Below, piece after piece: positions 1-64,000 of a stretch of DNA of 64,000 nt. The notes beneath the pieces are model-generated. The model was not told where the DNA came from, made no database searches, and was given only the letters and a program-made list of their open reading frames with translations. Source of the stretch: Flammeovirgaceae bacterium 311. GTDB lineage: Bacteria > Bacteroidota > Bacteroidia > Cytophagales > Cyclobacteriaceae. The stretch is taken from contig CP004371.1 in the NCBI GenBank assembly GCA_000597885.1, positions 1,612,001-1,676,000 of the forward strand, read 5' to 3'. The stretch's first letter is position 1. Every line of letters starts with the position of its first letter. The translations under genes and the position numbers were made by a program.

Positions 1-1
1 C

Positions 2-829
2 AAGTTTGATACGGTTGCAGCACCCGATCATGTGCTGGAAACTGAAATGGCTCCTTCCGGTATTGTATTTAACAAAGCTGATAATGATTTTGGAGGTTCG
101 GGAGGAAACCTTTTTGTTAGTTTTTACGGCCCCGGGGAGCGCTGGACCCGCGGAGGCGTTGGCCGGGTAAGCATTATGCAGCAGCCCGATGGCACCTATG
201 CCTACCAGGAGTTTCCCGTTGCTGATATACCAAAGCTATCGAACCTGGCTTTTGGAAAAGATGGCGCTTTATACCTGGCACAACATGGAAAAGCAGACTA
301 TTGGTATAATGCTGTTTATGAAAATGAAGGAGCCTTCTACAAACTAATCTATGATCCCGGGCTGGCAGATAAGCCTGCTAAAGTAAGGGCCGGGCTTAGC
401 AGGCCCCTCTCCAAAAATTCTGTAGAAGCCGGCAAACAACTGTTTGCAGAACGTGCCTGCCTGGGTTGCCATGCCGTAGATGGTAAAACCGAATTACTGG
501 GCCCCAATCTGAAGGATGTGGCAAAGCGGCTGAACCGGACAGAGATCCTGGAAGAAATACTAAAACCTTCGGAAAGAATAAAACCCAGCATGATGGCCCT
601 GCGGGTAACCCAGAAAAACGGGAATGTTGTCCTGGGCCGGGTGGTGCATGCAAATGATGATGAAATTTCGCTGATGCTGGTGGGAAATCACGTGGTGCAG
701 ATTCCAAGAAGTGATATTCAGAGCACGGAAAATGTAAATAAATCACTGATGTATGAAGGCCTTCTGACTGGTTTACAGGATCTAGAAAAGGAGGCCTTGC
801 TGGATTATATCGCCAGTTTAAGTAAATAG
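2..829 (+). CDS. PQQ/sorbosone-dehydrogenase-like propeller protein with C-terminal cytochrome c domain (5' partial)
   Basis: The reading frame is open from base 2, so the gene begins upstream of the window; the GTG at base 32 is internal. The first ~115 residues look like the last blades of a glucose/sorbosone-dehydrogenase-type beta-propeller (segments such as NLAFGKDGALYLAQHG). A cytochrome c domain follows, with the heme motif CLGCH encoded at 458-472 and Met residues near KPSMMAL as candidate axial ligands. This propeller plus 'putative heme-binding domain' layout is common in secreted oxidoreductases of Bacteroidota and Planctomycetes. Likely periplasmic; electrons from a sugar or similar substrate would pass to the heme. 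Substrate unknown. It ends at TAG with no obvious terminator before the convergent ATPase gene. Confidence 0.75.
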   Translation, partial: KFDTVAAPDHVLETEMAPSGIVFNKADNDFGGSGGNLFVSFYGPGERWTRGGVGRVSIMQQPDGTYAYQEFPVADIPKLSNLAFGKDGALYLAQHGKADYWYNAVYENEGAFYKLIYDPGLADKPAKVRAGLSRPLSKNSVEAGKQLFAERACLGCHAVDGKTELLGPNLKDVAKRLNRTEILEEILKPSERIKPSMMALRVTQKNGNVVLGRVVHANDDEISLMLVGNHVVQIPRSDIQSTENVNKSLMYEGLLTGLQDLEKEALLDYIASLSK

Positions 830-893
830 AGGGTAGCTGAGCTGATTACAATTGATGGAGATTACCTCCAACAGCAGCAGTTAATAGTTATAA

Positions 894-2891
894 TCATAAA
901 TCAATGCGCTGTATGCGCACTGCATTTAAGATTGCCAGCAGGGCAACACCCACATCGGCGATTACAGCTTCCCAGAGACTGGCCATCCCGCCGGCTCCTA
1001 AGGCTAAAACAATGATCTTTACCGACATGGCAAGGATGATATTTTGCCATACGATATTCCGGGTGATTTTTCCAGCCCTGATGGCCGAGGCTATCTTAGA
1101 GGGCTGATCGTTTTGAATAACAATGTCGGCGGTTTCAATGGTGGCATCGCTGCCCAAACCACCCATGGCAATTCCGGCGTCTGCCAGGGCCACTACCGGC
1201 GCATCGTTCACCCCGTCGCCTGCAAAGGCTACGTACTGGCCGCTGCTTTTCAGCTGGCTTAGCTTTTCCACCTTACCCTCGGGAAGCAGATCGCCAAAGG
1301 CCTGGTCAATTCCCAGCCTTTTGGCTACCACGTCTACCACACTTTGCTTGTCGCCGGATAGCACCACGGTCTTGATATTCAGCCGGTGCAGCTGCTCAAT
1401 AGCGGCAGCAGCATCTTCCTTAATCTCATCAGCAATCACTAAATAGCCGGCATAATTGCCGCCATGGGCTATTGCCACTATGGTATCTGCTACATTTTCA
1501 AGCTCGGTAGGATAAGCAACCCCATACTTCTTTAACAGCTTCAGGTTTCCGGCCAGCACTGTACTGCCACCTGCCTCACCTTTCATGCCATGTCCTGCTA
1601 TTTCCTCCACCTTTGATACTTCAATTAATTTGCCTGCTTTGCCTGCATAATCAGTGACAGCCTTTGCGACCGGGTGGGTGGAATACTTTTCCAGGGCGGC
1701 AGCCAGGGCAGCCAATTCGTCAGCCTCCATTTGAGGGGAAACAACCTGCTGTACCTTAAAAACACCTTTGGTTAGGGTACCGGTTTTGTCCATCACCACC
1801 GTTTTTACCTTAGCCATTACATCCAGGAAGTTACCCCCCTTGAATAAAATGCCATTTCGGGAAGCAAGGCCAATGCCCCCAAAATAGCCCAGGGGTATGG
1901 ACACTACCAGCGCACAGGGACAGCTGATCACCAGGAATACAAGGGACCGGTACAGCCATTCGTTAAACACATAGTTGTCTACAAAAAAGTAAGGCAGCAA
2001 ACAAACAGCCAGGGCAAGGAAAAAGACGATGGGTGTATACACCCTGGCAAACCGGGAAATAAAGAGCTGAGTCTGCGATTTACGGGCAGTGGCATCCTGC
2101 ACAAGTGCGAGGATCCTGCTTAGCTTACTATCCCTGAACAGGGAGGTTACCTCTACATTGGCAACGGTATTCAGGTTGATCATACCTGCCAAAACTGTCT
2201 CTCCCCTGTATTTGGTGTCAGGCTTGCTTTCTCCTGTTAAGGCAGCGGTATTGAAGGAAGCCGAAGAGGACTGAAGGGTACCATCCAGAGCTACTTTTTC
2301 GCCGGGCCTTACCTGTATGCTTTCTCCCAGCGCTACTTCCCTGGGATTTACCACCAGGGTCTCTCCTCCCCTGAGCACGCTTACCTCATCGGGCCGGATA
2401 TCGAGCAGTGCTTTGATACTTAGTTTTGCCCGCTTCACTGCAGAGCCCTGGAACCATTCGCCAATCTGGTAAAACACCATTACGGCCACTCCCTCACTGT
2501 ACTCACCAATGTAAAACGCGCCAAGGGTTGCCACGCTCATCAGCACAAATTCATTGAAAACATCACCCCGCTTTGCTTTTCTGAAAGCCAGCGAAAGCAC
2601 TTCTCTGCCAGCCAGTATATAAGCAGCCACATGCACGAGCAAATCTACAGCAGCAGGAAGGCTGATACCAAAACCCCATTTCAGGACGAGCACTACCACC
2701 AGTATGAACAGGGCCAGCAGCAGGTCCCAGTGTTTTTTCCAGCCGGCTAGCTCTACTGCTCCAAAGCTACTGCCAGCTTTGTGTTGCTGCTGTTCATGGG
2801 CTGGTTTAGCACGCTCTGCATGCCCTGCAGACCCATTATGACTGCAGCAATCAGATTCTTTTATGTCAGGAATATAATTTTGCTCTTTCAT
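894..2891 (-). CDS. P1B-type Zn2+/Cd2+-exporting ATPase
   Basis: This 665-aa heavy-metal P-type ATPase pumps divalent soft metals out of the cytoplasm. Visible motifs: actuator TGES (~219-222), the metal-binding CPC (C324-P-C326) in the sixth transmembrane helix, the phosphorylated Asp in DKTGT (D368), the nucleotide-domain HP in STHP, and GDGVND near the end. The last helices carry MSVK and ADVG, the Lys and Asp typical of the Zn2+/Cd2+/Pb2+ subgroup (P1B-2, ZntA/CadA) rather than copper pumps. There is no N-terminal HMA domain. Instead the first 40 residues are polar with a Cys pair and several His (SDCCSH, HEQQQH), a possible metal-sensing tail. No metal regulator is adjacent. Confidence 0.9.
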   Translation of the reverse strand: MKEQNYIPDIKESDCCSHNGSAGHAERAKPAHEQQQHKAGSSFGAVELAGWKKHWDLLLALFILVVVLVLKWGFGISLPAAVDLLVHVAAYILAGREVLSLAFRKAKRGDVFNEFVLMSVATLGAFYIGEYSEGVAVMVFYQIGEWFQGSAVKRAKLSIKALLDIRPDEVSVLRGGETLVVNPREVALGESIQVRPGEKVALDGTLQSSSASFNTAALTGESKPDTKYRGETVLAGMINLNTVANVEVTSLFRDSKLSRILALVQDATARKSQTQLFISRFARVYTPIVFFLALAVCLLPYFFVDNYVFNEWLYRSLVFLVISCPCALVVSIPLGYFGGIGLASRNGILFKGGNFLDVMAKVKTVVMDKTGTLTKGVFKVQQVVSPQMEADELAALAAALEKYSTHPVAKAVTDYAGKAGKLIEVSKVEEIAGHGMKGEAGGSTVLAGNLKLLKKYGVAYPTELENVADTIVAIAHGGNYAGYLVIADEIKEDAAAAIEQLHRLNIKTVVLSGDKQSVVDVVAKRLGIDQAFGDLLPEGKVEKLSQLKSSGQYVAFAGDGVNDAPVVALADAGIAMGGLGSDATIETADIVIQNDQPSKIASAIRAGKITRNIVWQNIILAMSVKIIVLALGAGGMASLWEAVIADVGVALLAILNAVRIQRIDL

Positions 2892-3110
2892 GCTTTTCTA
2901 TGATCATCAAACCCCTTATGCGCTTAGATTCTTTTTCATGGGCTGGTAATCGTTTTATTGCCACAGGTATAAATATCCATTATTTTGTCCCAGGAAAATT
3001 TGCAATCAGGACAAGCACATTAAAAGTGGTTTGGAAATACAATTTCACAGGCTGTTTATGTAGTAACAGACAGAATACCATTATCAGAACGAAATAAGGA
3101 GGGATAAGGT

Positions 3111-3908
3111 CTACAATAAACCAGAATGAAAAGCCCAAACGATCAGTTCACTGGTATTCTTGAGGTTCAGCTTCTGAAGCATGTTTCTGCGATGGGTAAT
3201 GGTGGTAGCTTCACTGATGTGCAGCGCGTTGGCAATTTCACCACTGGTTTTACCGGCGGCTAGTAATTTAAGAATATCAAATTCACGCGGGGTTAAAGAT
3301 TCGGCCTTGATTTTTTTCTGAAGAAAAATCCGGGAAAAACAAGACTCGTACACACCGGCACTGTTCCGGCACGTGATGTTTAGCTTAATAGGATACAACT
3401 CATCAAAATCAGCCTTTCCAACCTGGGTACAAAAGTTCTGCTCCAGCTGGATCATACCATGCTGATCTGCTTTAAGAGGACTTGTTTGCTGCTCTATTTT
3501 GATCCATTTTCCCGAAGCTGCTTTCATCCTGTAATTGTAGTGAACCGAATAATTCAGGATATCTCCTTTTGCCTCATTAATCAAAAAATTCACCAGTTCA
3601 GGAATAAGTTTGGTACCCACAATTTCCAGGTCTTCAGGATGTATATAGCAGGTCATAAAATCCTCTCTGCCAAGACCTATGACATCTTCAGGACTAACGC
3701 CCAAAAATGGTTCTACATTAGGACTTATATAGTCGAATTTAAAAGTGAGGTTGTTGAAAACAGATACAATAACAGGCCCGGCTGACAGAATATCATTGAA
3801 TTGCTCCATGTTGCCCAGAGACACTTCTCGTCTGTCAGGACCATTAGGGTCTACTGATAACTTACGCATCTCTTCCGCTATACCTTCGAAAATTGCTTTC
3901 TTGTTCAA
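3111..3908 (-). CDS. PAS-domain LuxR-family transcriptional regulator
   Basis: 265 aa. Residues ~35-165 form a PAS-like fold (FDYISPNVEPFLGVSPEDVIG, then a stretch ending in KWIKIEQQTSPLK), and residues ~200-265 are a LuxR/GerE helix-turn-helix (LTPREFDILKLLAAGKTSGE, HISEATTITHRRNMLQKL). PAS-LuxR proteins of this kind are common in Bacteroidota and act as one-component or orphan regulators; the ligand cannot be told from sequence. No histidine kinase lies next to it. The upstream region is shared with a decayed gene on the other strand. Confidence 0.8.
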   Translation of the reverse strand: MNKKAIFEGIAEEMRKLSVDPNGPDRREVSLGNMEQFNDILSAGPVIVSVFNNLTFKFDYISPNVEPFLGVSPEDVIGLGREDFMTCYIHPEDLEIVGTKLIPELVNFLINEAKGDILNYSVHYNYRMKAASGKWIKIEQQTSPLKADQHGMIQLEQNFCTQVGKADFDELYPIKLNITCRNSAGVYESCFSRIFLQKKIKAESLTPREFDILKLLAAGKTSGEIANALHISEATTITHRRNMLQKLNLKNTSELIVWAFHSGLL

Positions 3909-3940
3909 GCGTTAATTGTTCCTTTCAAGGCTATTTCTGA

Positions 3941-4428
3941 ACTATTTCCAGAAATATACCTAAAAATGAGTATGTTTTCAAAATAATCAACCTGTTACCT
4001 TCAACCTATTCTCCAAAGCCACGTGAGAATAACGAGGAGTTTAAGGATACCGGGGAGGTAACATTCAATTATGCCAATGATATTGTTTTAGTGGGAGAAA
4101 TGAAGCCCGCCTACCTGTCCAATGCGCCAGTTCGGGGACAGGTGTGGGTAATCACCTACAATGCACAGGAGGGTAAACACGAAACCGCCTGGATAGACTC
4201 CAACTTAAAAGGACTGTCAATCTCCAGTTTAAAAACCCTGCCCCGGGAAGGCAACAAACTGGTGTACCTGGAGGAATTGAAGGAAGATGATGATCAGATG
4301 AGCATCAGGCATGAAATCGTTCCCTAGGGAAACGTCATTCAGTGGGTGATGTTCGAATCTAAAAATGGCCAGGAATTCAGGAAATACTTTCAGATAGATA
4401 TGGCAAAGCATGAACTGACTAAAAAATA
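3941..4428 (+). pseudogene. Decayed gene of unknown family with in-frame TAG
   Basis: The frame beginning at 3941 reads as protein-like sequence from about 4022 to 4428 but has no ATG in its first part and is cut by a TAG at 4327-4329. Past the stop the same frame goes on for 33 protein-like codons (GNVIQWVMFESKNGQEFRKY and so on) to a TAA at 4426-4428. The composition on both sides of the TAG is alike (charged and hydrophobic residues alternating, low Cys), which argues for one former gene with a nonsense mutation and a lost 5' end. I do not recognise the family. A GTG at 4091 could start a 78-aa product, but nothing supports it being made. Confidence 0.5.
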
Positions 4429-4563
4429 ACAGCTCACAAAAATATCAGGCCGGGCGGGTACTGCACCCATTTGAGGGTAAAGTATCCGCTCGGCCCGGTT
4501 TTAGTATGCCTTTAAATCCTCCTGCTTAGTAATATTTAGGAACCTGTGCAAACCCAGCCGGCA

Positions 4564-6999
4564 TTAGTTACCGCCTGCGCGGTTCAGCTCTTCCAGGTTG
4601 GAGTTGCGGCGCTGGGCATCAAACTGCTCGCCCTTGCTGAAACGATAGCGGAGTGTCAGGTTAACGTTGCGGATAAAAAAGGTTTGGTTAAACTGGTTGA
4701 TGTTGCCGCTTACGTTGGCACCACCCACTACACGCTGTCCGCGGAAAATATCATTTGCATTCACACTTACGTCCAGCTTATCCTGCATAAAGCTTTTCTT
4801 GAGGCCGGTATTTACCCACCACTGCTTTTCGAGGCGGTACAGGCCCCACACCACCGGGCCCTGGTAGCCGGCATTTATCTCCATGCGTATTCCCAGCGGT
4901 AGTTGTATGTTGTGGTTCGACTGCAGCATGTAAAAGACCTGGTCATTAAGCACCTGCTCCCCATCTATGAGGGTGCTGTACTCCTGGTAAGCCACAAGCA
5001 GAGTGTTGTTGGTATCCCAGTTCTTCATGATCTTGATGGGTGCAATGGCTGTAACACTTAAATTCTGGGCATCATCTACATTGTCGCGGTTAAAGATGGT
5101 GGTACTGGTTTCCACATCCTGGTACGGCACTTCAGCAATAAAATCCTTGGTAAGCTGGTACTCCACCACCAGGTTATAAGTTTGCTTAAAAGTCTGGGTG
5201 ATGCCGATACCATGGGTATACTGGGGCCGCAGGTATGGATTTCCCTGTGCCCAGGTAAAGGGGTCGAGGTAAAAGATAAAAGGGTTTAGCTGATCGTAAT
5301 CCGGGCGCTGGATGCGGCGGCTGTAATTGTATTTTACCTCGTATTGATCGCTTACCTTTTGCTGTATAAAAAGGCTGGGAAACAGGTTCAGGTAATCACG
5401 CTCCGTAATATGGCCGGTGGTTTTGGATTCACCCTTAGAGTTTGTCTGCTCGGCACGTAAACCTGCCTGAACGGAAAAACGATCACTAAACTTTTTGTTC
5501 AGGTTAAGATAGCCTGCATAAATAGATTCTTTGTAAATAAAATGATTAGAACGGGCAGGATCTGCAACAGGCGCCTCCTCGTTGTTAAAATAAAAGCGAA
5601 GGTCGTTGTCTGATATTACACGGCTTACCTTTGCCCCCGCCTCCATCTTGAGGCCACTCCTGAAGGGATGGGCAAAATCTACCTTTGCCGAATATATATC
5701 ATAGCCGCTGGGATTTTCGCTGATCAGATTATCTGTGTAAGCACTGCCTCCTTCTGTTAGCTCCATATACCTGTTATCGAAGCTTGCCGTTGACTTATCC
5801 TTAATCTTTACATAATCCAGATCTGCCGAAAGTGTAGTGCCAAGCGTATCCAGCTTGCCACTGTAATGCAGGTTGGTAGTGTAATTAGAAAACCGTGTGC
5901 TGGTAAAGTTATCAGCATCGATAAAAAGGGAGGGCTGCTCCGGCGCCGGACCTATGTGGGTGTCTGTTTGAAAATCATAGGTTGCTTTCTGTTGCACAAT
6001 ATTGGCCATAAAGCCTACGCTGTGGCGGTCGTTCAGCTTGTAATCAGTACCAAAACGGACTGAGGGCACATCTCTGAATACCTCTTCCCGTGCTTTCTGA
6101 TTGAGGAAGGTGCTCTCCTGCTCGCCATTGAATACCCTGGTAAAGGTTCCACGGCGCCCCCAGGTGCGGTGTGCCACATCCAGGTTCACAAAAAGATTCC
6201 AGGGGCCGTTTTTGTAGTTGATGTTACCACCTCCGGCATAACCGTGCAGTTTGTTGTAGGTGTAGCTGCCATACACACTGCCGTTCATGCCACGCTGGTC
6301 GTTCTTTTTCAGGTTGATGTTGAGGATACCGGAAGAGCCCTCGGCATCGTATTTGGCAGAGGGATTGGTGATGATTTCAATATTTTTGATATTTTCTGCC
6401 GACATACCCTCCAGCATGGTGCGCAGGTCTTTGGCGGATAAATAGGTTAGGCGCCCATCCAGCATAATGGTAGCACCGGCCTTGCCATTGAGCTGTACAT
6501 TTCCATCCTGGTCGATGAACACACCGGGAGATTTAGAGAGCACATCGAAAGCGGTGCTTCCGGCGGCCAGGGCAGTACCTTCCACACTCACCACCATTTT
6601 ATCGGCCTCCTGGGTAATGGTGGGACGCAGGGCCTTTACCGTTACCTCCTCCAGGGTTTCTACCTCTTCTGCCATGGTAATGGTACCAAAATCTTTTGTG
6701 TAAGCAGCGCCTGTAACGGTAAAGGGAGCCGTTTTCTGTTCCTTGAAACCAATGGCACTAAACCGCAGCACATAGGTACCTTCCGGAGGTGTTGCAATGG
6801 TAAAGGTGCCATCACTGCTGGTTACCGCACCGCTCTGCAAAGCAGCATCAGCAGCACTGAGCACCGCAACGTTTGCATAAGCCACAGGCGTGCCGGCAGA
6901 ATCCTGCAGTTTTCCTCTTAATGCTACCTGCTTGGCATAAGCAGCAGTAGCGCTGCAAACCGTTATCAGTATAAGTGTTAGAATGTAGATCTTCTTCAT
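4564..6999 (-). CDS. Outer-membrane beta-barrel receptor (TonB-dependent-receptor-like, OMP_b-brl_3 type)
   Basis: 811 aa with a signal peptide (MKKIYILTLILITVCSATAA). It has a carboxypeptidase-regulatory-like beta-sandwich (~27-110: LRGKLQDSAGTPVAYANV), a plug domain (~120-230, including NPSAKYDAEGSSGILNI) and a long barrel ending in LTLRYRFSKG plus a short polar tail. The plug/barrel layout matches the 'outer membrane beta-barrel family protein' group, which lacks the SusD partner of glycan receptors; none is encoded nearby. Substrate unknown. It is divergent from an AraC-type gene 270 bp away, so that regulator may control it. A paralogue of the same length lies at 44874-47309. Confidence 0.85.
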   Translation of the reverse strand: MKKIYILTLILITVCSATAAYAKQVALRGKLQDSAGTPVAYANVAVLSAADAALQSGAVTSSDGTFTIATPPEGTYVLRFSAIGFKEQKTAPFTVTGAAYTKDFGTITMAEEVETLEEVTVKALRPTITQEADKMVVSVEGTALAAGSTAFDVLSKSPGVFIDQDGNVQLNGKAGATIMLDGRLTYLSAKDLRTMLEGMSAENIKNIEIITNPSAKYDAEGSSGILNINLKKNDQRGMNGSVYGSYTYNKLHGYAGGGNINYKNGPWNLFVNLDVAHRTWGRRGTFTRVFNGEQESTFLNQKAREEVFRDVPSVRFGTDYKLNDRHSVGFMANIVQQKATYDFQTDTHIGPAPEQPSLFIDADNFTSTRFSNYTTNLHYSGKLDTLGTTLSADLDYVKIKDKSTASFDNRYMELTEGGSAYTDNLISENPSGYDIYSAKVDFAHPFRSGLKMEAGAKVSRVISDNDLRFYFNNEEAPVADPARSNHFIYKESIYAGYLNLNKKFSDRFSVQAGLRAEQTNSKGESKTTGHITERDYLNLFPSLFIQQKVSDQYEVKYNYSRRIQRPDYDQLNPFIFYLDPFTWAQGNPYLRPQYTHGIGITQTFKQTYNLVVEYQLTKDFIAEVPYQDVETSTTIFNRDNVDDAQNLSVTAIAPIKIMKNWDTNNTLLVAYQEYSTLIDGEQVLNDQVFYMLQSNHNIQLPLGIRMEINAGYQGPVVWGLYRLEKQWWVNTGLKKSFMQDKLDVSVNANDIFRGQRVVGGANVSGNINQFNQTFFIRNVNLTLRYRFSKGEQFDAQRRNSNLEELNRAGGN

Positions 7000-7269
7000 G
7001 GGGCAGTAACTTTACCGGAAGGTGGCAGTATTTTAAAAAAGGCAAAACAAGATTTACACCGGCGGTCGTCAACCAAAACAAGTGGAATTATTAGTAAGAC
7101 TTCGGAGTACAAAAAACATTACAAGGTCGGTAAAAAACCGCTGCTGCTGCTCCCCAATGCTTTAGCAGCACACTTCAAGCCTGCAAAAAATCACCGCCAA
7201 AGCACGGCCTAAGGGCGTAAGAATGCCCCAATTTTTCATAAATTTATCTATCTTACACAAAGCCGGCAG

Positions 7270-8079
7270 ATGGAATACCTGAGAACAGGGCAATTTTTTG
7301 GACAAACCAACCAGATCATTCAGCTGGAGGGTATTACCCTTACTGATACAGAATACACCCATGATAAGGTAGACTGGCATTATCATGAAAATGCCTATTT
7401 CACCTTTATCCTGGAAGGGCGGGTGCTGGAAGGGAACAAGAAAGAAATCTACAACTGCACCCCCGGCAGCCTGCTTTTCCATAACTGGCAGGAGTCACAC
7501 TACAACATAAAACCCAGGGGCTTTACCCGTGGCTTTCATATTGAACTGGAGCACAACTGGTTCTATGCACTTGACATTGACATGAGTAAGTTGCAGGGCA
7601 GCATCAATTTAAAGCATCCTGATTTAAGAATCCTGATGTACAATATTTTCAGGGAAACCAGAATTAACGACAACACCAGCACCCTTTCCATACAGGCACT
7701 GCTTACAGCCCTGTTGGACCGCATGGCAGCAACAGAAGATTCCACCTCCGGAAAAATTCCCCTTTGGGTGTCTGCCCTAAGAGATATGCTCCACGATACT
7801 GCGACTGATAACTGGTCGCTAAAAGCTTTATCAGCTACTTTGGGCATTCACCCCGTTCACCTCTCCAGAGATTTTAAAAAATATTTTGGCTGTACCCTGG
7901 GCGAGTACATCAGAAAGGTAAAGGTGCAACAATCGCTCTCCCTGTTCCTGAATAAAGAGCTTTCTTTAACACATATTGCCCTGGCCAGTGGCTTTGCAGA
8001 CCAGAGTCATTTTATCAGGTGCTTCAAAGCTGTTAATGGCTACAAACCTTCCCACTACAGAAATAGTCTGCTGGATTAA
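7270..8079 (+). CDS. AraC-family transcriptional regulator
   Basis: 269 aa. The N-terminal half is a cupin-like sensor (VDWHYHENAYFTFILEGRVL, then CTPGSLLFHNWQESHYN), and the C-terminal ~100 residues hold the two AraC helix-turn-helices (LSATLGIHPVHLSRDFKKYF and ALASGFADQSHFIRCFKAVN, closing with GYKPSHYR). AraC proteins with a cupin domain usually activate neighbouring genes in response to a small ligand. Candidate targets are the divergent receptor gene upstream and the serine hydrolase that starts 77 bp downstream on the same strand. Confidence 0.88.
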   Translation: MEYLRTGQFFGQTNQIIQLEGITLTDTEYTHDKVDWHYHENAYFTFILEGRVLEGNKKEIYNCTPGSLLFHNWQESHYNIKPRGFTRGFHIELEHNWFYALDIDMSKLQGSINLKHPDLRILMYNIFRETRINDNTSTLSIQALLTALLDRMAATEDSTSGKIPLWVSALRDMLHDTATDNWSLKALSATLGIHPVHLSRDFKKYFGCTLGEYIRKVKVQQSLSLFLNKELSLTHIALASGFADQSHFIRCFKAVNGYKPSHYRNSLLD

Positions 8080-8156
8080 GACCCTATGTTAAATCTGTTC
8101 TATTCTGAGAATCACTTACTGCTTTGTTTTGGGTGTACTAACCAAAACCCACAGAC

Positions 8157-9818
8157 ATGAGGCTTTATATTTTACTTTTCATCATAGCTTTTTCCTGCAG
8201 CCTGCACATTTCCGCACAACAAAAAGACCTGGTCAAGAGTGAGGGCATTACCTCCCCCACCCACAAAGCCAGCATTGGACAAATCAGGTTTGCACCTGAT
8301 GTTGATGGGGAAGGAAAGTATAAAGAAAGTGACTTCCTGGCTTCTTTTGAGCTAAAGCGGAAGGCGGATCTGAACCTTGTGGCTTTCATGGATAATTCAT
8401 TAACGAATTACCTCTATCGCCTGGCACCAAAGCTAACAGAAGAGGAGCTTGTTCAGCAGGGGAATTACAGGTTCTCCTTTTATGTAGATGGTCGTTTGCT
8501 GTATGAAGAGAACCTGCACCCTGGAGCGGGTCTGGCCCAGACCAAAAACACAAAGACCATCCTGGCTGTACCGCTGTTAAGTACTCAAAATGAGCATCTC
8601 TGGAGCAGGTTTTTGTGGAACAGGTTTATGATGAATGGCGGCGAACAGGCACTTACAGAAGGCAGCCACCTGCTGAAAATCGAAATCCGTCCCTATGTAA
8701 ACAAGCCCGATCCGGTAGTAGGCAACCCCATTGCCGCAGGGCAACTGGAGCTGATCGTGAAGAAGCCAGTAATAGACCCCTCTACAGTAAGCTTAAATAA
8801 GATCACAACTGCTGACGGCTGGGCTGTATCCAAAGACACATTTGACAGCCACAAAATAAAAGAGCTGAAGGCGAGCATTGAGGAAGATATTTTCATGGAC
8901 ATCACCAGTCTTGTTGTGGTAAAGGAAGGCAGGCTGTTGATAGAAGAGTACTTCAATGGTGCTAATCGCCATACGCTGCATGATACCCGTTCTGTTGGAA
9001 AGTCCTTTGCCTCTACCCTAACCGGCATTGCCATACAGGAGGGATACCTGAAGCATGAAAACCAGAGCCTAGATGAATTCTATGACCTGAAAAAATTCAC
9101 CCACTACTCCCCCAAAAAAGAAACCATTACCATCAAAGAGCTGCTAAGCATGAGCTCGGCATTTGAGGGTAATGATGGCCTCTCCCACTCGGCAGGTAAT
9201 GAAGAAAATATGTACCCTACAGATGATTGGGTGAAATTTACGCTGGATCTGCCCACAGACCCTGCCAAACCAAACGGTGAGTGGAGCTATTTTACGGCCG
9301 GTGTAGTATTGTTGGGCGATATCCTGCATAAAGCAGTACCCGGCGGGCTGGAGCAGTATGCGGATGAAAAACTATTCAAGCCACTGGGCATTACAAAATA
9401 CCAATGGCAGCATACACCCCAGGGAGTTGCCAATACAGCAGGTAGCCTGCAAATGCGTACACTGGATTATGCCAAATACGGGCAGTTGTATAAAAATGGG
9501 GGCCGCTGGAATGGAAAGCAGGTGCTCTCCAAAGATTGGATCAGCAAAACCTTCAGCAGGCACAAGGCCATTCCCGAAAGGGAAAACGAGTTTTATGGTT
9601 ACCTGTTCTGGAATAAGGAGCTAAAGGCAAATGGCAGGAGTCATGAAGTTTATTATAGTGCCGGCAACGGAGGCAATGCCATTTTTATATTCAATGAGCT
9701 GCCGCTGGTGGTCGTGATCACGGCTACCGCCTATGGAGCACCCTACAGCCACTCACAGGTGCAGGAAATCATGGAACAGTATGTGCTGCCGGCAGTAACC
9801 AGTACCAATACCCAGTAG
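8157..9818 (+). CDS. Secreted serine hydrolase, class C beta-lactamase/DD-peptidase fold
   Basis: 553 aa with a signal peptide (ending near HISAQQ). Residues ~25-215 are a Bacteroidota-specific N-terminal region I cannot name. From ~225 the class C beta-lactamase-like domain begins. The nucleophile motif SxxK is present as S279-V-G-K282, a Tyr motif follows in WSYFTAGVVLLGD, and the third motif is probably SAGNGGNAI near 500. Proteins of this type are usually esterases or D-amino-acid peptidases rather than true beta-lactamases. It lies 77 bp downstream of the AraC gene and may be its target. Substrate unknown. Confidence 0.8.
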   Translation: MRLYILLFIIAFSCSLHISAQQKDLVKSEGITSPTHKASIGQIRFAPDVDGEGKYKESDFLASFELKRKADLNLVAFMDNSLTNYLYRLAPKLTEEELVQQGNYRFSFYVDGRLLYEENLHPGAGLAQTKNTKTILAVPLLSTQNEHLWSRFLWNRFMMNGGEQALTEGSHLLKIEIRPYVNKPDPVVGNPIAAGQLELIVKKPVIDPSTVSLNKITTADGWAVSKDTFDSHKIKELKASIEEDIFMDITSLVVVKEGRLLIEEYFNGANRHTLHDTRSVGKSFASTLTGIAIQEGYLKHENQSLDEFYDLKKFTHYSPKKETITIKELLSMSSAFEGNDGLSHSAGNEENMYPTDDWVKFTLDLPTDPAKPNGEWSYFTAGVVLLGDILHKAVPGGLEQYADEKLFKPLGITKYQWQHTPQGVANTAGSLQMRTLDYAKYGQLYKNGGRWNGKQVLSKDWISKTFSRHKAIPERENEFYGYLFWNKELKANGRSHEVYYSAGNGGNAIFIFNELPLVVVITATAYGAPYSHSQVQEIMEQYVLPAVTSTNTQ

Positions 9819-10018
9819 AAACAGAAATACTAAAAGTGCCGGAGCCTTTACCCAATGCTTTTAGCATGCTGCATCAGGCTTCAGAGGAAGAATTTTCTGC
9901 TTCAGCACCATTCATTTCTGCAGTCGGATAAACCTTTTTGGCTGGCTATGAAATTAATTCCACTTTTTTTGGCTTATATTTCAGAAGTAAGAATAAACAA
10001 TATCAGAATCGTACAAGC

Positions 10019-10126
10019 ATGTCGAAGGAAAAATCTTCCGTAAAGGAAAAAAAGAAAGAGCCTGCCAAAACCTTAAAAGAGAAAAAAGCAGATAAGGTGG
10101 CTAAAAAGAAAGCAAAAAGAGATTAA
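10019..10126 (+). CDS. Small lysine-rich protein (35 aa)
   Basis: An ATG at 10019 opens a 35-residue frame made almost wholly of Lys, Glu and Ala, starting MSKEKSSVKEKKK and ending KKKAKRD. No Cys, no aromatic residues; predicted helical and strongly basic, so nucleic-acid or ribosome binding is a guess. A strong rho-independent terminator begins 27 bp after its stop, as expected for a monocistronic small gene. It is too short for most gene finders. The upstream AT-rich stretch could hold a promoter, but I found no perfect -7 box. Confidence 0.55.
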   Translation: MSKEKSSVKEKKKEPAKTLKEKKADKVAKKKAKRD

Positions 10127-10152
10127 TAGCCCCAGCGCTATATGTATACATC

Positions 10153-10190
10153 AGCCCTGCAGAGTATTAAACAGCTGCAGGGCTCTTTTG
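10153..10190 (+). terminator. Rho-independent terminator after the Lys-rich small gene
   Basis: Ten-bp perfect stem (AGCCCTGCAG at 10153-10162 pairing with CTGCAGGGCT at 10175-10184), 12-nt loop, then CTTTTGTG. Confidence 0.75.
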
Positions 10191-10388
10191 TGTGTCCGGC
10201 TTCTGTGGATTGTGTATAAAAGCTGTTGTAACAAAGTATATTTCCACTTAATAATAATACTATTAGAAGTATTTTATCAGTTTGAGAGGTAAAAATTGGA
10301 TATTGTAAATTAATTATCCAGATTTGTACAAATTAATGAACGCATCTACTGCTGAAAATGTAGTAGGTGTATATTGAACAAATTACCA

Positions 10389-10580
10389 ATGAATACAGGA
10401 ATAGTAAAATTTTTTAATGAGCAGAAAGGTTTCGGCTTCATTAAAGAGACAGAAACAGAAAAAGAATATTTCGTACACATTTCAGAACTCGTAGACGAGA
10501 TCAGAGAAAATGACGAAGTGACTTTTGACCTTCAGGAAGGAAGAAAAGGACTAAACGCTGTTAATGTTAAACGCGCTTAG
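10389..10580 (+). CDS. Cold-shock-domain protein (CspA family)
   Basis: 63 aa from the ATG at 10389; the frame extends to a TTG at 10374, but the family starts at MNTGIVKFFNEQKGFGFI. Both RNA-binding motifs are intact: RNP1 KGFGFI and RNP2 YFVHIS. Such proteins bind single-stranded RNA/DNA and melt RNA structure in the cytoplasm. The gene stands alone, with a perfect hairpin terminator 25 bp after the stop. The long AT-rich 5' region (10190-10388) would give a long leader, as in cold-inducible csp genes, but I see no specific element in it. Confidence 0.93.
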   Translation: MNTGIVKFFNEQKGFGFIKETETEKEYFVHISELVDEIRENDEVTFDLQEGRKGLNAVNVKRA

Positions 10581-10605
10581 TTTTAAATATAAGCCAGCAT
10601 TGAAG

Positions 10606-10634
10606 AAGCCTTACTTTTAGTAAGGCTTTTTTTT
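10606..10634 (+). terminator. Rho-independent terminator of the csp gene
   Basis: AAGCCTTAC (10606-10614), loop TTTTA, GTAAGGCTT (10620-10628), followed by a run of T. Confidence 0.9.
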
Positions 10635-10894
10635 GTGCCTGCCGTTAAAATTATTCCACCCACTCAAAAAACTCTGGAGGCAGGCCGGTGCAGTGGTATG
10701 CGGTGCATTAAAAAGCAGCAAAACCCTATAAAGCAGTAATACCCTCACCAAGCCTGGCATGGCTGCCTGAACAGCACAATACTTTGAATTAACGGAGAGC
10801 CTGCCCACAGAAAGTACGCCTATGCAGCTTTCTTCCCCTCCCCTCTCAGGAACTGGTCTGTGGGCTGCCCTGCAGCTGCAATATGTTAATAAGT
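10635..10894. other. Intergenic stretch without recognisable content
   Basis: Between the csp terminator and the end of the protease gene I see no convincing gene. The 63-codon frame on the minus strand has no family features. Confidence 0.5.
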
Positions 10895-12007
10895 TTAAGA
10901 CTCTCTCAGGGCAGAATCTACCATCAGCAATTCATCTATATTGGTCTTGTTCACGATTCCTATAAATTTGCCATTTTCAATAACAGGGTTTACTGTACTG
11001 CCCCCTGTCATCATTTTATGATACACCTCCCGCAGGGGCATATGGGGATGAAGCATAATATAATCCTGGCTCATGGCCCTGGAAACAGGTGCTGTTTTCC
11101 CATATTCCGATAACCCCCTGATCAGTTCCTTTCTGGTTAGCACGCCCACCACCTGATCTTCGGATGCCACTATAAACTCCTGCTCCTGGCTGTTCAGCAG
11201 CAATTGTACTGCCTTTTCAAGGCTATCATCCGGCAGGAGCAGGCTAAACTTTCGCATCACCACATCTTCCACCCTGTAATCTGCCAGTCCGGTTCTGATA
11301 CTCTCGTACCTTGCTTCAGAGCCGGCACCCATGTACACGAAAAATCCGATGATCACGAGCCAGAAATTGAAGAAGAAGCCAAAGAACACAAAAGCAATGG
11401 CCAGCAGCTGGCCAATATTGGCTGCGATACGTGTAGCCTTAGTACGGTCCATGCCAAATGCCAGGCCAGCCCTGAGCATCCTGCCACCATCCAGGGGAAA
11501 AGCAGGAATTAAATTAAAAGCCACCAGTATGATGTTTGCCACCAGCAAATTAAAGGTAAATGGCAGATCAATCTGCTGCAGATCTGCAGGGTCGGCATCC
11601 TGAAGGGCACCCATATCAGGCATTTGTCCGCTAAACTGGAGATACGCCCACAGCAGCAGGGCAATCACTACATTTACCAACGGTCCGGCAGCAGCCACCA
11701 TCAGCTCCTGCCCCGGCTTTTCAGGCATGGCCTCCAGGCTTGCAATTCCGCCAATGGGATATAAGGTAATGCGCCGGGTATTGATGTTATATTTTTTAGC
11801 GGTGAGGGCATGGCCGTATTCATGCAAGACTACACAGCCAAAGAGCGCAAGTATGAACAACACCCCCTGCAGGCCTTCGCCAGCATCCTGGTTAATATTG
11901 TAATAAATAAAATACACCCATACCAGAATGATCCAGAAGGTCCAGTGTATAAAGACCTTTATTCCGGCATACCGGCCTACATATAAAGAAAACCTGTCCT
12001 GCTTCAT
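10895..12007 (-). CDS. Site-2 protease (M50) with C-terminal CBS pair
   Basis: 370-aa membrane protease. The zinc site HEYGH (H62-E63...H66) sits in an N-terminal transmembrane helix, and the third ligand is in the PLDGGR motif (D173). About six hydrophobic segments span residues 15-235. Residues ~240-365 form two CBS motifs (VEDVVMRKFSLLLPDDSLEK and APVSRAMSQDYIMLHPHMPL), which usually bind adenine nucleotides. Family members cut transmembrane substrates such as anti-sigma factors, or act in energy/stress sensing. No sigma/anti-sigma pair is adjacent, so the substrate is unknown. Confidence 0.88.
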   Translation of the reverse strand: MKQDRFSLYVGRYAGIKVFIHWTFWIILVWVYFIYYNINQDAGEGLQGVLFILALFGCVVLHEYGHALTAKKYNINTRRITLYPIGGIASLEAMPEKPGQELMVAAAGPLVNVVIALLLWAYLQFSGQMPDMGALQDADPADLQQIDLPFTFNLLVANIILVAFNLIPAFPLDGGRMLRAGLAFGMDRTKATRIAANIGQLLAIAFVFFGFFFNFWLVIIGFFVYMGAGSEARYESIRTGLADYRVEDVVMRKFSLLLPDDSLEKAVQLLLNSQEQEFIVASEDQVVGVLTRKELIRGLSEYGKTAPVSRAMSQDYIMLHPHMPLREVYHKMMTGGSTVNPVIENGKFIGIVNKTNIDELLMVDSALRES

Positions 12008-12097
12008 ACATTATTTATGGTTAGGAAATACTTTTACCAGACTGTCTCCTCACTACATCAGCTGTTTATGAGCTAAAAAAAATACCTACTGTACCCA

Positions 12098-13699
12098 TTA
12101 TTCTGAAATTTTTGCCAGCAGCCCTTCATTGGCATCAACTTTTGTCCCCTCTTTCAGTTCAGGGTCTTCCCACTTCCGGCTGGTAGAAAGCACCACCTCT
12201 CCTTTTATGGCCGCATTTTTAGGTTTGAAGACTACTGCCTCACCGCTTAGGTTTAGCACCACCAGGAAAGGAGTGCCGCCCGCTCCCCGCCTGATATAAG
12301 CCAGCAGCTTGCCATCTGTTAACACAGGATAATAATCGCCATTCATCAGTGCAGGCTCCTGCTGGCGCAGCCGGATCAGGTGCCTGTAAAAGTTCAGGAG
12401 TGAATCAGGATCTGCTTTTTGTGCCTCTACATTGTTCTGGTCAAAACTATCTGCCAGGCGGAGCCAGGGTTTTCCGGTAGTAAAGCCTGCTTTTTCAGAA
12501 GCATCCCACTGCATAGGTGTACGCTGCGGATCACGGCTTTCGTTATTTTCCATCAGCAGCCCCTGCGGATCTTTCTGTTCATCGCGCGGTATCTCTACAT
12601 TACTCATGCCTATTTCATCACCATAATACATGATGGGTGTTCCCCGCAGGGTGAGTAACAGCATGGCAGCAACCTTTGCCTGTGCTTTGCCAATGCGGCT
12701 TAACACACGGGCCTGGTCATGGTTACCAATTACCCAGTTGGGCCATGCTTCATCCGGAAGGGCTGCTTCATATTCATCGATGGCCGCTGCAATCTTTTTC
12801 ACCTCCCACGGTAGCTGCAACAGCTGATGATTGCCCGGCAGGTGAGCGCCCCCATTATTAGCGCCGTAATAATCCACTATTTTATGAATGGACAGGTACA
12901 GCTCTCCAATCATCACTTTTTCATTGTACCCATCCAGGAGCTGCCGGAACTGGCGAACGATCTCATGCACCTCCGGCTGGTTGCTGGAGTATGCCTGGAT
13001 CAGCTGTTCGCTACTGGGCATATCTGGCTTATAATCAGGATTTAAAGGGTTATCCCTGAATTTTTCATCTTTGATCAGGTACCACATCACATCCACCCGG
13101 AAACCGTTTACACCCTTATCCAGCCAAAACCGCATGGCCTCCAGCACAGCTTCAAGTACTTCAGGATTTCGTAAATTTAGCTCGGGCTGTTCCTTCAGAA
13201 AGGTATGGTAGTAATATTGCTCCGTTTGCTCATCCCATTCCCAGGCCGGACCACCGAGCACACTTAGCCAGTTATTTGGTTCTGCACCATTTTCAGCGGC
13301 ATCTTTCCAGATGTACCAGTCTCTTTTAGGATTATCGCGCGAGGAGCGTGATTCCCTGAACCAGGGGTGCTGATCGGAGGAATGGTTCGGGATAAAATCA
13401 ACGATCAGCTTCATGTCCCGGCTATGCACCTCCCGAAGCAGCTCATCAAAATCTTTGTGGGTACCAAATACAGGGTCAATGCCGGTATAGTCGGATATAT
13501 CGTAGCCCAGGTCTTTCATCGGCGAAGGGTAAACGGGTGTCAGCCAGATAGCTTTTATCCCAAGCCACTGCAGGTAATCCAGGCGGTTAATCAAACCGCG
13601 GATATCTCCTATCCCATCGCCATTAGAGTCCTGAAACGAACGTGCATATACTTCATAAATGATCTCTTTTTGCCACCATAGCTGCTTCCCGTTTTCCAT
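12098..13699 (-). CDS. GH13 alpha-glucosidase (oligo-1,6-glucosidase / trehalose-synthase-like)
   Basis: 533 aa, cytoplasmic (no signal peptide). The GH13 signature regions are complete: region I DFIPNHSS (~101-108), nucleophile D203 in GFRVDV, acid/base E266 in MIGELYL, and D328 in GNHDQ. The start WWQKEIIYEVYARSFQDSNG and length match the oligo-1,6-glucosidase/alpha-glucosidase subfamilies. It probably releases glucose from short alpha-glucans or trehalose-like substrates. It stands alone, 90 bp upstream (in transcription sense) of the site-2 protease gene, with no sugar transporter beside it. Confidence 0.88.
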   Translation of the reverse strand: MENGKQLWWQKEIIYEVYARSFQDSNGDGIGDIRGLINRLDYLQWLGIKAIWLTPVYPSPMKDLGYDISDYTGIDPVFGTHKDFDELLREVHSRDMKLIVDFIPNHSSDQHPWFRESRSSRDNPKRDWYIWKDAAENGAEPNNWLSVLGGPAWEWDEQTEQYYYHTFLKEQPELNLRNPEVLEAVLEAMRFWLDKGVNGFRVDVMWYLIKDEKFRDNPLNPDYKPDMPSSEQLIQAYSSNQPEVHEIVRQFRQLLDGYNEKVMIGELYLSIHKIVDYYGANNGGAHLPGNHQLLQLPWEVKKIAAAIDEYEAALPDEAWPNWVIGNHDQARVLSRIGKAQAKVAAMLLLTLRGTPIMYYGDEIGMSNVEIPRDEQKDPQGLLMENNESRDPQRTPMQWDASEKAGFTTGKPWLRLADSFDQNNVEAQKADPDSLLNFYRHLIRLRQQEPALMNGDYYPVLTDGKLLAYIRRGAGGTPFLVVLNLSGEAVVFKPKNAAIKGEVVLSTSRKWEDPELKEGTKVDANEGLLAKISE

Positions 13700-13971
13700 T
13701 GTCTGTATGTTTTTTTAATATCCCTGATGTCTTTACAGTTTACTACTTTGAATAGGGCCAAATGTTCAGTTTGCAATAACTGCGGCAGGTGTGAGGCTGA
13801 AGCAGAGAAAAAAAAGCGGCACCAGCTTAGCTGAAGATCAGTCAACTGCTATCTTGTGTGAGGGTTCAAATGCTAGCCGGCAGCGCAAGTGCGGATGAGA
13901 GAATCCCTCTAAAAATGTTTACAATCACCTAGCCAATCATTAACTTGGATAGGCAACTAATTTTTTTTCAG

Positions 13972-14685
13972 ATGGCACTTTTACTTTTTATCTTTAGCCT
14001 GCTGGCTCCCCTCTCCCAAACCCAGCCCCGGGCAGCACAGCAGCTGACAGGCGCCTGGGAGGCAAACATGACAGATGGAACCCTTGGCCTTTGGATTATG
14101 GAAGACGACCATTTCTCCATCACCTATTATAAAAGAGATGCCCCGGAATTTATCAATACTGAGGGCGGCAAATGGTCACTTACTCCGGATGGTAAAATCA
14201 CTTTACACTGGGAATTTAACACAAAAGATCAAAGCCAGGTGGGGCAGCAGCAGGTATTAGCCCACAAACTGGAAAGCAATACGCTCATAGCAGCAGGAAA
14301 GAGCTGGAAGCGGATTGATGATGGTACTCCCGGTGCACTAAAGGGTGCCTGGCTTATTACCGGACGCGAGCGTGATGGAGAAATGGGCACCATGACCCCT
14401 GGCGCACGCAAAACCATGAAGATCTTATCCGGCACCCGCTTTCAGTGGATTGCTTACAACAGTGAAACAGGAGAATTTTTTGGTACTGGTGGCGGTGCTT
14501 ATACCACCAAAGGGGGAAAATACACTGAACAAATTCATTTCTTTTCCAGAGATAATGCACGCGTAGGAGCAAGCCTGGAGTTTGATTACGAACTGCGAGA
14601 CGGCATGTGGCACCACAGCGGCCAGAGCAGCAAGGGAGAGCCACTGTATGAGATCTGGTCTACCCGCCAGTCGCTGGGAATTTAA
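13972..14685 (+). CDS. Secreted protein with two lipocalin-like repeats
   Basis: 237 aa from the ATG at 13972 (the frame runs back to a TTG at 13945). It opens with a signal peptide (MALLLFIFSLLAPLSQTQ). Two similar beta-rich halves follow: LTGAWEANMTDGTLGLWIME (~25) and LKGAWLITGRERDGEMGTM (~125), each beginning with an L-x-G-x-W motif like the start of lipocalin-type barrels. It is often annotated only as 'membrane or secreted protein'. Periplasmic or surface location and small-ligand binding are inferred from the fold, not shown. Confidence 0.6.
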   Translation: MALLLFIFSLLAPLSQTQPRAAQQLTGAWEANMTDGTLGLWIMEDDHFSITYYKRDAPEFINTEGGKWSLTPDGKITLHWEFNTKDQSQVGQQQVLAHKLESNTLIAAGKSWKRIDDGTPGALKGAWLITGRERDGEMGTMTPGARKTMKILSGTRFQWIAYNSETGEFFGTGGGAYTTKGGKYTEQIHFFSRDNARVGASLEFDYELRDGMWHHSGQSSKGEPLYEIWSTRQSLGI

Positions 14686-14810
14686 CACCACCTAAACGGT
14701 CATTGCTATCCATGCACTGCCTGCAACTGCACCTGACTATAGTCAGGCCATGGCTTTAGCCCCTGTCCCGCAATATAATTTGCACATTTTCAACGACTTA
14801 CCGACTTCTA

Positions 14811-14841
14811 TTTGTGCTTGATTCTTAACATTTTACGTTTG
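14811..14841 (+). promoter_or_regulatory. Bacteroidota-type promoter of the DUF4199 gene
   Basis: TTTG at 14811-14814, a 19-bp spacer, then TACGTTTG at 14834-14841. This fits the -33 TTTG / -7 TAnnTTTG consensus of the Bacteroidota primary sigma factor. The gene start is 31 bp past the -7 box and is preceded by AAAAAGGAGG. Confidence 0.75.
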
Positions 14842-14871
14842 TACATGTTTCCTAACTAAAAAGGAGGGATT

Positions 14872-15351
14872 ATGGATTCTACAGTACAGCCGCAACGTAT
14901 AACTATTGAACAGATCGGGTTTAGGTACGGTCTGATGCTGGCCGGGGCTAACATTGGTTTCTTTCTGCTGATGGCGCTGTTTGGTCTGGAAGACGAAATA
15001 TGGTTGAGATTTGTAAATCTTGTGTTCATATTTCTTTTTGCCTACCGTGGTATGCAGTATTTTAAACACCACACCCAAAATCACTGGACTTACCTGAAAG
15101 GCCTGGGCCTGGGTATATTCATAGTTTTGGTAGGGGCCGCTGTTTTTGCGGTATTCCTGGGTTTATATGGTTTACTCAACCAGCAGTTTGTTGTTTCCAT
15201 CAATGAAGCTACAAACATGAGCATGAATTTCAATCCTGTCTTTATTGCCTTTATTGCTTTCGTTGAGACGATGATCTATGGTTTTATACTGGTATTTGCA
15301 GCCATGCAGCGTCTTAAAACCACCCATATGCAGGATGCAGTGCATATCTGA
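14872..15351 (+). CDS. DUF4199-like membrane protein
   Basis: 159 aa with four hydrophobic segments (~30-48, 53-68, 82-107, 128-150) and a short soluble N-terminus. The pattern resembles DUF4199, a Bacteroidota inner-membrane family without a known function. The start is firm: an AAAAAGGAGG ribosome-binding site lies just before the ATG, and a textbook Bacteroidota promoter lies upstream. It converges with the kinase gene, whose end is 21 bp away. Confidence 0.65.
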   Translation: MDSTVQPQRITIEQIGFRYGLMLAGANIGFFLLMALFGLEDEIWLRFVNLVFIFLFAYRGMQYFKHHTQNHWTYLKGLGLGIFIVLVGAAVFAVFLGLYGLLNQQFVVSINEATNMSMNFNPVFIAFIAFVETMIYGFILVFAAMQRLKTTHMQDAVHI

Positions 15352-15372
15352 AACTGCTGATACAGGAGTCTC

Positions 15373-17376
15373 CTATTTCTGATGGTGCTTTTTCAACACT
15401 GCAATGGCCTGGTCAAAAGATTTCTCCAGATGCAGAATAGCCTGACGGAGCTGTCTGGTATCTGCAGTAAGTACAATTGAGCGGCATATTTGAATAGCAT
15501 GTTCGAGCTCTTCAGCTTCCAGGAGCTTGATTGTCATTTTTATTTTGTGGGTAATCTCTGCCATTTTACCGGCATCCCTGCCCAGCATGGCTTCGGTATA
15601 GTTTTTTTTATAATCCTGAAAGTGTTGGATTGTGAGCTGTAACAGCTTTTCTAAAGTGGCACTGTTCCCTTTGGTAATATGCAGGTACTGCTGCAGGGAA
15701 ATAATAGGCTTATGATTTTCTGGAGCCTGTTCAGGGGAGTAAAGGTTGTTGAAAACAGCTGCCTGATGAGTTCCACCGGAAACAGCAGGGCTGGGGGCAC
15801 CATAACGTACGATGACGTTAAAAAGATCTTCGGGCCTAAAGGGCTTGCTAAGGAGATCTGTAATTCCGGCTTCCACAATTCTATCTTTATAATCAAATCT
15901 GGCGGAGGCCGTAAAAGCAATGATTGGTATATTACTGCAATCTTTGTTTTTAAGAGACCTGATGGCAAGGCTCGCTCTATATCCATCCAGAACCGGCATC
16001 TGCAGATCCATCAATACCAAATCATAGGTATTTTGCTCTACCTGCTCCACAGCTTGCGCGCCATCGGTAGCCACATCATACAGCACCCCCCATTCATCCA
16101 GATATTCGGTTACCACCATTACATTAATGGCGTTATCTTCGGCCAGCAGCAGCCGTACCCCTCTAACGGTTCTGTTCCCCTCGGCAACACTACGCTCAAT
16201 GGGTATATCAGCAGCCTCCTCCCTGCCAAAGGGCAGTTCCAGGTTAAAATAAAATTCTGAACCAACACCTGCCTTGCTTTTAACATTAAGTTTACTGCCG
16301 AACAAATGTAACAGGCGTTGGCTGATGGCCAGCCCCAGACCTGAGCCCCCATATTTCAAGCCAATTTCCGGACTGGCCTGGGCAAATTCCTCAAAGATCT
16401 TTTCCTGCTTGTCTGCCGAAATTCCGATACCGGTGTCTTTCACCATGAGTAAAAACCTGACAATCTGGCCCTGCTGCTCCAGCAGCTGCAGGTGCAGGCT
16501 TACTGTTCCCTGCTCGGTAAACTTTAGAGCATTGCCCAGCAAGTTGGTAATCACCTGCCCCAGCTTTACCGGATCTCCAAATACATACGGAGGCATTTCA
16601 TCATCGAGATGCAGATACAGCTGCAGCCCTTTTTCTTCGGCCTTAAAATGCAAGCCATGCACAATGCTGTGCAGCAGATGATTGATGTTGAAGTATTTCT
16701 CTTCCAGCGATATCTTTCCGGATTCTATTTTGCTGAAGTCCAGGATATCATTGATCAGGTCTAGCAGATTCTCTGAAGAAAATTTGAGCACCTCGATATA
16801 CTGCGCCTGTTGTGGGCTAAGCTCTGTTCGCTGCAGGAGGTTGGCAATACCAATAATGGCATTCATGGGTGTGCGAAACTCGTGACTTACCGTTGAAAGA
16901 AAAGCGGCCTTTACCTTTACCGCTTCTTCTGCCTTTTTCTTGGCATGTAACAGTTCCAGTTCGTATTTTTTCCTGTCGGTAATATTGAACACCGTTACCC
17001 GGATCAGCACAGGGACCCCAGCCTTGTCTTTTACCTGAACTGCATTAATCAACACAGGCAGTCCTCCCCCCTTTTTCTGCAGCAGTTCATAATTCAACTC
17101 ATTCACAAATCCCTGCATCTTCAGCAAAGGAGCATGATGGGTTTCGTAAAATATTTTTCCTCCTATAGCAAAAAAGTTCTGCAGCTTTTTTTCAGAAAGC
17201 ACCTCCTGGCGCTCATACCCTATCCAGTTTAAAAAAGTACTGTTCGCTTTTATAATAAGACCGTTTGGAAGTGTAGACAGATAACCACAGGGGGCATTGT
17301 CATAGAGCTCTTCCGCACTCTCTTCTATCAGAGCTGCTGTAATGTTCTTATCTACATTGTGCTTAGCGTCCTTCAA
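15373..17376 (-). CDS. PAS hybrid histidine kinase (PAS-HisKA-HATPase-REC-HPt)
   Basis: 667 aa. Order: PAS (~25-140), HisKA with H165 in STVSHEFRTP, HATPase (N box NLLGNALKF ~278-286, G1 DTGIGI, G2 GGSGLGLA), receiver with D457 in LVLMDLQMP, and an HPt-like end with H610 in EITHKIKM. No transmembrane segment, so it is cytosolic. The PAS segment IGGKIFYETHHAPLLKMQGF resembles the PAS found in RsbP-type phosphatases that partner RsbQ. Its ATG overlaps the stop of the upstream RsbQ-like hydrolase gene by 4 bp, so the two are co-translated. Expected role: a phosphorelay whose input is set by the hydrolase. The downstream response regulator is not in the window. Confidence 0.9.
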   Translation of the reverse strand: MKDAKHNVDKNITAALIEESAEELYDNAPCGYLSTLPNGLIIKANSTFLNWIGYERQEVLSEKKLQNFFAIGGKIFYETHHAPLLKMQGFVNELNYELLQKKGGGLPVLINAVQVKDKAGVPVLIRVTVFNITDRKKYELELLHAKKKAEEAVKVKAAFLSTVSHEFRTPMNAIIGIANLLQRTELSPQQAQYIEVLKFSSENLLDLINDILDFSKIESGKISLEEKYFNINHLLHSIVHGLHFKAEEKGLQLYLHLDDEMPPYVFGDPVKLGQVITNLLGNALKFTEQGTVSLHLQLLEQQGQIVRFLLMVKDTGIGISADKQEKIFEEFAQASPEIGLKYGGSGLGLAISQRLLHLFGSKLNVKSKAGVGSEFYFNLELPFGREEAADIPIERSVAEGNRTVRGVRLLLAEDNAINVMVVTEYLDEWGVLYDVATDGAQAVEQVEQNTYDLVLMDLQMPVLDGYRASLAIRSLKNKDCSNIPIIAFTASARFDYKDRIVEAGITDLLSKPFRPEDLFNVIVRYGAPSPAVSGGTHQAAVFNNLYSPEQAPENHKPIISLQQYLHITKGNSATLEKLLQLTIQHFQDYKKNYTEAMLGRDAGKMAEITHKIKMTIKLLEAEELEHAIQICRSIVLTADTRQLRQAILHLEKSFDQAIAVLKKHHQK

Positions 17377-18170
17377 TTTTGGTAAAGAAAGTGTTCTATT
17401 GCGGCTATGGTTTCATCGGGGGCGCTTAGGTGCGGACAATGACCGGTTGCCTCTAGAACAACCAGTGTACTTTGGGCCAACTGCTTTGCCACATACTGCC
17501 CAACCTGTTGTGGAGCAATTACATCTTCGGAACATTGAAGAATGAGGGCAGGTACCGTTAGCTTCAGGAGGTCATCTCTGTTATCAGAAAAAAAAGTAAC
17601 CTGTGCAAACTGCTTTGCAATTTCAGGATCGGTGCTGCAAAAACTATTCGTTAGCTCCTCTCCCAGCTCTGGTCGGTCGCCATTTCCCATAATAACGGGG
17701 GCCATGATACTGGACCAACCAAGATAATTGCTTTCCAGGGAGCTCAGCAGAGATTCTATATCTTCTCTTGAGAACCCCCCATAGTAATCACCCTGGTTGA
17801 TATAACAGGGAGAAGGACCTACCATCACAAGCTTTTGAAAGGTCTGTGGTTGCCTGACTGCGGCCAGTACACCCACCATGGCACTTACAGAGTGGCCGAT
17901 AAAAATAGCATTGGCAATGGAATGGGCTTTACAAATCTCGAGCACATCATCTGCATAGCCCTGCAGGCTGCTATATTTCTCCGGATGGTACGCAGCACTG
18001 TCAGACTTGCCATGCCCAACATAATCGAACAGCACCAGTTTAAAGTATTTTTCGAAGGCTGGAGTAATATAGCGCCACATATGCTGATCGCACCCAAACC
18101 CATGGGCGAAAATCATAAACTGCGTTCCCTGTCCAAAAACTTTTACATTAAACCGTTTATCAATATCCAT
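17373..18170 (-). CDS. RsbQ-like (KAI2/D14-related) alpha/beta hydrolase
   Basis: Alpha/beta hydrolase close to Bacillus RsbQ along its whole length: FGCDQ, FDYVGHGKSD, GHSVSAM with the nucleophile Ser, LVMVGPSPCY, YYGGF, FCSTDPEIAKQFA, LILQCSEDVIAP (Asp) and GHCPHLSAPDE (His). The triad is S101/D223/H251 counted from the longer frame start at 18191. I place the start at 18170 because GGGGGA sits 6 nt before that ATG; 18173 and 18191 are alternatives. In Bacillus RsbQ acts with the PAS phosphatase RsbP in energy-stress signalling, and plant strigolactone/karrikin receptors share this fold. Here the partner is the overlapping PAS hybrid kinase. Ligand unknown. Confidence 0.9.
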   Translation of the reverse strand: MDIDKRFNVKVFGQGTQFMIFAHGFGCDQHMWRYITPAFEKYFKLVLFDYVGHGKSDSAAYHPEKYSSLQGYADDVLEICKAHSIANAIFIGHSVSAMVGVLAAVRQPQTFQKLVMVGPSPCYINQGDYYGGFSREDIESLLSSLESNYLGWSSIMAPVIMGNGDRPELGEELTNSFCSTDPEIAKQFAQVTFFSDNRDDLLKLTVPALILQCSEDVIAPQQVGQYVAKQLAQSTLVVLEATGHCPHLSAPDETIAAIEHFLYQN

Positions 18171-18437
18171 CATCAATCCCCCGAAAATCATTGCTATGTG
18201 CTACGCACACTTTTAAATGTATAACTTTTAGTTAAATTTTCTTAAATTTATTCAACATTTTAGAATCTATCAATGCCGCAAATGCAATATTGACTGATAC
18301 ACTACTTCAGCTTTTTTTACCATGGTATATGGAGCGAGCTCCTGGGGTGACTGGCGGTGACTTTGTGAAGTGCAGCCGGTAAAAGCTGCAAGAAATGCAG
18401 GATTAAGGACTCCCAGATCTGCTCTGCTCTATACTAA

Positions 18438-18493
18438 AAAAAGGAGTAGCAACAGAGGCTCTACCAATCAGCCTGATGATACTACTCCTTTTT
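18438..18493 (-). terminator. Terminator of the CHRD gene
   Basis: AAAAAGGAGTAG (18438-18449) pairs with CTACTCCTTTTT (18482-18493) across a 32-nt loop; on the minus strand a run of seven T follows. It lies beyond the ancestral stop of the CHRD gene at 18580. The other 18171-18579 sequence shows no gene. Confidence 0.65.
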
Positions 18494-18579
18494 GCAGAAC
18501 ATGCACTGCTTCAGTGTATAGTTTAATATGACTTAGTGTTAAAGTATCAATAAAATCAGAGCAGTGCTGAACATGGGGT

Positions 18580-19131
18580 TTACCACGGATTATTCTTAGC
18601 ATTGCCCATCACCTGACCACGAATTTCACCTCCGGGATATTGATCCGTATGAACATTCACATAGGTCTGCCCTGCCAGCATCAGCTCTATTAAATCTTAA
18701 AGAGAAGCACCTGCCAGAGAACCGATCAGATCGTCTGCAGTAATGGTGCCCTGGGCTAATATGCCACTGAACCTGCCGGGGATTGGCATTGGTGGTGGGC
18801 CATCAGGGTACAACCATACTACCACCACACCATTTGAACCCACAGGAGCCACGTGAATGTGAGCCATGCGCAAATTTTCAATATTGGCCACAATCAGCTT
18901 ATAGCTAAGCTCCGTACCATCTTTGCTTAGCTGAAAAATAGCCTGGCCGGTAGCCTTTGTCTCAGCCACCGGAACCTCCTGATCGCCCCCAAGGTGCGCC
19001 CGCATGTTCACGACCCTGTAGCCTCCCTTTATAGCGGAATCATCCTGTAATACAGGTTCAATTCCCTTGTCATCACATGCCGTGAAAACAATTAAAAGAG
19101 CAGATACATACAGTAAAATTTGTTTTTTCAT
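18580..19131 (-). pseudogene. CHRD-domain lipoprotein gene interrupted by an in-frame TAA
   Basis: The N-terminal 144 codons encode a lipoprotein signal (lipobox near IVFTAC) and most of a CHRD domain (AHLGGDQEVPVAETKATGQ, then AHIHVAPVGSNG). A TAA at 18697-18699 stops translation. The same frame continues for 38 codons with the expected end of a CHRD domain (LIELMLAGQTYVNVHTDQ, then PGGEIRGQVMGN) and stops at 18580-18582. CHRD domains bear a conserved end of the form YVNVHT..NPGGEIRGQ, so the part past the stop is clearly homologous. The gene is thus nonsense-broken (or has a sequencing error, or readthrough). The terminator at 18438-18493 fits the ancestral stop. Confidence 0.8.
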
Positions 19132-19779
19132 GAGTCATAAAAATTAAGTTGAAAATGTCTGGCTGAAATCAACTTGAGGGTAGTATGGTATCTGCTCCGC
19201 CGGGTGCCAGCAGGCACCGCAGGGGCACAATTTTTTGCCAGTACGGCAGCAACTGTGCAGAATATTGCCTGGGCAATGGGAAAATAATAAATATCTGATG
19301 TCTCACCAGCAATTATTCGCACCAGCCTAACAGCCTTTTAAAACACTGTATAACAATAAGATACAAAATTTATATTCTATACGCTGCAAATGTGTTGAAA
19401 AAGGTTTAAGCAGGCACTTAGCCAGCAGCATATTATTGTGATTTGCAGCGCCAGGTAAAAACATCAAAGCAGCCGAACATCAAATTATAGAGGTATAAAC
19501 CTGCAAGCCAATCTGTACTGATGCCTATATGGCAGCTGAAATGCACATGGTATAGTTTATACGTGACCCTAACGTTTAAATTTTTTTTACTAATTTCAAA
19601 ATTTCATTACATACAGTTCATTCTAAGTCTAAATTAATCAGAGATTGAAATAAACTCCTTAGTCTGTATAAAAAAACCTCAAAACTGTTTTTCAGCGAAT
19701 ACAGCGCTTATAATGTTTAATAATCAGACTGTTAATGTTTATGAATATTACACAAGTAGTGTAAAAGCAAGCTAAATAT
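19132..19779. other. Long AT-rich intergenic stretch
   Basis: About 650 bp between the CHRD lipoprotein start and the promoter of the HypX-like gene. I see no convincing gene, tRNA or repeat array; it is AT-rich, especially after 19560. An unrecognised small RNA cannot be excluded. Confidence 0.4.
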
Positions 19780-19787
19780 TACATTTG
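19780..19787 (+). promoter_or_regulatory. Candidate -7 box for the HypX-like gene
   Basis: TACATTTG matches TAnnTTTG, 113 bp before the ATG. No good -33 TTTG is seen at the usual distance. Confidence 0.4.
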
Positions 19788-19900
19788 AACGGACTGAATA
19801 ATAGGAAACAAACCATTACCAAATTCAATCTTTTTATCCTGGGGCGACGTATAGTGAGTATCCCATATCAGGGGTGAAATATAAATTTAGACCAATAGCA

Positions 19901-20425
19901 ATGAGAATACTACTATTATCAACCACGCATAGCGGTCTTAGCCAGCGTACTTATAGCGAACTAGTAGAAAGAGGCCACACTGTGTGCGTGCAGCCGGCAA
20001 CCACTGAAGCAGCAATAGAAGCAGCTGCTGCTTATTTTCAGCCCCAGCTCATTATTGCCCCTTTTCTCAAAAAAGGCTTACCCACTCCCCTGCTCCAGAA
20101 ATATACTGTTTTAACCATTCGCGCTACGGCCGGTACCGACAGAGGCCCCGTGAACTATAATGGTGTACTTACCGAGAACCTGCAAAACTGGCGTATTACC
20201 GTCTATCAGGGATCTCTGGCAAAAGAGGTTTCCAGCAACAGTACCCCTCAAAATTTTATGGTGCCGCTAAAAGCCAAAAGCAATTTCTATCAGCATCATC
20301 TTACCCGTGCTGTGGTTCAGGATATTTTGGATACTGTAGAAAAAATTCAGAAAAAAGCCCTGTTGGCGAATACCCTGCAACGAACCGGCACAAAAGTGAT
20401 CGGCAGGTTACACAGTATTGTTTAA
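19901..20425 (+). CDS. Stand-alone HypX/HoxX N-terminal-like formyltransferase-fold protein
   Basis: 174 aa from the ATG at 19901 (frame open back to GTG 19874). The order of segments matches the N-terminal domain of HypX, which makes the CO ligand of NiFe-hydrogenase from formyl-tetrahydrofolate: MRILLLSTTHSGLSQRTYSE, PQLIIAPFLKKGLP, TDRGP, WRITVYQ, KAKSNFYQ, and a closing helix DILDTVEKIQ. The C-terminal enoyl-CoA hydratase-like domain (hundreds of residues in true HypX) is absent. The His of the usual HPGxxGDRGP is replaced (IRATAGTDRGP), and the later catalytic Asp region (xDAGxIW) is lost. So it is probably catalytically dead or has a new role. No hydrogenase gene is nearby. Confidence 0.65.
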   Translation: MRILLLSTTHSGLSQRTYSELVERGHTVCVQPATTEAAIEAAAAYFQPQLIIAPFLKKGLPTPLLQKYTVLTIRATAGTDRGPVNYNGVLTENLQNWRITVYQGSLAKEVSSNSTPQNFMVPLKAKSNFYQHHLTRAVVQDILDTVEKIQKKALLANTLQRTGTKVIGRLHSIV

Positions 20426-20617
20426 GTTAAGAATAGCCCAACAAAACTTTACATTATGGTCAGGGTGCGGCAATGCATTTTCCAAACCTGAAAGAAAGCC
20501 AGTCTTGATCAATAAACCGTAATAATGCATGCTGCAACTACTGTTTGCCGGAGAGAAAATTATATTTCCAGGAATGGAAAAGCATGAGCAGCGATCTGGC
20601 TTTTGATGCCTGATGCT

Positions 20618-21352
20618 TTATTCGTAAACAGCCTCCAGTGCAATGGCCAGCTCATGTGGATCACGAATATCCAGCTTGTCTCTTTTTGCCTTGTTCTGTA
20701 CGGCCATCAGCTTCCGGTTATCCCCGATAAATTCATCCAGCATGATCTCGATCATTTTGCCGCCGGGCCTTGCTCCTTTTCCATTGTCCAGGAAATTCAG
20801 ACGCTCGTCGGTATCCATATAAAACAGTTTGAATTTACCTTCAATTGCCAGAAACACCAGTCGCTCTACCTTAAACTCCCTGCGCCCGGTTGCCTTTGAA
20901 AGCTCAATGCCTCCTGCAGCTTCAGTGCCCGGATAGGTCAGGGAATAGCTTAGGAAATATTCTTCATCGCTGCTGTTCCGGCTTAACGCCCATATCTGGC
21001 TAACCTCTGCTATTGCCTTAACCATCTTGTAATTTGGTGCTTTTTCAAGTACGGCAAATTCATTTCCTTCGTGCAGCACTTTCAGAAATGTAGTATAGCT
21101 ATCGCTAAGGGGAACGGTGTAGTAGCGGTGACCGGAATAGGAAAAGGTCTCCACATCTGCGGCATCAAGTACAAATGGCTCATCCTCCTGCGCTTCTTTA
21201 ATGAAAAGCAAATCTGCCTGTTCATCCATGCTAATCCACAGTCGGCGCTCTTCGCCGGTTTTCAGCACTACATATTGCTGCTCAAAATCTGCAGTCTGTG
21301 CATAGGAGTGGCTGAAAAAGAAAATGCTAAGGAGAAAGAGTACAGATTTCAT
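20618..21352 (-). CDS. Secreted protein of a local three-member family
   Basis: 244 aa with a signal peptide (ending HSYAQT). No named domain. It is clearly homologous to the protein at 62644-63441: both contain FSYxGHxYxxxP, then FLKVLHEGNEFAVLEK / FFKVLHEGSDFAVLQK, and end in DPHELAIALEAVY / DPNELITALKTIY. The family looks like a beta-rich periplasmic domain followed by a helical tail with a basic, charged segment (VQNKAKRDKLDIRD). The neighbour at 21766-22431 shares the same plan. Function unknown. Confidence 0.7.
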   Translation of the reverse strand: MKSVLFLLSIFFFSHSYAQTADFEQQYVVLKTGEERRLWISMDEQADLLFIKEAQEDEPFVLDAADVETFSYSGHRYYTVPLSDSYTTFLKVLHEGNEFAVLEKAPNYKMVKAIAEVSQIWALSRNSSDEEYFLSYSLTYPGTEAAGGIELSKATGRREFKVERLVFLAIEGKFKLFYMDTDERLNFLDNGKGARPGGKMIEIMLDEFIGDNRKLMAVQNKAKRDKLDIRDPHELAIALEAVYE

Positions 21353-21765
21353 AAGATCATCTGGTTAATTTGGAAAGCGACATATCCAAATATATCAGAA
21401 TGATCATAAACAATACCCACACAAGGCTGCAGTAAACCCATCATGACCAGCAGCTTAATGTAATGTCTTTTTGCTGGCAGCCATCTTTACTACAATTCAT
21501 CAGCATTTATACACTTCATGAAGCTTCCAGCCTGCTGTTTTTCATCCAAAGCAACTGTTTTACTTTACAGGTTTATACAGCCCTCGCCCGGGCTTTACAA
21601 GCCTTACCTTGTAGTAAGAGCGTTTAAGGATATTCTTTTCAGAAGTTGTACAGCTTTTTAGGATATTCTGTATCCTTGTATAAGGCTGCTAGGTTTACTT
21701 CTGTAAGAAATTGTACAAATTTACTCCTGTGGACAAAGCTGATAGCAGGATATAACAGTCTGTAA
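21353..21765. other. Intergenic stretch with short direct repeats
   Basis: No gene seen. AGGATATTCT occurs at 21628-21637 and 21660-21669, and AGAAGTTGTACA / AGAAATTGTACA at 21641-21652 and 21706-21717. Spacing is uneven, so a binding-site array is not established. Confidence 0.4.
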
Positions 21766-22431
21766 TTAGAGAAAGCTCATTAGGGCCAGCAGGTTCTCCG
21801 GCCCGAACCGATCGATGTTCTGATCTTTGTCAAACTGCCTGATCACATGCTTTTTATCCGGAAACACCAGCTGAAGCTGTTTTACAGTATTCACATCAAA
21901 AAACTGGCCCCTCCTCCTGATCCACATTGCTGTTACATCCTGCTTTTTAGTGCCTGAATCAATTTTAAGCGGCACCACCATATCTGTAAGGGTAATACTG
22001 GACAGGCTGCTGATGGCAGCCGTTTCAAGGTATCCGCCATAGCCGGCGGCTTTGCCCTTATTCATCAGTTTACAGCGATGACGGATGTACAGCATACCAA
22101 CTGTTGTTGGTAATACCTCATAAAAGGCATTATTGAAGGGTACAAATTTCTTGTCGTTCAGATATATAGTATCTACATCAGGCATATCGAGTGCCAGGAG
22201 CTTACCATCTCTGTAAAACACCATTTCTTCAGTAACCACATTGTAATTGAATGGCAAACAGGCTGTAATACCTGATTTTAGTAAAATGGTTGCCTCACTA
22301 AAGCCATAAAAGAGATAAACGGGCTGTTCAATAACCCTGCCATTGGCGCCGGCAGCCCCTTGCTGCGCATAAGCAGTAGTTACGAACAACAGCAGGAGTA
22401 TCAGTAATGCATATTTTAAGATATCCTTCAT
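21766..22431 (-). CDS. Secreted protein related to the neighbouring family
   Basis: 221 aa with a signal peptide ending near TTAYAQQ. The segment GKLLALDMPDVDTIYLNDKK, followed by FVPFNNAFYEVL, parallels the 'threshold value / FSYRGH.Y / FKVLHEG' stretch of the proteins at 20618 and 62644, so I treat it as a diverged third member. The C-terminal part has a basic patch (IRRRGQFFDVNTVKQLQLVF). Function unknown. A -7 box lies upstream at 22465-22472. Confidence 0.65.
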   Translation of the reverse strand: MKDILKYALLILLLLFVTTAYAQQGAAGANGRVIEQPVYLFYGFSEATILLKSGITACLPFNYNVVTEEMVFYRDGKLLALDMPDVDTIYLNDKKFVPFNNAFYEVLPTTVGMLYIRHRCKLMNKGKAAGYGGYLETAAISSLSSITLTDMVVPLKIDSGTKKQDVTAMWIRRRGQFFDVNTVKQLQLVFPDKKHVIRQFDKDQNIDRFGPENLLALMSFL

Positions 22432-22464
22432 CTCTTATAAGTTACAGACAATCAACAACTGAAG

Positions 22465-22472
22465 CAAATTTA
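22465..22472 (-). promoter_or_regulatory. Candidate -7 box for the 221-aa secreted protein
   Basis: On the minus strand this reads TAAATTTG (TAnnTTTG), 34 bp before the ATG. Confidence 0.45.
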
Positions 22473-22522
22473 GGGAGTGTAATCTCAACATAACTGCAGG
22501 GCTCATTGCTAGGCACACCCCC

Positions 22523-24202
22523 CTATTTAATTTGAAAAGTATCTAGAGACAGCTGTTCCAGGTATTTTCTTATTTCAGAGAATTCGATGCGGGAGCTTTT
22601 GTAAGCTATATGTCCATCGGGCCGAATCAGAAACATTGCCCTGCTTTTTACACCATAAGCATCCATGAATAGTTTATTCTCCCTGGCATGCAACTTAAAA
22701 ACATCCAGAGGAAAGCCGGTATCAGCTTTCAGTACCTCTGCCGGGGTGCAGGCCGGTTCACCCTCTCCGGCATTTGCCACAACAAACAAAGTAAAATGGG
22801 TGCATCTAAGAAGTGCATGGGTGACTGTAGCCCTACCCGCATGCCATACACTTACATAGGGTGCACGTTCACCAGCTTTAGGGCCATTGCTGAAGAATTG
22901 CTTATGTGGTGAGGCTTTGCTCAAGGAACCGGATTTATAATGTATGGCCAGCTGCGATACCCGCATGAACACCTTGTTTCTGATCCAGCCAATTTTGGTA
23001 ACCAGCTGAAAAAGGCGCGGAAATACATTGAGCCGAAAAAAATCTGAAGCCCGGCCCCTGCTAATCATGAGCTGAAAATAACGGTCAGTAGTATTATGCA
23101 GGGTTCTGGCAATTGTATACCGCTCCTCGTGGTAGCTGGCCAGTAAAGCAGGTGACACCAGTCCCCTGAGTACCAGCTTAAGTTTCCAGGCAAGGTTGTA
23201 AGCATCCTGTATACCGGTATTCATGCCCTGCCCTCCTACCGGACTATGCACATGGGCAGCATCTCCTGCTAAAAATATGTTCCCCTTCTGAAATTGATCG
23301 GTAATACGTGCATGAATTTTATATACCGAAAGCCAATCAGGCTGCTTCAGCTGCTTTTCCAGATAAGGATTCGTATCCAGGATCTCCTGAAATTGGTCCC
23401 CTGATATGTTCTCTTCCGGCTTTTGCGAGAGGGTGTTCAAAAAGTTAAAGATGCGGTATTTATTCTTTTCCCTGAAAGAGAAAATAATGGACAGGTGGCC
23501 CGGGGCTATGGTGAAGTAAATATCACCATGGGGCAGCCTCCAATCCAGCTCAGCATCTGCCAGGTAAAAGGTAGGCGAAAAGGTTTTTCCCTTATACTTA
23601 AAACCTCCCTGTTCTCTTACCAGGCTACTGGCACCATCGCACCCAAGCAGGTAGCTGAACTTCAGCTCCTGCACCTCACCCGTCACCCCTTCTATCGTTG
23701 CAAGAAGGTAGTCTTGTTCTTCCCTGATTCCTGTTAACCTATGTTGCCAGTAAATTTTTTCATCATATTTATGCAAAGAATCCACCAACAGCTCCTCGAG
23801 TTTGTTCTGGGGCAGTACCAGAAAATAAGGATACATGGTTTTTCCGGGAAGAATCTTGTTGACCCTGATGGCTGCGATTTCTTTCTCCCTGCTTAGCATA
23901 TGTACTGTGTTGTCAACATTGCCAGCCTCCACTGCTTTGTGTGCAATACCCAGCTGATGAAATATTTCAAGACTTCTTGCGTGCACCCCAAAAGCTTTTG
24001 ATTCGCGGGATGGATGCGGAGCTTTATCTATCAGCATGAAAGGAACCTCCATCCTGGCCAGCAGATTTGCCATGGTCAGGCCGGTGGGGCCTGCACCTAC
24101 GATTAGTACAGCTTTATCTTCTGCATCCAACATGGCATCATCATTTGTTAAGAAACCCGTCAAATAATGGATAGGTTTAGCAGGTAATAAATGGGCTGCC
24201 AT
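22523..24202 (-). CDS. FAD-dependent aromatic monooxygenase (PheA/TfdB family)
   Basis: 559 aa flavoprotein hydroxylase. The N-terminal FAD-binding motif is VLIVGAGPTGLTMANLL (~33-49), with the conserved GCDGASS in the middle and the ribityl-binding GDAAHVHSPVGGQGMNTGIQ (~315-334). A thioredoxin-like C-terminal domain follows, as in phenol 2-monooxygenase and resorcinol/pentachlorophenol hydroxylases (RPDGHIAYKS near the end). It would hydroxylate a phenolic or polyketide substrate with NAD(P)H. The first 24 codons are not family-like, so the ATG at 24130 is a possible alternative start. No catabolic cluster surrounds it. Confidence 0.88.
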   Translation of the reverse strand: MAAHLLPAKPIHYLTGFLTNDDAMLDAEDKAVLIVGAGPTGLTMANLLARMEVPFMLIDKAPHPSRESKAFGVHARSLEIFHQLGIAHKAVEAGNVDNTVHMLSREKEIAAIRVNKILPGKTMYPYFLVLPQNKLEELLVDSLHKYDEKIYWQHRLTGIREEQDYLLATIEGVTGEVQELKFSYLLGCDGASSLVREQGGFKYKGKTFSPTFYLADAELDWRLPHGDIYFTIAPGHLSIIFSFREKNKYRIFNFLNTLSQKPEENISGDQFQEILDTNPYLEKQLKQPDWLSVYKIHARITDQFQKGNIFLAGDAAHVHSPVGGQGMNTGIQDAYNLAWKLKLVLRGLVSPALLASYHEERYTIARTLHNTTDRYFQLMISRGRASDFFRLNVFPRLFQLVTKIGWIRNKVFMRVSQLAIHYKSGSLSKASPHKQFFSNGPKAGERAPYVSVWHAGRATVTHALLRCTHFTLFVVANAGEGEPACTPAEVLKADTGFPLDVFKLHARENKLFMDAYGVKSRAMFLIRPDGHIAYKSSRIEFSEIRKYLEQLSLDTFQIK

Positions 24203-24376
24203 CGCTGCAGGAAAATTGAGCTACAGCTGTTGCCTTCTATTGCTCATTTGTAAGAGCAGTCGATGTAATCAACCTGCTTTGTAACAGTAGGCGCAAAGCT
24301 TCGTAACTAATGGAGAAAACTTTTAAAGTTCGCTGTTTAACCATCGTTTATTACTTTCCTAGCCTTGATTTCTTCA

Positions 24377-24384
24377 TACCTTTG
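24377..24384 (+). promoter_or_regulatory. Candidate -7 box of the SnoaL-GNAT-nitrilase operon
   Basis: TACCTTTG matches TAnnTTTG, 34 bp before the first ATG; TTTC lies 18 bp upstream as a weak -33. Confidence 0.55.
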
Positions 24385-24418
24385 CATTTATCAATCTTTA
24401 ACCTGATAAGATTTAAAT

Positions 24419-24823
24419 ATGACTGCACTTGAGACTGTTAAGCAATATTATGCTGCTTTCAACAAAAAGGACTATAAAGCCATGCTTGCCCTGGTACATT
24501 CTGATATACACCATGAGCCAAACCAGGGGGAAACAAGAAAGGGTAAGGAAAAATTTGAAGAGTTTCTGCTTGGCAATGATGAAGCCTATGAGGAAACCCT
24601 AAGCGATATGGTTTTCTTTGAAGCAGAATCTGCAGCCTCACGTGTTGCCGTAGAGTTTACAGTAAATGGCATTTATAAAAAAGGAGACGAGGGTTTTCCA
24701 GTTGCCCGCGGCCAAAAATATGTACTGCCTGCTGCTGCTTTTCTGGAGGTTAAGGAGAATAAAATAAGCCGAGTAAGCACTTACTATAATCTGCCGCTCT
24801 GGATAAAGTTAGTTTCTGAATAA
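24419..24823 (+). CDS. SnoaL-like / ketosteroid-isomerase-related protein
   Basis: 134 aa, NTF2-like cone fold: start LETVKQYYAAFNKKDYKAML, conserved HEPNQG and a closing ISRVSTYYNL strand. Family members are small enzymes or ligand pockets; the exact reaction is unknown. It is first in an operon: the GNAT gene starts 11 bp after its stop, and the nitrilase follows 27 bp after that. Confidence 0.8.
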   Translation: MTALETVKQYYAAFNKKDYKAMLALVHSDIHHEPNQGETRKGKEKFEEFLLGNDEAYEETLSDMVFFEAESAASRVAVEFTVNGIYKKGDEGFPVARGQKYVLPAAAFLEVKENKISRVSTYYNLPLWIKLVSE

Positions 24824-24834
24824 CATCTCTGCTG

Positions 24835-25428
24835 ATGCATCAAATACAATTTATCACAAAGCAGGGCTCTGAAATCAAAGAGGTATTTGATGATCTGGCT
24901 GCTTTACGCATAGCAGTGTTCCGGGATTACCCCTACCTCTACGAAGGCAGCGTAGGCTACGAAAAGGAGTATCTGCAACCATACGTGCAGTCTGTGCGCT
25001 CCTTCCTATTTGCCGTTTACAGCGAAGGCAAAATGGTTGGAGCTACCACCTGCATCCCCCTCAGGGATGAAACAGAGGAAATCAGGAAACCCTTTGAACA
25101 GGCAGCTTACCAGCTAGATAGCATTTTCTATTTTGGAGAAAGCATTCTGCTCCCACATTTTAGGGGGATGGGCCTGGGGCATCGCTTTTTTGATGAGCGC
25201 GAAGCACACGCGCGCAGCTTTGGTACCTACCGAAAAGCCTGCTTCTTTTCAGTAGAGCGTGAATCAAACCATCCCCAGAAACCTGTTGATTACCGTCCGA
25301 ACGACAACTTCTGGGAAAAGAGAGGGTATGTGAAACAACCGGCGCTGCATACTACCCTTAGCTGGCCGGATATTGGCCAGACAGTCTCTACACCCAAGCC
25401 CCTGGTGTGCTGGATGCGGGATTTATAA
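24835..25428 (+). CDS. GNAT-family N-acetyltransferase
   Basis: 197 aa acetyltransferase. The acetyl-CoA-binding region is ESILLPHFRGMGLGHRFFDE (~102-121), with the RGMGLG form of the R/QxxGxG/A motif. The stretch AALRIAVFRDYPYLYEGS near the start is typical of GNATs that sit beside or are fused to carbon-nitrogen hydrolases. Acyl acceptor unknown. Middle gene of the SnoaL-GNAT-nitrilase operon. Confidence 0.85.
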   Translation: MHQIQFITKQGSEIKEVFDDLAALRIAVFRDYPYLYEGSVGYEKEYLQPYVQSVRSFLFAVYSEGKMVGATTCIPLRDETEEIRKPFEQAAYQLDSIFYFGESILLPHFRGMGLGHRFFDEREAHARSFGTYRKACFFSVERESNHPQKPVDYRPNDNFWEKRGYVKQPALHTTLSWPDIGQTVSTPKPLVCWMRDL

Positions 25429-25455
25429 CCATACCATAAGCATAGATAGTACAAG

Positions 25456-26355
25456 ATGAAAATAAATGTGGCAGCTGCCCAATACCCGATTACCGAACAC
25501 AAAGATTTTAGTGAGTGGCAGGCGCATATAGAGCTTTGGGTAGCTGAGGCTGTTAAACAGGATGCACAGCTCCTGCTCTTTCCGGAGTACGGTTCCATGG
25601 AACTGGTGAGTATCTTTCCGCAGGAGATCCGGGAAGACATTCGCAGGCAGGTGCAGGAGCTACAATCAGTCAGAGACCAGTTTTGTGATGTTTTTTATGC
25701 ACTGGCCAAAAAGTGGGAGGTTATTATTGTAGCGCCCAGCTTTCCGGTGCTGGAGGAGGGCAATATTCACAACAGGGCCTATGTATTCTCTCCCAAGGGT
25801 CTGGCAGGTTTCCAGGATAAATTCTTTATGACCCGCTTTGAGAATGAAGAGTGGGGTATCCAGAGCGGACCAAAGGTTCTTACGCTTTTTGAAGCCTCCT
25901 GGGGCAGTTTTGGAGTGCAGATCTGTTACGATGTGGAATTTTCCCTGGGATCGCAGCTGCTAAGCTCGGCAGGTGCCTCACTGATCCTGGCACCCAGCTG
26001 CACCGAAGCCATTCGCGGCGCCACCCGTGTGCATATCGGTGCCCGGGCCAGAGCCCTGGAGGCACAGGCCTATACTGTTGTGTCGCAAACCATTGGCAAT
26101 GCACCCTGGTCTCCTGCGGTAGATATCAACTACGGTTACACTGCCTTTTACTGTACCCCGGATCTGCACTTGCCAGAAGAGGGCATCATCAAAACAATGC
26201 CTCCCCAAACTGCAGGGTGGCTCATAGAGTCGCTGGACATCACCGATATTGAAAGTGTTAGAAATGATGGACAGGTATTGAATTTCAGGGATCATCAGCG
26301 CTTTCACTCCAGGTTTCCTGATGAAGATATCCTCCTGATGAGAAGACAGCTCTAG
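25456..26355 (+). CDS. Carbon-nitrogen hydrolase (nitrilase superfamily)
   Basis: 299 aa cytosolic amidase/nitrilase-fold enzyme with the full catalytic triad: E44 in LLFPEYGSMEL, K122 in FQDKFFMTRFEN and C157 in VQICYDVEF. The segment RVHIGARARALEAQAY is the usual tail of the active-site region. Some bacteria carry a fusion of this domain with a GNAT domain; here they are separate, adjacent genes, which supports a shared pathway acting on an amide or N-acyl compound. A 15-bp hairpin follows. Confidence 0.88.
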   Translation: MKINVAAAQYPITEHKDFSEWQAHIELWVAEAVKQDAQLLLFPEYGSMELVSIFPQEIREDIRRQVQELQSVRDQFCDVFYALAKKWEVIIVAPSFPVLEEGNIHNRAYVFSPKGLAGFQDKFFMTRFENEEWGIQSGPKVLTLFEASWGSFGVQICYDVEFSLGSQLLSSAGASLILAPSCTEAIRGATRVHIGARARALEAQAYTVVSQTIGNAPWSPAVDINYGYTAFYCTPDLHLPEEGIIKTMPPQTAGWLIESLDITDIESVRNDGQVLNFRDHQRFHSRFPDEDILLMRRQL

Positions 26356-26384
26356 CAGCTGCCGAAGAAATACATTAGATAACA

Positions 26385-26427
26385 AGCATACAGAAGCTCT
26401 CTGCGGCGCAGGGAGCTTCTGTATGCT
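26385..26427 (+). terminator. Hairpin after the nitrilase gene
   Basis: Perfect 15-bp stem: AGCATACAGAAGCTC (26385-26399) with GAGCTTCTGTATGCT (26413-26427) and an inner CTGC-GCAG. No clear T-run follows, so termination may be weak. Confidence 0.6.
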
Positions 26428-26496
26428 ATAATTTCCATTTCCTGATCTTGCTTTACAGCACCTCCTCCTGTAGCTTAGCTGCTTATCTTTTTTACC

Positions 26497-28965
26497 ATGA
26501 AGTCATACATCCCGCTCCTGCTCTTCCTGTTTTCATGTGTAGCCACTACACCCACTGCACAAGACAAAGATGCCAAACCCAGCCTGGAGACGAAGCTTTC
26601 AGGATTGAAAAAGCACGAAGGCTTCTTAGATTTTTATTATGATGAAAAGCAGGATAAAATATTCCTGCTGCTGGACACCTTCAATACAGAGTTCCTGTAC
26701 GTAGTTTCACTGGCTGCCGGTGTTGGCTCTAATGATATTGGCCTGGACCGCGGGCAGCTCAGTGGCGAGCGCATCGTTAAGTTTGACCGCCGCGGCCCAA
26801 AAGTACTGCTTGTAGAACCTAATTACCGCTACCGTGCTATCAGCTACAATGCAGATGAACGAAGGTCTGTGGAAGAAGCCTTTGCCCAGTCGGTATTGTG
26901 GGGGTTCAAAGTAGAGGCCGAAGAAGAAAACAGGGTGCTGGTAGATGCAACAGATTTTTTCCTGCAGGACGCACATCAGGTAGTGGAGGCGCTAAAGAAA
27001 AGCAAGCAGGGTACTTATAAGCTGGACAAAGACCGCTCGGCGCTCTACATGCCCGGTACAAAAAACTTTCCCAGGAATTCAGAATTTGAAGCAACACTCA
27101 CTTTTGCCGGTCAGCCCGATGGTGAATGGATACAAAGTGTTGCCCCCTCTCCTAACAGCATTACCGTGCGGCAGCACCATTCTTTTGTTCAACTACCCGA
27201 TGCCGGTTATGAACCCAGAAAGTTTGATCCCCGTGCCGGGTATTTCTCTACCTCCTATTATGATTATGCAACGCCTATTCATGAACCAATAGAAAAAAGG
27301 TTTATTACCCGCCACCGTTTACACAAAAAAGACCCTGAAGCTGCGGTAAGTGAGCCGGTGGAGCCTATCGTCTATTACCTGGACCGCGGTGCCCCCGAGC
27401 CTATTCGTTCCGCCCTGATGGAGGGTGCCCGCTGGTGGAACCAAGCTTTCGAAGCTGCCGGCTACAGGAACGCCTTCCGGGTAGAGCTGCTGCCCGAAGA
27501 TGCCGATCCGCTGGATGTTCGCTACAATGTGATACAATGGGTGCACCGTTCCACAAGGGGCTGGTCTTATGGCGCTTCGGTTACAGACCCCAGAACGGGT
27601 GAAATCATCAAAGGGCATGTATCGCTGGGCTCGCTGCGTGTACGGCAGGATTACCTGATTGCAGAAGCTCTGCTGGCTCCTTATGCAGAAGGCCAGGCAA
27701 TACCCAAAGCGATGGAAGAAATGGCCCTGGCCCGCCTGCGGCAGCTATCTGCACACGAGGTAGGCCATACCCTTGGGCTGGCACACAGCTATTCCTCCAG
27801 TGCCGAAGAGGTGGCTTCCGTTATGGACTACCCGCACCCCATGGCGGCACTGGAAAGCGGTAAGATTAGCCTGGACAATGCCTATGACAACAAAATAGGC
27901 GCCTGGGACAAAATAGCCATTCAATGGGGCTACGGGCAATTTTCCCCTGATCAACAGGAAGAAAAAGAACTGGACGAGCTCATCAGCGGTGCCCTGCAGC
28001 AGGGCCTCAGCTTTGTGTCTGACCAGGATGCACGGCCACAGGGAGGGGCACACCCTTACGCTCACCTCTGGGACAATGGCAAAGATGCGGTAGAGGAGCT
28101 GAACCGTGTGCTGGAGATACGGGAGCTTGCCCTTAATAATTTTGGTGAGAACAATATTAAGCCAGGCGCTCCCCTGGCTACCCTTGAGGAAGTGCTGGTT
28201 CCTCTTTACTTCTTTCACCGCTACCAGGCAGAGGCCGCAGTAAAATTAATTGGTGGTGTTAACTACCGATATGCCCTGCGTGGCGACGGGCAAATCAGCA
28301 CCCGGCTGGTGCCTGCTGCAGAACAGTTAAGAGCGCTGGATGCCGTGCTCAATACAGTATCTCCCAAGGTATTGGCGCTTCGCGAAGAGATTATTCAAAA
28401 CATTCCACCGCGGCCCCTGGGATACAACCGGCACCGCGAGCTGATCAAAAGCCGCAACAGCATCACCTTCGATCCGCTGGCCGCCGCCGAGAGTGCCGCT
28501 GACCAGACCTTTAGCCTGCTCCTGCATCCTGCAAGGGCCAACAGGTTAGTGGAGCATCATGCCCGTAACAGTCAATTACCTGCCTTTGATGCTGTATTGA
28601 ACAGAACTTTGAATGCCACATTACAGGCACCTGCACAGGCAGGATATGCCGGAACAGTACAAATGACTGTGAATGCCGTGCTGCTTCAGCACCTGATGCG
28701 CCTCTCCCAGCATGAAGATGCGCATGGAACGGTGAAGGCTGTTGCGCTGCAAAAACTTCAGCAGCTGGTGCCTGCACTAAACGAAAAGGCAAAAAGCGCC
28801 CGGGAGGAAATATGGCGTGCACATTACCGCTACCTGGCCATCCAGATAGAAGATTTTAGAAAGAACCCGGCTGAATATCAGCCTGCTTCTTTCTTACAGG
28901 CACCTCCCGGCCAGCCGATAGGCAGCCTGGAGAGCATTCCCTTCTGCAGCGAACAGCAGGAATAA
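26497..28965 (+). CDS. Secreted zinc-dependent metzincin metalloprotease (DUF5117 type)
   Basis: 822 aa with a signal peptide or lipobox (LFLFSC at ~14-19). The N-terminal ~300 residues fit the DUF5118/DUF5117-like region of large Bacteroidota metalloproteases (FNTEFLYVVSLAAGVGSNDI, then LDRGQLSGERIVKFDRRGPK). The zinc site is HEVGHTLGLAH (H420, E421, H424, H430), the HExxHxxGxxH metzincin form, followed by a Met-turn candidate SVMDYPHP. The C-terminal ~250 residues are helical. Probably cell-envelope or exported proteolysis. It stands alone; a bidirectional terminator separates it from the next, convergent gene. Confidence 0.9.
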   Translation: MKSYIPLLLFLFSCVATTPTAQDKDAKPSLETKLSGLKKHEGFLDFYYDEKQDKIFLLLDTFNTEFLYVVSLAAGVGSNDIGLDRGQLSGERIVKFDRRGPKVLLVEPNYRYRAISYNADERRSVEEAFAQSVLWGFKVEAEEENRVLVDATDFFLQDAHQVVEALKKSKQGTYKLDKDRSALYMPGTKNFPRNSEFEATLTFAGQPDGEWIQSVAPSPNSITVRQHHSFVQLPDAGYEPRKFDPRAGYFSTSYYDYATPIHEPIEKRFITRHRLHKKDPEAAVSEPVEPIVYYLDRGAPEPIRSALMEGARWWNQAFEAAGYRNAFRVELLPEDADPLDVRYNVIQWVHRSTRGWSYGASVTDPRTGEIIKGHVSLGSLRVRQDYLIAEALLAPYAEGQAIPKAMEEMALARLRQLSAHEVGHTLGLAHSYSSSAEEVASVMDYPHPMAALESGKISLDNAYDNKIGAWDKIAIQWGYGQFSPDQQEEKELDELISGALQQGLSFVSDQDARPQGGAHPYAHLWDNGKDAVEELNRVLEIRELALNNFGENNIKPGAPLATLEEVLVPLYFFHRYQAEAAVKLIGGVNYRYALRGDGQISTRLVPAAEQLRALDAVLNTVSPKVLALREEIIQNIPPRPLGYNRHRELIKSRNSITFDPLAAAESAADQTFSLLLHPARANRLVEHHARNSQLPAFDAVLNRTLNATLQAPAQAGYAGTVQMTVNAVLLQHLMRLSQHEDAHGTVKAVALQKLQQLVPALNEKAKSAREEIWRAHYRYLAIQIEDFRKNPAEYQPASFLQAPPGQPIGSLESIPFCSEQQE

Positions 28966-28989
28966 TTAGCAGTGGGAGCGAAAAAAGAG

Positions 28990-29036
28990 AGCTTCACTGC
29001 GGAGTAATTCAAACAGGATAACTCTGCAGTGAAGCT
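28990..29036. terminator. Bidirectional terminator between convergent genes
   Basis: A 16-bp stem, 28990-29005 (AGCTTCACTGCGGAGT) with 29021-29036 (ACTCTGCAGTGAAGCT, one G-U pair), then a run of T on the plus strand. It overlaps the stop of the minus-strand gene. Confidence 0.85.
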
Positions 29037-29583
29037 ATTTTTTTGTATTAGACAATTTTAAACCTTCATTGTCTAACGTCATTTCAAAAAACTGATTCCA
29101 GCTTTTCTCTCCATCTGATGAAAATTCTCCAACCTCAAACCACTGCCCTTTTTCATTCAGTACAATGGTATATCGAATGCTGCCACGAGGGGTAAGCATT
29201 TTCCAGATCAGTGTAGTGGGCTTTACTTCCACCAGTGCATCATGCTGGCTGCCCCCCTGGTGTGTGTAAGAGGTAAAATTGTATTTACCAGCCTGCGGAT
29301 CAAATGATACAATGGCCAGTGCATGATGAACGGTATCGTCACCGGTAGTACCTATTCCTTCAATATGCAGAATGGTATTATTCAGCCTGTAGCTAATGAT
29401 TTCCTTTTGATCAAAAGGCATCTTCACTCCCTGTTGGTTCATCATCCAGCCGTTGCCCTGCCAGTTACCGGCTAGCCATTTCAGTGCCTGTAGCTTTTCC
29501 TGCACAAGCGGTAAATGCGGATTTTGTGCCTTTACAGATAATGCCAGTATAGCAATGATAATGAATGCAAATAGCTTTTTCAT
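29035..29583 (-). CDS. Secreted lipocalin-like protein (DUF6265-like)
   Basis: 182 aa with a signal peptide (ending ALSVKAQ). The mature part starts LKWLAGNWQGNGWMM, an L-x-G-x-W motif typical of the DUF1579/DUF6265/lipocalin-like barrels, and continues as about ten beta strands. Function unknown; such barrels bind small ligands. It may be co-transcribed with nothing: the next gene upstream (AraC) ends 74 bp away on the same strand. Confidence 0.6.
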   Translation of the reverse strand: MKKLFAFIIIAILALSVKAQNPHLPLVQEKLQALKWLAGNWQGNGWMMNQQGVKMPFDQKEIISYRLNNTILHIEGIGTTGDDTVHHALAIVSFDPQAGKYNFTSYTHQGGSQHDALVEVKPTTLIWKMLTPRGSIRYTIVLNEKGQWFEVGEFSSDGEKSWNQFFEMTLDNEGLKLSNTKK

Positions 29584-29657
29584 GAGCTGTGGGTTAGGAT
29601 AAAAAAGTAAAGATAAATGCCTGCTAGGCAGGTGTATTGTAAAAACCCGTCATCGCT

Positions 29658-30461
29658 TTATTTGATGAGTATATCGAAAGGCTCTACCCCCTGGTGCAGA
29701 ATTTGCTGCACATGCTCCCTGAATGCTGCGGGCTTGCTTTTGCTTATTTTATTCAGATGATGTAAAAAATGGGCCTGATCATAATAGCCCTGCTGGTAAA
29801 GTGTGTCAAAAAAATCCTTCTGGGCAACCCATGCTTCAATAAGTGTTGCCCGCATTTTACAGTTGCCAGCAAACTCTTTCATGCTAAGTCCTGTCTTTTG
29901 CAGAAATCTTTTTTGCAACTGCCGTTCACTAATGGCAGCTTTCTGCTTAATCAGAGATAAGCGCCCCCTGCCCCCATTATAAATGATGGAATCCACTGCC
30001 TTTTGCACTTCGTCATCCCGGGCCTCTGCTTTTAGCGGCAGATGTTTTAACAAACATTCATCAAGCTGTGAGAAATCTGAAAAATCAAGCGCCAGCGAGT
30101 CTAAGAATCCTTGGGTGCCAGTTTGCCCTAATACTGTTTGGGCACTGGCAAAGTTATTAAGGAGCGCTTTGGCATCAACACCAAAAACTGCTTCAGCCAT
30201 GCCAGGAAATGCACGCACACCAACACAAATGGAGTCAGGATATACTATTGACTCGATAACATGACTGGAAGGCCCTATCAGAAGTGCCTCTTTATTTCCT
30301 GATGTATTATTATATAAAAAAATCAAAGAAACACATCCATCCGGAGGTGCAGTGTGCTTAACAGGCTGCTGCCGCTGCTGCAGGTTTGGCCCCCTGAATA
30401 ACCAGTAGTTAAGTACAAACTTTTTAAGCCCGGGATGAGGAAGCATTTCCTGGTATAGCAT
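29658..30461 (-). CDS. AraC-family regulator
   Basis: Start placed at the internal ATG at 30461 because the family begins MLYQEMLPHPGLKKFVLNYW; the frame itself opens at 30503 (281 aa). The N-terminal domain is a beta-rich sensor (PDGCVSLIFLYNN, then VGVRAFPGMAEAVFGVDAKA). The C-terminal helix-turn-helix pair is SLIKQKAAISERQLQKRFLQ and YYDQAHFLHHLNKISKSKPA. Target unknown; it precedes, on the same strand, the lipocalin-like gene. Confidence 0.8.
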   Translation of the reverse strand: MLYQEMLPHPGLKKFVLNYWLFRGPNLQQRQQPVKHTAPPDGCVSLIFLYNNTSGNKEALLIGPSSHVIESIVYPDSICVGVRAFPGMAEAVFGVDAKALLNNFASAQTVLGQTGTQGFLDSLALDFSDFSQLDECLLKHLPLKAEARDDEVQKAVDSIIYNGGRGRLSLIKQKAAISERQLQKRFLQKTGLSMKEFAGNCKMRATLIEAWVAQKDFFDTLYQQGYYDQAHFLHHLNKISKSKPAAFREHVQQILHQGVEPFDILIK

Positions 30462-30705
30462 ATTAACTTCTATAAGATGTTCACCCACCCTGCCGACTGC
30501 CATATTGTTTCGCTGCTACATAAGTTCCTATTATTTAAGCACTTTCGCAAACTGCTCTCAATACAGAACCTAACAGGGACTTTTACCTGATGAAAAATAC
30601 TTTAAATATCCCCTTTAGCTGCTTTAGCTAAAACAGACAGGGCACAAACAATAGAAGAAAGGGCGGGGTTTACCATGTATTCATAAAGTATACTATTCGT
30701 AAAAG

Positions 30706-31482
30706 ATGATTTTCCGCAATTTTTTTATCCTCATCCCGCTTTGCCTGTTTTTTGGAATGCCATTACAGGCACAGGATATACAGGAAAAAGAGGAAAATGG
30801 GTTTGAAGAACCTATCAAAGAATTCAATTTTATGGAAAGTGTGTATAACCAGGAGAAGCAAGAATTCCAGTTTTCCATTTATGGCAACCACTTTGAAAGA
30901 GAAGGCCTGAACAGCTATAACCTAAGGTATGAAGTAGAGTATGGTGTAACAGAACGCCTGCAGGCAGAGGCATCCATCCGGAACAGAAGAGCCAGGCCCC
31001 TTGAAACAGATGTGGACCGCCAGTCCTTTTACCTGCTGGAAGCTGGCCTGCTCTATAACCTGATCGATACTAAAAAATTTGCTGCCATCGTGAGTGCGGT
31101 AGGTGTCATTCCTTTGAATGAAAAGAAAAGTATGCCCGAAGGAGAAGATATACATGTATACCAGTTCGAACCCCACCTGGTGCTGGCCACACAGCTGGGA
31201 AGGGCACAGCTGCACCTGGATTCCGGCCTTGCGTTCAGAGGAGGTGACAGAGAGTACTTCACAAACCTGGGTGCTATTTTGCCCATAGGAGATTTTGTGC
31301 CAATGCTGGAAGTACTTGGTTCTTATGAGAATGAAACAGAGGTTTTCCTTAGTCCGGGCCTGGGCTGGAGTGGTCTGGAAAGCTTCAATATCATTGCAGG
31401 CTCCACATTTGATCTAAACAGAAACTCAAAGCAATGGGGTATTAACCTCGGATTGATATATGAATTTAAAGCAGGCCAATAA
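30706..31482 (+). CDS. Outer-membrane beta-barrel protein, function unknown
   Basis: 258 aa with a signal peptide (MIFRNFFILIPLCLFFGMPL, then QAQ). The mature part alternates polar and hydrophobic residues in ~10 strands (YNLRYEVEYGVTERLQAEAS, LLEAGLLYNLIDTKKFAAIV) and ends in a strand, WGINLGLIYEFKAGQ, like outer-membrane barrels. It resembles phenol_MetA-type or porin-like proteins, but no family is certain. It precedes the cfa gene by 31 bp on the same strand, so they probably form an operon linking membrane-lipid change to an envelope barrel. Confidence 0.6.
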   Translation: MIFRNFFILIPLCLFFGMPLQAQDIQEKEENGFEEPIKEFNFMESVYNQEKQEFQFSIYGNHFEREGLNSYNLRYEVEYGVTERLQAEASIRNRRARPLETDVDRQSFYLLEAGLLYNLIDTKKFAAIVSAVGVIPLNEKKSMPEGEDIHVYQFEPHLVLATQLGRAQLHLDSGLAFRGGDREYFTNLGAILPIGDFVPMLEVLGSYENETEVFLSPGLGWSGLESFNIIAGSTFDLNRNSKQWGINLGLIYEFKAGQ

Positions 31483-31513
31483 TAGTTAAACTTTTCCAAT
31501 CTCCCCACTCTTC

Positions 31514-32635
31514 ATGAATCCACAAAAAAGCAGACAGCATGTAGCAAAAATTTTAAGTCCGGCAGGCATAGAAATAAATGGCCCTAATCCCTGGGACCTG
31601 CAGGTACACAACGAACAGTTTTACAGCCGGGTACTCCAGCAGGGCACCCTTGGGCTTGGTGAATCTTATATGGATGGCTGGTGGGATTGTGAGCGAATAG
31701 ACGAGTTTGTGTTCCGGGTTATTCGTGCAGACCTTTACAAGACCGCAAAATTTGGCTGGAAAACCTGGGTGGAAATTCTTTTGGCCAAAGTGATAAACCT
31801 GCAAACCAAAAGAAAAGCGGTAGACAACATTCACCGGCATTACGACATTGGCAACCACCTGTACCAGCTAATGCTGGATAAGCGCATGACCTACACCTGT
31901 GGGTACTGGAAAAACGCAGATACACTGGACCAGGCACAGGAAAATAAGATGGACCTGATTTGCCGGAAAATAGGACTACAGGCAGGGCAGCGGGTACTTG
32001 ATATAGGCTGTGGCTGGGGCAGTTTTGCAAAATTTGCTGCAGAAAAATATGGTGCCAGGGTGGTGGGCATTACCATCTCCAATGAGCAGCTTAAACTTGG
32101 CAGAGAAATGTGCAGGGGCCTGCCTGTAGAGCTCCGCTTTCAGGACTACAGGGAAGTTAATGAGAAATTTGATCACATTGTATCCATCGGAATGGCCGAG
32201 GCTGTTGGCTATAAAAACCTGCGCGCCTATATGAAAGTGGCTAACCGCTGCCTGAACGAAGATGGCTTTTTTCTATTACACACCATCGGTCATCCGTTTT
32301 CTAAAACCTCACCCGATCCTTTTATAGACAAATATGTTTTCCCCAACTGCCTGATTCCCTCCCTTAAACAGCTGGGAGCTGCCATGGAGCATCTTTTTGT
32401 GGTGGAAGATCTGCACAATTTCGGGCCACATTATGACCCCACCCTGATGGCCTGGTTCCACAACTTTAACCAGAGCTGGCCCCAGCTGCAGGGAGAATAT
32501 GATGAGCGGTTTTACCGTATGTGGAAGTACTATCTGCTGACCAGCGCCGGCTCCTTCAGGGCCCGCAACAACCAGTTATGGCAGATTGTACTTTCAAAAA
32601 AAGGAGTTTTGGGTGGTTATACTTCTCACCGTTAA
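31514..32635 (+). CDS. cfa: Cyclopropane-fatty-acyl-phospholipid synthase
   Basis: 373 aa. SAM-dependent methyltransferase that adds a methylene bridge across double bonds of phospholipid acyl chains, used in acid and stationary-phase survival. Motifs: SAM-binding VLDIGCGWGSFAKFAAEKYG (~160-179), the family block NIHRHYDIGNHLYQLMLDKR before it, and YTCGYW, SIGMAEAVG and a C-terminal FNQSWPQL. It follows an outer-membrane protein gene by 31 bp and is closed by a strong terminator. Confidence 0.93.
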   Translation: MNPQKSRQHVAKILSPAGIEINGPNPWDLQVHNEQFYSRVLQQGTLGLGESYMDGWWDCERIDEFVFRVIRADLYKTAKFGWKTWVEILLAKVINLQTKRKAVDNIHRHYDIGNHLYQLMLDKRMTYTCGYWKNADTLDQAQENKMDLICRKIGLQAGQRVLDIGCGWGSFAKFAAEKYGARVVGITISNEQLKLGREMCRGLPVELRFQDYREVNEKFDHIVSIGMAEAVGYKNLRAYMKVANRCLNEDGFFLLHTIGHPFSKTSPDPFIDKYVFPNCLIPSLKQLGAAMEHLFVVEDLHNFGPHYDPTLMAWFHNFNQSWPQLQGEYDERFYRMWKYYLLTSAGSFRARNNQLWQIVLSKKGVLGGYTSHR

Positions 32636-32649
32636 TGATAGGCAAACAA

Positions 32650-32688
32650 AAAAAGCAGGATACTCAAAAGAGAACCCTGCTTTTTGTT
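32650..32688. terminator. Terminator shared by cfa and the FAS1 gene
   Basis: AAAAAGCAGG (32650-32659) pairs with CCTGCTTTTT (32676-32685). A-run on the left and T-run on the right, so it can work on both strands for these convergent genes. Confidence 0.85.
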
Positions 32689-32713
32689 TTAACAGTTTAA
32701 CACTATAATGCAA

Positions 32714-33505
32714 TTATCGCTGCATTCCTGGTCCTGTTACATCTTCGGTGGTGAAAACACCATCAACTACATGTATGATACCATTGGAAGCCTCAATATC
32801 TGGCTTCACAATCTGTGCACCACCAATAGTAATGTCATTAGCCCTCGCACCGGGAGCTGCACCAGCACCGGTAGTAGCAGTCTCTACCCGAATCTGCTCA
32901 CCATTGGCCAGATCAATTACCTGCCTGCCAGTGAAACTAGCAGTAGTAACCTCCTGCGCCATTACGTGCATATTAAGTACTCTAATGAGTTCTGCACGGT
33001 TCTGGGGGTCAGTTAATTCAGCATAACGTTCTGCAGTCAAATTTGTGAATGCATCATTGGTTGGAATAAATACAGTGATCGGACCTGCGGCAGTAATAGA
33101 AGGAGTCAGGTTTGCACTTTCTACCAGCTGAACGAAGGTAGACAAGTTAGGATTCATGCGGGCAAGAGCCAGGACGTCATACTGCTCAGTGTTGTCTATG
33201 TCTTCAAACATATCTGCATAGTCAACTTCGTCATTAGACATCTGCTGGGTTGAAATTCCTGTACCTGCAGCCGTTCCATCATACATAGGATCATTGGTCG
33301 TGGTACCAGTTGTACCCACGGTTCCAGTGGTTCCAGTGGTTCCGGTCGTACCTACGGTTCCAGTAGTACCGGTAGTGGTACCAGTTGCCATTGGTTCGTT
33401 AGTGGTTGTAGATCTGTCAGTGGCTTCATTTGTACTGGTACAGCTAAATGCCGTAAAGGCAAATATTGCCAGCATTGTTATAGGTTTTAAAAATCTCTTT
33501 TTCAT
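32714..33505 (-). CDS. FAS1 (fasciclin) domain lipoprotein with Gly-Thr-Thr linker
   Basis: 263 aa. A lipobox signal (FTAFSC) is followed by a low-complexity tract of Gly-Thr-Thr/Val repeats (~residues 42-70), then a short acidic stretch and one FAS1 domain (~100-255: YDVLALARMNPNLSTFVQLV, TVFIPTNDAFTNL, VLNMHVMAQ, IVKPDIEASNGIIHVVDGV). FAS1 lipoproteins mediate adhesion or surface structure. The triplet tract recurs in the DUF305 lipoprotein at 38326-39345. A -7 box lies 46 bp upstream. Confidence 0.88.
   Translation of the reverse strand: MKKRFLKPITMLAIFAFTAFSCTSTNEATDRSTTTNEPMATGTTTGTTGTVGTTGTTGTTGTVGTTGTTTNDPMYDGTAAGTGISTQQMSNDEVDYADMFEDIDNTEQYDVLALARMNPNLSTFVQLVESANLTPSITAAGPITVFIPTNDAFTNLTAERYAELTDPQNRAELIRVLNMHVMAQEVTTASFTGRQVIDLANGEQIRVETATTGAGAAPGARANDITIGGAQIVKPDIEASNGIIHVVDGVFTTEDVTGPGMQR
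33296..33382 (-). repeat. Gly-Thr-Thr coding repeat in the FAS1 lipoprotein
   Basis: Encodes about nine G-T-T or G-T-V triplets in frame. Gly at every third residue, as in collagen-like proteins. Confidence 0.85.
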
Positions 33506-33550
33506 AGTTGTTTCTTATTTAAAAAATTTTAAAAAGTAAGCTATCAATTA

Positions 33551-33558
33551 CAAAGCTA
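33551..33558 (-). promoter_or_regulatory. Candidate -7 box of the FAS1 gene
   Basis: Reads TAGCTTTG on the minus strand (TAnnTTTG), 46 bp before the ATG. The rest of 33559-34000 shows no gene. Confidence 0.5.
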
Positions 33559-34000
33559 TACATGTTTGTAACTGATTGAACAAGAAATTGTTGACATGGC
33601 AAGGCAACATTAATGCTTTAACTTAAAATGTTTTTGCCAGGTTCTCACATATTTAATATACGGCAGCATGGCTGTCTTGGGTTTCCTGTACAGCAAAACA
33701 CAACCAACAGCAGCTTTTTGGCTTTTACAATGAACGGCTCTTTATATTTCTGTTAAAACCCGGAATCAGATCCGGCTGCTGATACCGGCTGCGGAACTGT
33801 ATGGGGTATGAATTAGATGTGATTACTGGTCTTTGCCGGCCGCAAGGCAGGCTGTGACAGGGGCTTAAGAGGATTAACTTTTTTAGGCTGAAGTCTTTAC
33901 TGAAAGGTTTTTTAATATTCTGCGGCTATTTTCCAAACAACCTCGGAGATGCTACGTTTTCTATACAGTAAACATTCTTTAAACTAAAAAATAATTTTTT

Positions 34001-34273
34001 ATGGAACCCAGAACAACATTCAAAGATAGGACAGCAACAGGAAATAACAATCCAGAGCACAAAGAAGGACCGGTAGCTACCATGATTGAGGAGCAAACCG
34101 CTAAAGTACCTTCTGATGTATTCCTGTGGGCTGCATTGGGATCTATGGCTGCTTCATTAACCCTGAAGCTGATGGGTCAGGATAAAACAGCTCTTTTTGT
34201 AGGTCAGTGGGCTCCTTCGTTCCTGCTTTTAGGTACTTACAATAAGATTGTTAAACTGGAAGGTCACGACTGA
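34001..34273 (+). CDS. Small membrane protein, unknown family
   Basis: 90 aa. Polar N-terminal ~35 residues, then two hydrophobic segments (FLWAALGSMAASLTLKLMG and GQWAPSFLLLGTYNKI). I do not recognise a family; similar short proteins sit near stress genes in Hymenobacteraceae and Cytophagales, but that is context only. A perfect 62-bp palindrome begins 19 bp after its stop. Confidence 0.6.
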   Translation: MEPRTTFKDRTATGNNNPEHKEGPVATMIEEQTAKVPSDVFLWAALGSMAASLTLKLMGQDKTALFVGQWAPSFLLLGTYNKIVKLEGHD

Positions 34274-34291
34274 TCACTTAATAGCTGATCA

Positions 34292-34353
34292 ATTCTTATA
34301 TAAATAAAGAGAGCACGCAGTTAACTGCGTGCTCTCTTTATTTATATAAGAAT
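34292..34353. terminator. 62-bp perfect palindrome acting as terminator or structured RNA
   Basis: The left 31 bases (34292-34322) are the exact reverse complement of the right 31 (34323-34353), with no loop bases or mismatch. The core is GC-rich (GAGAGCACGCAGTT with AACTGCGTGCTCTC), with AT-rich flanks ending in TTTATTTATATAAGAAT. It can fold as a hairpin on either strand. Most likely a bidirectional terminator, but it is longer and more regular than the others here. Confidence 0.7.
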
Positions 34354-34445
34354 GTCTGACCTGCTTTCAGGAACCACTGCATTCTGATTTATTTCATCAG
34401 AGAAAACTTTCAAGTTTCATTATCTTTCGGTTCTGATACAGCTAC

Positions 34446-35957
34446 ATGACCGCTTCTATTCGTTTCCCTACGCCCTATACGGTAATTTTTATCGTTATTT
34501 TGCTAAGTGCCCTGGCCACCTGGACCATTCCATCAGGCGCTTATGATACCCTGGTATATGATCAGGACCAGCAGCAGTTCCTGCTCACTACCAATACAGG
34601 TACAGAACGCATGCAGGCCGATCGGGAGGTACTAACGCGGCTTGGCATTCCTGTTGAGCTGGAAAAATTCACCGAAGGCAAAATCAAAAAGCCCATTTCT
34701 GTTCCCGGCACCTACAAACAGGTTGATGCTGACCCTGCAGGCTTTGCAGATGTACTTTTTGCTCCCATCAAAGGCATGTACGAGGCCATCGATATTATTT
34801 TGTTTGTATTGATCATAGGTGGTTTCATGGGTGTTTTCAATAGATCCGGCGCTTTTGATGAAGGTATCGGTTACCTGGCCAGTACATTGAAAGGGCGTGA
34901 AAGCCTGCTGATCATACTGGTTACCTCATTAATTGCACTGGGAGGCACCACCTTTGGCCTGGCAGAAGAAACACTGGCCTTTTACCCTATTCTGGTGCCC
35001 GTATTTCTTGCTGCAGGCTATGACCTGCTGATTCCTGTGGCAGTAATTTTTATAGGCTCCTCTATTGGCACCATGGGTTCCACCATTAACCCCTTTGCCA
35101 CCATTGTAGCATCAGATGCCGCGGGCATTAACTGGACTACAGGCTTTTACAGCCGCCTTGCCATGCTGGTGGCAGGCACGGCAATTTCCATTTTTTATAT
35201 TTTACGCTACGCCAGAAAAGTAAAAAAAGACCCTGCCCTCTCCATGGTCCATAAGCCAGGCAAGGCGAGCCCCTCGATGGCGAGCCCCTCTACGGCAACA
35301 GCCACACATAGTCAGTATCATGCAGTGGGTGCTGTCAACAAGCTATTGCTGGTACTGTTCGCCCTAACCTTTGCTGTTATGATCTGGGGAGTTTCTTTTC
35401 AGGGATGGTGGTTTGAGGAAATGACAGCGCTTTTTCTGCTGGCGGCCATCATCATAGGTGTTTTACAGCGTATTGGGGAGCATAATTTTATAGAAGCCTT
35501 TCTGGCAGGCGCCAGAGATCTGCTGGGGGTATCCCTGATCATTGGCATTGCCCGTGGTGTTACCATTGTGCTGAATGAGGGGCAGATCAGTGATACGCTC
35601 CTTTTTTATGCAGCCAATCTGGTAGAAGGCATGTCGGGTTTCCTGTTCCTGCCGGCACTGATGCTTATTTTCTTTGTGTTTACACTCTTTATCTCTTCTT
35701 CTTCCGGCCTGGCGGTGGTCACCATGCCCATCATGAGCTCACTCTCTGCACTGGTAGGCGTACCTACCGAAGAAATTGTAAACGCATATTTATTTGGCTT
35801 TGGCCTGATGACCTTTATCACGCCTACCGGCCTTATTTTGCCCTCGCTGGCCATGGTGAATGTTAAATATAACGTATGGCTTAAATTTATATGGCCACTA
35901 CTCGTTATACTGGCCCTGGTGGGTATTTTCATTATGTGGGCGGGGTTATTAATTTAG
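34446..35957 (+). CDS. YfcC-family membrane transporter
   Basis: 503 aa with about 12 hydrophobic segments. Matches YfcC-type (DcuC/arginine-ornithine-related) carriers: SALATWTIPSGAYDTL at the start, ILFVLIIGGFMGVFNRSGAF, GTMGSTINPFATIVASDAAG and FISSSSGLAVVTMPIMSSL. Family members move C4-dicarboxylates, amino acids or similar substrates; the substrate here is not clear. A 30-residue Ser/Thr/Pro-rich cytosolic linker at ~275-295 (KPGKASPSMASPSTATATHS) is unusual. The gene converges with a truncated remnant whose stop lies inside its 3' end. Confidence 0.85.
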   Translation: MTASIRFPTPYTVIFIVILLSALATWTIPSGAYDTLVYDQDQQQFLLTTNTGTERMQADREVLTRLGIPVELEKFTEGKIKKPISVPGTYKQVDADPAGFADVLFAPIKGMYEAIDIILFVLIIGGFMGVFNRSGAFDEGIGYLASTLKGRESLLIILVTSLIALGGTTFGLAEETLAFYPILVPVFLAAGYDLLIPVAVIFIGSSIGTMGSTINPFATIVASDAAGINWTTGFYSRLAMLVAGTAISIFYILRYARKVKKDPALSMVHKPGKASPSMASPSTATATHSQYHAVGAVNKLLLVLFALTFAVMIWGVSFQGWWFEEMTALFLLAAIIIGVLQRIGEHNFIEAFLAGARDLLGVSLIIGIARGVTIVLNEGQISDTLLFYAANLVEGMSGFLFLPALMLIFFVFTLFISSSSGLAVVTMPIMSSLSALVGVPTEEIVNAYLFGFGLMTFITPTGLILPSLAMVNVKYNVWLKFIWPLLVILALVGIFIMWAGLLI

Positions 35958-36117
35958 ATGAGATTTCCACATAAAAGCTTAAATCCTCAGCAACAACCGC
36001 TAAGTTTTTTCCATCTAAACTGTTACCGTTCATCTCGAAAAGGTATATTTCTGTGGCAGGTTGTGCCAGCAACTGCAGGGGAGCAAGCGAAAAGATGAAT
36101 AATAGAATAGCTTTCAT
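35932..36117 (-). pseudogene. Truncated N-terminus of a secreted protein
   Basis: An ATG at 36117 starts a signal peptide (MKAILLFIFSLAPLQLLAQ) and PATEIYLFEM, which resembles the start of WD40/TolB-like propeller proteins of Bacteroidota. After ~25 more residues the frame runs into the 3' end of the YfcC gene and stops at 35932. The propeller itself is missing. Probably a remnant left by deletion or rearrangement. Confidence 0.45.
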
Positions 36118-36225
36118 CCGGTAAAGTAATAAACAGCTGAGTGTAGCTTTGTGTGCACTTAAAAGCAAAGCCAGATCCCTGGTTATGCAGAGGCTCTTTT
36201 TGACCAAAATTAACAGCAGAATTTG

Positions 36226-36233
36226 TAGATTTG
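36226..36233 (+). promoter_or_regulatory. Candidate -7 box giving a leaderless DUF2279 transcript
   Basis: TAGATTTG (TAnnTTTG) ends 3 bp before the ATG at 36237, and TTTG lies upstream at 36199-36202. If used, the transcript would start at or next to the ATG. Confidence 0.35.
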
Positions 36234-36236
36234 GGT

Positions 36237-37148
36237 ATGCGCCTCCTCCTGCTGCTTTTGCTGATGATCTGCAACCTGCCCTTGTGCCATGGGCAATCAC
36301 CTGCCGATACTGTTAAATCGCCGCCACTGAATAAGCGTAAGCTTTATTCCGCTGCTGCCACAGGTGCAGCCTTTTATGTTGGTGGCATCAGCTACCTGCA
36401 GTTTGTCTGGTACAAAGATCATGAGCGGGTGCCTTTCCATTATTATAACGATGCGGCAGGCTATCTGCAGGTAGATAAATTCGGGCATGCCTGGGGAGCC
36501 TACATCGAAAGCTATATTGGTTATCACTGGCTACGGGCTGCAGGCTTGCCCCGGAACAAGGCCCTGGTATGGGGCGGCAGCCTGGGGTTCATCCTGCAGG
36601 CTCCCATTGAGGTATTCGATGGCATTTATGAGGGCTGGGGGTTTTCCTGGTCTGATATGGCAGCAAATGCTGCCGGATCTGCCATAGTAGTTGGAAATGA
36701 GCTACTTTTCAGGCAGCAGCTGCTAAAGTATAAATTCAGCTTTTCCCCCTCGCCCTACCGTAAACAAGCTCACGGCTACCTGGGTGATACACCGCTGGAA
36801 AGCCTCTTTCTGGATTATAATGCCCACACCTACTGGCTTAGCATGCCAGTGCAACAGCTGCTGTCGCAGCAAAAACTTCCTCCCTGGCTAAATGTAGCCG
36901 TTGGCTACAGTGCCAATGGCATGTATGGAGAATTTAAAAACCGATTGTATTACCGGGGGCTCCCTATACCCCCTGCCGAACGCTACCGCCAGTTTTTACT
37001 CTCAGCAGATGTGGACTGGACCCGTATTCCAACCAACAGCAGGTTTTTAAAAACGCTCTTTAAGGGGATGGTCTTTATCAAGCTGCCTTTTCCTGCCCTG
37101 GAGGTTAACAGCAAGGGAGGAATCCGCCTGCATGGCATGTATTATTAG
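36237..37148 (+). CDS. DUF2279 (YfiM-like) family protein
   Basis: 303 aa from the ATG at 36237 with a signal peptide (MRLLLLLLLMICNLPLCHG). The segment DKFGHAWGAYIESYIGYHWL plus FEVFDGIYEGWGFSWSDMAA is typical of DUF2279 proteins, which include lipoprotein YfiM-like members. Predicted periplasmic or outer-membrane associated; function unknown. Confidence 0.75.
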   Translation: MRLLLLLLLMICNLPLCHGQSPADTVKSPPLNKRKLYSAAATGAAFYVGGISYLQFVWYKDHERVPFHYYNDAAGYLQVDKFGHAWGAYIESYIGYHWLRAAGLPRNKALVWGGSLGFILQAPIEVFDGIYEGWGFSWSDMAANAAGSAIVVGNELLFRQQLLKYKFSFSPSPYRKQAHGYLGDTPLESLFLDYNAHTYWLSMPVQQLLSQQKLPPWLNVAVGYSANGMYGEFKNRLYYRGLPIPPAERYRQFLLSADVDWTRIPTNSRFLKTLFKGMVFIKLPFPALEVNSKGGIRLHGMYY

Positions 37149-37308
37149 GAGCTGGTGTCTGCACCTGAACTAATGCAGGAGCAGGTTCATTAACAGTAAA
37201 GCTGGGAACCTTTTTTCTGTTTTATGAAATTCTGTTAACTTATGCTGCAACAGCCATGTTTATTCAGACTTGCGCTGTATATAGCTTAATCAACCAAAAC
37301 TTAACACG

Positions 37309-38196
37309 ATGAAAAAGGTATTTTTATTCTTATCCGGAGGGGCACTCTTTTTTGCCTCCTGCAACAGCCAAAGCGAAAACACAAATAATGAGGTAGCCAC
37401 GGATACAACCACCAGCACGGTTGCACAGGAACCGGAGGTACGTCTGGAGGAGGTGTGGGCAACCGAAGCTGTTTTTGAAACTCCGGAATCTGTTTACTAC
37501 AATGCCGATGAAAATATGTTGTACGTTAGCAACATCGTAGGTGACGCTGGTAACAAAGATGGCAAGGGGTATATATCAAAAATGTCTACCGACGGCAAAA
37601 TGGTAACCAAGGAATGGGCAACGGGTCTGGATGCTCCCCTGGGCATCACGATGATGGACGGCACCCTTTATGTAACCAATGTTGATGAGCTGGTAGCCAT
37701 TGATCCTGATGGGAAAATCAAGAAGCGATACCCCGTAAAAGGTGCTAAATTTCTGAACGACCCTGTAGCCGCCGATAATAAAATTCTTTTTACAGATATG
37801 CGGGATAATAAGATCTATGCCCTGGAGAATGAAAATATAACCGTATGGAAGGAAAAGGACTTAAACAGCCCTAACGGACTGGCTTATCACAACGGCAATG
37901 TAATGGTAGCCTCCAATACACTCGATGTAGTAACACAGGATGGTGCAAACGAAGAGCTTGCCACAGGTATTGATGCCGGCGATGGTATTGGTATTGTTGA
38001 CGACAACAGCTACCTGGTATCTAACTGGCATGGCGAGATCTATTATGTGGAAAAAGGAAAGGACAAGGTAAAGCTTCTTGATACAAAAGATCAGAAGATC
38101 AATACGGCCGACATCACCTACATAGCTGATCAAAATTTGCTGCTGGTTCCAACTTTCAGCAACAACCGCGTGGTGGCATACAGGCTTGTGCGGTAA
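37309..38196 (+). CDS. SMP-30/gluconolactonase-like lipoprotein
   Basis: 295 aa. Lipobox signal (FFASC at ~14-18), then a Glu/Thr-rich spacer and a six-bladed-propeller repeat pattern (TPESVYYNADENMLYVSNIV, LDAPLGITMMDGTLYVTNVD, NSPNGLAYHNGNVMVASN, GDGIGIVDDNSYLVSNWHGE). This fits SMP-30/NHL-type propellers; a lactonase activity is possible but the metal site is not obvious. Closed by a strong terminator. Confidence 0.78.
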   Translation: MKKVFLFLSGGALFFASCNSQSENTNNEVATDTTTSTVAQEPEVRLEEVWATEAVFETPESVYYNADENMLYVSNIVGDAGNKDGKGYISKMSTDGKMVTKEWATGLDAPLGITMMDGTLYVTNVDELVAIDPDGKIKKRYPVKGAKFLNDPVAADNKILFTDMRDNKIYALENENITVWKEKDLNSPNGLAYHNGNVMVASNTLDVVTQDGANEELATGIDAGDGIGIVDDNSYLVSNWHGEIYYVEKGKDKVKLLDTKDQKINTADITYIADQNLLLVPTFSNNRVVAYRLVR

Positions 38197-38254
38197 AAAA
38201 GAAGTGGCTTAAAATCTGTAGCTTTAAAATACTTGTTTATTTTATTCTAAACAT

Positions 38255-38288
38255 AAAGAAGCCCTGGCTCATGAGCCAGGGCTTCTTT
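38255..38288. terminator. Bidirectional terminator
   Basis: Perfect 16-bp arms (AAAGAAGCCCTGGCTC, 38255-38270, with GAGCCAGGGCTTCTTT, 38273-38288) between convergent genes. Confidence 0.9.
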
Positions 38289-38325
38289 GCAGTACACATA
38301 TTCGCTGATCAATTTCCGGGGTCAA

Positions 38326-39345
38326 TTATCCTTCATTGGATCTTCTCCAGGTATCCAGCTCCTGAATTTGTCTTCTGTTATTTTCTATTATTTGCTGTGC
38401 TATGGCTTTCACCTCAGGATTCTGACCATGCTGCACCGCAACTTCAGCCATTTCTATGGCATCCTGATGGTGCAGAATAAGGATATGCGCAAAGTCATGA
38501 TCCGCATCACCATTCAGACTTTCCTGCTGTAACTGCTCCATAGTACCTTCAGTAGCACCTCTTAACTGCTGCATCGGATCACCACTAACTGTACCGCTTG
38601 TACCTGTGGTGCCGGTTGTTCCAGTAGTACCCATTGTGCCGGTTGTACCGGTATTGCCTGTGGTTCCAGTAGTACCCATTGTGCCGGTAGTTCCTGTAGT
38701 GCTAGTTGTACCGGTTGTTCCAGTGGTTCCTGTAGTGCCAGTTGTACCAGTGGTTCCGGTTGTACCAGTGGTTCCAGTAGTACCTGTAGTTCCCATTTGC
38801 TGCTGGTTCATGGAACCAGTGGCATTACCTGCAAATTGTTGCAGTCTATCTATTTCTTGTTGTTTAGTGGTTATCAACTGCCTGGCTCTGTCAGTAATTT
38901 CAGTATTGTCTCCAGACTGCATTACCTGATGGGCCATATTGATAGCACCCTGGTGATGATAAATCATCATTTGGGCAAAAGCCTCGTCAATATTATTGCC
39001 ACTCATATCAACACCCTGCATTTGTTGCATCATGTCCTGCATAGGCATCACTAACTGCTGGGTAGTTGCAGGCAGTTCAGCAAAAGCGGCATCATCAAAG
39101 CTACCAGCTGCCATTCTGTCTGTATCAAGTCCTTCGCCAGTGGTAGCTACATCTTCTCTTGTCATCACTCCGTCATCATTAGCAGGATCAGTTCCGGCAG
39201 CCCCTGCACCAATTGATTCGGTGGTTACAGTTTGGGTCTCATCTGCAGGATACTGATCTGAGGTTGCTACAGTCCTGTCTGAGCAGGACGAAAAAAAATA
39301 ACCGGCTGCTAATAAGGTCGCGACTAAAAAATTCTTTCCTTTCAT
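38326..39345 (-). CDS. DUF305 repeat lipoprotein with Gly-Thr-Thr collagen-like linker
   Basis: 339 aa. A lipobox signal (YFFSSC, C21) and an acidic stretch lead to two DUF305-like four-helix units. Unit 1 is ~90-172 ([20 protein letters not shown]); unit 2 is ~257-335 ([20 protein letters not shown]). Each has the His pair and Met residues that in DUF305/CopM-type proteins are linked to metal, often copper, binding. Between them, residues 185-253 are 23 Gly-x-y triplets, mostly GTT with some GTM, GNT and GTV. Such a long triplet spacer between the two halves is unusual. Probably envelope metal or stress defence. Confidence 0.85.
38587..38793 (-). repeat. Gly-Thr-Thr triplet tract in the DUF305 lipoprotein
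   Basis: 23 in-frame triplets, about 207 bp of 9-bp-like DNA repeats (GGTACTACT-type variants), prone to slippage. Ten GTT units run without interruption, then STT, GTM, GNT and GTS variants. Confidence 0.85.
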
Positions 39346-39603
39346 GGTTGTTCTGGTTTAATTCCCTTTATAAACGAATGCCAGACTAAAGAGTTTTAAA
39401 AATCATATTGCTATATTTCAAGGCTTTAGCCTCTCCAGATCCTGATTTCAAAGTTTTTTTATTCGAATTTTAAGGGCTGGCAGGCCAAGCTTTCAGCTGC
39501 AGTACAGTATTCTATTCTTGCATTGGCTGCCTGTATAGAGGGGTATTCTTCAACAGGCTGTTAGTCCCGGCAAGTGTTAGTGATGCCTGGCTTAATCCTC
39601 TTT

Positions 39604-39975
39604 TCAGCTGCTTTCGCGGGCCGGATCCGGATTAATCAACAGCATGAATAGCAAGCTTCCCAGGCAGAAACAAACCACGTCGACCCAGTCTGCCGTAAAC
39701 CTGGATGATAAAGCAGGGAAAATCACTTCGGATACGAAGGCAATAAAAAAGGTAGCAACTACTACATCCAGCACTGTTAATCGATAATTTTCTCCCCGTC
39801 TGAACAGCACCCTCCTTTCTGCAACTAATAAGGTAAGGATAATTGGCATAGCCAGCAGACTATCCAGATAAGAATCTACATACCCCAAATCAACATGCAA
39901 AACTTTCTGCAGTATTTGATGCAGCACAAACAGCAGGCAACAGATAATGAATACAGGTGACTTAAGAATTTTCAT
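39604..39975 (-). CDS. Membrane protein of unknown function
   Basis: 123 aa with four hydrophobic segments (PVFIICCLLFVLHQIL, LLAMPIILTLLVAE, VVVATFFIAFVSEVIFPAL, VDVVCFCLGSLLFMLLI). No family recognised. It lies 11 bp downstream of the 72-aa membrane protein gene on the same strand, so they are probably one transcript. Confidence 0.6.
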   Translation of the reverse strand: MKILKSPVFIICCLLFVLHQILQKVLHVDLGYVDSYLDSLLAMPIILTLLVAERRVLFRRGENYRLTVLDVVVATFFIAFVSEVIFPALSSRFTADWVDVVCFCLGSLLFMLLINPDPARESS

Positions 39976-39986
39976 GCTGCAGCATA

Positions 39987-40205
39987 TTATAGACCACCAA
40001 TAAATACCCCTATCAAAAACAGCACTACTACAGGAGAAAAAGCAGTAAGCAGTAACAGTACAATACTCTTAAAGAAGATCTTAATTATCTGAAGGAATAA
40101 GTTATCTGTCGGGTCCGGTTTTACCCATTGCCCAAGTTCCCTGATTTTCTGCATCAGGAATTTCTGCAGTTCTTTGCCGAACGACTCTTCTTCTTTTTCA
40201 TCCAT
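39987..40205 (-). CDS. Small membrane-anchored protein of unknown function
   Basis: 72 aa: charged N-terminal half (MDEKEEESFGKELQKFLMQK), then one long hydrophobic segment (FFKSIVLLLLTAFSPVVVLF). First gene of a likely two-gene operon with the 123-aa membrane protein. Function unknown. Confidence 0.6.
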   Translation of the reverse strand: MDEKEEESFGKELQKFLMQKIRELGQWVKPDPTDNLFLQIIKIFFKSIVLLLLTAFSPVVVLFLIGVFIGGL

Positions 40206-40372
40206 TGTGTAGACTTTAATAGTACTCGTTTAAAGAATCGATGCCTTACTGGTTTTGTTTAGCTTGTTTCTAATACGGTGCCTGCCCTGCACAACCGGGA
40301 GAAAACAAAAGGTCATGCCTGCTGTTAGGTCAGTATAAAGCAATTTTTTAATCCAGTATAAAAGAATTTATT

Positions 40373-40537
40373 ATGCTTAAATGGGCATTGATATTTTTAA
40401 TTCTGGCTATTATCTCAGCAATTTTTGGATTTGGTGGCCTTGCTGTTGCTTTCGCTCAGATAGCAAAAATACTATTCTACATTTTCCTGGTTATTCTGGT
40501 AATTGTACTGATACTTGGTCTAAGCAGAGGATGGTGA
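40373..40537 (+). CDS. DUF1328-family small membrane protein (YtjA-like)
   Basis: 54 aa, starting MLKWALIFLILAIISAIFGF. Two transmembrane helices, with the conserved FGFGG and a final LSRGW. This fits DUF1328/YtjA, a stress-associated inner-membrane family of ~53-60 aa in many bacteria. Too short for automatic finders. The start is a normal ATG preceded by AAAAGAATTTATT. It precedes the P450 gene by 233 bp. Confidence 0.8.
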   Translation: MLKWALIFLILAIISAIFGFGGLAVAFAQIAKILFYIFLVILVIVLILGLSRGW

Positions 40538-40770
40538 TGCTAAACCTTCAGCATGCAATTCCTTCCGGTAAGCTCGTTCTTCACCAGCCAGTACCCTTTA
40601 GCTCCGGCAGCACAGTTTATAAATCTCAAAATCCCGCTGCAGCTCTTTTACCTGCCTGCAGGCTGTAAATCATAAGGCATGGTAACAGTATGCCAAAGGC
40701 CATTAACTTCAGGCTGACAATTGATTTTTCCCACCAACCAATTATTGCTTTTTTTACTCAAGATTTACCT

Positions 40771-42018
40771 ATGAACAACATTCCTAAAGACAAAAATCCG
40801 GATAGCACACTATCACTGATGCTGGAGGGGTTTCCCTTTATTCGGAACCGCTGCCAACGGTACGGGTCAGATATTTTCGAAACCAGGTTGATGCTACAGA
40901 AAACTGTTTGCCTGCATGGAGAAGAAGCTGCGAAGATTTTTTATGATCCGGCCCGGTTTAAGCGAAAAGGGGCAGCGCCTAAGCGGATACAAAAGACGCT
41001 ATTTGGGGAAAAAGGAGTACAAACGCTGGATGGCGAAGCACACCGCCACCGCAAAGCAGCCTTTATGTCATTGATGACGCGGGATCATATACAACTGTTG
41101 ATGCAGATGCTGGAAAATAACTGGCGCCTGTACATCCATAAATGGGAAACAGTAGACAGCCTGGTACTGTATGATGAAGTGCAGGAACTGTTGTGCAGGG
41201 CTTCCAGTAAATGGGCAGGTGTTCCCATGCAGGAGTCGGAGGTAAAAAACAGGGCTAAAGACTATGGCTTGATGGTAGATGCCTTTGGGGCCATAGGACC
41301 CCGCCACCTGCGCGGCAGACTGGCAAGAACCAGAGCCGAAAACTGGATGAAGGGTATTGTGAAACAAATCCGCAGCGGACAACTAACACCCGAGCCCGGA
41401 ACCGCCGCGCATCTGTTTTCCTGGCACCAGGACCTGAAAGGCAAGCTCCTTCCAGAGAAAGTAGCTGCTGTGGAAATCATTAATATTATACGGCCTATAG
41501 TGGCCATTGCCCGCTACATAACTTTTAGTGCGCTGGCCATGCATGAGCATCCCGAGTACAGGCAAAAGCTGCAGACTGGCGAGGCCGATATGGAAGAGAT
41601 TTTTGCACAGGAGGTTCGCCGTTTTTACCCCTTTGGCCCCTTTCTGGGAGCGCGGGTAAAAAAAGATTTTGAATGGGGTGGCTATCATTTTCCTAAAAAC
41701 CGGCTGGTACTGTTGGATATCTGGGGAACCAATCGTGATGAAAAACAGTGGGAGGAACCCGACAGGTTCTGGCCCGAACGTTTCAGAAACTGGAATGGCA
41801 GTCCTTTTAATTTTATCCCACAGGGCGGAGGAGATTTTATGGCAAATCACCGTTGCGCGGGCGAATGGATCACCATAGAAGTTATGAAGCAGGCCATTAA
41901 CATACTGGCCAATAAAATCAATTACAGGGTACCTGAACAGGACCTTGGCTTTAGCCTGGTGAGGATGCCTACCATTCCCAGAAGCCGCTTTGTGATCAGC
42001 GATGTTAAAGTCAAATAA
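40771..42018 (+). CDS. Cytochrome P450 fatty-acid peroxygenase (CYP152 type)
   Basis: 415 aa from the ATG at 40771, where the family starts (MNNIPKDKNPDSTLSLMLEG); the frame opens earlier at 40690. It follows Bacillus P450-BSbeta (417 aa) closely: DAFGAIGPRH, NIIRPIVAIARYITF with the Arg-Pro pair that replaces the usual acid-alcohol pair, EVRRFYPFGPFLGARVKKDF, and the heme loop GGGDFMANHRCAGEWITIEV with Cys. CYP152 enzymes use H2O2 to hydroxylate or decarboxylate free fatty acids, so no redox partner gene is expected, and none is adjacent. Confidence 0.92.
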   Translation: MNNIPKDKNPDSTLSLMLEGFPFIRNRCQRYGSDIFETRLMLQKTVCLHGEEAAKIFYDPARFKRKGAAPKRIQKTLFGEKGVQTLDGEAHRHRKAAFMSLMTRDHIQLLMQMLENNWRLYIHKWETVDSLVLYDEVQELLCRASSKWAGVPMQESEVKNRAKDYGLMVDAFGAIGPRHLRGRLARTRAENWMKGIVKQIRSGQLTPEPGTAAHLFSWHQDLKGKLLPEKVAAVEIINIIRPIVAIARYITFSALAMHEHPEYRQKLQTGEADMEEIFAQEVRRFYPFGPFLGARVKKDFEWGGYHFPKNRLVLLDIWGTNRDEKQWEEPDRFWPERFRNWNGSPFNFIPQGGGDFMANHRCAGEWITIEVMKQAINILANKINYRVPEQDLGFSLVRMPTIPRSRFVISDVKVK

Positions 42019-42120
42019 GCAGGTGGTAAAGCTCACCGCTTTTCGGGCCACGGCTTAGTGCCGGCAATACATAAGGCTGCTGCTGATGCTGTTATGTGTA
42101 GCTGCCCCTGCCATTTGTTG

Positions 42121-42390
42121 CTACCTTTGCTGATAAGCTTTTGGGGTAATACCTACCTCTTTTTTAAAGGCACGGATAAAGTAGTTCAGGTTCTGAAAGC
42201 CCGCCATATAACACACCTGGGTAACGTTGTTGCGGCTGTTGCCCAGGTATTCTTTTGCTAGCCTGATCCTTTCTTTCAGGATATAATCTGCAGGCGTATA
42301 ACCAAATTCTTCTCTGAACTTACGAATTACCCAAAGCGCCAGAGATGTAATTGATAGGCTGCGCGACATGTAGGGCCTTTGATGTTTCAT
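42121..42390 (-). pseudogene. AraC-family helix-turn-helix remnant (C-terminal part only)
   Basis: An 89-codon frame with the second half of an AraC DNA-binding domain (FREEFGYTPADYILKERIRL, then VCYMAGFQNLNYFIRAFKKE). The first helix-turn-helix is damaged and the sensor domain is absent; a stop lies just upstream. It sits head-to-head with a 5'-truncated DUF779 gene. A functional small regulator cannot be ruled out, but loss of the N-terminal part is more likely. Confidence 0.6.
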
Positions 42391-42448
42391 CAGAGGGGCG
42401 GCGGTTGCAACTACTCACAGCCTATGTGCTTTCAAAAAAGTTAAGTAG

Positions 42449-42679
42449 TTCAAAGCCGAAGATAGCGATGTGCTGCTGGGTGAGGTCCACGGCTGTGATT
42501 TTTATATGAGCCGCGATCAGTATGAGTACTGGAAGCACACCCAGCTAACCCTGGACACCACTCCCGGCCGGGGATCCAGCTTTTCGCTTGAGATCCACCT
42601 GGGCATCCGGTTCCTGATCCGCTCCCGCCTGTTTACAGAAGAGGAAATGGCGCAATTGCAGCCCGCTGAAAGCAATTAG
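42449..42679 (+). pseudogene. 5'-truncated DUF779 gene remnant
   Basis: 76 codons (from just after a TAG at 42446) matching the C-terminal half of DUF779: DVLLGEVHGCDFYMSRDQYE, WKHTQLTLDTTPGRGSSFSL and RFLIRSRLF. DUF779 genes normally sit beside aldehyde dehydrogenase and AraC genes. The Cys-containing N-terminal half is missing, so the protein cannot be functional. Confidence 0.75.
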
Positions 42680-42716
42680 GATAAACTAAAACTTTTTGTG
42701 TACCGTTTCTGAAAAT

Positions 42717-44030
42717 ATGAGAAACGGACTTTTTTACTTAAGTATATTAATCTTATTACTTGCCGGCTGCAACGGATCAATCAAACAGGCATTTACCAGA
42801 ACCACTCCTTATGAAGAATACATCAGGTCGCTGGAAAAGGCTGAACTGAACAATACACCTATGGCCAGGGCCTGGATTGCAGCAGGACAACAGGTATTTA
42901 ATGATTCTGTTATTGTAAACCTGCCCATGAGTGAGGCGGGTTATTTCAGCGCCGGTGAGCCCGCTGCGCGTGCTTACCGATTTGAGGTGCGAGAAGGGCA
43001 GGTACTTACCATCACTGGTAAAAGCGAAGCCGAGGCAAATGCCAGGCTCTTTCTGGACCTGTACATAATGAAGAACAGCGAATGGCAGCTGGCAGCACAC
43101 ACAGTATCCGTAGGAGATACCATTTTCCAGCTAAGCCATGAATTTCGCAATGATGGCCGGGCCTTACTGCGCCTGCAGCCCGAACTACTCACCAGGGCAT
43201 ATTATACCATCAGCATATCGCCAAGTCCGGCTTTGGTCAATCCTGTATCGGGAGCATCCAATCGTTCAATTGGCAGCCTGTATGGTGTTGACCGTGATGG
43301 CGGAAGGCGAAGCCACGAAGGAGTAGATATTTTTGCACCCAGGGGAACGCCCGTTATAGCGCCTACCAACGGTTACATCTCCAGAGTGGGCACCAACAAC
43401 CTGGGTGGCAAAGTAGTCTGGATGCAGGATCAGGCCCGGGGACAGGTATATTATTTTGCCCACCTGGATTCACAGCTGGTACAAACCGGCAGAAAAGTAG
43501 TGCAGGGCGATACCCTGGGGCTGGTAGGCAATACCGGCAACGCCCGCACCACCCCGCCACACCTCCACTTTGGTATTTACCAGCGGGGCAGCAAAGACCC
43601 CATTAACTACATACGCACCATGGAGATAGCAGCCACTGCGCTTCCGCTGGATACCGCCGTGATGGCAAAGCCTTTTAAAGTTAATACCTTAAAAGCAAAC
43701 TTTAGAACTGGCCCCGGCGAAAAGCACCCCGTCCTCGAGGGCCTCACCAGGGATACCTATGTAGAGATCTTGGGACAGAGCGGCGACTGGTACCGGGTAC
43801 GGCTTGCCAGTCAGAAGCAGGGTTACATCAGCAAAAAGTTAATCAGTCCGGCAACGGGCGGCAGTGCCATAGAAATATCGGCCCGGGCCCCGCTCCTGTC
43901 AGCAGCCAAACCTGATGCAGTGCCTATTACCTATTTTAAGGAGCCTTCCAGTGTTGAGGTACTGGCTCAGTATCAAAATTTCAGGTTGGTAAGAACAGGA
44001 GATGGTTTGGTAGGCTGGGTAGCCCCCTAA
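42717..44030 (+). CDS. M23-family metallopeptidase lipoprotein with SH3-like domains
   Basis: 437 aa from the ATG at 42717 (frame opens at TTG 42696). Lipobox LLLAGC. A ~150-residue unknown N-terminal region, then a peptidase M23 (LytM) domain with HEGVD (His and Asp zinc ligands) and HLHFG near 300, followed by an SH3-like segment (LKANFRTGPGEKHPVLEGLT, ~335-395) and a second SH3-like C-terminal segment. Likely a cell-wall endopeptidase or an inactive-type activator held at the envelope. The zinc ligands look intact. Confidence 0.85.
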   Translation: MRNGLFYLSILILLLAGCNGSIKQAFTRTTPYEEYIRSLEKAELNNTPMARAWIAAGQQVFNDSVIVNLPMSEAGYFSAGEPAARAYRFEVREGQVLTITGKSEAEANARLFLDLYIMKNSEWQLAAHTVSVGDTIFQLSHEFRNDGRALLRLQPELLTRAYYTISISPSPALVNPVSGASNRSIGSLYGVDRDGGRRSHEGVDIFAPRGTPVIAPTNGYISRVGTNNLGGKVVWMQDQARGQVYYFAHLDSQLVQTGRKVVQGDTLGLVGNTGNARTTPPHLHFGIYQRGSKDPINYIRTMEIAATALPLDTAVMAKPFKVNTLKANFRTGPGEKHPVLEGLTRDTYVEILGQSGDWYRVRLASQKQGYISKKLISPATGGSAIEISARAPLLSAAKPDAVPITYFKEPSSVEVLAQYQNFRLVRTGDGLVGWVAP

Positions 44031-44143
44031 ATCTTAATTCAGAACTGCTACAGCTAAAATATGACATTGCTGCTGCCGATGAACCTCTACTGTGAACATT
44101 CTACAGGCATTGATAGCAGTTTACTGAAATAGTTGCATAAAAA

Positions 44144-44162
44144 AAGGGCCTTAGCGGCCCTT
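44144..44162. terminator. Terminator between M23 and Hsp20 genes
   Basis: AAGGGCC, loop TTAGC, GGCCCTT, with an A-run before and T-rich sequence after. Serves the convergent genes. Confidence 0.75.
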
Positions 44163-44182
44163 CTTCTGTTCTGTAAGGCTAA

Positions 44183-44626
44183 TTAGCGAATGGATATTTG
44201 TTTTGGTGGACGAGGTTTTGCCTCTTCTTTTTTAGGGATGTTTAATCGAAGCACACCATCTTCATATTTAGCCTCAATTTTGTCAGCATCTACCACTTCC
44301 TTAGGCAGGCTAAAGCTGCGCTGGAAGGCCTGATAGCTAAACTCACGCTTGGTGTAGCGTCCATCCTCTTTTTGCTCGTTTTCTGTTCTTTTTTCAGATG
44401 AAATAGTCAACAAATTATTATCAAGCTCAATTTTGAAGTCTTTTTTAGACATTCCGGGTGCTGCCATCTCTACCTGAAAACTTTCTGCGGTTTCGCGGAT
44501 GTTTACAGCAGGAAGACTGCTGCCTGTGCTTGAGTAATTTGCGTTGTTCCAATCTAACCAATCCCTGGTCAGATCAAAGAACCCTGGAAGCATGCTTCCA
44601 TTATTGAATCTTGCTAGTGTTGTCAT
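44183..44626 (-). CDS. Hsp20/alpha-crystallin small heat-shock protein
   Basis: 147 aa from the ATG at 44626. The frame opens earlier at 44698, but AAAAAGGAGG (44631-44640, minus strand) marks this start and the protein begins MTTLARFNNGSMLPGFF. The alpha-crystallin domain runs from NIRETAESFQVEMAAPGMSK to EAKYEDGVLRLNIPK, ending with a basic tail (PRPPKQISIR) including the I-x-I motif. ATP-independent holdase in the cytoplasm. Single gene. Confidence 0.92.
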   Translation of the reverse strand: MTTLARFNNGSMLPGFFDLTRDWLDWNNANYSSTGSSLPAVNIRETAESFQVEMAAPGMSKKDFKIELDNNLLTISSEKRTENEQKEDGRYTKREFSYQAFQRSFSLPKEVVDADKIEAKYEDGVLRLNIPKKEEAKPRPPKQISIR

Positions 44627-44873
44627 AATTACCTCCTTTTTCTTTTGTTCAAACATGGTTAGTACATCAAAAAAGATGATCAAAACGACACTTAACATAG
44701 AGCAAGACCTGTACCAAAGCGATAATGAGGGCTATTTGCCTAAACAGAGGGGTTTGGATTAAACAATTTGTCAGGGTTTCGTACATTTTTTCAGTTTAAA
44801 ATGACATTTTGTCAATGTTTATACCTGGAATAATGCTATTCTTATCTGACAAGATGACCATAGCTAATCCTGA

Positions 44874-47309
44874 TTAATTTGATACCCTGCTACGTTCTTC
44901 ATCAGAGCCAACCTTTCTTTTTCTGGCATATTTCAGCTCCCTGTTACCAATATTGAGCGTGTAGGAGAGCCTTACATCCCGTGGTTCATAATAATAATTA
45001 AAATTACCCATCAGATTTTCTTCGGGCATATCCATACTGCCACCCCAGGTATAGGTCCAGAAAATATCTCTGATCGATAGTGATAACGTACCATTGTTAT
45101 TTGCCAGCTTTTTCTGGACCCCTGCATTTACAGCGCCATAAGCATTAAATTTAGCAATACCATACAAGGCAGGAGACTGGTAAAAGCCGGAAACTTCAAG
45201 CGAAAAATGTTTGGGCAGCCTGATGTTATGGGTGGTATTGATACGATAGCTGAACATCTCAGACCTCACTTCTTTTTGCCTGTAGCTGGCCGACAGGTTC
45301 TGGTGAAATAGCATCAGATTGTTTTGTATTTCCCAAAACTTAAAGGGAGCTACAGGTACTGCAAGGGTAAGTGCCAGTGTTTTTTTAAAGTTCAGGTTTT
45401 GAGAAGCAAAGGTCTGTGTATTGGCATCCTCATCCACACTTGGCTGAAAGCTGGCAATGGCATTATCATCGTAGCTGTACTGCAGGGAAAGCAGCTTGTC
45501 CTTAAAGCCATAATCAAATTTGATGGCATCTGTTAGTGCAGGTTGTAAGGAGGCATTGCCTGAAAAAAACGTGTAGGGATCCATGAAAATGATGAAGGGA
45601 GCCATATCGTTAAAAGTCGGCCTGGAAATACGCCTGCTGTAGGAAATATTGGCTTTGTGATATACATTGAAATTCTTAGCCAAGCTTAGACTGGGGAAAA
45701 AATTACCCCACTCCCGGTCCACAAGTCCTTTCTCAGTGCGGCTGTTCAGGCTGGTATTGGTAAACTCATAGCGCAACCCTCCTGCCAGATCCAGACCGGG
45801 CGCCAGTTGTGCAGATGCCTGAGCATAAGCTGCTCCTACATCTTCGCGAAGCTGATAAACATTGGTAAATGCCGGATCGGAAATCCACAGCTGCTGCTCC
45901 AACCGCCTTACTGCTACATCATTCGTAAAGCGGGAGATTGCAGACTTTAGTCCTGCTTCTATTTTCACATCTTTGCCCACCTTAAGGGTATAGTCAATTC
46001 TAACTACCCATATGCTGATAGGAGTTTTCTTGCCCGCCCTGATCGTACTGCTTTCTGCCGGCTTACCCACTGCTCCGGCATACAGCAGTTGGTAATCGCT
46101 GGGGTTATCATCATAATAGTACAGGTAATCCAGGTCTGCACTTACAGACTGGCTGGTGCTAAACTGATGCACAAGGTTAAGATTGGCCAAGGCATGGGTC
46201 CAGTGGTTTACTTCATCTATCGACATATCAATCAGCTCTGTACCCTGATGGTTGCTGCTTATGCGTATGCCGTTTTGAGCATCCATGGTCCATTTGTTGC
46301 TGTAGCCCGATACAAGTGCGCCTGCCACAGTCCGTTTGCCTAATGTATAATCAAGCCCCAGCCTGGCATTGTGGTTTGTAATCACTGGATTCCGGAGACT
46401 TTTTGCGTAGGTTTCGGTTACTACCCCACTATTATTTACAATTCTGTAATTATCAAAAATGGCGCTGGTGTGGTTGCGGAAATAGGAATAGTCGCCATAC
46501 ACATTCAGCTTTTTAGTACGGTGATTAACAGATAAGCTGGTCCCTGTTTTTTCGGCATGTCCCCAGCCCGCTGTGATCGAAAGTGTGCCACTGGTGCCTG
46601 CATCCTCATGTTCTTTCAGCACAATATTGATCAGACCTGCATCACCTTCAGCATCGTATTTAGCCGGTGGCGAGGTAATCAGCTCTATCTTTTGAATATT
46701 TGCAGCATTCATGCCACTTAACATTTGCACCAGTGCCGACACAGGCAGCCGGTTGGCTTTGCCATTGATCAGTACCAGCACCCCTTCTTTTCCATTCATC
46801 GATAGGCTGCCATTCTGCCGGTTTACTGCTATTCCAGGAGATTTTTCCAGCACCTCCAGCACGGTACTTCCCTGCGCGCTAATGCTACTTTGCACATTAA
46901 TGACCAGTTTATCGGGCTGCTGCTCAAAAAGCGGCTTTTGCGCTTCTACCACCACTGCCTCTAAATGTTCCGTGTCTTCTTCCAGCACAACGTTTCCTAA
47001 GTTGAGCTCCCCACCAGCTTCTTTTACTGCAAGAGGTGCTATGGTGCTGGTGCGGTAACCCATCAGGCGCAGCGAAAGCTTATAATTTCCCGGTACTACT
47101 GAGCTTAGCTGGTAGTATCCGTTAGCGTCGGCCACGGCACCCTTTACCAGAACAGAATCTGCAGCATGTATGAGCAGCACATTTGTATAAGCAGCAGGAC
47201 TGCCTGAAGCATCAGTAACCCTTCCTTTAATTGTAGACTGACACAGCGCAGCAGGTGCAATAACAAAGAATAAGTAAACTGCTATGGCAGAGGCGGTAAA
47301 AACATTCAT
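44874..47309 (-). CDS. Outer-membrane beta-barrel receptor, paralogue of 4564-6999
   Basis: 811 aa, signal peptide (ending APAALCQS), carboxypeptidase-regulatory-like domain (~24-110: IKGRVTDASGSPAAYTNVLL), plug (~115-230: TSPPAKYDAEGDAGLINIVL) and beta-barrel ending in LSYTLNIGNRELKYARKRKV. Same architecture and length as the receptor at 4564-6999. No SusD-like partner and no obvious ligand. An AraC regulator and a SnoaL-like gene lie upstream on the same strand, and an unassigned ~290-bp stretch separates them. Confidence 0.85.
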   Translation of the reverse strand: MNVFTASAIAVYLFFVIAPAALCQSTIKGRVTDASGSPAAYTNVLLIHAADSVLVKGAVADANGYYQLSSVVPGNYKLSLRLMGYRTSTIAPLAVKEAGGELNLGNVVLEEDTEHLEAVVVEAQKPLFEQQPDKLVINVQSSISAQGSTVLEVLEKSPGIAVNRQNGSLSMNGKEGVLVLINGKANRLPVSALVQMLSGMNAANIQKIELITSPPAKYDAEGDAGLINIVLKEHEDAGTSGTLSITAGWGHAEKTGTSLSVNHRTKKLNVYGDYSYFRNHTSAIFDNYRIVNNSGVVTETYAKSLRNPVITNHNARLGLDYTLGKRTVAGALVSGYSNKWTMDAQNGIRISSNHQGTELIDMSIDEVNHWTHALANLNLVHQFSTSQSVSADLDYLYYYDDNPSDYQLLYAGAVGKPAESSTIRAGKKTPISIWVVRIDYTLKVGKDVKIEAGLKSAISRFTNDVAVRRLEQQLWISDPAFTNVYQLREDVGAAYAQASAQLAPGLDLAGGLRYEFTNTSLNSRTEKGLVDREWGNFFPSLSLAKNFNVYHKANISYSRRISRPTFNDMAPFIIFMDPYTFFSGNASLQPALTDAIKFDYGFKDKLLSLQYSYDDNAIASFQPSVDEDANTQTFASQNLNFKKTLALTLAVPVAPFKFWEIQNNLMLFHQNLSASYRQKEVRSEMFSYRINTTHNIRLPKHFSLEVSGFYQSPALYGIAKFNAYGAVNAGVQKKLANNNGTLSLSIRDIFWTYTWGGSMDMPEENLMGNFNYYYEPRDVRLSYTLNIGNRELKYARKRKVGSDEERSRVSN

Positions 47310-47427
47310 GGTAAAACCGGTTAAATGTACCTGTTAGAGAAGCGGGCGGTGCCGCAGATAGGCTAAAAATGGGATAAAACCTGCTCTGGGAAACAGCTTG
47401 TACCGCATAAAAGGCGGGCAGAAGCAG

Positions 47428-47559
47428 ATGCTTCAGCAAATTATGCAGGCCATTAAGCATGACATGGAATGCGGTGCAGGGTTAGTTACCCTTGATAAGA
47501 AAGAATGCACCGGTATGGCCATTTTCGATGCAACCCTTAAAAACAAGCAGGAGGAGTAA
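47428..47559 (+). CDS. Possible small ORF or gene remnant
   Basis: An ATG at 47428 starts a 43-aa frame (MLQQIMQAIKHDMECGAG, then CTGMAIFDATLKNKQEE) with protein-like composition; the open frame also extends upstream. No ribosome-binding site is seen and I do not recognise the family. It may be the 3' part of a lost gene. Confidence 0.25.
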   Translation: MLQQIMQAIKHDMECGAGLVTLDKKECTGMAIFDATLKNKQEE

Positions 47560-47598
47560 AGAGGCCCCTACTCTCCTGCTGGTGAGAGGGTGTGCAGA

Positions 47599-48033
47599 TT
47601 ATGCTGATGCTCCCAGCTGCCGGCAAAAATCCTGATGATCCCAGTTGATGGAAATACTTTCTATTAAGCCCTGCTCATTGAAACGAAAGATAAAAATATG
47701 ATCGGAATCAAAGCGGAGTCCTTTGCTGGAGATTCCTGCAAAATCCTTGGCTTGGGTTCCACCAATGGTTACCTCACAAATAAGACTACCATGCTGATCC
47801 ACCCTTGATTTTTTGATGGTGTTGCTGATATCCGGAAAGGAATCGATCAGGCCTGTCCACAAATGCCGGCCAATGCCATCTACAGGCCCGGCCCCATCTT
47901 CTCCCAGCGGAATAAATACAGCTACGGCTGTGGGAGAAAAAAGCTCCATCATCTTCTCAATTTTACGCTCGTTGTAGCGGTTAAAAAAATTCAGCGCCGC
48001 AGCATGCTCCTGGAGTTGTACGATAGCTTCCAT
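47599..48033 (-). CDS. SnoaL-like protein
   Basis: 144 aa, NTF2-like fold: FFNRYNERKIEKMMELFSPT at the start, DGIGRHLWTGLIDSFPDI, and QGLIESISINWDHQDFCRQL at the end. Typical of SnoaL-like polyketide-cyclase-related proteins; actual reaction unknown. The AraC gene on the same strand ends 95 bp upstream and may control it. Confidence 0.75.
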   Translation of the reverse strand: MEAIVQLQEHAAALNFFNRYNERKIEKMMELFSPTAVAVFIPLGEDGAGPVDGIGRHLWTGLIDSFPDISNTIKKSRVDQHGSLICEVTIGGTQAKDFAGISSKGLRFDSDHIFIFRFNEQGLIESISINWDHQDFCRQLGASA

Positions 48034-48128
48034 AAATAATTTTTATTGAATATTAGGATAAAAATAACAGGCAGCCCAGGAGGTAATATTGTAAAAAAGA
48101 GACTTTTTGAAATTAATCTCCTAAAAAA

Positions 48129-48938
48129 CTATCGGTTAAGCTGTGAAAGAAGCTCTTTATTAAACTTATAGTATACGGAAGGATTTCGGCCGATAAAGCT
48201 GGAAAAGTCCTTGATAAAATGTGCCTGGTCGTAGTAGCCGGCATCCAGAATAACATCATGCCAGTTAATTTCCTGCTGATGAATAAGCAGATTGCACACA
48301 TTGCCAAGACGCAGCAGCACTGCATACTCTTTAGGATTAAGCCCGACCTTTTGCAGAAAGCTTCTCTGAAAGTGCCGCTTACAAACATGCAGCTGATCGG
48401 CAAGTTCCTGAATGTTGATCCTGCCTTTATGCTGTATCATCAGCTCCACAGCCTCATCCACAAAATTCATCTTTACATTTCTGGTGTTAAGCTGGTGCAT
48501 CAGAAACTCTTCCAGTACTCCCTTTTTTTCCTCCAGGCCGGCTGCCTCTGCCAGCTGCTCTGGAATCGTCAAAATTTCCGGACCCAGCAGGCTTTCCAGG
48601 TCAATCCGCCTGTTCTTCATGTGCCTGATGCTGAAACCAAAAATACTGTTGATTGCAGCAGGTTTAAACACAATACCAGCCATGGCAATATTGCCGGGTA
48701 GCACTAGCCGGTAACTGCTGGTGGCTTGTCCGGCCACAAAAGCAGGAGATGTTTTATAGACCCCTTCCGGCTGATGTACCTCATAGGGATCTCCATAATT
48801 GAATACAAAAGCGGTGTATCCGTTGGGAGGACTTTCTGCTTCGAAAGGCACAGTGCGCGGGGTACTATCCTCCCAGAAAAAATAAGAGTTTACATAAGGC
48901 AGAAACGCAGCAGAAGGTTTTAGTTTATTATAGAGCAA
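48129..48938 (-). CDS. AraC-family regulator
   Basis: 269 aa, related in layout to the AraC protein at 29658: N-terminal region LPYVNSYFFWEDSTP and PPNGYTAFVFNYGDP, then helix-turn-helices ADQLHVCKRHFQRSFLQKVG and VILDAGYYDQAHFIKDFSSF, ending RNPSVYYK. Probably controls the SnoaL gene or the large receptor downstream. Confidence 0.82.
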   Translation of the reverse strand: MLYNKLKPSAAFLPYVNSYFFWEDSTPRTVPFEAESPPNGYTAFVFNYGDPYEVHQPEGVYKTSPAFVAGQATSSYRLVLPGNIAMAGIVFKPAAINSIFGFSIRHMKNRRIDLESLLGPEILTIPEQLAEAAGLEEKKGVLEEFLMHQLNTRNVKMNFVDEAVELMIQHKGRINIQELADQLHVCKRHFQRSFLQKVGLNPKEYAVLLRLGNVCNLLIHQQEINWHDVILDAGYYDQAHFIKDFSSFIGRNPSVYYKFNKELLSQLNR

Positions 48939-49099
48939 GCAGACCTCCTTTACACATTAATTGTATAATAAATTTAATAAAAAACAGAAAACTTCCTGCG
49001 CACATTTCCCAAAAAACTGATTTCCTTCTGTGTCAGCTCTAAAGATTTACAGCGTAAAAAAATCAGGATTTTCTGCCAGCAGAATGCTGCTGCTTCCCT

Positions 49100-49107
49100 T
49101 AACTTTG
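49100..49107 (+). promoter_or_regulatory. Candidate -7 box of the Fsr-like gene
   Basis: TAACTTTG (TAnnTTTG), 24 bp before the ATG at 49132; no good -33 seen. Confidence 0.5.
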
Positions 49108-49131
49108 CCCTTTTAGATATTGGCTAAAGAT

Positions 49132-50367
49132 ATGTCGACACTAATAGATGAAAAGCCGGCAGTTACAGGCACCAAAGTAGCCGAAAAGGCTGTTTTTCCT
49201 GTACTTTTTGCGCTTAGCACGGCTCACCTGCTCAACGATACGCTGCAGTCGCTGATTCCTTCCATATATCCGCTTGTAAAAGAATCGCTGGGCATCAGCT
49301 TTACGCAGGTGGGGCTTATTACCCTTACCTTTCAGATGGTGGCCTCGCTGCTGCAGCCGGTGGTGGGTATGTATACCGACAGAAATCCCAAGCCCTACTC
49401 CCTGGCCATAGGCATGGGCTTTTCTTTGTTGGGCCTTGTGCTGCTCTCCCAGGCCTATACCTTTTCACTGGTGCTGGTATCGGTGGCCCTTATTGGTATG
49501 GGGTCTGCCGTATTTCATCCCGAAGCATCGCGCCTGGCCCGTATGGCATCCGGGGGCAGGCACGGCATGGCCCAGTCACTCTTCCAGGTAGGTGGTAATG
49601 CAGGCAGCTCACTGGGCCCTCTGCTCGCTGCCCTCATCATCGTACCCTATGGCCAGTTTAACATCATCTGGTTTTCGCTGGCCGCACTGGTAGCCATCAT
49701 CATTTTATCAAAGCTGGGAGGCTGGTATCAGAATAATTTATACAGGCTAAAGAAAAAACCTGCTGCTAATGGACAAGATGAGCAACAGCATAATCTGGCG
49801 CCAAAACAGGTAGCCTTTTCGCTCTTTATCCTCATGGTGCTGATCTTCTCAAAGTATTTTTACATGACCAGCATGCACAGCTATTTTACTTTTTACCTGA
49901 TCAACAAATTCGGGGTATCGGTACAAGGCTCGCAGATTTACCTGTTCATGTTTTTGTTTGCCGTGGCGGCAGGCACCTTTATAGGCGGCCCTGTTGGCGA
50001 CCGCATAGGCCGTAAATATGTTATCTGGATCTCTATACTGGGAGCAGCTCCCTTTACGCTGCTGCTCCCCTACGCCAACCTGTTCTGGACGGGCGTTCTA
50101 AGCGTGTGCATTGGCGTAATCATCTCTTCTGCGTTCTCGGCCATACTGGTGTACGCACAGGAGCTGGTGCCCGGCAAGATAGGCATGATCTCAGGACTGT
50201 TCTTTGGATTTGCATTTGGCATGGCCGGCATCGGATCTGCCGTACTTGGAGCCCTGGCCGACCATACCAGCATTCAGTATGTATTTGCCATATGCTCATT
50301 TTTACCCCTCCTGGGCCTGGTAACAGGCTTTTTACCTGATATTGAGAAAAGGGGATCAGTAGGTTAA
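49132..50367 (+). CDS. MFS transporter, fosmidomycin-resistance (Fsr)-like
   Basis: 411 aa from the ATG at 49132 (frame opens at TTG 49120). Twelve hydrophobic segments. Family signatures: LFALSTAHLLNDTLQSLIPS near the start, GSAVFHPEASRLARMASGGR and GRHGMAQSLFQVGGNAGSSL. These match Fsr-type efflux carriers; the substrate in this organism is unknown. Closed by a strong terminator. Confidence 0.85.
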   Translation: MSTLIDEKPAVTGTKVAEKAVFPVLFALSTAHLLNDTLQSLIPSIYPLVKESLGISFTQVGLITLTFQMVASLLQPVVGMYTDRNPKPYSLAIGMGFSLLGLVLLSQAYTFSLVLVSVALIGMGSAVFHPEASRLARMASGGRHGMAQSLFQVGGNAGSSLGPLLAALIIVPYGQFNIIWFSLAALVAIIILSKLGGWYQNNLYRLKKKPAANGQDEQQHNLAPKQVAFSLFILMVLIFSKYFYMTSMHSYFTFYLINKFGVSVQGSQIYLFMFLFAVAAGTFIGGPVGDRIGRKYVIWISILGAAPFTLLLPYANLFWTGVLSVCIGVIISSAFSAILVYAQELVPGKIGMISGLFFGFAFGMAGIGSAVLGALADHTSIQYVFAICSFLPLLGLVTGFLPDIEKRGSVG

Positions 50368-50385
50368 AGATTTTTCTGATGATTA

Positions 50386-50423
50386 AAAAAGCAGCCCTGG
50401 TAGTACTACCGGGGCTGCTTTTT
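50386..50423 (+). terminator. Terminator of the Fsr-like gene
   Basis: AAAAAGCAGCCCTGGTAGT pairs with ACTACCGGGGCTGCTTTTT (one G-U pair), 38 bp in all. Confidence 0.88.
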
Positions 50424-50490
50424 ATCAATTAGCCCTTCAGGATTATTCATGAAGACTCCATTTTAAGACTTATCAGGTAATCTGGCCTTT

Positions 50491-50883
50491 TTAGTCTTTC
50501 TGATCAGGATTAGGCATCGCCTTTACATAATCGAAATCAAGTAACCTGGTGAGGCTGCCGCGATGGGCATCGGAAGATAAATTCTCCACCTTGGTTTCCA
50601 GCACATTATCATGGCCTACCAGCATCTGGCGGGTGATATTATCCGTATTTTCTTTATTGGCATGATAGAGCGCAACATAATCTTTCATGCTGTTATCTAC
50701 CCTGCTTAATACAGTGTTAAGCTTGTCTACAACACCTGGTTCTGCACGATCTGCAAAACCAAAGTACCGGAAGTCACCATTTTCCTCGATTCTGTGGCGG
50801 GGAAAGCTGTTATGAATTTCCTTCTCAAAAGACTTTTCTATATTCTTGTCATCGAAATGATATAATAAAACGAAATTTTCCAT
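50491..50883 (-). CDS. Hypothetical protein
   Basis: 130 aa, mixed charge, no signal peptide (MENFVLLYHFDDKNIEKSFE). No family recognised. It ends with a polar tail (MPNPDQKD). It is the downstream neighbour, on the same strand, of the PepSY-like gene, with a 72-bp gap, so they may share a transcript. Confidence 0.55.
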   Translation of the reverse strand: MENFVLLYHFDDKNIEKSFEKEIHNSFPRHRIEENGDFRYFGFADRAEPGVVDKLNTVLSRVDNSMKDYVALYHANKENTDNITRQMLVGHDNVLETKVENLSSDAHRGSLTRLLDFDYVKAMPNPDQKD

Positions 50884-50955
50884 AAGCTAAGATTTAGTGG
50901 TTCTTAATACTTTATGGTACGGTTCAGAGGGACAGGGGTTAATGGAAAATCTCAA

Positions 50956-51474
50956 TTACTGATTGATCACCTCGCCATTATCGCGTATTTCCACGTCCAT
51001 ATTTTTGCCTTTTTGCTTAAACTCCACATCATAAAATTCTCCCCTGTCCGAGTGCTGCACCAGTTCTATTTCAGTGATTTCATCTTTGTTATAATCTGAT
51101 TCTATCACCTCCTGTACAGCTTTTGGCAGATCATCATATTTCAGGCTTGTTTCGGTTTCCACCCAGGCGCCCTGCTGTGTATAATCTGCCCTTAGCTTAT
51201 TTCCATCCTGCTTAAAGGTTGCTTCGTAATAGCCGTTAGCGTCTTCCTCCCATTCTACATCTGTGGCATTGGGGTACTGACGCTCAAAGTTTACCCTGGC
51301 AGCTCTCATGGCCCCATCTGCGTCAGCAGCGGTATTTTCTCTTGCTACCTGTTCAGTTGAATTTGTAGTCTGTGCGGCAGGGCCTGTGGTGGTATCAGGC
51401 GCTGTCTGTGCATTCTCCTGTGAGCAGGAGGCGCAGAACAGAAAAGCGGCGAATATATAATAATATTTATACAT
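50956..51474 (-). CDS. PepSY-like domain lipoprotein
   Basis: 172 aa. A lipobox signal (FLFCASC) and a Thr-rich spacer are followed by a PepSY-like (DUF2874-type) fold of two repeats: FERQYPNATDVEWEEDANGY and then DLPKAVQEVIESDYNKDEIT with YDVEFKQKGKNMDVEI. Such proteins are periplasmic and often stress-linked, with an inhibitory or regulatory role. Confidence 0.8.
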   Translation of the reverse strand: MYKYYYIFAAFLFCASCSQENAQTAPDTTTGPAAQTTNSTEQVARENTAADADGAMRAARVNFERQYPNATDVEWEEDANGYYEATFKQDGNKLRADYTQQGAWVETETSLKYDDLPKAVQEVIESDYNKDEITEIELVQHSDRGEFYDVEFKQKGKNMDVEIRDNGEVINQ

Positions 51475-51532
51475 AGTCTGTTTTGGTTGTGTGAATTCCG
51501 GCTGCAGCGGTTTATCCTTTAGCTGATATGCC

Positions 51533-51540
51533 TATCTTTG
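51533..51540 (+). promoter_or_regulatory. Candidate -7 box of the cyclophilin gene
   Basis: TATCTTTG (TAnnTTTG), 39 bp before the ATG, with TTTA 18 bp upstream as a weak -33. Confidence 0.5.
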
Positions 51541-51579
51541 CAGCAGAAACTTATTTTATTAATCAGTATACGATAGCAT

Positions 51580-52032
51580 ATGAAAACCGCAGAAATTCAT
51601 ACGAATAAAGGTGTGATGAAGGTTGAATTTTTTGAGAAAGATGCACCTGGCACTGTCAAGAACTTTGTTGATCTTTCCAAAAAAGGTTATTATGATGGTC
51701 TTTCCTTCCACAGGGTTATACCAAACTTTGTGGTGCAGGGAGGCTGCCCCGATGGTACCGGTGCCGGCGGGCCTGGTTACACCATTCCCTGTGAGCTGGA
51801 GGGCGATAATCAGTACCACGATCGTGGCGTACTGTCCATGGCGCACCGCGGCCGTAACACAGGCGGTTCGCAGTTCTTTATCTGCCACAACCGCCAGAAC
51901 ACAAAGCACCTGGACCGCCAGCATACCGCTTTTGGTAAAGTGGTGGAGGGCCTGGATGTAATTGACCAGATACGCCCCGGAGACCAGATAGAAAGAATTG
52001 TAGTAAATGAGAAAGAAGAACAAGGGGCATAA
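51580..52032 (+). CDS. Cyclophilin-type peptidyl-prolyl cis-trans isomerase
   Basis: 150 aa, cytosolic (no signal peptide). Active-site blocks FHRVIPNFVVQGGCPDGTG (R and Q), GRNTGGSQFFICH and HTAFGKVVEGLDVID. Proline isomerase aiding protein folding. Closed by a strong terminator. Confidence 0.93.
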   Translation: MKTAEIHTNKGVMKVEFFEKDAPGTVKNFVDLSKKGYYDGLSFHRVIPNFVVQGGCPDGTGAGGPGYTIPCELEGDNQYHDRGVLSMAHRGRNTGGSQFFICHNRQNTKHLDRQHTAFGKVVEGLDVIDQIRPGDQIERIVVNEKEEQGA

Positions 52033-52099
52033 ACTGTAAGGCCTGCCATATTACTGCTATTGCTGCAGCATACACACAAGCCAGATGCCCTACCAGACA

Positions 52100-52134
52100 C
52101 AACAAACCCAGCCTGCTTTAGGCTGGGTTTGTTG
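52100..52134 (+). terminator. Terminator of the cyclophilin gene
   Basis: CAACAAACCCAGCC (52100-52113) pairs with GGCTGGGTTTGTTG (52121-52134). Confidence 0.88.
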
Positions 52135-52168
52135 CTTTAACAGATTATCCTGATGCAGGAAACACAGC

Positions 52169-53854
52169 TTACTGCTGGCCTGACAGGTCATATAAGCGAA
52201 CTTCAATATCCTCCCTAAGAAAAGAATCGATTTCCTTACCTATAGTGGTAAAATCCTTATGGAGTAGAATCCCTCCCTGAACGTCTTTCTTCAGGTACCA
52301 GGCAGGCCTGTGATCGTAATCGCCAATTTCCAGTACCAGCCAGGGATCATACACAAACCAAACCCGCTTTTTACCTATGGCGTCCTGGTAATCTGGTCTT
52401 AGCCTGTTCAGGTAATCATCGGCATCTTCGGATATCAGCCTTACATCGCTAAGCTGAGTACCCTTTATATTAAGATCATAAGAGGCATTGTAGAATTGAA
52501 AGAAAGGCCTGGCATTCCAGTATAGAAGCACCACATCTCCCTCCTGCATATGCTCGTGCATGTACAGGATGCCATCTCGGTAATATGATTTTTTATACTC
52601 TCCAAATAAATCAGTATTAAGCATCTGCTCTGCTGAAGTGTACACAGGCCATAAAAGAAGTATGGCCGGCAGCGCATAACGTAATTTGCCCACTTTTGCA
52701 GGCAGGTAAGCGGTTATTTTCTGGCAGCCATGGGCCAGCAGTAAAATAGGTATTGGCGCCAGGAAAACCAGCAACCTGTCGTAAAACGGATATTTCTGAA
52801 GCACTGTAGCCAGCAGTGTAAGTACAAATGGAATAAGCAACACCATGAAATCCATTCTGTTCCTTCTGAAAGTTGCTGCATAACCAATGCCCCAGAACAG
52901 GAACATGACTACTGACATCTTCAGGAAAAACTTAACGGCTGCATTGCTAACTTCATTGAAAATTTCCGCGTTCCATAACACTCCCAGGGGGTATATCATC
53001 ATTCTGTACAACGACTGGAACAGCCAGCCAAGAAAGGCAACAGCCGAGGCATTGAGTGGCGGAAAGCCATGCCGCTCCCTGAACCACACCACCAGCCACT
53101 CGGCATCGGCCTGCCTGGAGATGAACAGGTAAAAGCTAAGCCCAAAGCTCAGGAGCCAGAATGTAAAAGGAATGATCGATAGAAAAAGTGCTTTCCAATC
53201 CTTACGGATCAGGTAATACAAGCTTACAGCAATGGCGATACCTGCCAGGAAGAAAATGGCCGAATAGGAGAACCACAGCAGCAGTGCTCCCCAGATGCCC
53301 CACAGTAAGAGCGATTTTTTGTCAAAGCGTCCCTGGTAGCGGGTATAAAGGTACAGGCTCATGACAGCTGCAAACATTTCAGTGCTATACTGCTTTATCT
53401 CTACAGCATGGTAAACCAGCACCGGCGCAAGGGCCATCAATCCCATGGCCAGCATTACCCCTAGTGGCTTCAGGAAATAACGGGCAACAGGCAGAAATAC
53501 AAACAGTGAGGCAATTCCCGATATCAGGGGAATAAGCCGCAGCGCCATTTCTTTTTTACCAAACAACACCACGCAGGCTTTTACCAGCCACAGAAACCCC
53601 AAAGGTGCTTTTTGCTGAAAATCCAGCGACGGGCTGGTGAGCTCCCAAAAGCTCATCCTGATCAGGCTGGTAGATAAGTATACCTCATCAATCCACAGGG
53701 AGCGATTATCGAAGTAGTGGAAAAAGCGGAGAAATATGCCTGCACCTATCATAATCCATAGCAGGTACTGGTACACTGCGGTGCTTTTATGAGAGGCGGA
53801 TAGGTCCGTGTAGTCTGGACGTTCAACTGTTAAGGCCTTCAAATTGACTAACAA
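52169..53854 (-). CDS. GT39-like membrane glycosyltransferase
   Basis: 561 aa with about 11 transmembrane segments. The N-terminal luminal loop FHYFDNRSLWIDEVYLSTSL carries the acidic DE pair typical of the PMT/ArnT/GT39-like (GT-C) fold. The ~100-residue soluble C-terminal part (VVLLYWNARPFFQFYNASYD) is periplasmic. It would transfer a sugar from a polyprenyl donor to an envelope acceptor. No glycan locus is adjacent. Confidence 0.78.
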   Translation of the reverse strand: MLVNLKALTVERPDYTDLSASHKSTAVYQYLLWIMIGAGIFLRFFHYFDNRSLWIDEVYLSTSLIRMSFWELTSPSLDFQQKAPLGFLWLVKACVVLFGKKEMALRLIPLISGIASLFVFLPVARYFLKPLGVMLAMGLMALAPVLVYHAVEIKQYSTEMFAAVMSLYLYTRYQGRFDKKSLLLWGIWGALLLWFSYSAIFFLAGIAIAVSLYYLIRKDWKALFLSIIPFTFWLLSFGLSFYLFISRQADAEWLVVWFRERHGFPPLNASAVAFLGWLFQSLYRMMIYPLGVLWNAEIFNEVSNAAVKFFLKMSVVMFLFWGIGYAATFRRNRMDFMVLLIPFVLTLLATVLQKYPFYDRLLVFLAPIPILLLAHGCQKITAYLPAKVGKLRYALPAILLLWPVYTSAEQMLNTDLFGEYKKSYYRDGILYMHEHMQEGDVVLLYWNARPFFQFYNASYDLNIKGTQLSDVRLISEDADDYLNRLRPDYQDAIGKKRVWFVYDPWLVLEIGDYDHRPAWYLKKDVQGGILLHKDFTTIGKEIDSFLREDIEVRLYDLSGQQ

Positions 53855-54332
53855 TTCTTTTTATGTAAAAACTTAAACTTTACGTTATTTCCCGGATCTG
53901 GGAAACGCTCCTTTATCTATGGTAAAAAAGCAGGTGCAGCCTTTGAAAAGCTGCTTTTCCTAAACCTGTACAGCATTCACAGAAAAGCATTACTTAAGGA
54001 ATAGTGCTAAGCTGTAAATAAAGAACTTAAACAGACAGCGTTGCTGATGTATGAATATTCATAAGTCCGAAATGAGAATAAAATTTAGCTCTTCTTTTCT
54101 GGATTGCTGAAACTGTAACGAAAACCACCATCCAGAGTTTAAAAAATTATTAGTTAAGATAAGATCATGAACTGCAAAATAACGAATGCTGAGCGAGATG
54201 CAAAAGCAAAGGCAGATAAAAGCAGTCAGGAGCAAAGATAGTATGGCTTTTTTTCCCCCGCCTGTTATCTGGTTTAAGTCATAAAGTTTATATGGCCATT
54301 TATGCCGGATCCGGGAATTTTAACCTGAAGCA
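53855..54332. other. Intergenic stretch without recognised content
   Basis: About 480 bp between two minus-strand genes. It is AT-rich; no gene, tRNA or strong hairpin stands out. Confidence 0.4.
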
Positions 54333-55196
54333 TCAGACCCAGTAATCAAACAGGGTTAGTTCTGATCTGGCGCCAAAACGAAAGGGCAATGTGGAGGTAC
54401 CAAAACCTTTAGACAAATAAAGGTAGGGTTGCTGCTGATTGTACCAGCCATTGACATAGGGTCCCGACATACGGGGCAGCTTAGGTACCAGGTTTAAAAA
54501 TCTGACCTGGCCACCATGATTATGCCCGGCAAAGATATAACTGATGTTTAGCTGCTCAGCCGGTTTGCGGGATTGGTTAAGCTCATCCAGCCTGGCTAAA
54601 ACAGGCTCCTGCTGTAAGGGACTATGGAGCAGCAAAACATGGTGTTCCTCCCTTCCTATTCCCTCCACAGCCTCCAGAAAGCAGGAATCAGATTCTATAA
54701 AATCATCAAGCCCCGTTATCACAAACCGCTCTCCCTGCAAATTGTAGCTTTGGGTCTTGTTGATCAGCAAATCACAGTTATGGCGGGCATATATCTCTTT
54801 TAGCGTATTAATGCTTATTGAATCCATGTGATCGTGATTTCCCGGTACTGCTACTTTTCTGATACCGGGACTAATCCGGCCAAGAAACTTATCTACGGTA
54901 GCCGGATTACTGTAGCCATCCAGTGTGTCGCCTGCTATCAGGATCAGATCAGGCTGTAATTTATTTAATTTATTGGCCAGCTTTTCGTAGTAGGGCCAGT
55001 AAGTTCTTTTAATGTGAAGATCCGTAATGAGTGCAAGCTTTAGCTTTTTGTGCCTGCCCTTGCTGCCAATACTAAAGTGATTACATTCAAAAAAATATTT
55101 TTCAAAAAATAATGAATCCAGCAGAAGACACGCTCCTCCGGCAACAGATGCCGCCAGCCCCCATTTAATCCATTTAATGTTCATGTTATTGATCAA
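54333..55196 (-). CDS. Calcineurin-like metallophosphoesterase
   Basis: 287 aa, one N-terminal hydrophobic segment. The metal-binding motifs are complete: ITDLHI (DxH), AGDTLDG (GDxxD), GNHDH (GNHD) and FAGHNHGG (GHxH). The layout resembles YkuE-type envelope-associated phosphoesterases, some of which act on lipid A precursors; the substrate here is not known. Confidence 0.85.
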   Translation of the reverse strand: MINNMNIKWIKWGLAASVAGGACLLLDSLFFEKYFFECNHFSIGSKGRHKKLKLALITDLHIKRTYWPYYEKLANKLNKLQPDLILIAGDTLDGYSNPATVDKFLGRISPGIRKVAVPGNHDHMDSISINTLKEIYARHNCDLLINKTQSYNLQGERFVITGLDDFIESDSCFLEAVEGIGREEHHVLLLHSPLQQEPVLARLDELNQSRKPAEQLNISYIFAGHNHGGQVRFLNLVPKLPRMSGPYVNGWYNQQQPYLYLSKGFGTSTLPFRFGARSELTLFDYWV

Positions 55197-55351
55197 GCTT
55201 ATACAACAGAGCCTGTTTTAACCCTTTTTAGATTTAACAGTATTTCTTAACGGCCAGGCCTATTGGGGGTTGCCGTTAAAGCTGTGCCTTTTGATCCGGA
55301 AGCCCGCGATTGACTCACGTCCCTAGTATGAACTTCAGGCCTTTAAAGCAC

Positions 55352-55386
55352 AAAAAAGGCCTGCAGTGGTGCTGCAGGCCTTTTTT
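55352..55386. terminator. Strong hairpin terminator
   Basis: AAAAAAGGCCTGCAG (55352-55366), loop TGGTG, CTGCAGGCCTTTTTT (55372-55386); it terminates the minus-strand 203-aa gene. Confidence 0.85.
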
Positions 55387-55403
55387 CGGTACAAGGATAC
55401 CAA

Positions 55404-56015
55404 TTATCTTCTTACGTTTTTATTGATGTACTGGGCCAGCTCTTTTCCAGCTTTGGCATAAGACTCCTGGATTCTATAGCCAGAGTCAAAGTCAAAGCCC
55501 ATTGCGTCTCTGCCCGGAGCTTTATCAATCGTTACTACTGCTACCTGATCTGCGAGTGAAGCTGTTTTTACAAAAACAGCCTGCAGGTTAACAAAAGCAG
55601 GCCTGCGCATAACACCTACGTTAAAACCAGGCTCAGTAAACACGGTTTTTAATACAATGGTGTATTCTGCATCAGGATAGCTGCCTACGGCAACATCATA
55701 CTTCTCCAGGTGTGCGTTCATTAACTCCTCAAAACGGGGTTCAAAACGGTTTTTACGGTCTGCAATCCAGTTCTTTTTCCATTCGTCGCCTTTGCCGGCT
55801 TCCTTTTGGTTGTAATCGCTTACCTTTTCGTTAACGTAATCCTCCTCCTTGTCAAACTTACCAACTCCCATGTTTCCATAATCATAGATTACGTTAATGG
55901 TCTTTTGGTCTTTCAGGAAATCAAGTTTACCAGAAGTAAGCTTGAGCTTTTGTGCGAAACCTGTGGTTGCAATCAGCACCATCAGAAATGCCAGGGCTAG
56001 TTTGTTAAATTTCAT
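55404..56015 (-). CDS. Hypothetical periplasmic protein
   Basis: 203 aa with a signal peptide (ending IATTGFAQ). The mature part is charged (KEEDYVNEKVSDYNQKEAGK) with a beta-rich later half (AEYTIVLKTVFTEPGFNVGV) and a basic end (YINKNVRR). I do not recognise a family. Confidence 0.6.
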   Translation of the reverse strand: MKFNKLALAFLMVLIATTGFAQKLKLTSGKLDFLKDQKTINVIYDYGNMGVGKFDKEEDYVNEKVSDYNQKEAGKGDEWKKNWIADRKNRFEPRFEELMNAHLEKYDVAVGSYPDAEYTIVLKTVFTEPGFNVGVMRRPAFVNLQAVFVKTASLADQVAVVTIDKAPGRDAMGFDFDSGYRIQESYAKAGKELAQYINKNVRR

Positions 56016-56155
56016 AACAGAAAGAATTTACTGGGCAAAATTGTGAAATTTATTCTAAAAATCTAAGACTTAACACAAGACATTTTGATGCTCTTTCCAA
56101 ACTTTTATTACACCCCGGCTGGTGTTGCAACAGTAACTTTATGGTGCTTAAAAAA

Positions 56156-56178
56156 ACCTCCCCTGACACAAGGGAGGT
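56156..56178 (-). terminator. Terminator of the aldo/keto reductase gene
   Basis: ACCTCCC (56156-56162) pairs with GGGAGGT (56172-56178); on the minus strand a T-run follows. Confidence 0.55.
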
Positions 56179-56218
56179 CTATAAACAGGAACAAGCTTAA
56201 CAGGTAAAAAAGCGGTAT

Positions 56219-57253
56219 TTAGCTGTTTTGCTGTTGTTCTTTACGGTCATTCGACTGGCGTTCAATCATCCAGCCCGGGTAAGTCTGTACAGGCTTACTT
56301 ACCTCATCCAGCAATTCGAGCTCCTGCTGGCTAAATTCAACTTCTACCGCCTTCAGGTTATCTTCCAGCTGTTCTGCTCGCTTTGCGCCAATAATTACAC
56401 TGCTTACTATTTTTTGCTGCAACAGCCATGCTAAGGCCAAACGTGCCACACTCATGCCTTTATCATCGGCAATTCCATGCATAACATCCAGTATATCAAA
56501 GGCTTTTTCCTTATCTACGGGCGGAAAATCAAAATTCACCCTTCTGGAACCTTCAGGCCCTTCTTCATTTCTTTTATATTTACCGCTAAGCAAACCTCCG
56601 GCCAGCGGACTCCATACCATCAGACCCATTTTTTGATCTTCCAGCAACGGCACCAGCTCACGCTCCAGGTCGCGCCCGGCTATGGTATAGTAAGCCTGCA
56701 GTGAAATAAATTTTGAGAGCCCATGCTGTTCTGAATAAGCCCGTGCTTTCATGATCTGCCAGGCAGCCAGATTGCTGCAACCAATATAGCGCACTTTTCC
56801 GCTGCGCACCAGGTCATCGAGGGCCCTCAGGGTTTCTTCAAGCGGGGTAACAGGATCAAAGCCATGTATCTGGTACAAATCTATATAATCTGTATTGAGC
56901 CTGCGCAGACTTTCTTCTACCTGCCACATAATATGCCCCCTGCTTAAGCCGGTTTCATTGGGACCCTCTCCCATTTTGCCACGCACCTTTGTAGCCAGCA
57001 CCAGCTGATGCCTGTTAATGCCCAGTTTTTTGATGGCTTTACCTGTTATTTCTTCGGATAGGCCCTCGGAATATACATTCGCGGTATCTATAAAATTAAT
57101 GCCTGCATCTACTGCTGTTTTGATTAGTTCATCAGCTGTTTCCTGGCCCTGCTGGCCTATGGCAGTCCAGTAGCCTTTTCCGCCAAAGGTCATGGTGCCA
57201 AAGCTAAGTTCCGAAACCAGTAAACCGGTATTTCCTAAGTTGTTATATTTCAT
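56219..57253 (-). CDS. Aldo/keto reductase
   Basis: 344 aa NADPH-dependent reductase. Catalytic tetrad intact: D56, Y61 (DTANVYS), K89 (ATKVRG) and H130 (LYQIHGF). The later NADPH-binding segment SSVIIGAKRAEQLEDNLKAV is present. Substrate unknown. Confidence 0.9.
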   Translation of the reverse strand: MKYNNLGNTGLLVSELSFGTMTFGGKGYWTAIGQQGQETADELIKTAVDAGINFIDTANVYSEGLSEEITGKAIKKLGINRHQLVLATKVRGKMGEGPNETGLSRGHIMWQVEESLRRLNTDYIDLYQIHGFDPVTPLEETLRALDDLVRSGKVRYIGCSNLAAWQIMKARAYSEQHGLSKFISLQAYYTIAGRDLERELVPLLEDQKMGLMVWSPLAGGLLSGKYKRNEEGPEGSRRVNFDFPPVDKEKAFDILDVMHGIADDKGMSVARLALAWLLQQKIVSSVIIGAKRAEQLEDNLKAVEVEFSQQELELLDEVSKPVQTYPGWMIERQSNDRKEQQQNS

Positions 57254-57624
57254 TTGTATAGGTTTAGGTTGTAATGCTGAATTACACTTTCTGTTGCATA
57301 TGCATAAATATCCTGCAGCGGCCTTTGTTCAGAAGATTAAAAACAAATTTGTCATAATACAGCCTGAAAAATGCTGATAAACAGAAGGGCCGGAGAAATA
57401 ACACTGGCCCTGATGGGCCAAAAATGCGGATGCTTCAGAATGTGTTAAACATTTTTCTAAGTGCCCAGTATTCTAATTAAACAGGCATGAAAAATTATGC
57501 ACCTTTGTTAAAGGAACAGAGCTATTTAGCAAGCTTAAAAATTTAGATCTGTTTTTTTTACGCTGTTGTTTTTTGTGCTGCTGACATTAATTACGTTGTT
57601 TAGCACATCTTTTTAAATAATTAC
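57254..57624. other. Intergenic stretch before the SlyD gene
   Basis: About 370 bp between divergent genes. No gene seen; it should hold both promoters, but no perfect TAnnTTTG box stands out. Confidence 0.4.
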
Positions 57625-58122
57625 ATGAAAATCGACAAACACACCGTAGCATCAGTAACCTATGCATTGGAAGTAGAGGGTGAAATGGTAGAACAAACTG
57701 ATAAAAGCAATCCTCTTACATTTCTGGTGGGCGTAGGAATGATGATCCCGGGCTTTGAGCAACAATTGGTAGGCAAGGAACCTGGTGAAAAGTACGATAT
57801 TACCGTAAATCCGGAAGACGGTTACGGCGAAAGTGATCCACAGGCAATTGTAGATCTTCCAAAAGATGTTTTCAAAGTAAATGGTGAATTACAGGAAGAC
57901 CTGCTGGTAGAAGGAAATGTGATTCCGCTTCAGGATCAGAATGGAAGTCCGCTGCAGGCAGTAGTACTGGAGGTAGGAGACGATACTGTAAAGATGGATT
58001 TTAACCATATGTTAGCGGGTAAAACCCTGCATTTTACCGGTGAGGTAGTACAGGTAAGAGAGGCCACCCAGGAAGAAATCAGCCACGGCCACGTGCATGG
58101 CGAGGGCGGTCACCATCATTAA
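57625..58122 (+). CDS. slyD: SlyD-like FKBP-type peptidyl-prolyl isomerase
   Basis: 165 aa. FKBP core (KIDKHTVASVTYALEVEGEM, then LVGVGMMIPGFEQQLVGKEP) interrupted by the SlyD 'insert-in-flap' domain (~75-120), and a short metal-binding tail rich in His (SHGHVHGEGGHHH). SlyD proteins fold proteins and buffer Ni/Zn. The tail is shorter than in E. coli. Confidence 0.92.
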   Translation: MKIDKHTVASVTYALEVEGEMVEQTDKSNPLTFLVGVGMMIPGFEQQLVGKEPGEKYDITVNPEDGYGESDPQAIVDLPKDVFKVNGELQEDLLVEGNVIPLQDQNGSPLQAVVLEVGDDTVKMDFNHMLAGKTLHFTGEVVQVREATQEEISHGHVHGEGGHHH

Positions 58123-58226
58123 CAGACATCTGCTCGTTAAGACCCGTGGGGACTTCTGAAAACAACATAGCACTGGCTAATCTCTAAGAGGTATAGCGCA
58201 GGTTAGTTTGTGCAAGAGCATATACA

Positions 58227-58263
58227 AAAATCGCCTGCTCCTAATAAAGGAGCAGGCGATTTT
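58227..58263. terminator. Bidirectional terminator between slyD and the YceI gene
   Basis: AAAATCGCCTGCTCC (58227-58241) pairs with GGAGCAGGCGATTTT (58249-58263). Confidence 0.88.
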
Positions 58264-58301
58264 ATGTGATATAAGCAGTTAAAGAATATTAAACGAATCA
58301 T

Positions 58302-58838
58302 TTATCCCTGCTTCACCAGCTGGATTTCGCATTGAAGCCTGATCTCATCACTCACCACCACACTACCGGCTTCTGTTACAGCATCCCAGGTTAGACCGAA
58401 ATCTTTACGGTTAATTTTACCCGTTACCGTAAAACCTGCCTTTGTCTGGCCATAAGGGTCTACCACAATACCTCCAAAATCTACATTAACTGTTACTGGC
58501 TTGGTATTGCCGCGAATGGTAAGATTGCCGTGCAGTTTATATTCGCTGCCAGAGATATGTTCGTACCTGGTTCCCTCAAACCTTAGCTGGGAGTGATTAC
58601 CGGCATCGAAGAAATCCGGTGACTTCAGGTGCGTATCACGTTGCTCGTTATTGGTGCTGATAGAATCTATGTCTGCCGTAAACACAACACCAGTTGGGTT
58701 ATTAAATTCTTCGTCTTCGGTTTCTGCCACAAGATCGAAGCTGCTGAAATAACCTGTTACAGTGGTGATCATCAGGTGCTTTACCTTAAACTGAACTTCG
58801 CTGTGGGTAGGATCAATTTTCCATTTTACGTTGGCCAT
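58302..58838 (-). CDS. YceI-family lipid-binding protein
   Basis: 178 aa, lipocalin-like barrel that holds isoprenoid-type lipids in YceI relatives. Family start KWKIDPTHSEVQFKVKHLMI, then TGVVFTADIDSISTNNEQRD and HLKSPDFFDAGNHSQLRFEG. No signal peptide is seen, so it may be cytosolic. Confidence 0.9.
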   Translation of the reverse strand: MANVKWKIDPTHSEVQFKVKHLMITTVTGYFSSFDLVAETEDEEFNNPTGVVFTADIDSISTNNEQRDTHLKSPDFFDAGNHSQLRFEGTRYEHISGSEYKLHGNLTIRGNTKPVTVNVDFGGIVVDPYGQTKAGFTVTGKINRKDFGLTWDAVTEAGSVVVSDEIRLQCEIQLVKQG

Positions 58839-58990
58839 TTTAAATAGGATTGAAGGTTTAAAAAAATTGTTAAAGGTTGGTTGGGAACAGTGGCGCTTAA
58901 GCTTTTCTTAATTGTTGTTCCAACATTTCTAACGCTCTCATCAGAAAGGTGTTTATGATTGTACGCTATTATTTGCATAAACCTTAAACT

Positions 58991-59815
58991 TTAAACAGCT
59001 GCTATTTTAACAGAGGTCATGCTTATGGAACCCACCACTGTATCATCATTAAAGAACGTAGCCTGCTCCTTTTCATCCTGCAGTCCAAGCGTATAGATCA
59101 GGGGCAGATAATGGTCTGGTGTGGGCACTGCCTGCTGAACGGCAGTGCCTAAATTTCTGTAATTGATAAGCTGTTGATGGTCTCGTTGCTGAATAAAATT
59201 TTTGATTTTATCGTTTGCCTCCAGGGCCCAGCCGAAACCAGTGCTGCGGTGCCAGTCCAGCAGGCGCAGGTTGTGTACAATATTACCGCTTCCCACCACC
59301 AGTACACCCCGGTCTCTAAGCGAAGCAAGTTCTCTGGCCAGCTGGTAGTGCCACTGGAGGTCTTTCGTATAGTCAAGGCTAAGTTGTACCACCGGTATAT
59401 TTGCCTGGGGATACAGGTGCCTGAGAACACTCCATGCCCCATGATCCAGACCCCAATCGTGAGATAGTGCTATGCTGTTGCTTTTGGTGGTTTCCTGTGC
59501 GAGTTTTGCCAGTTCAGGATTTCCTTTTGCCGCATATTGTACCTCATATAGCGACTCCGGAAAACCGCCAAAGTCATGAATGGTAGCGGGTGCCTCCATG
59601 GCTGTAATATACGTGCCCCTGGTGAGCCAGTGAGCAGAGATGCAAAGAATGGCAGCAGGCAAAGGAAGCTCCTCTCCTGCCTGGCGCCAGCCTTTGGTAA
59701 AGCTGTTTTCCTCTATGGCATTCATGGGGCTGCCATGCCCCATAAAAAGCGCAGGCATTCTAGCAGTTGCCCGGGGCAGTAAAGTTAGTTCTTTAAGACT
59801 GCAGGGATTGATCAT
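58991..59815 (-). CDS. DODA-type extradiol aromatic dioxygenase (YgiD-like)
   Basis: 274 aa. Motifs ALFMGHGSPMNAIEEN, ILCISAHWLTRGTY, HDFGGFPESLYEVQY, SHDWGLDHGAWSVLRHLYPQ and VGSGNIVHN provide the metal-binding His/Glu set of 4,5-DOPA-type dioxygenases. It would open a catechol ring with Fe or Zn; substrate unknown. Confidence 0.9.
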   Translation of the reverse strand: MINPCSLKELTLLPRATARMPALFMGHGSPMNAIEENSFTKGWRQAGEELPLPAAILCISAHWLTRGTYITAMEAPATIHDFGGFPESLYEVQYAAKGNPELAKLAQETTKSNSIALSHDWGLDHGAWSVLRHLYPQANIPVVQLSLDYTKDLQWHYQLARELASLRDRGVLVVGSGNIVHNLRLLDWHRSTGFGWALEANDKIKNFIQQRDHQQLINYRNLGTAVQQAVPTPDHYLPLIYTLGLQDEKEQATFFNDDTVVGSISMTSVKIAAV

Positions 59816-60037
59816 TTATGCTCCATTTTCTTTGTTACAACTAATATACAAAACATTAACTTAATTAATGTTTAAACATTATTAATTATTTAACCCTGTT
59901 CCTATACTCACTAAATGGAATGATCGGCACTTATTAGAAAGTGCCTGGAATAGCCTTGGGAGGGATAAAAAATAATAAAATATTTTTGGCATGAAATGCG
60001 TATATTATGGGAGTCTCCATTCAACCCTGTTTTTAGC

Positions 60038-60823
60038 ATGCGCCTGTTCCTTATCACTTTAATATTGCTGTCAGGCTTTATTTTGCCGGCAGCGCGTGCG
60101 CAGGAATTACCTGCTTATGCTCCTGCACACTACATCAGCAATGGCGATACCCTGCCCTACCAGATCTTACTGCCCCAGAATTTTGATCCGGAACAAACCT
60201 ATCCGCTGGTGCTGTTTTTACATGGTGCCGGTGAGCGGGGTAAGGATAATGCTGCGCAGCTTGCCCATGGCAGTAGTCTGTTTTTGAGAACAGATATCAG
60301 AAATAACTATCCGGCCGTGGTGGTTTTTCCACAATGCCCCAAAGAAAGTTACTGGTCTAATGTTGTGATAAAACATAATGATCAGGGCCGTGAATTTATG
60401 TTTCAAACAGAAGGTGAGCCAACTACCGCCATGCAGCTGCTCCAGGGCTTACTGCAGGAACTTATCAGCAAGCCTTACATAGACAAGCAGCGTCTGTATG
60501 CTGGCGGCTTGTCTATGGGCGGTATGGGTACACTGGAGTTGCTAAGGCGGGAGCCTAATAAATTTGCAGCAGCCTTTGCCATTTGTGGCGCAGACACTAC
60601 TGCAAATGCTCAAAAATACAGGAATGTGCCCCTCTGGCTGTTTCATGGTGCAAAAGATGATGTAGTCTCTCCTGAATATTCTAAAAAGATGGCTGATAAA
60701 CTGGAAGAGATTGGGGCCAGAAACATCAAACTTACCATTTACCCGGAAGCGAATCACAACAGCTGGGATAATGCTTTTGCAGAAACCAACCTACTTAGCT
60801 GGCTTTTCTCTAAAAAGAAATAA
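60038..60823 (+). CDS. Secreted alpha/beta-hydrolase (esterase / prolyl-oligopeptidase-like)
   Basis: 261 aa from the ATG at 60038, which gives a signal peptide (MRLFLITLILLSGFILPAARA); the frame opens earlier at 59996. Hydrolase features: LVLFLHGAGERGKDNA (oxyanion loop), nucleophile GLSMGGMGT, Asp in FHGAKDDVVSPE and His in NHNSW. Like phospholipase/carboxylesterase-type or Poly-HB-depolymerase-like proteins. Periplasmic or exported esterase. Confidence 0.85.
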   Translation: MRLFLITLILLSGFILPAARAQELPAYAPAHYISNGDTLPYQILLPQNFDPEQTYPLVLFLHGAGERGKDNAAQLAHGSSLFLRTDIRNNYPAVVVFPQCPKESYWSNVVIKHNDQGREFMFQTEGEPTTAMQLLQGLLQELISKPYIDKQRLYAGGLSMGGMGTLELLRREPNKFAAAFAICGADTTANAQKYRNVPLWLFHGAKDDVVSPEYSKKMADKLEEIGARNIKLTIYPEANHNSWDNAFAETNLLSWLFSKKK

Positions 60824-60929
60824 TGCATACCCCCTTTAGCACCCAGCCTGCCCCTTAAAGCTTATCTTTTTTTCCCAACAAGATTAATTAAAAAGGCGGG
60901 CTGGGTGCCTTGACTAAGGGATGAACAGG

Positions 60930-61325
60930 CTAATTTAAAGCCGTTACAAAATACTTTGCTTCTTTAGCTGCTTTCTGAAAAATTTCCAGCACAATTCTGT
61001 CGCCGCTGCGGGCCTGTCTTATTACACTGCCGATGTCAGCCCCCTCACCGCTTTCCAGCACCAAAACCTGCTGTACAACAGGTGTGTTTCCACGAGCCAG
61101 GTAGAGCACAAGACTATCATAAGTTACCTTGCTGTTGGGTTGTACAAAGCTAAGTGCTACTGATTCCAGCTGCTGGTAATCAGATAGCTCAACCCCCTTT
61201 TCAGGGTTAATCTCCTGCTGATTTAGCCGGAAAACAGGCGTGGACTGGGCACTAACAGCAGAAGATGCAAGCAGCAACACCGGCACCAGCAGGGCTTTGC
61301 AGATTAATTTGATTGAATAGCACAT
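60930..61325 (-). CDS. Hypothetical secreted protein
   Basis: 131 aa with a signal peptide (ending SSAVSAQ). The tail GDRIVLEIFQKAAKE resembles the end of GldM-type or similar beta-sandwich proteins, but this is weak. No function assigned. Confidence 0.55.
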   Translation of the reverse strand: MCYSIKLICKALLVPVLLLASSAVSAQSTPVFRLNQQEINPEKGVELSDYQQLESVALSFVQPNSKVTYDSLVLYLARGNTPVVQQVLVLESGEGADIGSVIRQARSGDRIVLEIFQKAAKEAKYFVTALN

Positions 61326-61615
61326 AACACACTGATTTAGTTAAACGATAGTTACAGAACCTGTATTTATAAGCATTGTTAATGAACAATACAGAAGTTA
61401 AAAACAGCTGCAGGAGATTCTGCCGGAAAGTGCGTACCTCCTCCTGCTTATCATAACCTTATTGAAAAGTGAAGTCAGCCAAAGTGGTGTAGAAGTAATT
61501 ACTTTCCCCGGTCTATGAAACCTCTCCTCCCCGGAGGAGTTGACACTAATAGACCCAGCAGGATAGAAGCCTGATGGTATATGCAAGATTAAAAACCTTC
61601 AATGAAAATTTTTTA

Positions 61616-62209
61616 ATGATGGGAAAAGGAAAAAACAACAGGTTTCGCTGGTATCATGGCGCGCTATTTTTTGCTGGAATTACCCTGGTGGAGAGAGGAC
61701 TGGAGGCAATTGTAAAAAAGGCACCGGCTACACCAAATGCACGGCAAGACGACAGAGAGTTTTACAAAGATCAGCGCCAGGCCATTTTTGCCCCACCGGG
61801 CAAAGCATTTCCTGTAGCCTGGGCAATTAACGACATTGCTACCATATGGGGAAACTTAAGAGTACTGAATAAACCGGCAGGCACTCCTGGGCGGCAGGAG
61901 TACCTGGGGCTTCAGGCAGCTTCGTGGGGCGTTTATTCCTTGTTTACTGCGCTGCATTTTGGCCTTCGGTCGCCTGTTAATGCGCTGGTTTTAACTACCG
62001 CACATGCCGGGCTAAATATTGCCAGCGAATTGGTAGCCATTCATAAACTGAAGGATCAGAAAGTGGCAGTATCACTGGCACCTGTACTCTGCTGGCTGGC
62101 AGTTGCCCTGCCTACTGCTATCACCTCTGCACTATGGAACAGGGACCGCTTTTATAAAACAGGTCCTCTGGTAATACCTGAAAGCAGGTGGCTGAAAAAG
62201 AGTGCTTAA
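61616..62209 (+). CDS. TspO/MBR-like membrane protein (tentative)
   Basis: 197 aa from the ATG at 61616 (or 61619; the frame opens at 61574). Four to five hydrophobic segments. The stretch FAPPGKAFPVAWAINDIATI resembles the PPxWxFxxVW region of TspO/MBR tryptophan-rich sensors, but the overall match is loose. It may bind a porphyrin- or sterol-like ligand, or be an unrelated family. A DUF202 gene starts 66 bp downstream. Confidence 0.45.
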   Translation: MMGKGKNNRFRWYHGALFFAGITLVERGLEAIVKKAPATPNARQDDREFYKDQRQAIFAPPGKAFPVAWAINDIATIWGNLRVLNKPAGTPGRQEYLGLQAASWGVYSLFTALHFGLRSPVNALVLTTAHAGLNIASELVAIHKLKDQKVAVSLAPVLCWLAVALPTAITSALWNRDRFYKTGPLVIPESRWLKKSA

Positions 62210-62275
62210 CAAGCTGGCAGAAACAGAAGGCTATTCAAGAAGACACCTCCACAAATGATCAAAATGTAAGGCTGT

Positions 62276-62647
62276 ATGATCCGCAAAAGACTTTCACAAA
62301 TGAAGGGTGTAATCCGTTATGGTTACCAGTTTCAGAATAAGGAAAAGATTATCCTTAGAGACTATATGGCCATGGAAAGAACGCGCCTGGCTAACGAACG
62401 TACCCTGATGGCTTATGTGCGAACCTCCCTGTTTTTTGTAACAGGTGGGCTTACCTTACTGGAACTTAAAAGGTTTGCTCATTTAACTGGATTGGCTTAC
62501 ATCGCTATCATCATAGCAATTCTTATGTTTACTATAGGCATTACAAGATTTGTGGTACTGGGCAAACGGCTGCGTAAGTATTATGCCCAGATAAAAAATG
62601 AAGAAGAGGCACAAAAACAAGAGAAAAAGGCAGAAGAAAACCCTTAG
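62276..62647 (+). CDS. DUF202-family membrane protein
   Basis: 123 aa. The family block AMERTRLANERTLMAYVRTS leads into two transmembrane helices (LFFVTGGLTLLELK and LAYIAIIIAILMFTIGIT), then a charged tail. Similar to YidH-type proteins of unknown function. Its stop codon overlaps the stop of the opposing gene by 4 bp (TTAG shared). Confidence 0.78.
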   Translation: MIRKRLSQMKGVIRYGYQFQNKEKIILRDYMAMERTRLANERTLMAYVRTSLFFVTGGLTLLELKRFAHLTGLAYIAIIIAILMFTIGITRFVVLGKRLRKYYAQIKNEEEAQKQEKKAEENP

Positions 62648-63441
62648 TTATAAATGGTTTTTAGAGCAGTGATCAGTTCATTCGGATCTTCAAGATCCGC
62701 GCGTGTAGCGGCAGAGTACCTGCGAAGCTGCATCATTTTTTGCTCATTGCCTACCACTTCTTTCAGCCGGTTTAACAGGCGTCTGTTCTGTTTATTCAGC
62801 TGGGGCATGGTAATCGAGTTAGTAAGCCTGCCTTTGGTGTCATACTTATAGCTTACCAGATTTAAGCGCCCGCCCACGGCCACAAAAACGGCATCCTGTA
62901 AAATATATTCTGCAGAGGAACCACTGTAGACAGGCATTCCAAAGCTGGGCCCAATGCTACCCTCACATAAAACCATGTTAGCAGGATCTGTGCTGTCCTC
63001 ACAGATTTTTAATGAGCCCCTGGATTCTTCTACAAAGTATCGGAGCAAACTCTGATTAGCCGGTTTTTGAAGAACAGCAAAGTCACTTCCTTCATGAAGA
63101 ACCTTGAAAAAGCTGTATCCTTCATTGAAGGGAAGCGAGAAGTATTCATGCCCCCTATAAGAAAAGCTGATCACCTCTTTCGGAGTAAATTCCATTAGCC
63201 CTTCCATACTTCTAACGGTCAGTACATCAGTTTCAACATTATAGTGAAGGGCTGATTTTTCGGCTTGTCCACTTTCCAGGATTAACCAGTTCTCTTCGAA
63301 CTGCAGCTCTGTAGCCTGAACAGCTATACTGCTAAAGCACACCAACATAAGCAGTAAGATTTTTACAAAAAGGCTGCCTGAATATGTAAAGATCTGCTGT
63401 TGTGCTGACACAATTCTCTTGCGGAAGGTGATGATTGACAT
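62644..63441 (-). CDS. Secreted protein of the local family (third member)
   Basis: 265 aa with a signal-type segment (LFVKILLLMLVCFSSIAVQA). Homologue of the 244-aa protein at 20618-21352: FSYRGHEYFSLPF, FFKVLHEGSDFAVLQK and the C-terminal DPNELITALKTIYN. Function unknown. A -7 box lies at 63495-63502 on the minus strand. Confidence 0.72.
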   Translation of the reverse strand: MSIITFRKRIVSAQQQIFTYSGSLFVKILLLMLVCFSSIAVQATELQFEENWLILESGQAEKSALHYNVETDVLTVRSMEGLMEFTPKEVISFSYRGHEYFSLPFNEGYSFFKVLHEGSDFAVLQKPANQSLLRYFVEESRGSLKICEDSTDPANMVLCEGSIGPSFGMPVYSGSSAEYILQDAVFVAVGGRLNLVSYKYDTKGRLTNSITMPQLNKQNRRLLNRLKEVVGNEQKMMQLRRYSAATRADLEDPNELITALKTIYN

Positions 63442-63494
63442 GTAAGTTTCAAGGATAATATGGCGGAAATTTAGGTTAACTTTAGCTTACTTTC

Positions 63495-63502
63495 CAAATT
63501 TA
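63495..63502 (-). promoter_or_regulatory. Candidate -7 box of the 265-aa secreted protein gene
   Basis: Reads TAAATTTG (TAnnTTTG) on the minus strand, 54 bp before the ATG. Confidence 0.45.
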
Positions 63503-63532
63503 TTTCAAATAAATCACAAATTAATTTTAATT

Positions 63533-63540
63533 TATCTTTG
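63533..63540 (+). promoter_or_regulatory. Candidate divergent -7 box
   Basis: TATCTTTG on the plus strand, about 377 bp before the next plus-strand ATG (63918). Either a long leader or an unannotated small transcript. No coding sequence in 63541-63917 stands out. Confidence 0.35.
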
Positions 63541-63917
63541 ATTACAGGAGAATCATCAGGCCTTACCCTTGGAAAAAGAGCAGGTCAGATCGCATGTTTT
63601 CGGGAATAACAATAAGAAAAGAAGGAGTACCAGTTAAGATAACCTCCTGGTCATTACCGAATTGCTGCTTTCACTTTGTAAAAAAGGAGCTTGCCTGCCA
63701 ATAGAGAAGAAGGGGTCGTAACACTGATAAAACCTTAAAGAGAAAATTCTCCTGCTGTATAAGTAATGAATAGCTGGTGAGCAACCGAATGCTACTTCTT
63801 AGATGCAGGAGCTTAGCTAAAATGAGCCAGAACCTACTTGTAGTTATACCGTTAAATTTAATGGCGTGGCTGGCCCCAGAAATGCGCGAAGTAAATTCCT
63901 AAATTTTTTATACATCA

Positions 63918-64000
63918 ATGAAAAACCAGAAATCTCTCCTGATGCTGCCCCTGGCCAGCCTTTTGATTTTTACTACCTCCGTATTATTTGCACAAACAGA
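63918..64000 (+). CDS. Start of a secreted protein (3' partial)
   Basis: An ATG at 63918 opens a signal peptide (MKNQKSLLMLPLASLLIFTT, then SVLFAQT) that runs off the window. The mature part is not visible, so the function cannot be told. The ~475 bp upstream hold two divergent -7 boxes and no other recognised gene. Confidence 0.7.
   Translation, partial: MKNQKSLLMLPLASLLIFTTSVLFAQT

What the first reader, a model, noticed from the sequence alone, without database searches (positions are those of the whole stretch)
15373..18170. RsbQ-like hydrolase fused by operon to a PAS hybrid histidine kinase
Seen: the hydrolase matches RsbQ in nearly every motif, including the Ser-Asp-His triad and GPSPCY/YYGGF blocks, and its stop overlaps the kinase ATG by 4 bp. 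Known: in Bacillus, RsbQ precedes RsbP, a PAS-PP2C phosphatase, and plant KAI2/D14 receptors are the same fold. Inferred: here a PAS domain of the RsbP type (IGGKIFYETHHAPLLK) is attached to HisKA-HATPase-REC-HPt, so a butenolide-like or other small molecule may be sensed by the hydrolase and relayed by phosphotransfer instead of partner switching.
Basis: partly seen in the sequence, partly recalled or inferred. Interest (0 to 1): 0.75.

Follow-up and report, generated by a model that had tools for sequence, protein, structure and literature searches.

The report
RsbQ-type hydrolase paired with sensor kinase
A small hydrolase of a kind that bacteria use in signalling sits next to, and probably switches on, a sensor kinase; such pairs were described in 2011, so this is a good new example of a known kind, and it led us to relatives in which the same hydrolase has apparently swapped its partner.

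Summary
On the minus strand an RsbQ-type alpha/beta hydrolase (17373-18191) overlaps by 4 bp a PAS-HisKA-HATPase-REC-(probable) HPt kinase (15373-17376); the kinase ORF starts with TTG, not ATG. The closest solved structure of the hydrolase is RsbQ (E 1.8e-96), with an intact Ser-Asp-His triad. The PAS domain is of the RsbP class by profile (182.6 bits; next place in the genome 30.2). The pair is conserved: 90 of 102 distinct fetched loci, in ten named phyla, have this PAS directly downstream. The butenolide ligand is unsupported.

Worth following: the HPt-like tail, and RsbQ relatives without the PAS. In Hymenobacteraceae all 47 top hits to a small SpoIIAA-like family lie 59-107 bp downstream of an RsbQ. 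In 173 unique hydrolases, cap residues N155 and G158 occur together in 116 of 116 PAS-paired and 1 of 57 others: a candidate docking signature, resting on about four evolutionary events (p 0.125).

The parts
17373..18191 (-). RsbQ-type alpha/beta hydrolase, 272 aa from the ATG at 18191 (likely true start: ATG at 18170)
   Evidence: phmmer to RsbQ 1wom E 1.8e-96; Pfam Abhydrolase_6
17889..17891 (-). catalytic Ser101 codon
   Evidence: aligned to the GHSV motif of RsbQ; 173 of 173 unique relatives
17523..17525 (-). catalytic Asp223 codon
   Evidence: 173 of 173
17439..17441 (-). catalytic His251 codon
   Evidence: 173 of 173
17718..17729 (-). cap motif N155-Y-L-G158, candidate PAS-partner signature
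   Evidence: N155 and G158 together in 116 of 116 PAS-paired and 1 of 57 other unique hydrolases; RsbQ 1wom and 3qvm have NYIGW, 7ukb and the two plant proteins shown NYxAW
17373..17376 (-). 4-bp overlap TTGA: hydrolase stop and kinase TTG start
   Evidence: sequence
15373..17376 (-). PAS hybrid histidine kinase, 667 aa
   Evidence: AlphaFold2 model mean pLDDT 78.7, pTM 0.42
16975..17307 (-). RsbP-class PAS domain (residues 24-134)
   Evidence: profile of 44 RsbQ-paired PAS domains that excludes the window: 182.6 bits, next place in the genome 30.2; pLDDT about 90
17098..17166 (-). F-alpha helix region of PAS (residues 71-93) with I75 F76 T79 H80 P83 L84 L85 Q88 E93
   Evidence: conserved columns; I75, T79, H80, L84, L85, Q88, E93 are each shared by at most 1 of 7 PAS domains from genomes without RsbQ
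16717..16911 (-). HisKA dimerisation/phosphoacceptor domain, H165 at 16882-16884
16234..16578 (-). HATPase_c domain with N, G1 and G2 boxes
15811..16149 (-). receiver domain, phosphoacceptor D457 at 16006-16008
15379..15693 (-). probable HPt (residues 562-666), phosphoacceptor H610 at 15547-15549
   Evidence: H-K invariant in 8 of 8; helical bundle, pLDDT blocks 80-91; Pfam Hpt sub-threshold in 3 of 8, not in this protein

Best explanation
It is an RsbQ-RsbP-PAS ('Q-PAS') two-part sensing module feeding a hybrid histidine kinase. The two proteins are made together from one bicistronic operon (inferred from the overlap). The cytoplasmic hydrolase binds, and perhaps hydrolyses, an unknown small hydrophobic molecule in its pocket (inferred from the family), docks on the F-alpha face of the N-terminal PAS domain of the kinase dimer (inferred from published RsbP genetics and from conservation here), and changes the long helix that runs from the PAS domain into the HisKA helices (helix seen in the model, switching inferred). 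The kinase then runs a His165 - Asp457 - His610 phosphorelay (residues shown, transfer inferred) to a separate, unidentified response regulator. Cap residues N155 and G158 of the hydrolase are proposed to be part of what makes it compatible with PAS.
For: RsbQ is the best PDB match, triad intact. Class PAS. The nine published class positions, by constant offset, hold the majority residue in the window at seven, and a residue of the same kind at two (F69 where L is commoner, K74 where R is commoner). Gene pair in 90 of 102 distinct fetched loci (91 of 103 before removing one duplicate). Reverse test in 395 genomes of the phylum: all 21 class-PAS places at 116 bits or more lie in 20 of the 22 genomes with RsbQ, and the next 12 places (97.4 bits and below) lie in genomes without it; 13 of the 21 had served to build the profile, 8 had not. 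Kinase, receiver and HPt acceptor residues present. Continuous helix 133-182 from PAS into HisKA in the model. Published genetics, two-hybrid and pull-down data on RsbQ-RsbP (PMC3183031).
Against: No complex was modelled here and no binding was shown for this pair. The ligand is unknown. The HPt is below Pfam threshold, and its His is Gln in 4 of the 15 compared kinases that have a tail (Pontibacter and three Myxococcota). The PAS ends in NITD, close to the DIT motif that the 2011 paper says the class lacks. C30, one of the nine positions, does not separate the class here (C in 6 of 7 RsbQ-less PAS domains). 12 of 103 fetched loci lack the PAS, two of them at contig ends. The N155/G158 signature rests on about four partner changes (sign test p 0.125 for N155, 0.25 for G158). 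The full-length model has pTM 0.42, so domain placement is unreliable.
Confidence: 0.82

Rival explanations
1. The hydrolase is mainly an enzyme: it makes a diffusible product or cofactor that the PAS domain binds, and the two proteins need not stay bound (Model 1 of the 2011 paper, loosened).
For: The catalytic triad is kept in 173 of 173 unique relatives and is required in B. subtilis according to PMC3183031. In some Bacteroidota the PAS partner is replaced by a SpoIIAA-like protein; two solved SpoIIAA-like proteins were likened to carriers of small nonpolar molecules (start of abstract of PMC2954212, listing).
Against: The class-specific residues of the PAS domain cluster on the F-alpha helix, where F55A abolishes binding in B. 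subtilis (PMC3183031), and hydrolase cap residues track the partner; both favour contact.
Confidence: 0.3
2. The hydrolase is an ordinary esterase that happens to lie upstream of a PAS kinase.
For: Alpha/beta hydrolases are common: 22 Abhydrolase_6 places in this genome.
Against: Only this one matches its own kind strongly: 622.9 bits to itself, next place 40.2. Adjacency to the same PAS class recurs in 90 of 102 loci over ten named phyla.
Confidence: 0.02
3. The C-terminal domain is not a working HPt but a structural or degenerate bundle, so the relay ends at Asp457 or passes back to His165.
For: No significant sequence match to Hpt; His replaced by Gln in 4 of 15 compared kinases with a tail.
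Against: H610-K611 invariant in 8 of 8 Bacteroidota members aligned and helical bundle in the model; the ArcB profile aligns through residue 664.
Confidence: 0.25

Closest known systems
RsbQ-RsbP of Bacillus subtilis (PDB 1wom/1wpr for RsbQ)
   Same: Hydrolase gene directly upstream, triad, GPSPCY/YYGGF and NYxGW motifs, N-terminal PAS of the same class, helical linker.
   Different: Output is a hybrid histidine kinase with receiver and probable HPt instead of a PPM phosphatase.
Q-PAS histidine kinase pairs, Nadezhdin et al. 2011 (PMC3183031)
   Same: Same module and same output class in Gram-negative bacteria; three of their kinases have a C-terminal receiver.
   Different: The main text does not mention an HPt (0 occurrences) or Bacteroidetes, Cytophaga or Spirosoma (0 each); its Figure 2, which lists the species, is not held, so such members may be in it. 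Here the PAS ends NITD, close to the DIT motif that they say the class lacks.
Plant KAI2 / D14 receptors
   Same: Same hydrolase family and triad; four-helix cap and topology as in RsbQ (PMC3548789, passages).
   Different: More distant: 208-211 bits against 326 for RsbQ; cap motif NYxAW rather than NYxGW; their partners are plant proteins, not PAS kinases (recalled).
BarA/ArcB-type hybrid kinases
   Same: HisKA-HATPase-REC-HPt order (recalled for BarA/ArcB); among the best NCBIfam profiles (372 and 295 bits).
   Different: Far below those equivalog cut-offs (890 and 838); input is an RsbP-class PAS at the N-terminus with no long region before it for membrane segments.

Membership tests
RsbQ-PAS (Q-PAS) module | RsbQ homologue encoded immediately upstream of the PAS protein | tested here: met
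   4-bp overlap; RsbQ 1wom E 1.8e-96
RsbQ-PAS (Q-PAS) module | RsbP-class PAS, most N-terminal in the protein | tested here: met
   182.6 bits against a profile of 44 paired PAS domains not including it; next place in genome 30.2; residues 24-134 of 667
RsbQ-PAS (Q-PAS) module | Nine class positions (C10, L13, L48, Q53, F55, C56, Y59, E72, P86 of RsbP) | tested here: met
   C30, L33, F69, K74, F76, Y77, H80, E93, P107 by constant offset (20, then 21 after one residue). Seven hold the commonest residue of 92 sequences, F69 and K74 the second commonest of the same kind. The RsbP sequence itself was not aligned.
RsbQ-PAS (Q-PAS) module | No DIT motif at the end of the PAS domain (reported contrast, not a definition) | tested here: inconclusive
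   Window has NITD, so the strict D is absent. Among 92 paired PAS domains D is at the first position in 29, I at the second in 26, T at the third in 35, so the contrast does not hold cleanly in this set.
RsbQ-PAS (Q-PAS) module | Helical (coiled-coil) connection to one of the output domains (PPM, histidine kinase, GGDEF) | tested here: met
   Histidine kinase; continuous helix 133-182 in the model. Coiled-coil propensity itself was not computed.
RsbQ-PAS (Q-PAS) module | Intact catalytic triad of the hydrolase | tested here: met
   S101, D223, H251
RsbQ-PAS (Q-PAS) module | Direct binding of hydrolase to PAS | not testable with these tools
   Single-chain structure prediction only; needs pull-down, two-hybrid or complex modelling
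Hybrid histidine kinase phosphorelay protein | HisKA His, ATP-binding boxes, receiver Asp and Lys | tested here: met
   H165, N/G1/G2 boxes, D457, SKPF
Hybrid histidine kinase phosphorelay protein | HPt domain | tested here: inconclusive
   H-K invariant in 8 of 8 and bundle predicted, but no significant profile match
KAI2/D14 butenolide receptors | Recognition of karrikin or strigolactone | not testable with these tools
   No ligand evidence; cap motif differs

The most novel reading that the evidence does not exclude
RsbQ hydrolases are interchangeable small-molecule receptors that have switched partner protein more than once. PAS-coupled members carry the cap signature N155..G158, which forms part of the docking surface; in Hymenobacteraceae one line dropped PAS, lost the signature and took a SpoIIAA-like small protein as steady operon partner, a signalling or ligand-carrier unit that the searches made here did not find described. 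The window's kinase is then one branch of a wider receptor family whose partner can be predicted from two residues.
Probability: 0.3. Interest if true: 0.65.

Novelty: new member of a known kind. Interest (0 to 1): 0.38.

Why it matters
The module itself is known, so the pair is a confirmation and an extension to a probable phosphorelay in Bacteroidota. The 2011 paper left open what the RsbQ class senses and whether it acts as enzyme or receptor, and the plant receptors KAI2 and D14 share its fold. The survey gives a concrete handle: two cap residues that separate PAS-coupled from other RsbQ proteins, and natural relatives with another partner, so the docking surface and the question of enzyme versus receptor can be tested by simple swaps in B. 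subtilis laboratory strains.

Tried and rejected
Rejected: chance neighbour (pairing survey); a true protein fusion (no hydrolase ORF of the 80 named loci carried the PAS at E < 0.01). Looked for and not found: an RsbP-class PAS in the PDB (three weak partial matches); papers on RsbQ in Bacteroidetes (one paper, a Chryseobacterium genome comparison, listing only), on RsbQ with STAS proteins as partner (13 listings, none titled on this) or on SpoIIAA-like with Pontibacter (10 of 51 listed). The 2012-onward 'RsbQ' search returned 113 papers, 40 listed, most about a Rett syndrome questionnaire. A solved-structure match for the SpoIIAA-like partner was not significant (2ook E 0.36 with 5 sequences, 0.71 with 25), so that fold assignment is tentative. 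The tree test of the signature did not reach significance. The structure of the SpoIIAA-like protein could not be predicted and the kinase model could not be searched against the PDB because the machine was busy.

Profile A3 contains 13 of the 21 phylum places it then found. Of the 12 RsbQ-less PAS places, seven were used: two had no locus and three I had translated on the wrong strand and dropped. Five of the 47 SpoIIAA-like places belong to the genomes from which profile A4 was made. In one search I copied only part of the RsbQ table, which was itself cut; so 'only 2 of the next 20 near an RsbQ' is against that part, and 2 of 45 class-PAS places found no listed RsbQ. The hydrolase comparison used 80 chosen Hymenobacteraceae regions (20 of 38 PAS-paired, 7 of 7 short-PAS, 40 of 47 SpoIIAA-paired, 13 with neither). 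Two of those 13 (L266, L270) have a kinase gene about 300-350 bp downstream on the same strand, without a detected class PAS; they count as 'neither'.
Full report
What is there. On the minus strand of the window two genes overlap by four bases. The first encodes a 272-aa alpha/beta hydrolase (17373-18191, probably starting at the ATG at 18170), the second a 667-aa kinase (15373-17376) that starts with TTG, not with ATG. Pfam finds PAS_9, HisKA, HATPase_c and Response_reg in the kinase, all over their cut-offs. The next gene downstream is convergent (14872-15351, plus strand), and about 500 bp separate the hydrolase from the next upstream gene on the same strand (18697-19131), so the two look like an operon of their own (inference).

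The hydrolase. Its best match among solved structures is RsbQ of B. subtilis (1wom, E 1.8e-96, 265 residues), then Olei00960 (3qvm, 2.8e-76), an alpha/beta-hydrolase (7ukb, 1.4e-61) and plant KAI2/D14-type proteins from 2.3e-61. Within the genome nothing else comes close: 622.9 bits for itself, 40.2 for the next. The catalytic Ser, Asp and His are identical in all 173 unique relatives compared.

The PAS domain. The 2011 paper names nine class positions of RsbP-PAS. At a constant offset the window has C30, L33, F69, K74, F76, Y77, H80, E93 and P107. In 92 PAS domains (91 RsbQ-paired, one of them a duplicate, and the window) seven of these are the commonest residue; at two the window has the second commonest of the same kind (F for L, K for R). 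The RsbP sequence itself was not available, so the match to RsbP is by numbering. A profile of 44 RsbQ-paired PAS domains that excludes the window scores it at 182.6 bits; the next place in the genome has 30.2. Compared with 7 PAS domains from genomes without RsbQ, the class differs mainly at I75, T79, H80, L84, L85, Q88 and E93 in and after the F-alpha helix, and in the linker, for instance at Y138 and E141. This agrees with the paper's finding on F-alpha. Two points do not agree: C30 does not separate the groups here (C in 6 of 7 of the outgroup), and the window PAS ends in NITD, close to the DIT motif that the paper says the class lacks; D, I and T at these positions are found in 29, 26 and 35 of 92.

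The output. The phosphoacceptor His165, the ATP-binding boxes, Asp457 and the receiver Lys are present. The C-terminal 100 residues form a helical bundle in the AlphaFold2 model (mean pLDDT 78.7, bundle blocks 80-91, pTM 0.42). An H-K pair (H610-K611) is invariant in 8 of 8 Bacteroidota tails. Pfam Hpt is matched only below its cut-off, in 3 of 8 of these and not in the window protein; a PDB profile search gave nothing. In Pontibacter (L100) and three Myxococcota the His is Gln (4 of 15 kinases with a tail). I call it a probable HPt, functional in the window's line.

Conservation. In 395 genomes drawn from the phylum, 22 have an RsbQ at E 1e-45 or better (24 places). The class PAS lies directly downstream in 19 of the 23 loci outside the window. 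Of the other four, one ends at a contig edge and its PAS is found at the edge of another contig (G104), two have no PAS nearby (L055, L056) and one is a distant hydrolase (39%) followed by a different hybrid kinase (L058). In reverse, all 21 PAS places at 116 bits or more are in 20 of these RsbQ genomes, and the next 12 (97.4 bits and below) are in genomes without; 13 of the 21 had served to build the profile, 8 including the window had not. In 80 named loci taken with the 23, 91 of 103 have the PAS directly downstream, which is 90 of 102 after removing one genome present twice. Outputs by local similarity search in these 91: PAS-HK 47, PAS-HK-REC 17, PAS-HK-REC-HPt 8 (all Bacteroidota), PAS-GAF-PPM-ATPase 8, PAS-PPM 7, PAS-GGDEF-EAL 1, PAS alone or cut 3; ten of the proteins were checked in Pfam. 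In six of the named Bacteroidota loci a small receiver gene (130-147 aa) follows the PAS kinase (L061, L062, L067, L070, L081, L137; L070 checked in Pfam).

What is known. Nadezhdin, Brody and Price 2011 (PMC3183031; abstract and parts 1-4 of 7 of the main text read, plus term searches; figures not held) described 45 such hydrolase-PAS pairs with three kinds of output, including three kinases with a C-terminal receiver, and showed that PAS is necessary and sufficient for RsbQ binding in yeast and that F55A breaks it. They left open whether the hydrolase delivers a product to PAS or is itself the receptor. A 2025 eLife paper (PMC12143880, passages) mentions an AlphaFold2 model of 2RsbP/2RsbQ and cites the kinase-coupled forms. 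The finding is therefore a new member of a known kind. HPt and Bacteroidetes do not occur in the 2011 main text, but the species list of its Figure 2 could not be seen.

How it works. Best reading: the hydrolase senses an unknown small molecule, contacts the F-alpha side of PAS in the kinase dimer, and the continuous helix from PAS into HisKA carries the change to the kinase, which feeds a His-Asp-His relay to an unidentified regulator. Shown here: the residues, the pairing, the helix in a model. Inferred: binding, ligand, switching, transfer. A butenolide ligand is not supported by anything seen.

A partner swap. RsbQ genes without the PAS turned up in Pontibacter and Adhaeribacter. In 140 genomes of a family that holds such genomes (one search finds five of the named loci again in it), 117 have an RsbQ at E 1e-60 or better and 45 the class PAS at E 1e-25 or better. 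A small protein family built from five of these loci (A4) has 47 places at 180 bits or more, all 47 lying 59-107 bp downstream of an RsbQ on the same strand; of the next 20 places 2 are near a copied RsbQ row, upstream of it. Pfam likens the protein to SpoIIAA-like only below its cut-off (3 of 25 members at E 0.05 or better, best 0.0011). Seven of the 45 PAS places belong to short proteins of 213-238 aa, in which by eye the tail resembles a HisKA helix pair and no ATPase domain was detected; three of these also have a SpoIIAA-like gene upstream. That the family is Hymenobacteraceae is recalled from the genus names.

A candidate signature. In 173 unique hydrolases (116 PAS-paired including the 7 short-PAS, 40 SpoIIAA-paired, 17 with neither), N155 and G158 occur together in 116 of 116 PAS-paired and 1 of 57 others; D155 is found in 35 of 40 and 16 of 17. 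RsbQ and Olei00960 have NYIGW, 7ukb and the two plant proteins shown NYxAW, so G158 marks the PAS-paired bacterial class and N155 is shared with KAI2. The motif lies in the region of the four-helix cap (cap known from PMC3548789, passages; the placement is mine). On the tree there are four partner changes; N155 goes with the partner in 3.8 of 4 independent pairs (p 0.125) and G158 in 2.5 of 4 (p 0.25), none the other way, so the statistics are limited by the number of events.

Verdict. Observation confirmed with one correction (TTG start); interpretation right in its core, but published; ligand unsupported. The partner swap and the signature are the parts worth following.

Noticed in passing
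L104:5852-6295, L092:5856-6284, L098:5242-5655, L112:5868-6269, L118:5866-6276 and L199-L238: A conserved 130-150 aa SpoIIAA-like protein directly downstream of RsbQ in Pontibacter/Adhaeribacter relatives in place of the PAS protein; 47 of 47 top places are 59-107 bp downstream of RsbQ.
   Followed up: partly
window 17718-17729 and alignment of 173 unique hydrolases: Cap residues N155 and G158 track the PAS partner: both in 116 of 116 PAS-paired, 1 of 57 others; only about four independent partner changes.
   Followed up: partly
L259-L265, L121:5813-6442: RsbQ followed by a short PAS protein (209-238 aa) whose tail by eye resembles a HisKA H-box helix pair with no ATPase domain; L259-L261 also have a SpoIIAA-like gene upstream of RsbQ.
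   Followed up: partly
L058:4512-7804: A more distant hydrolase (39% identity, cap motif NYYAW like KAI2) directly upstream of an 827-aa hybrid kinase with two receivers and no detected RsbP-class PAS; possibly a second kind of hydrolase-kinase pair.
   Followed up: no
L266:1984-4752, L270:1605-5000: RsbQ without class PAS but with a kinase gene about 300-350 bp downstream on the same strand, in L270 followed by two small receiver genes.
   Followed up: no
L068, L074, L079, L096, L107, L109, L115, L130: In Actinoplanes and related genera the RsbQ partner is PAS-GAF-SpoIIE phosphatase-HATPase_c_2 in one chain, i.e. phosphatase and an ATPase of the anti-sigma kinase type together (L068 by Pfam, the others by similarity).
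   Followed up: no
window 18560-19131 (-): CHRD-domain gene whose frame is interrupted by a stop at 18697-18699; the expected end of the domain seems to continue in frame behind it.
   Followed up: no
L100, L080, L097, L120: The HPt phosphoacceptor His is Gln in these four Q-PAS hybrid kinases (Pontibacter and three Myxococcota), suggesting a degenerate relay domain.
   Followed up: no
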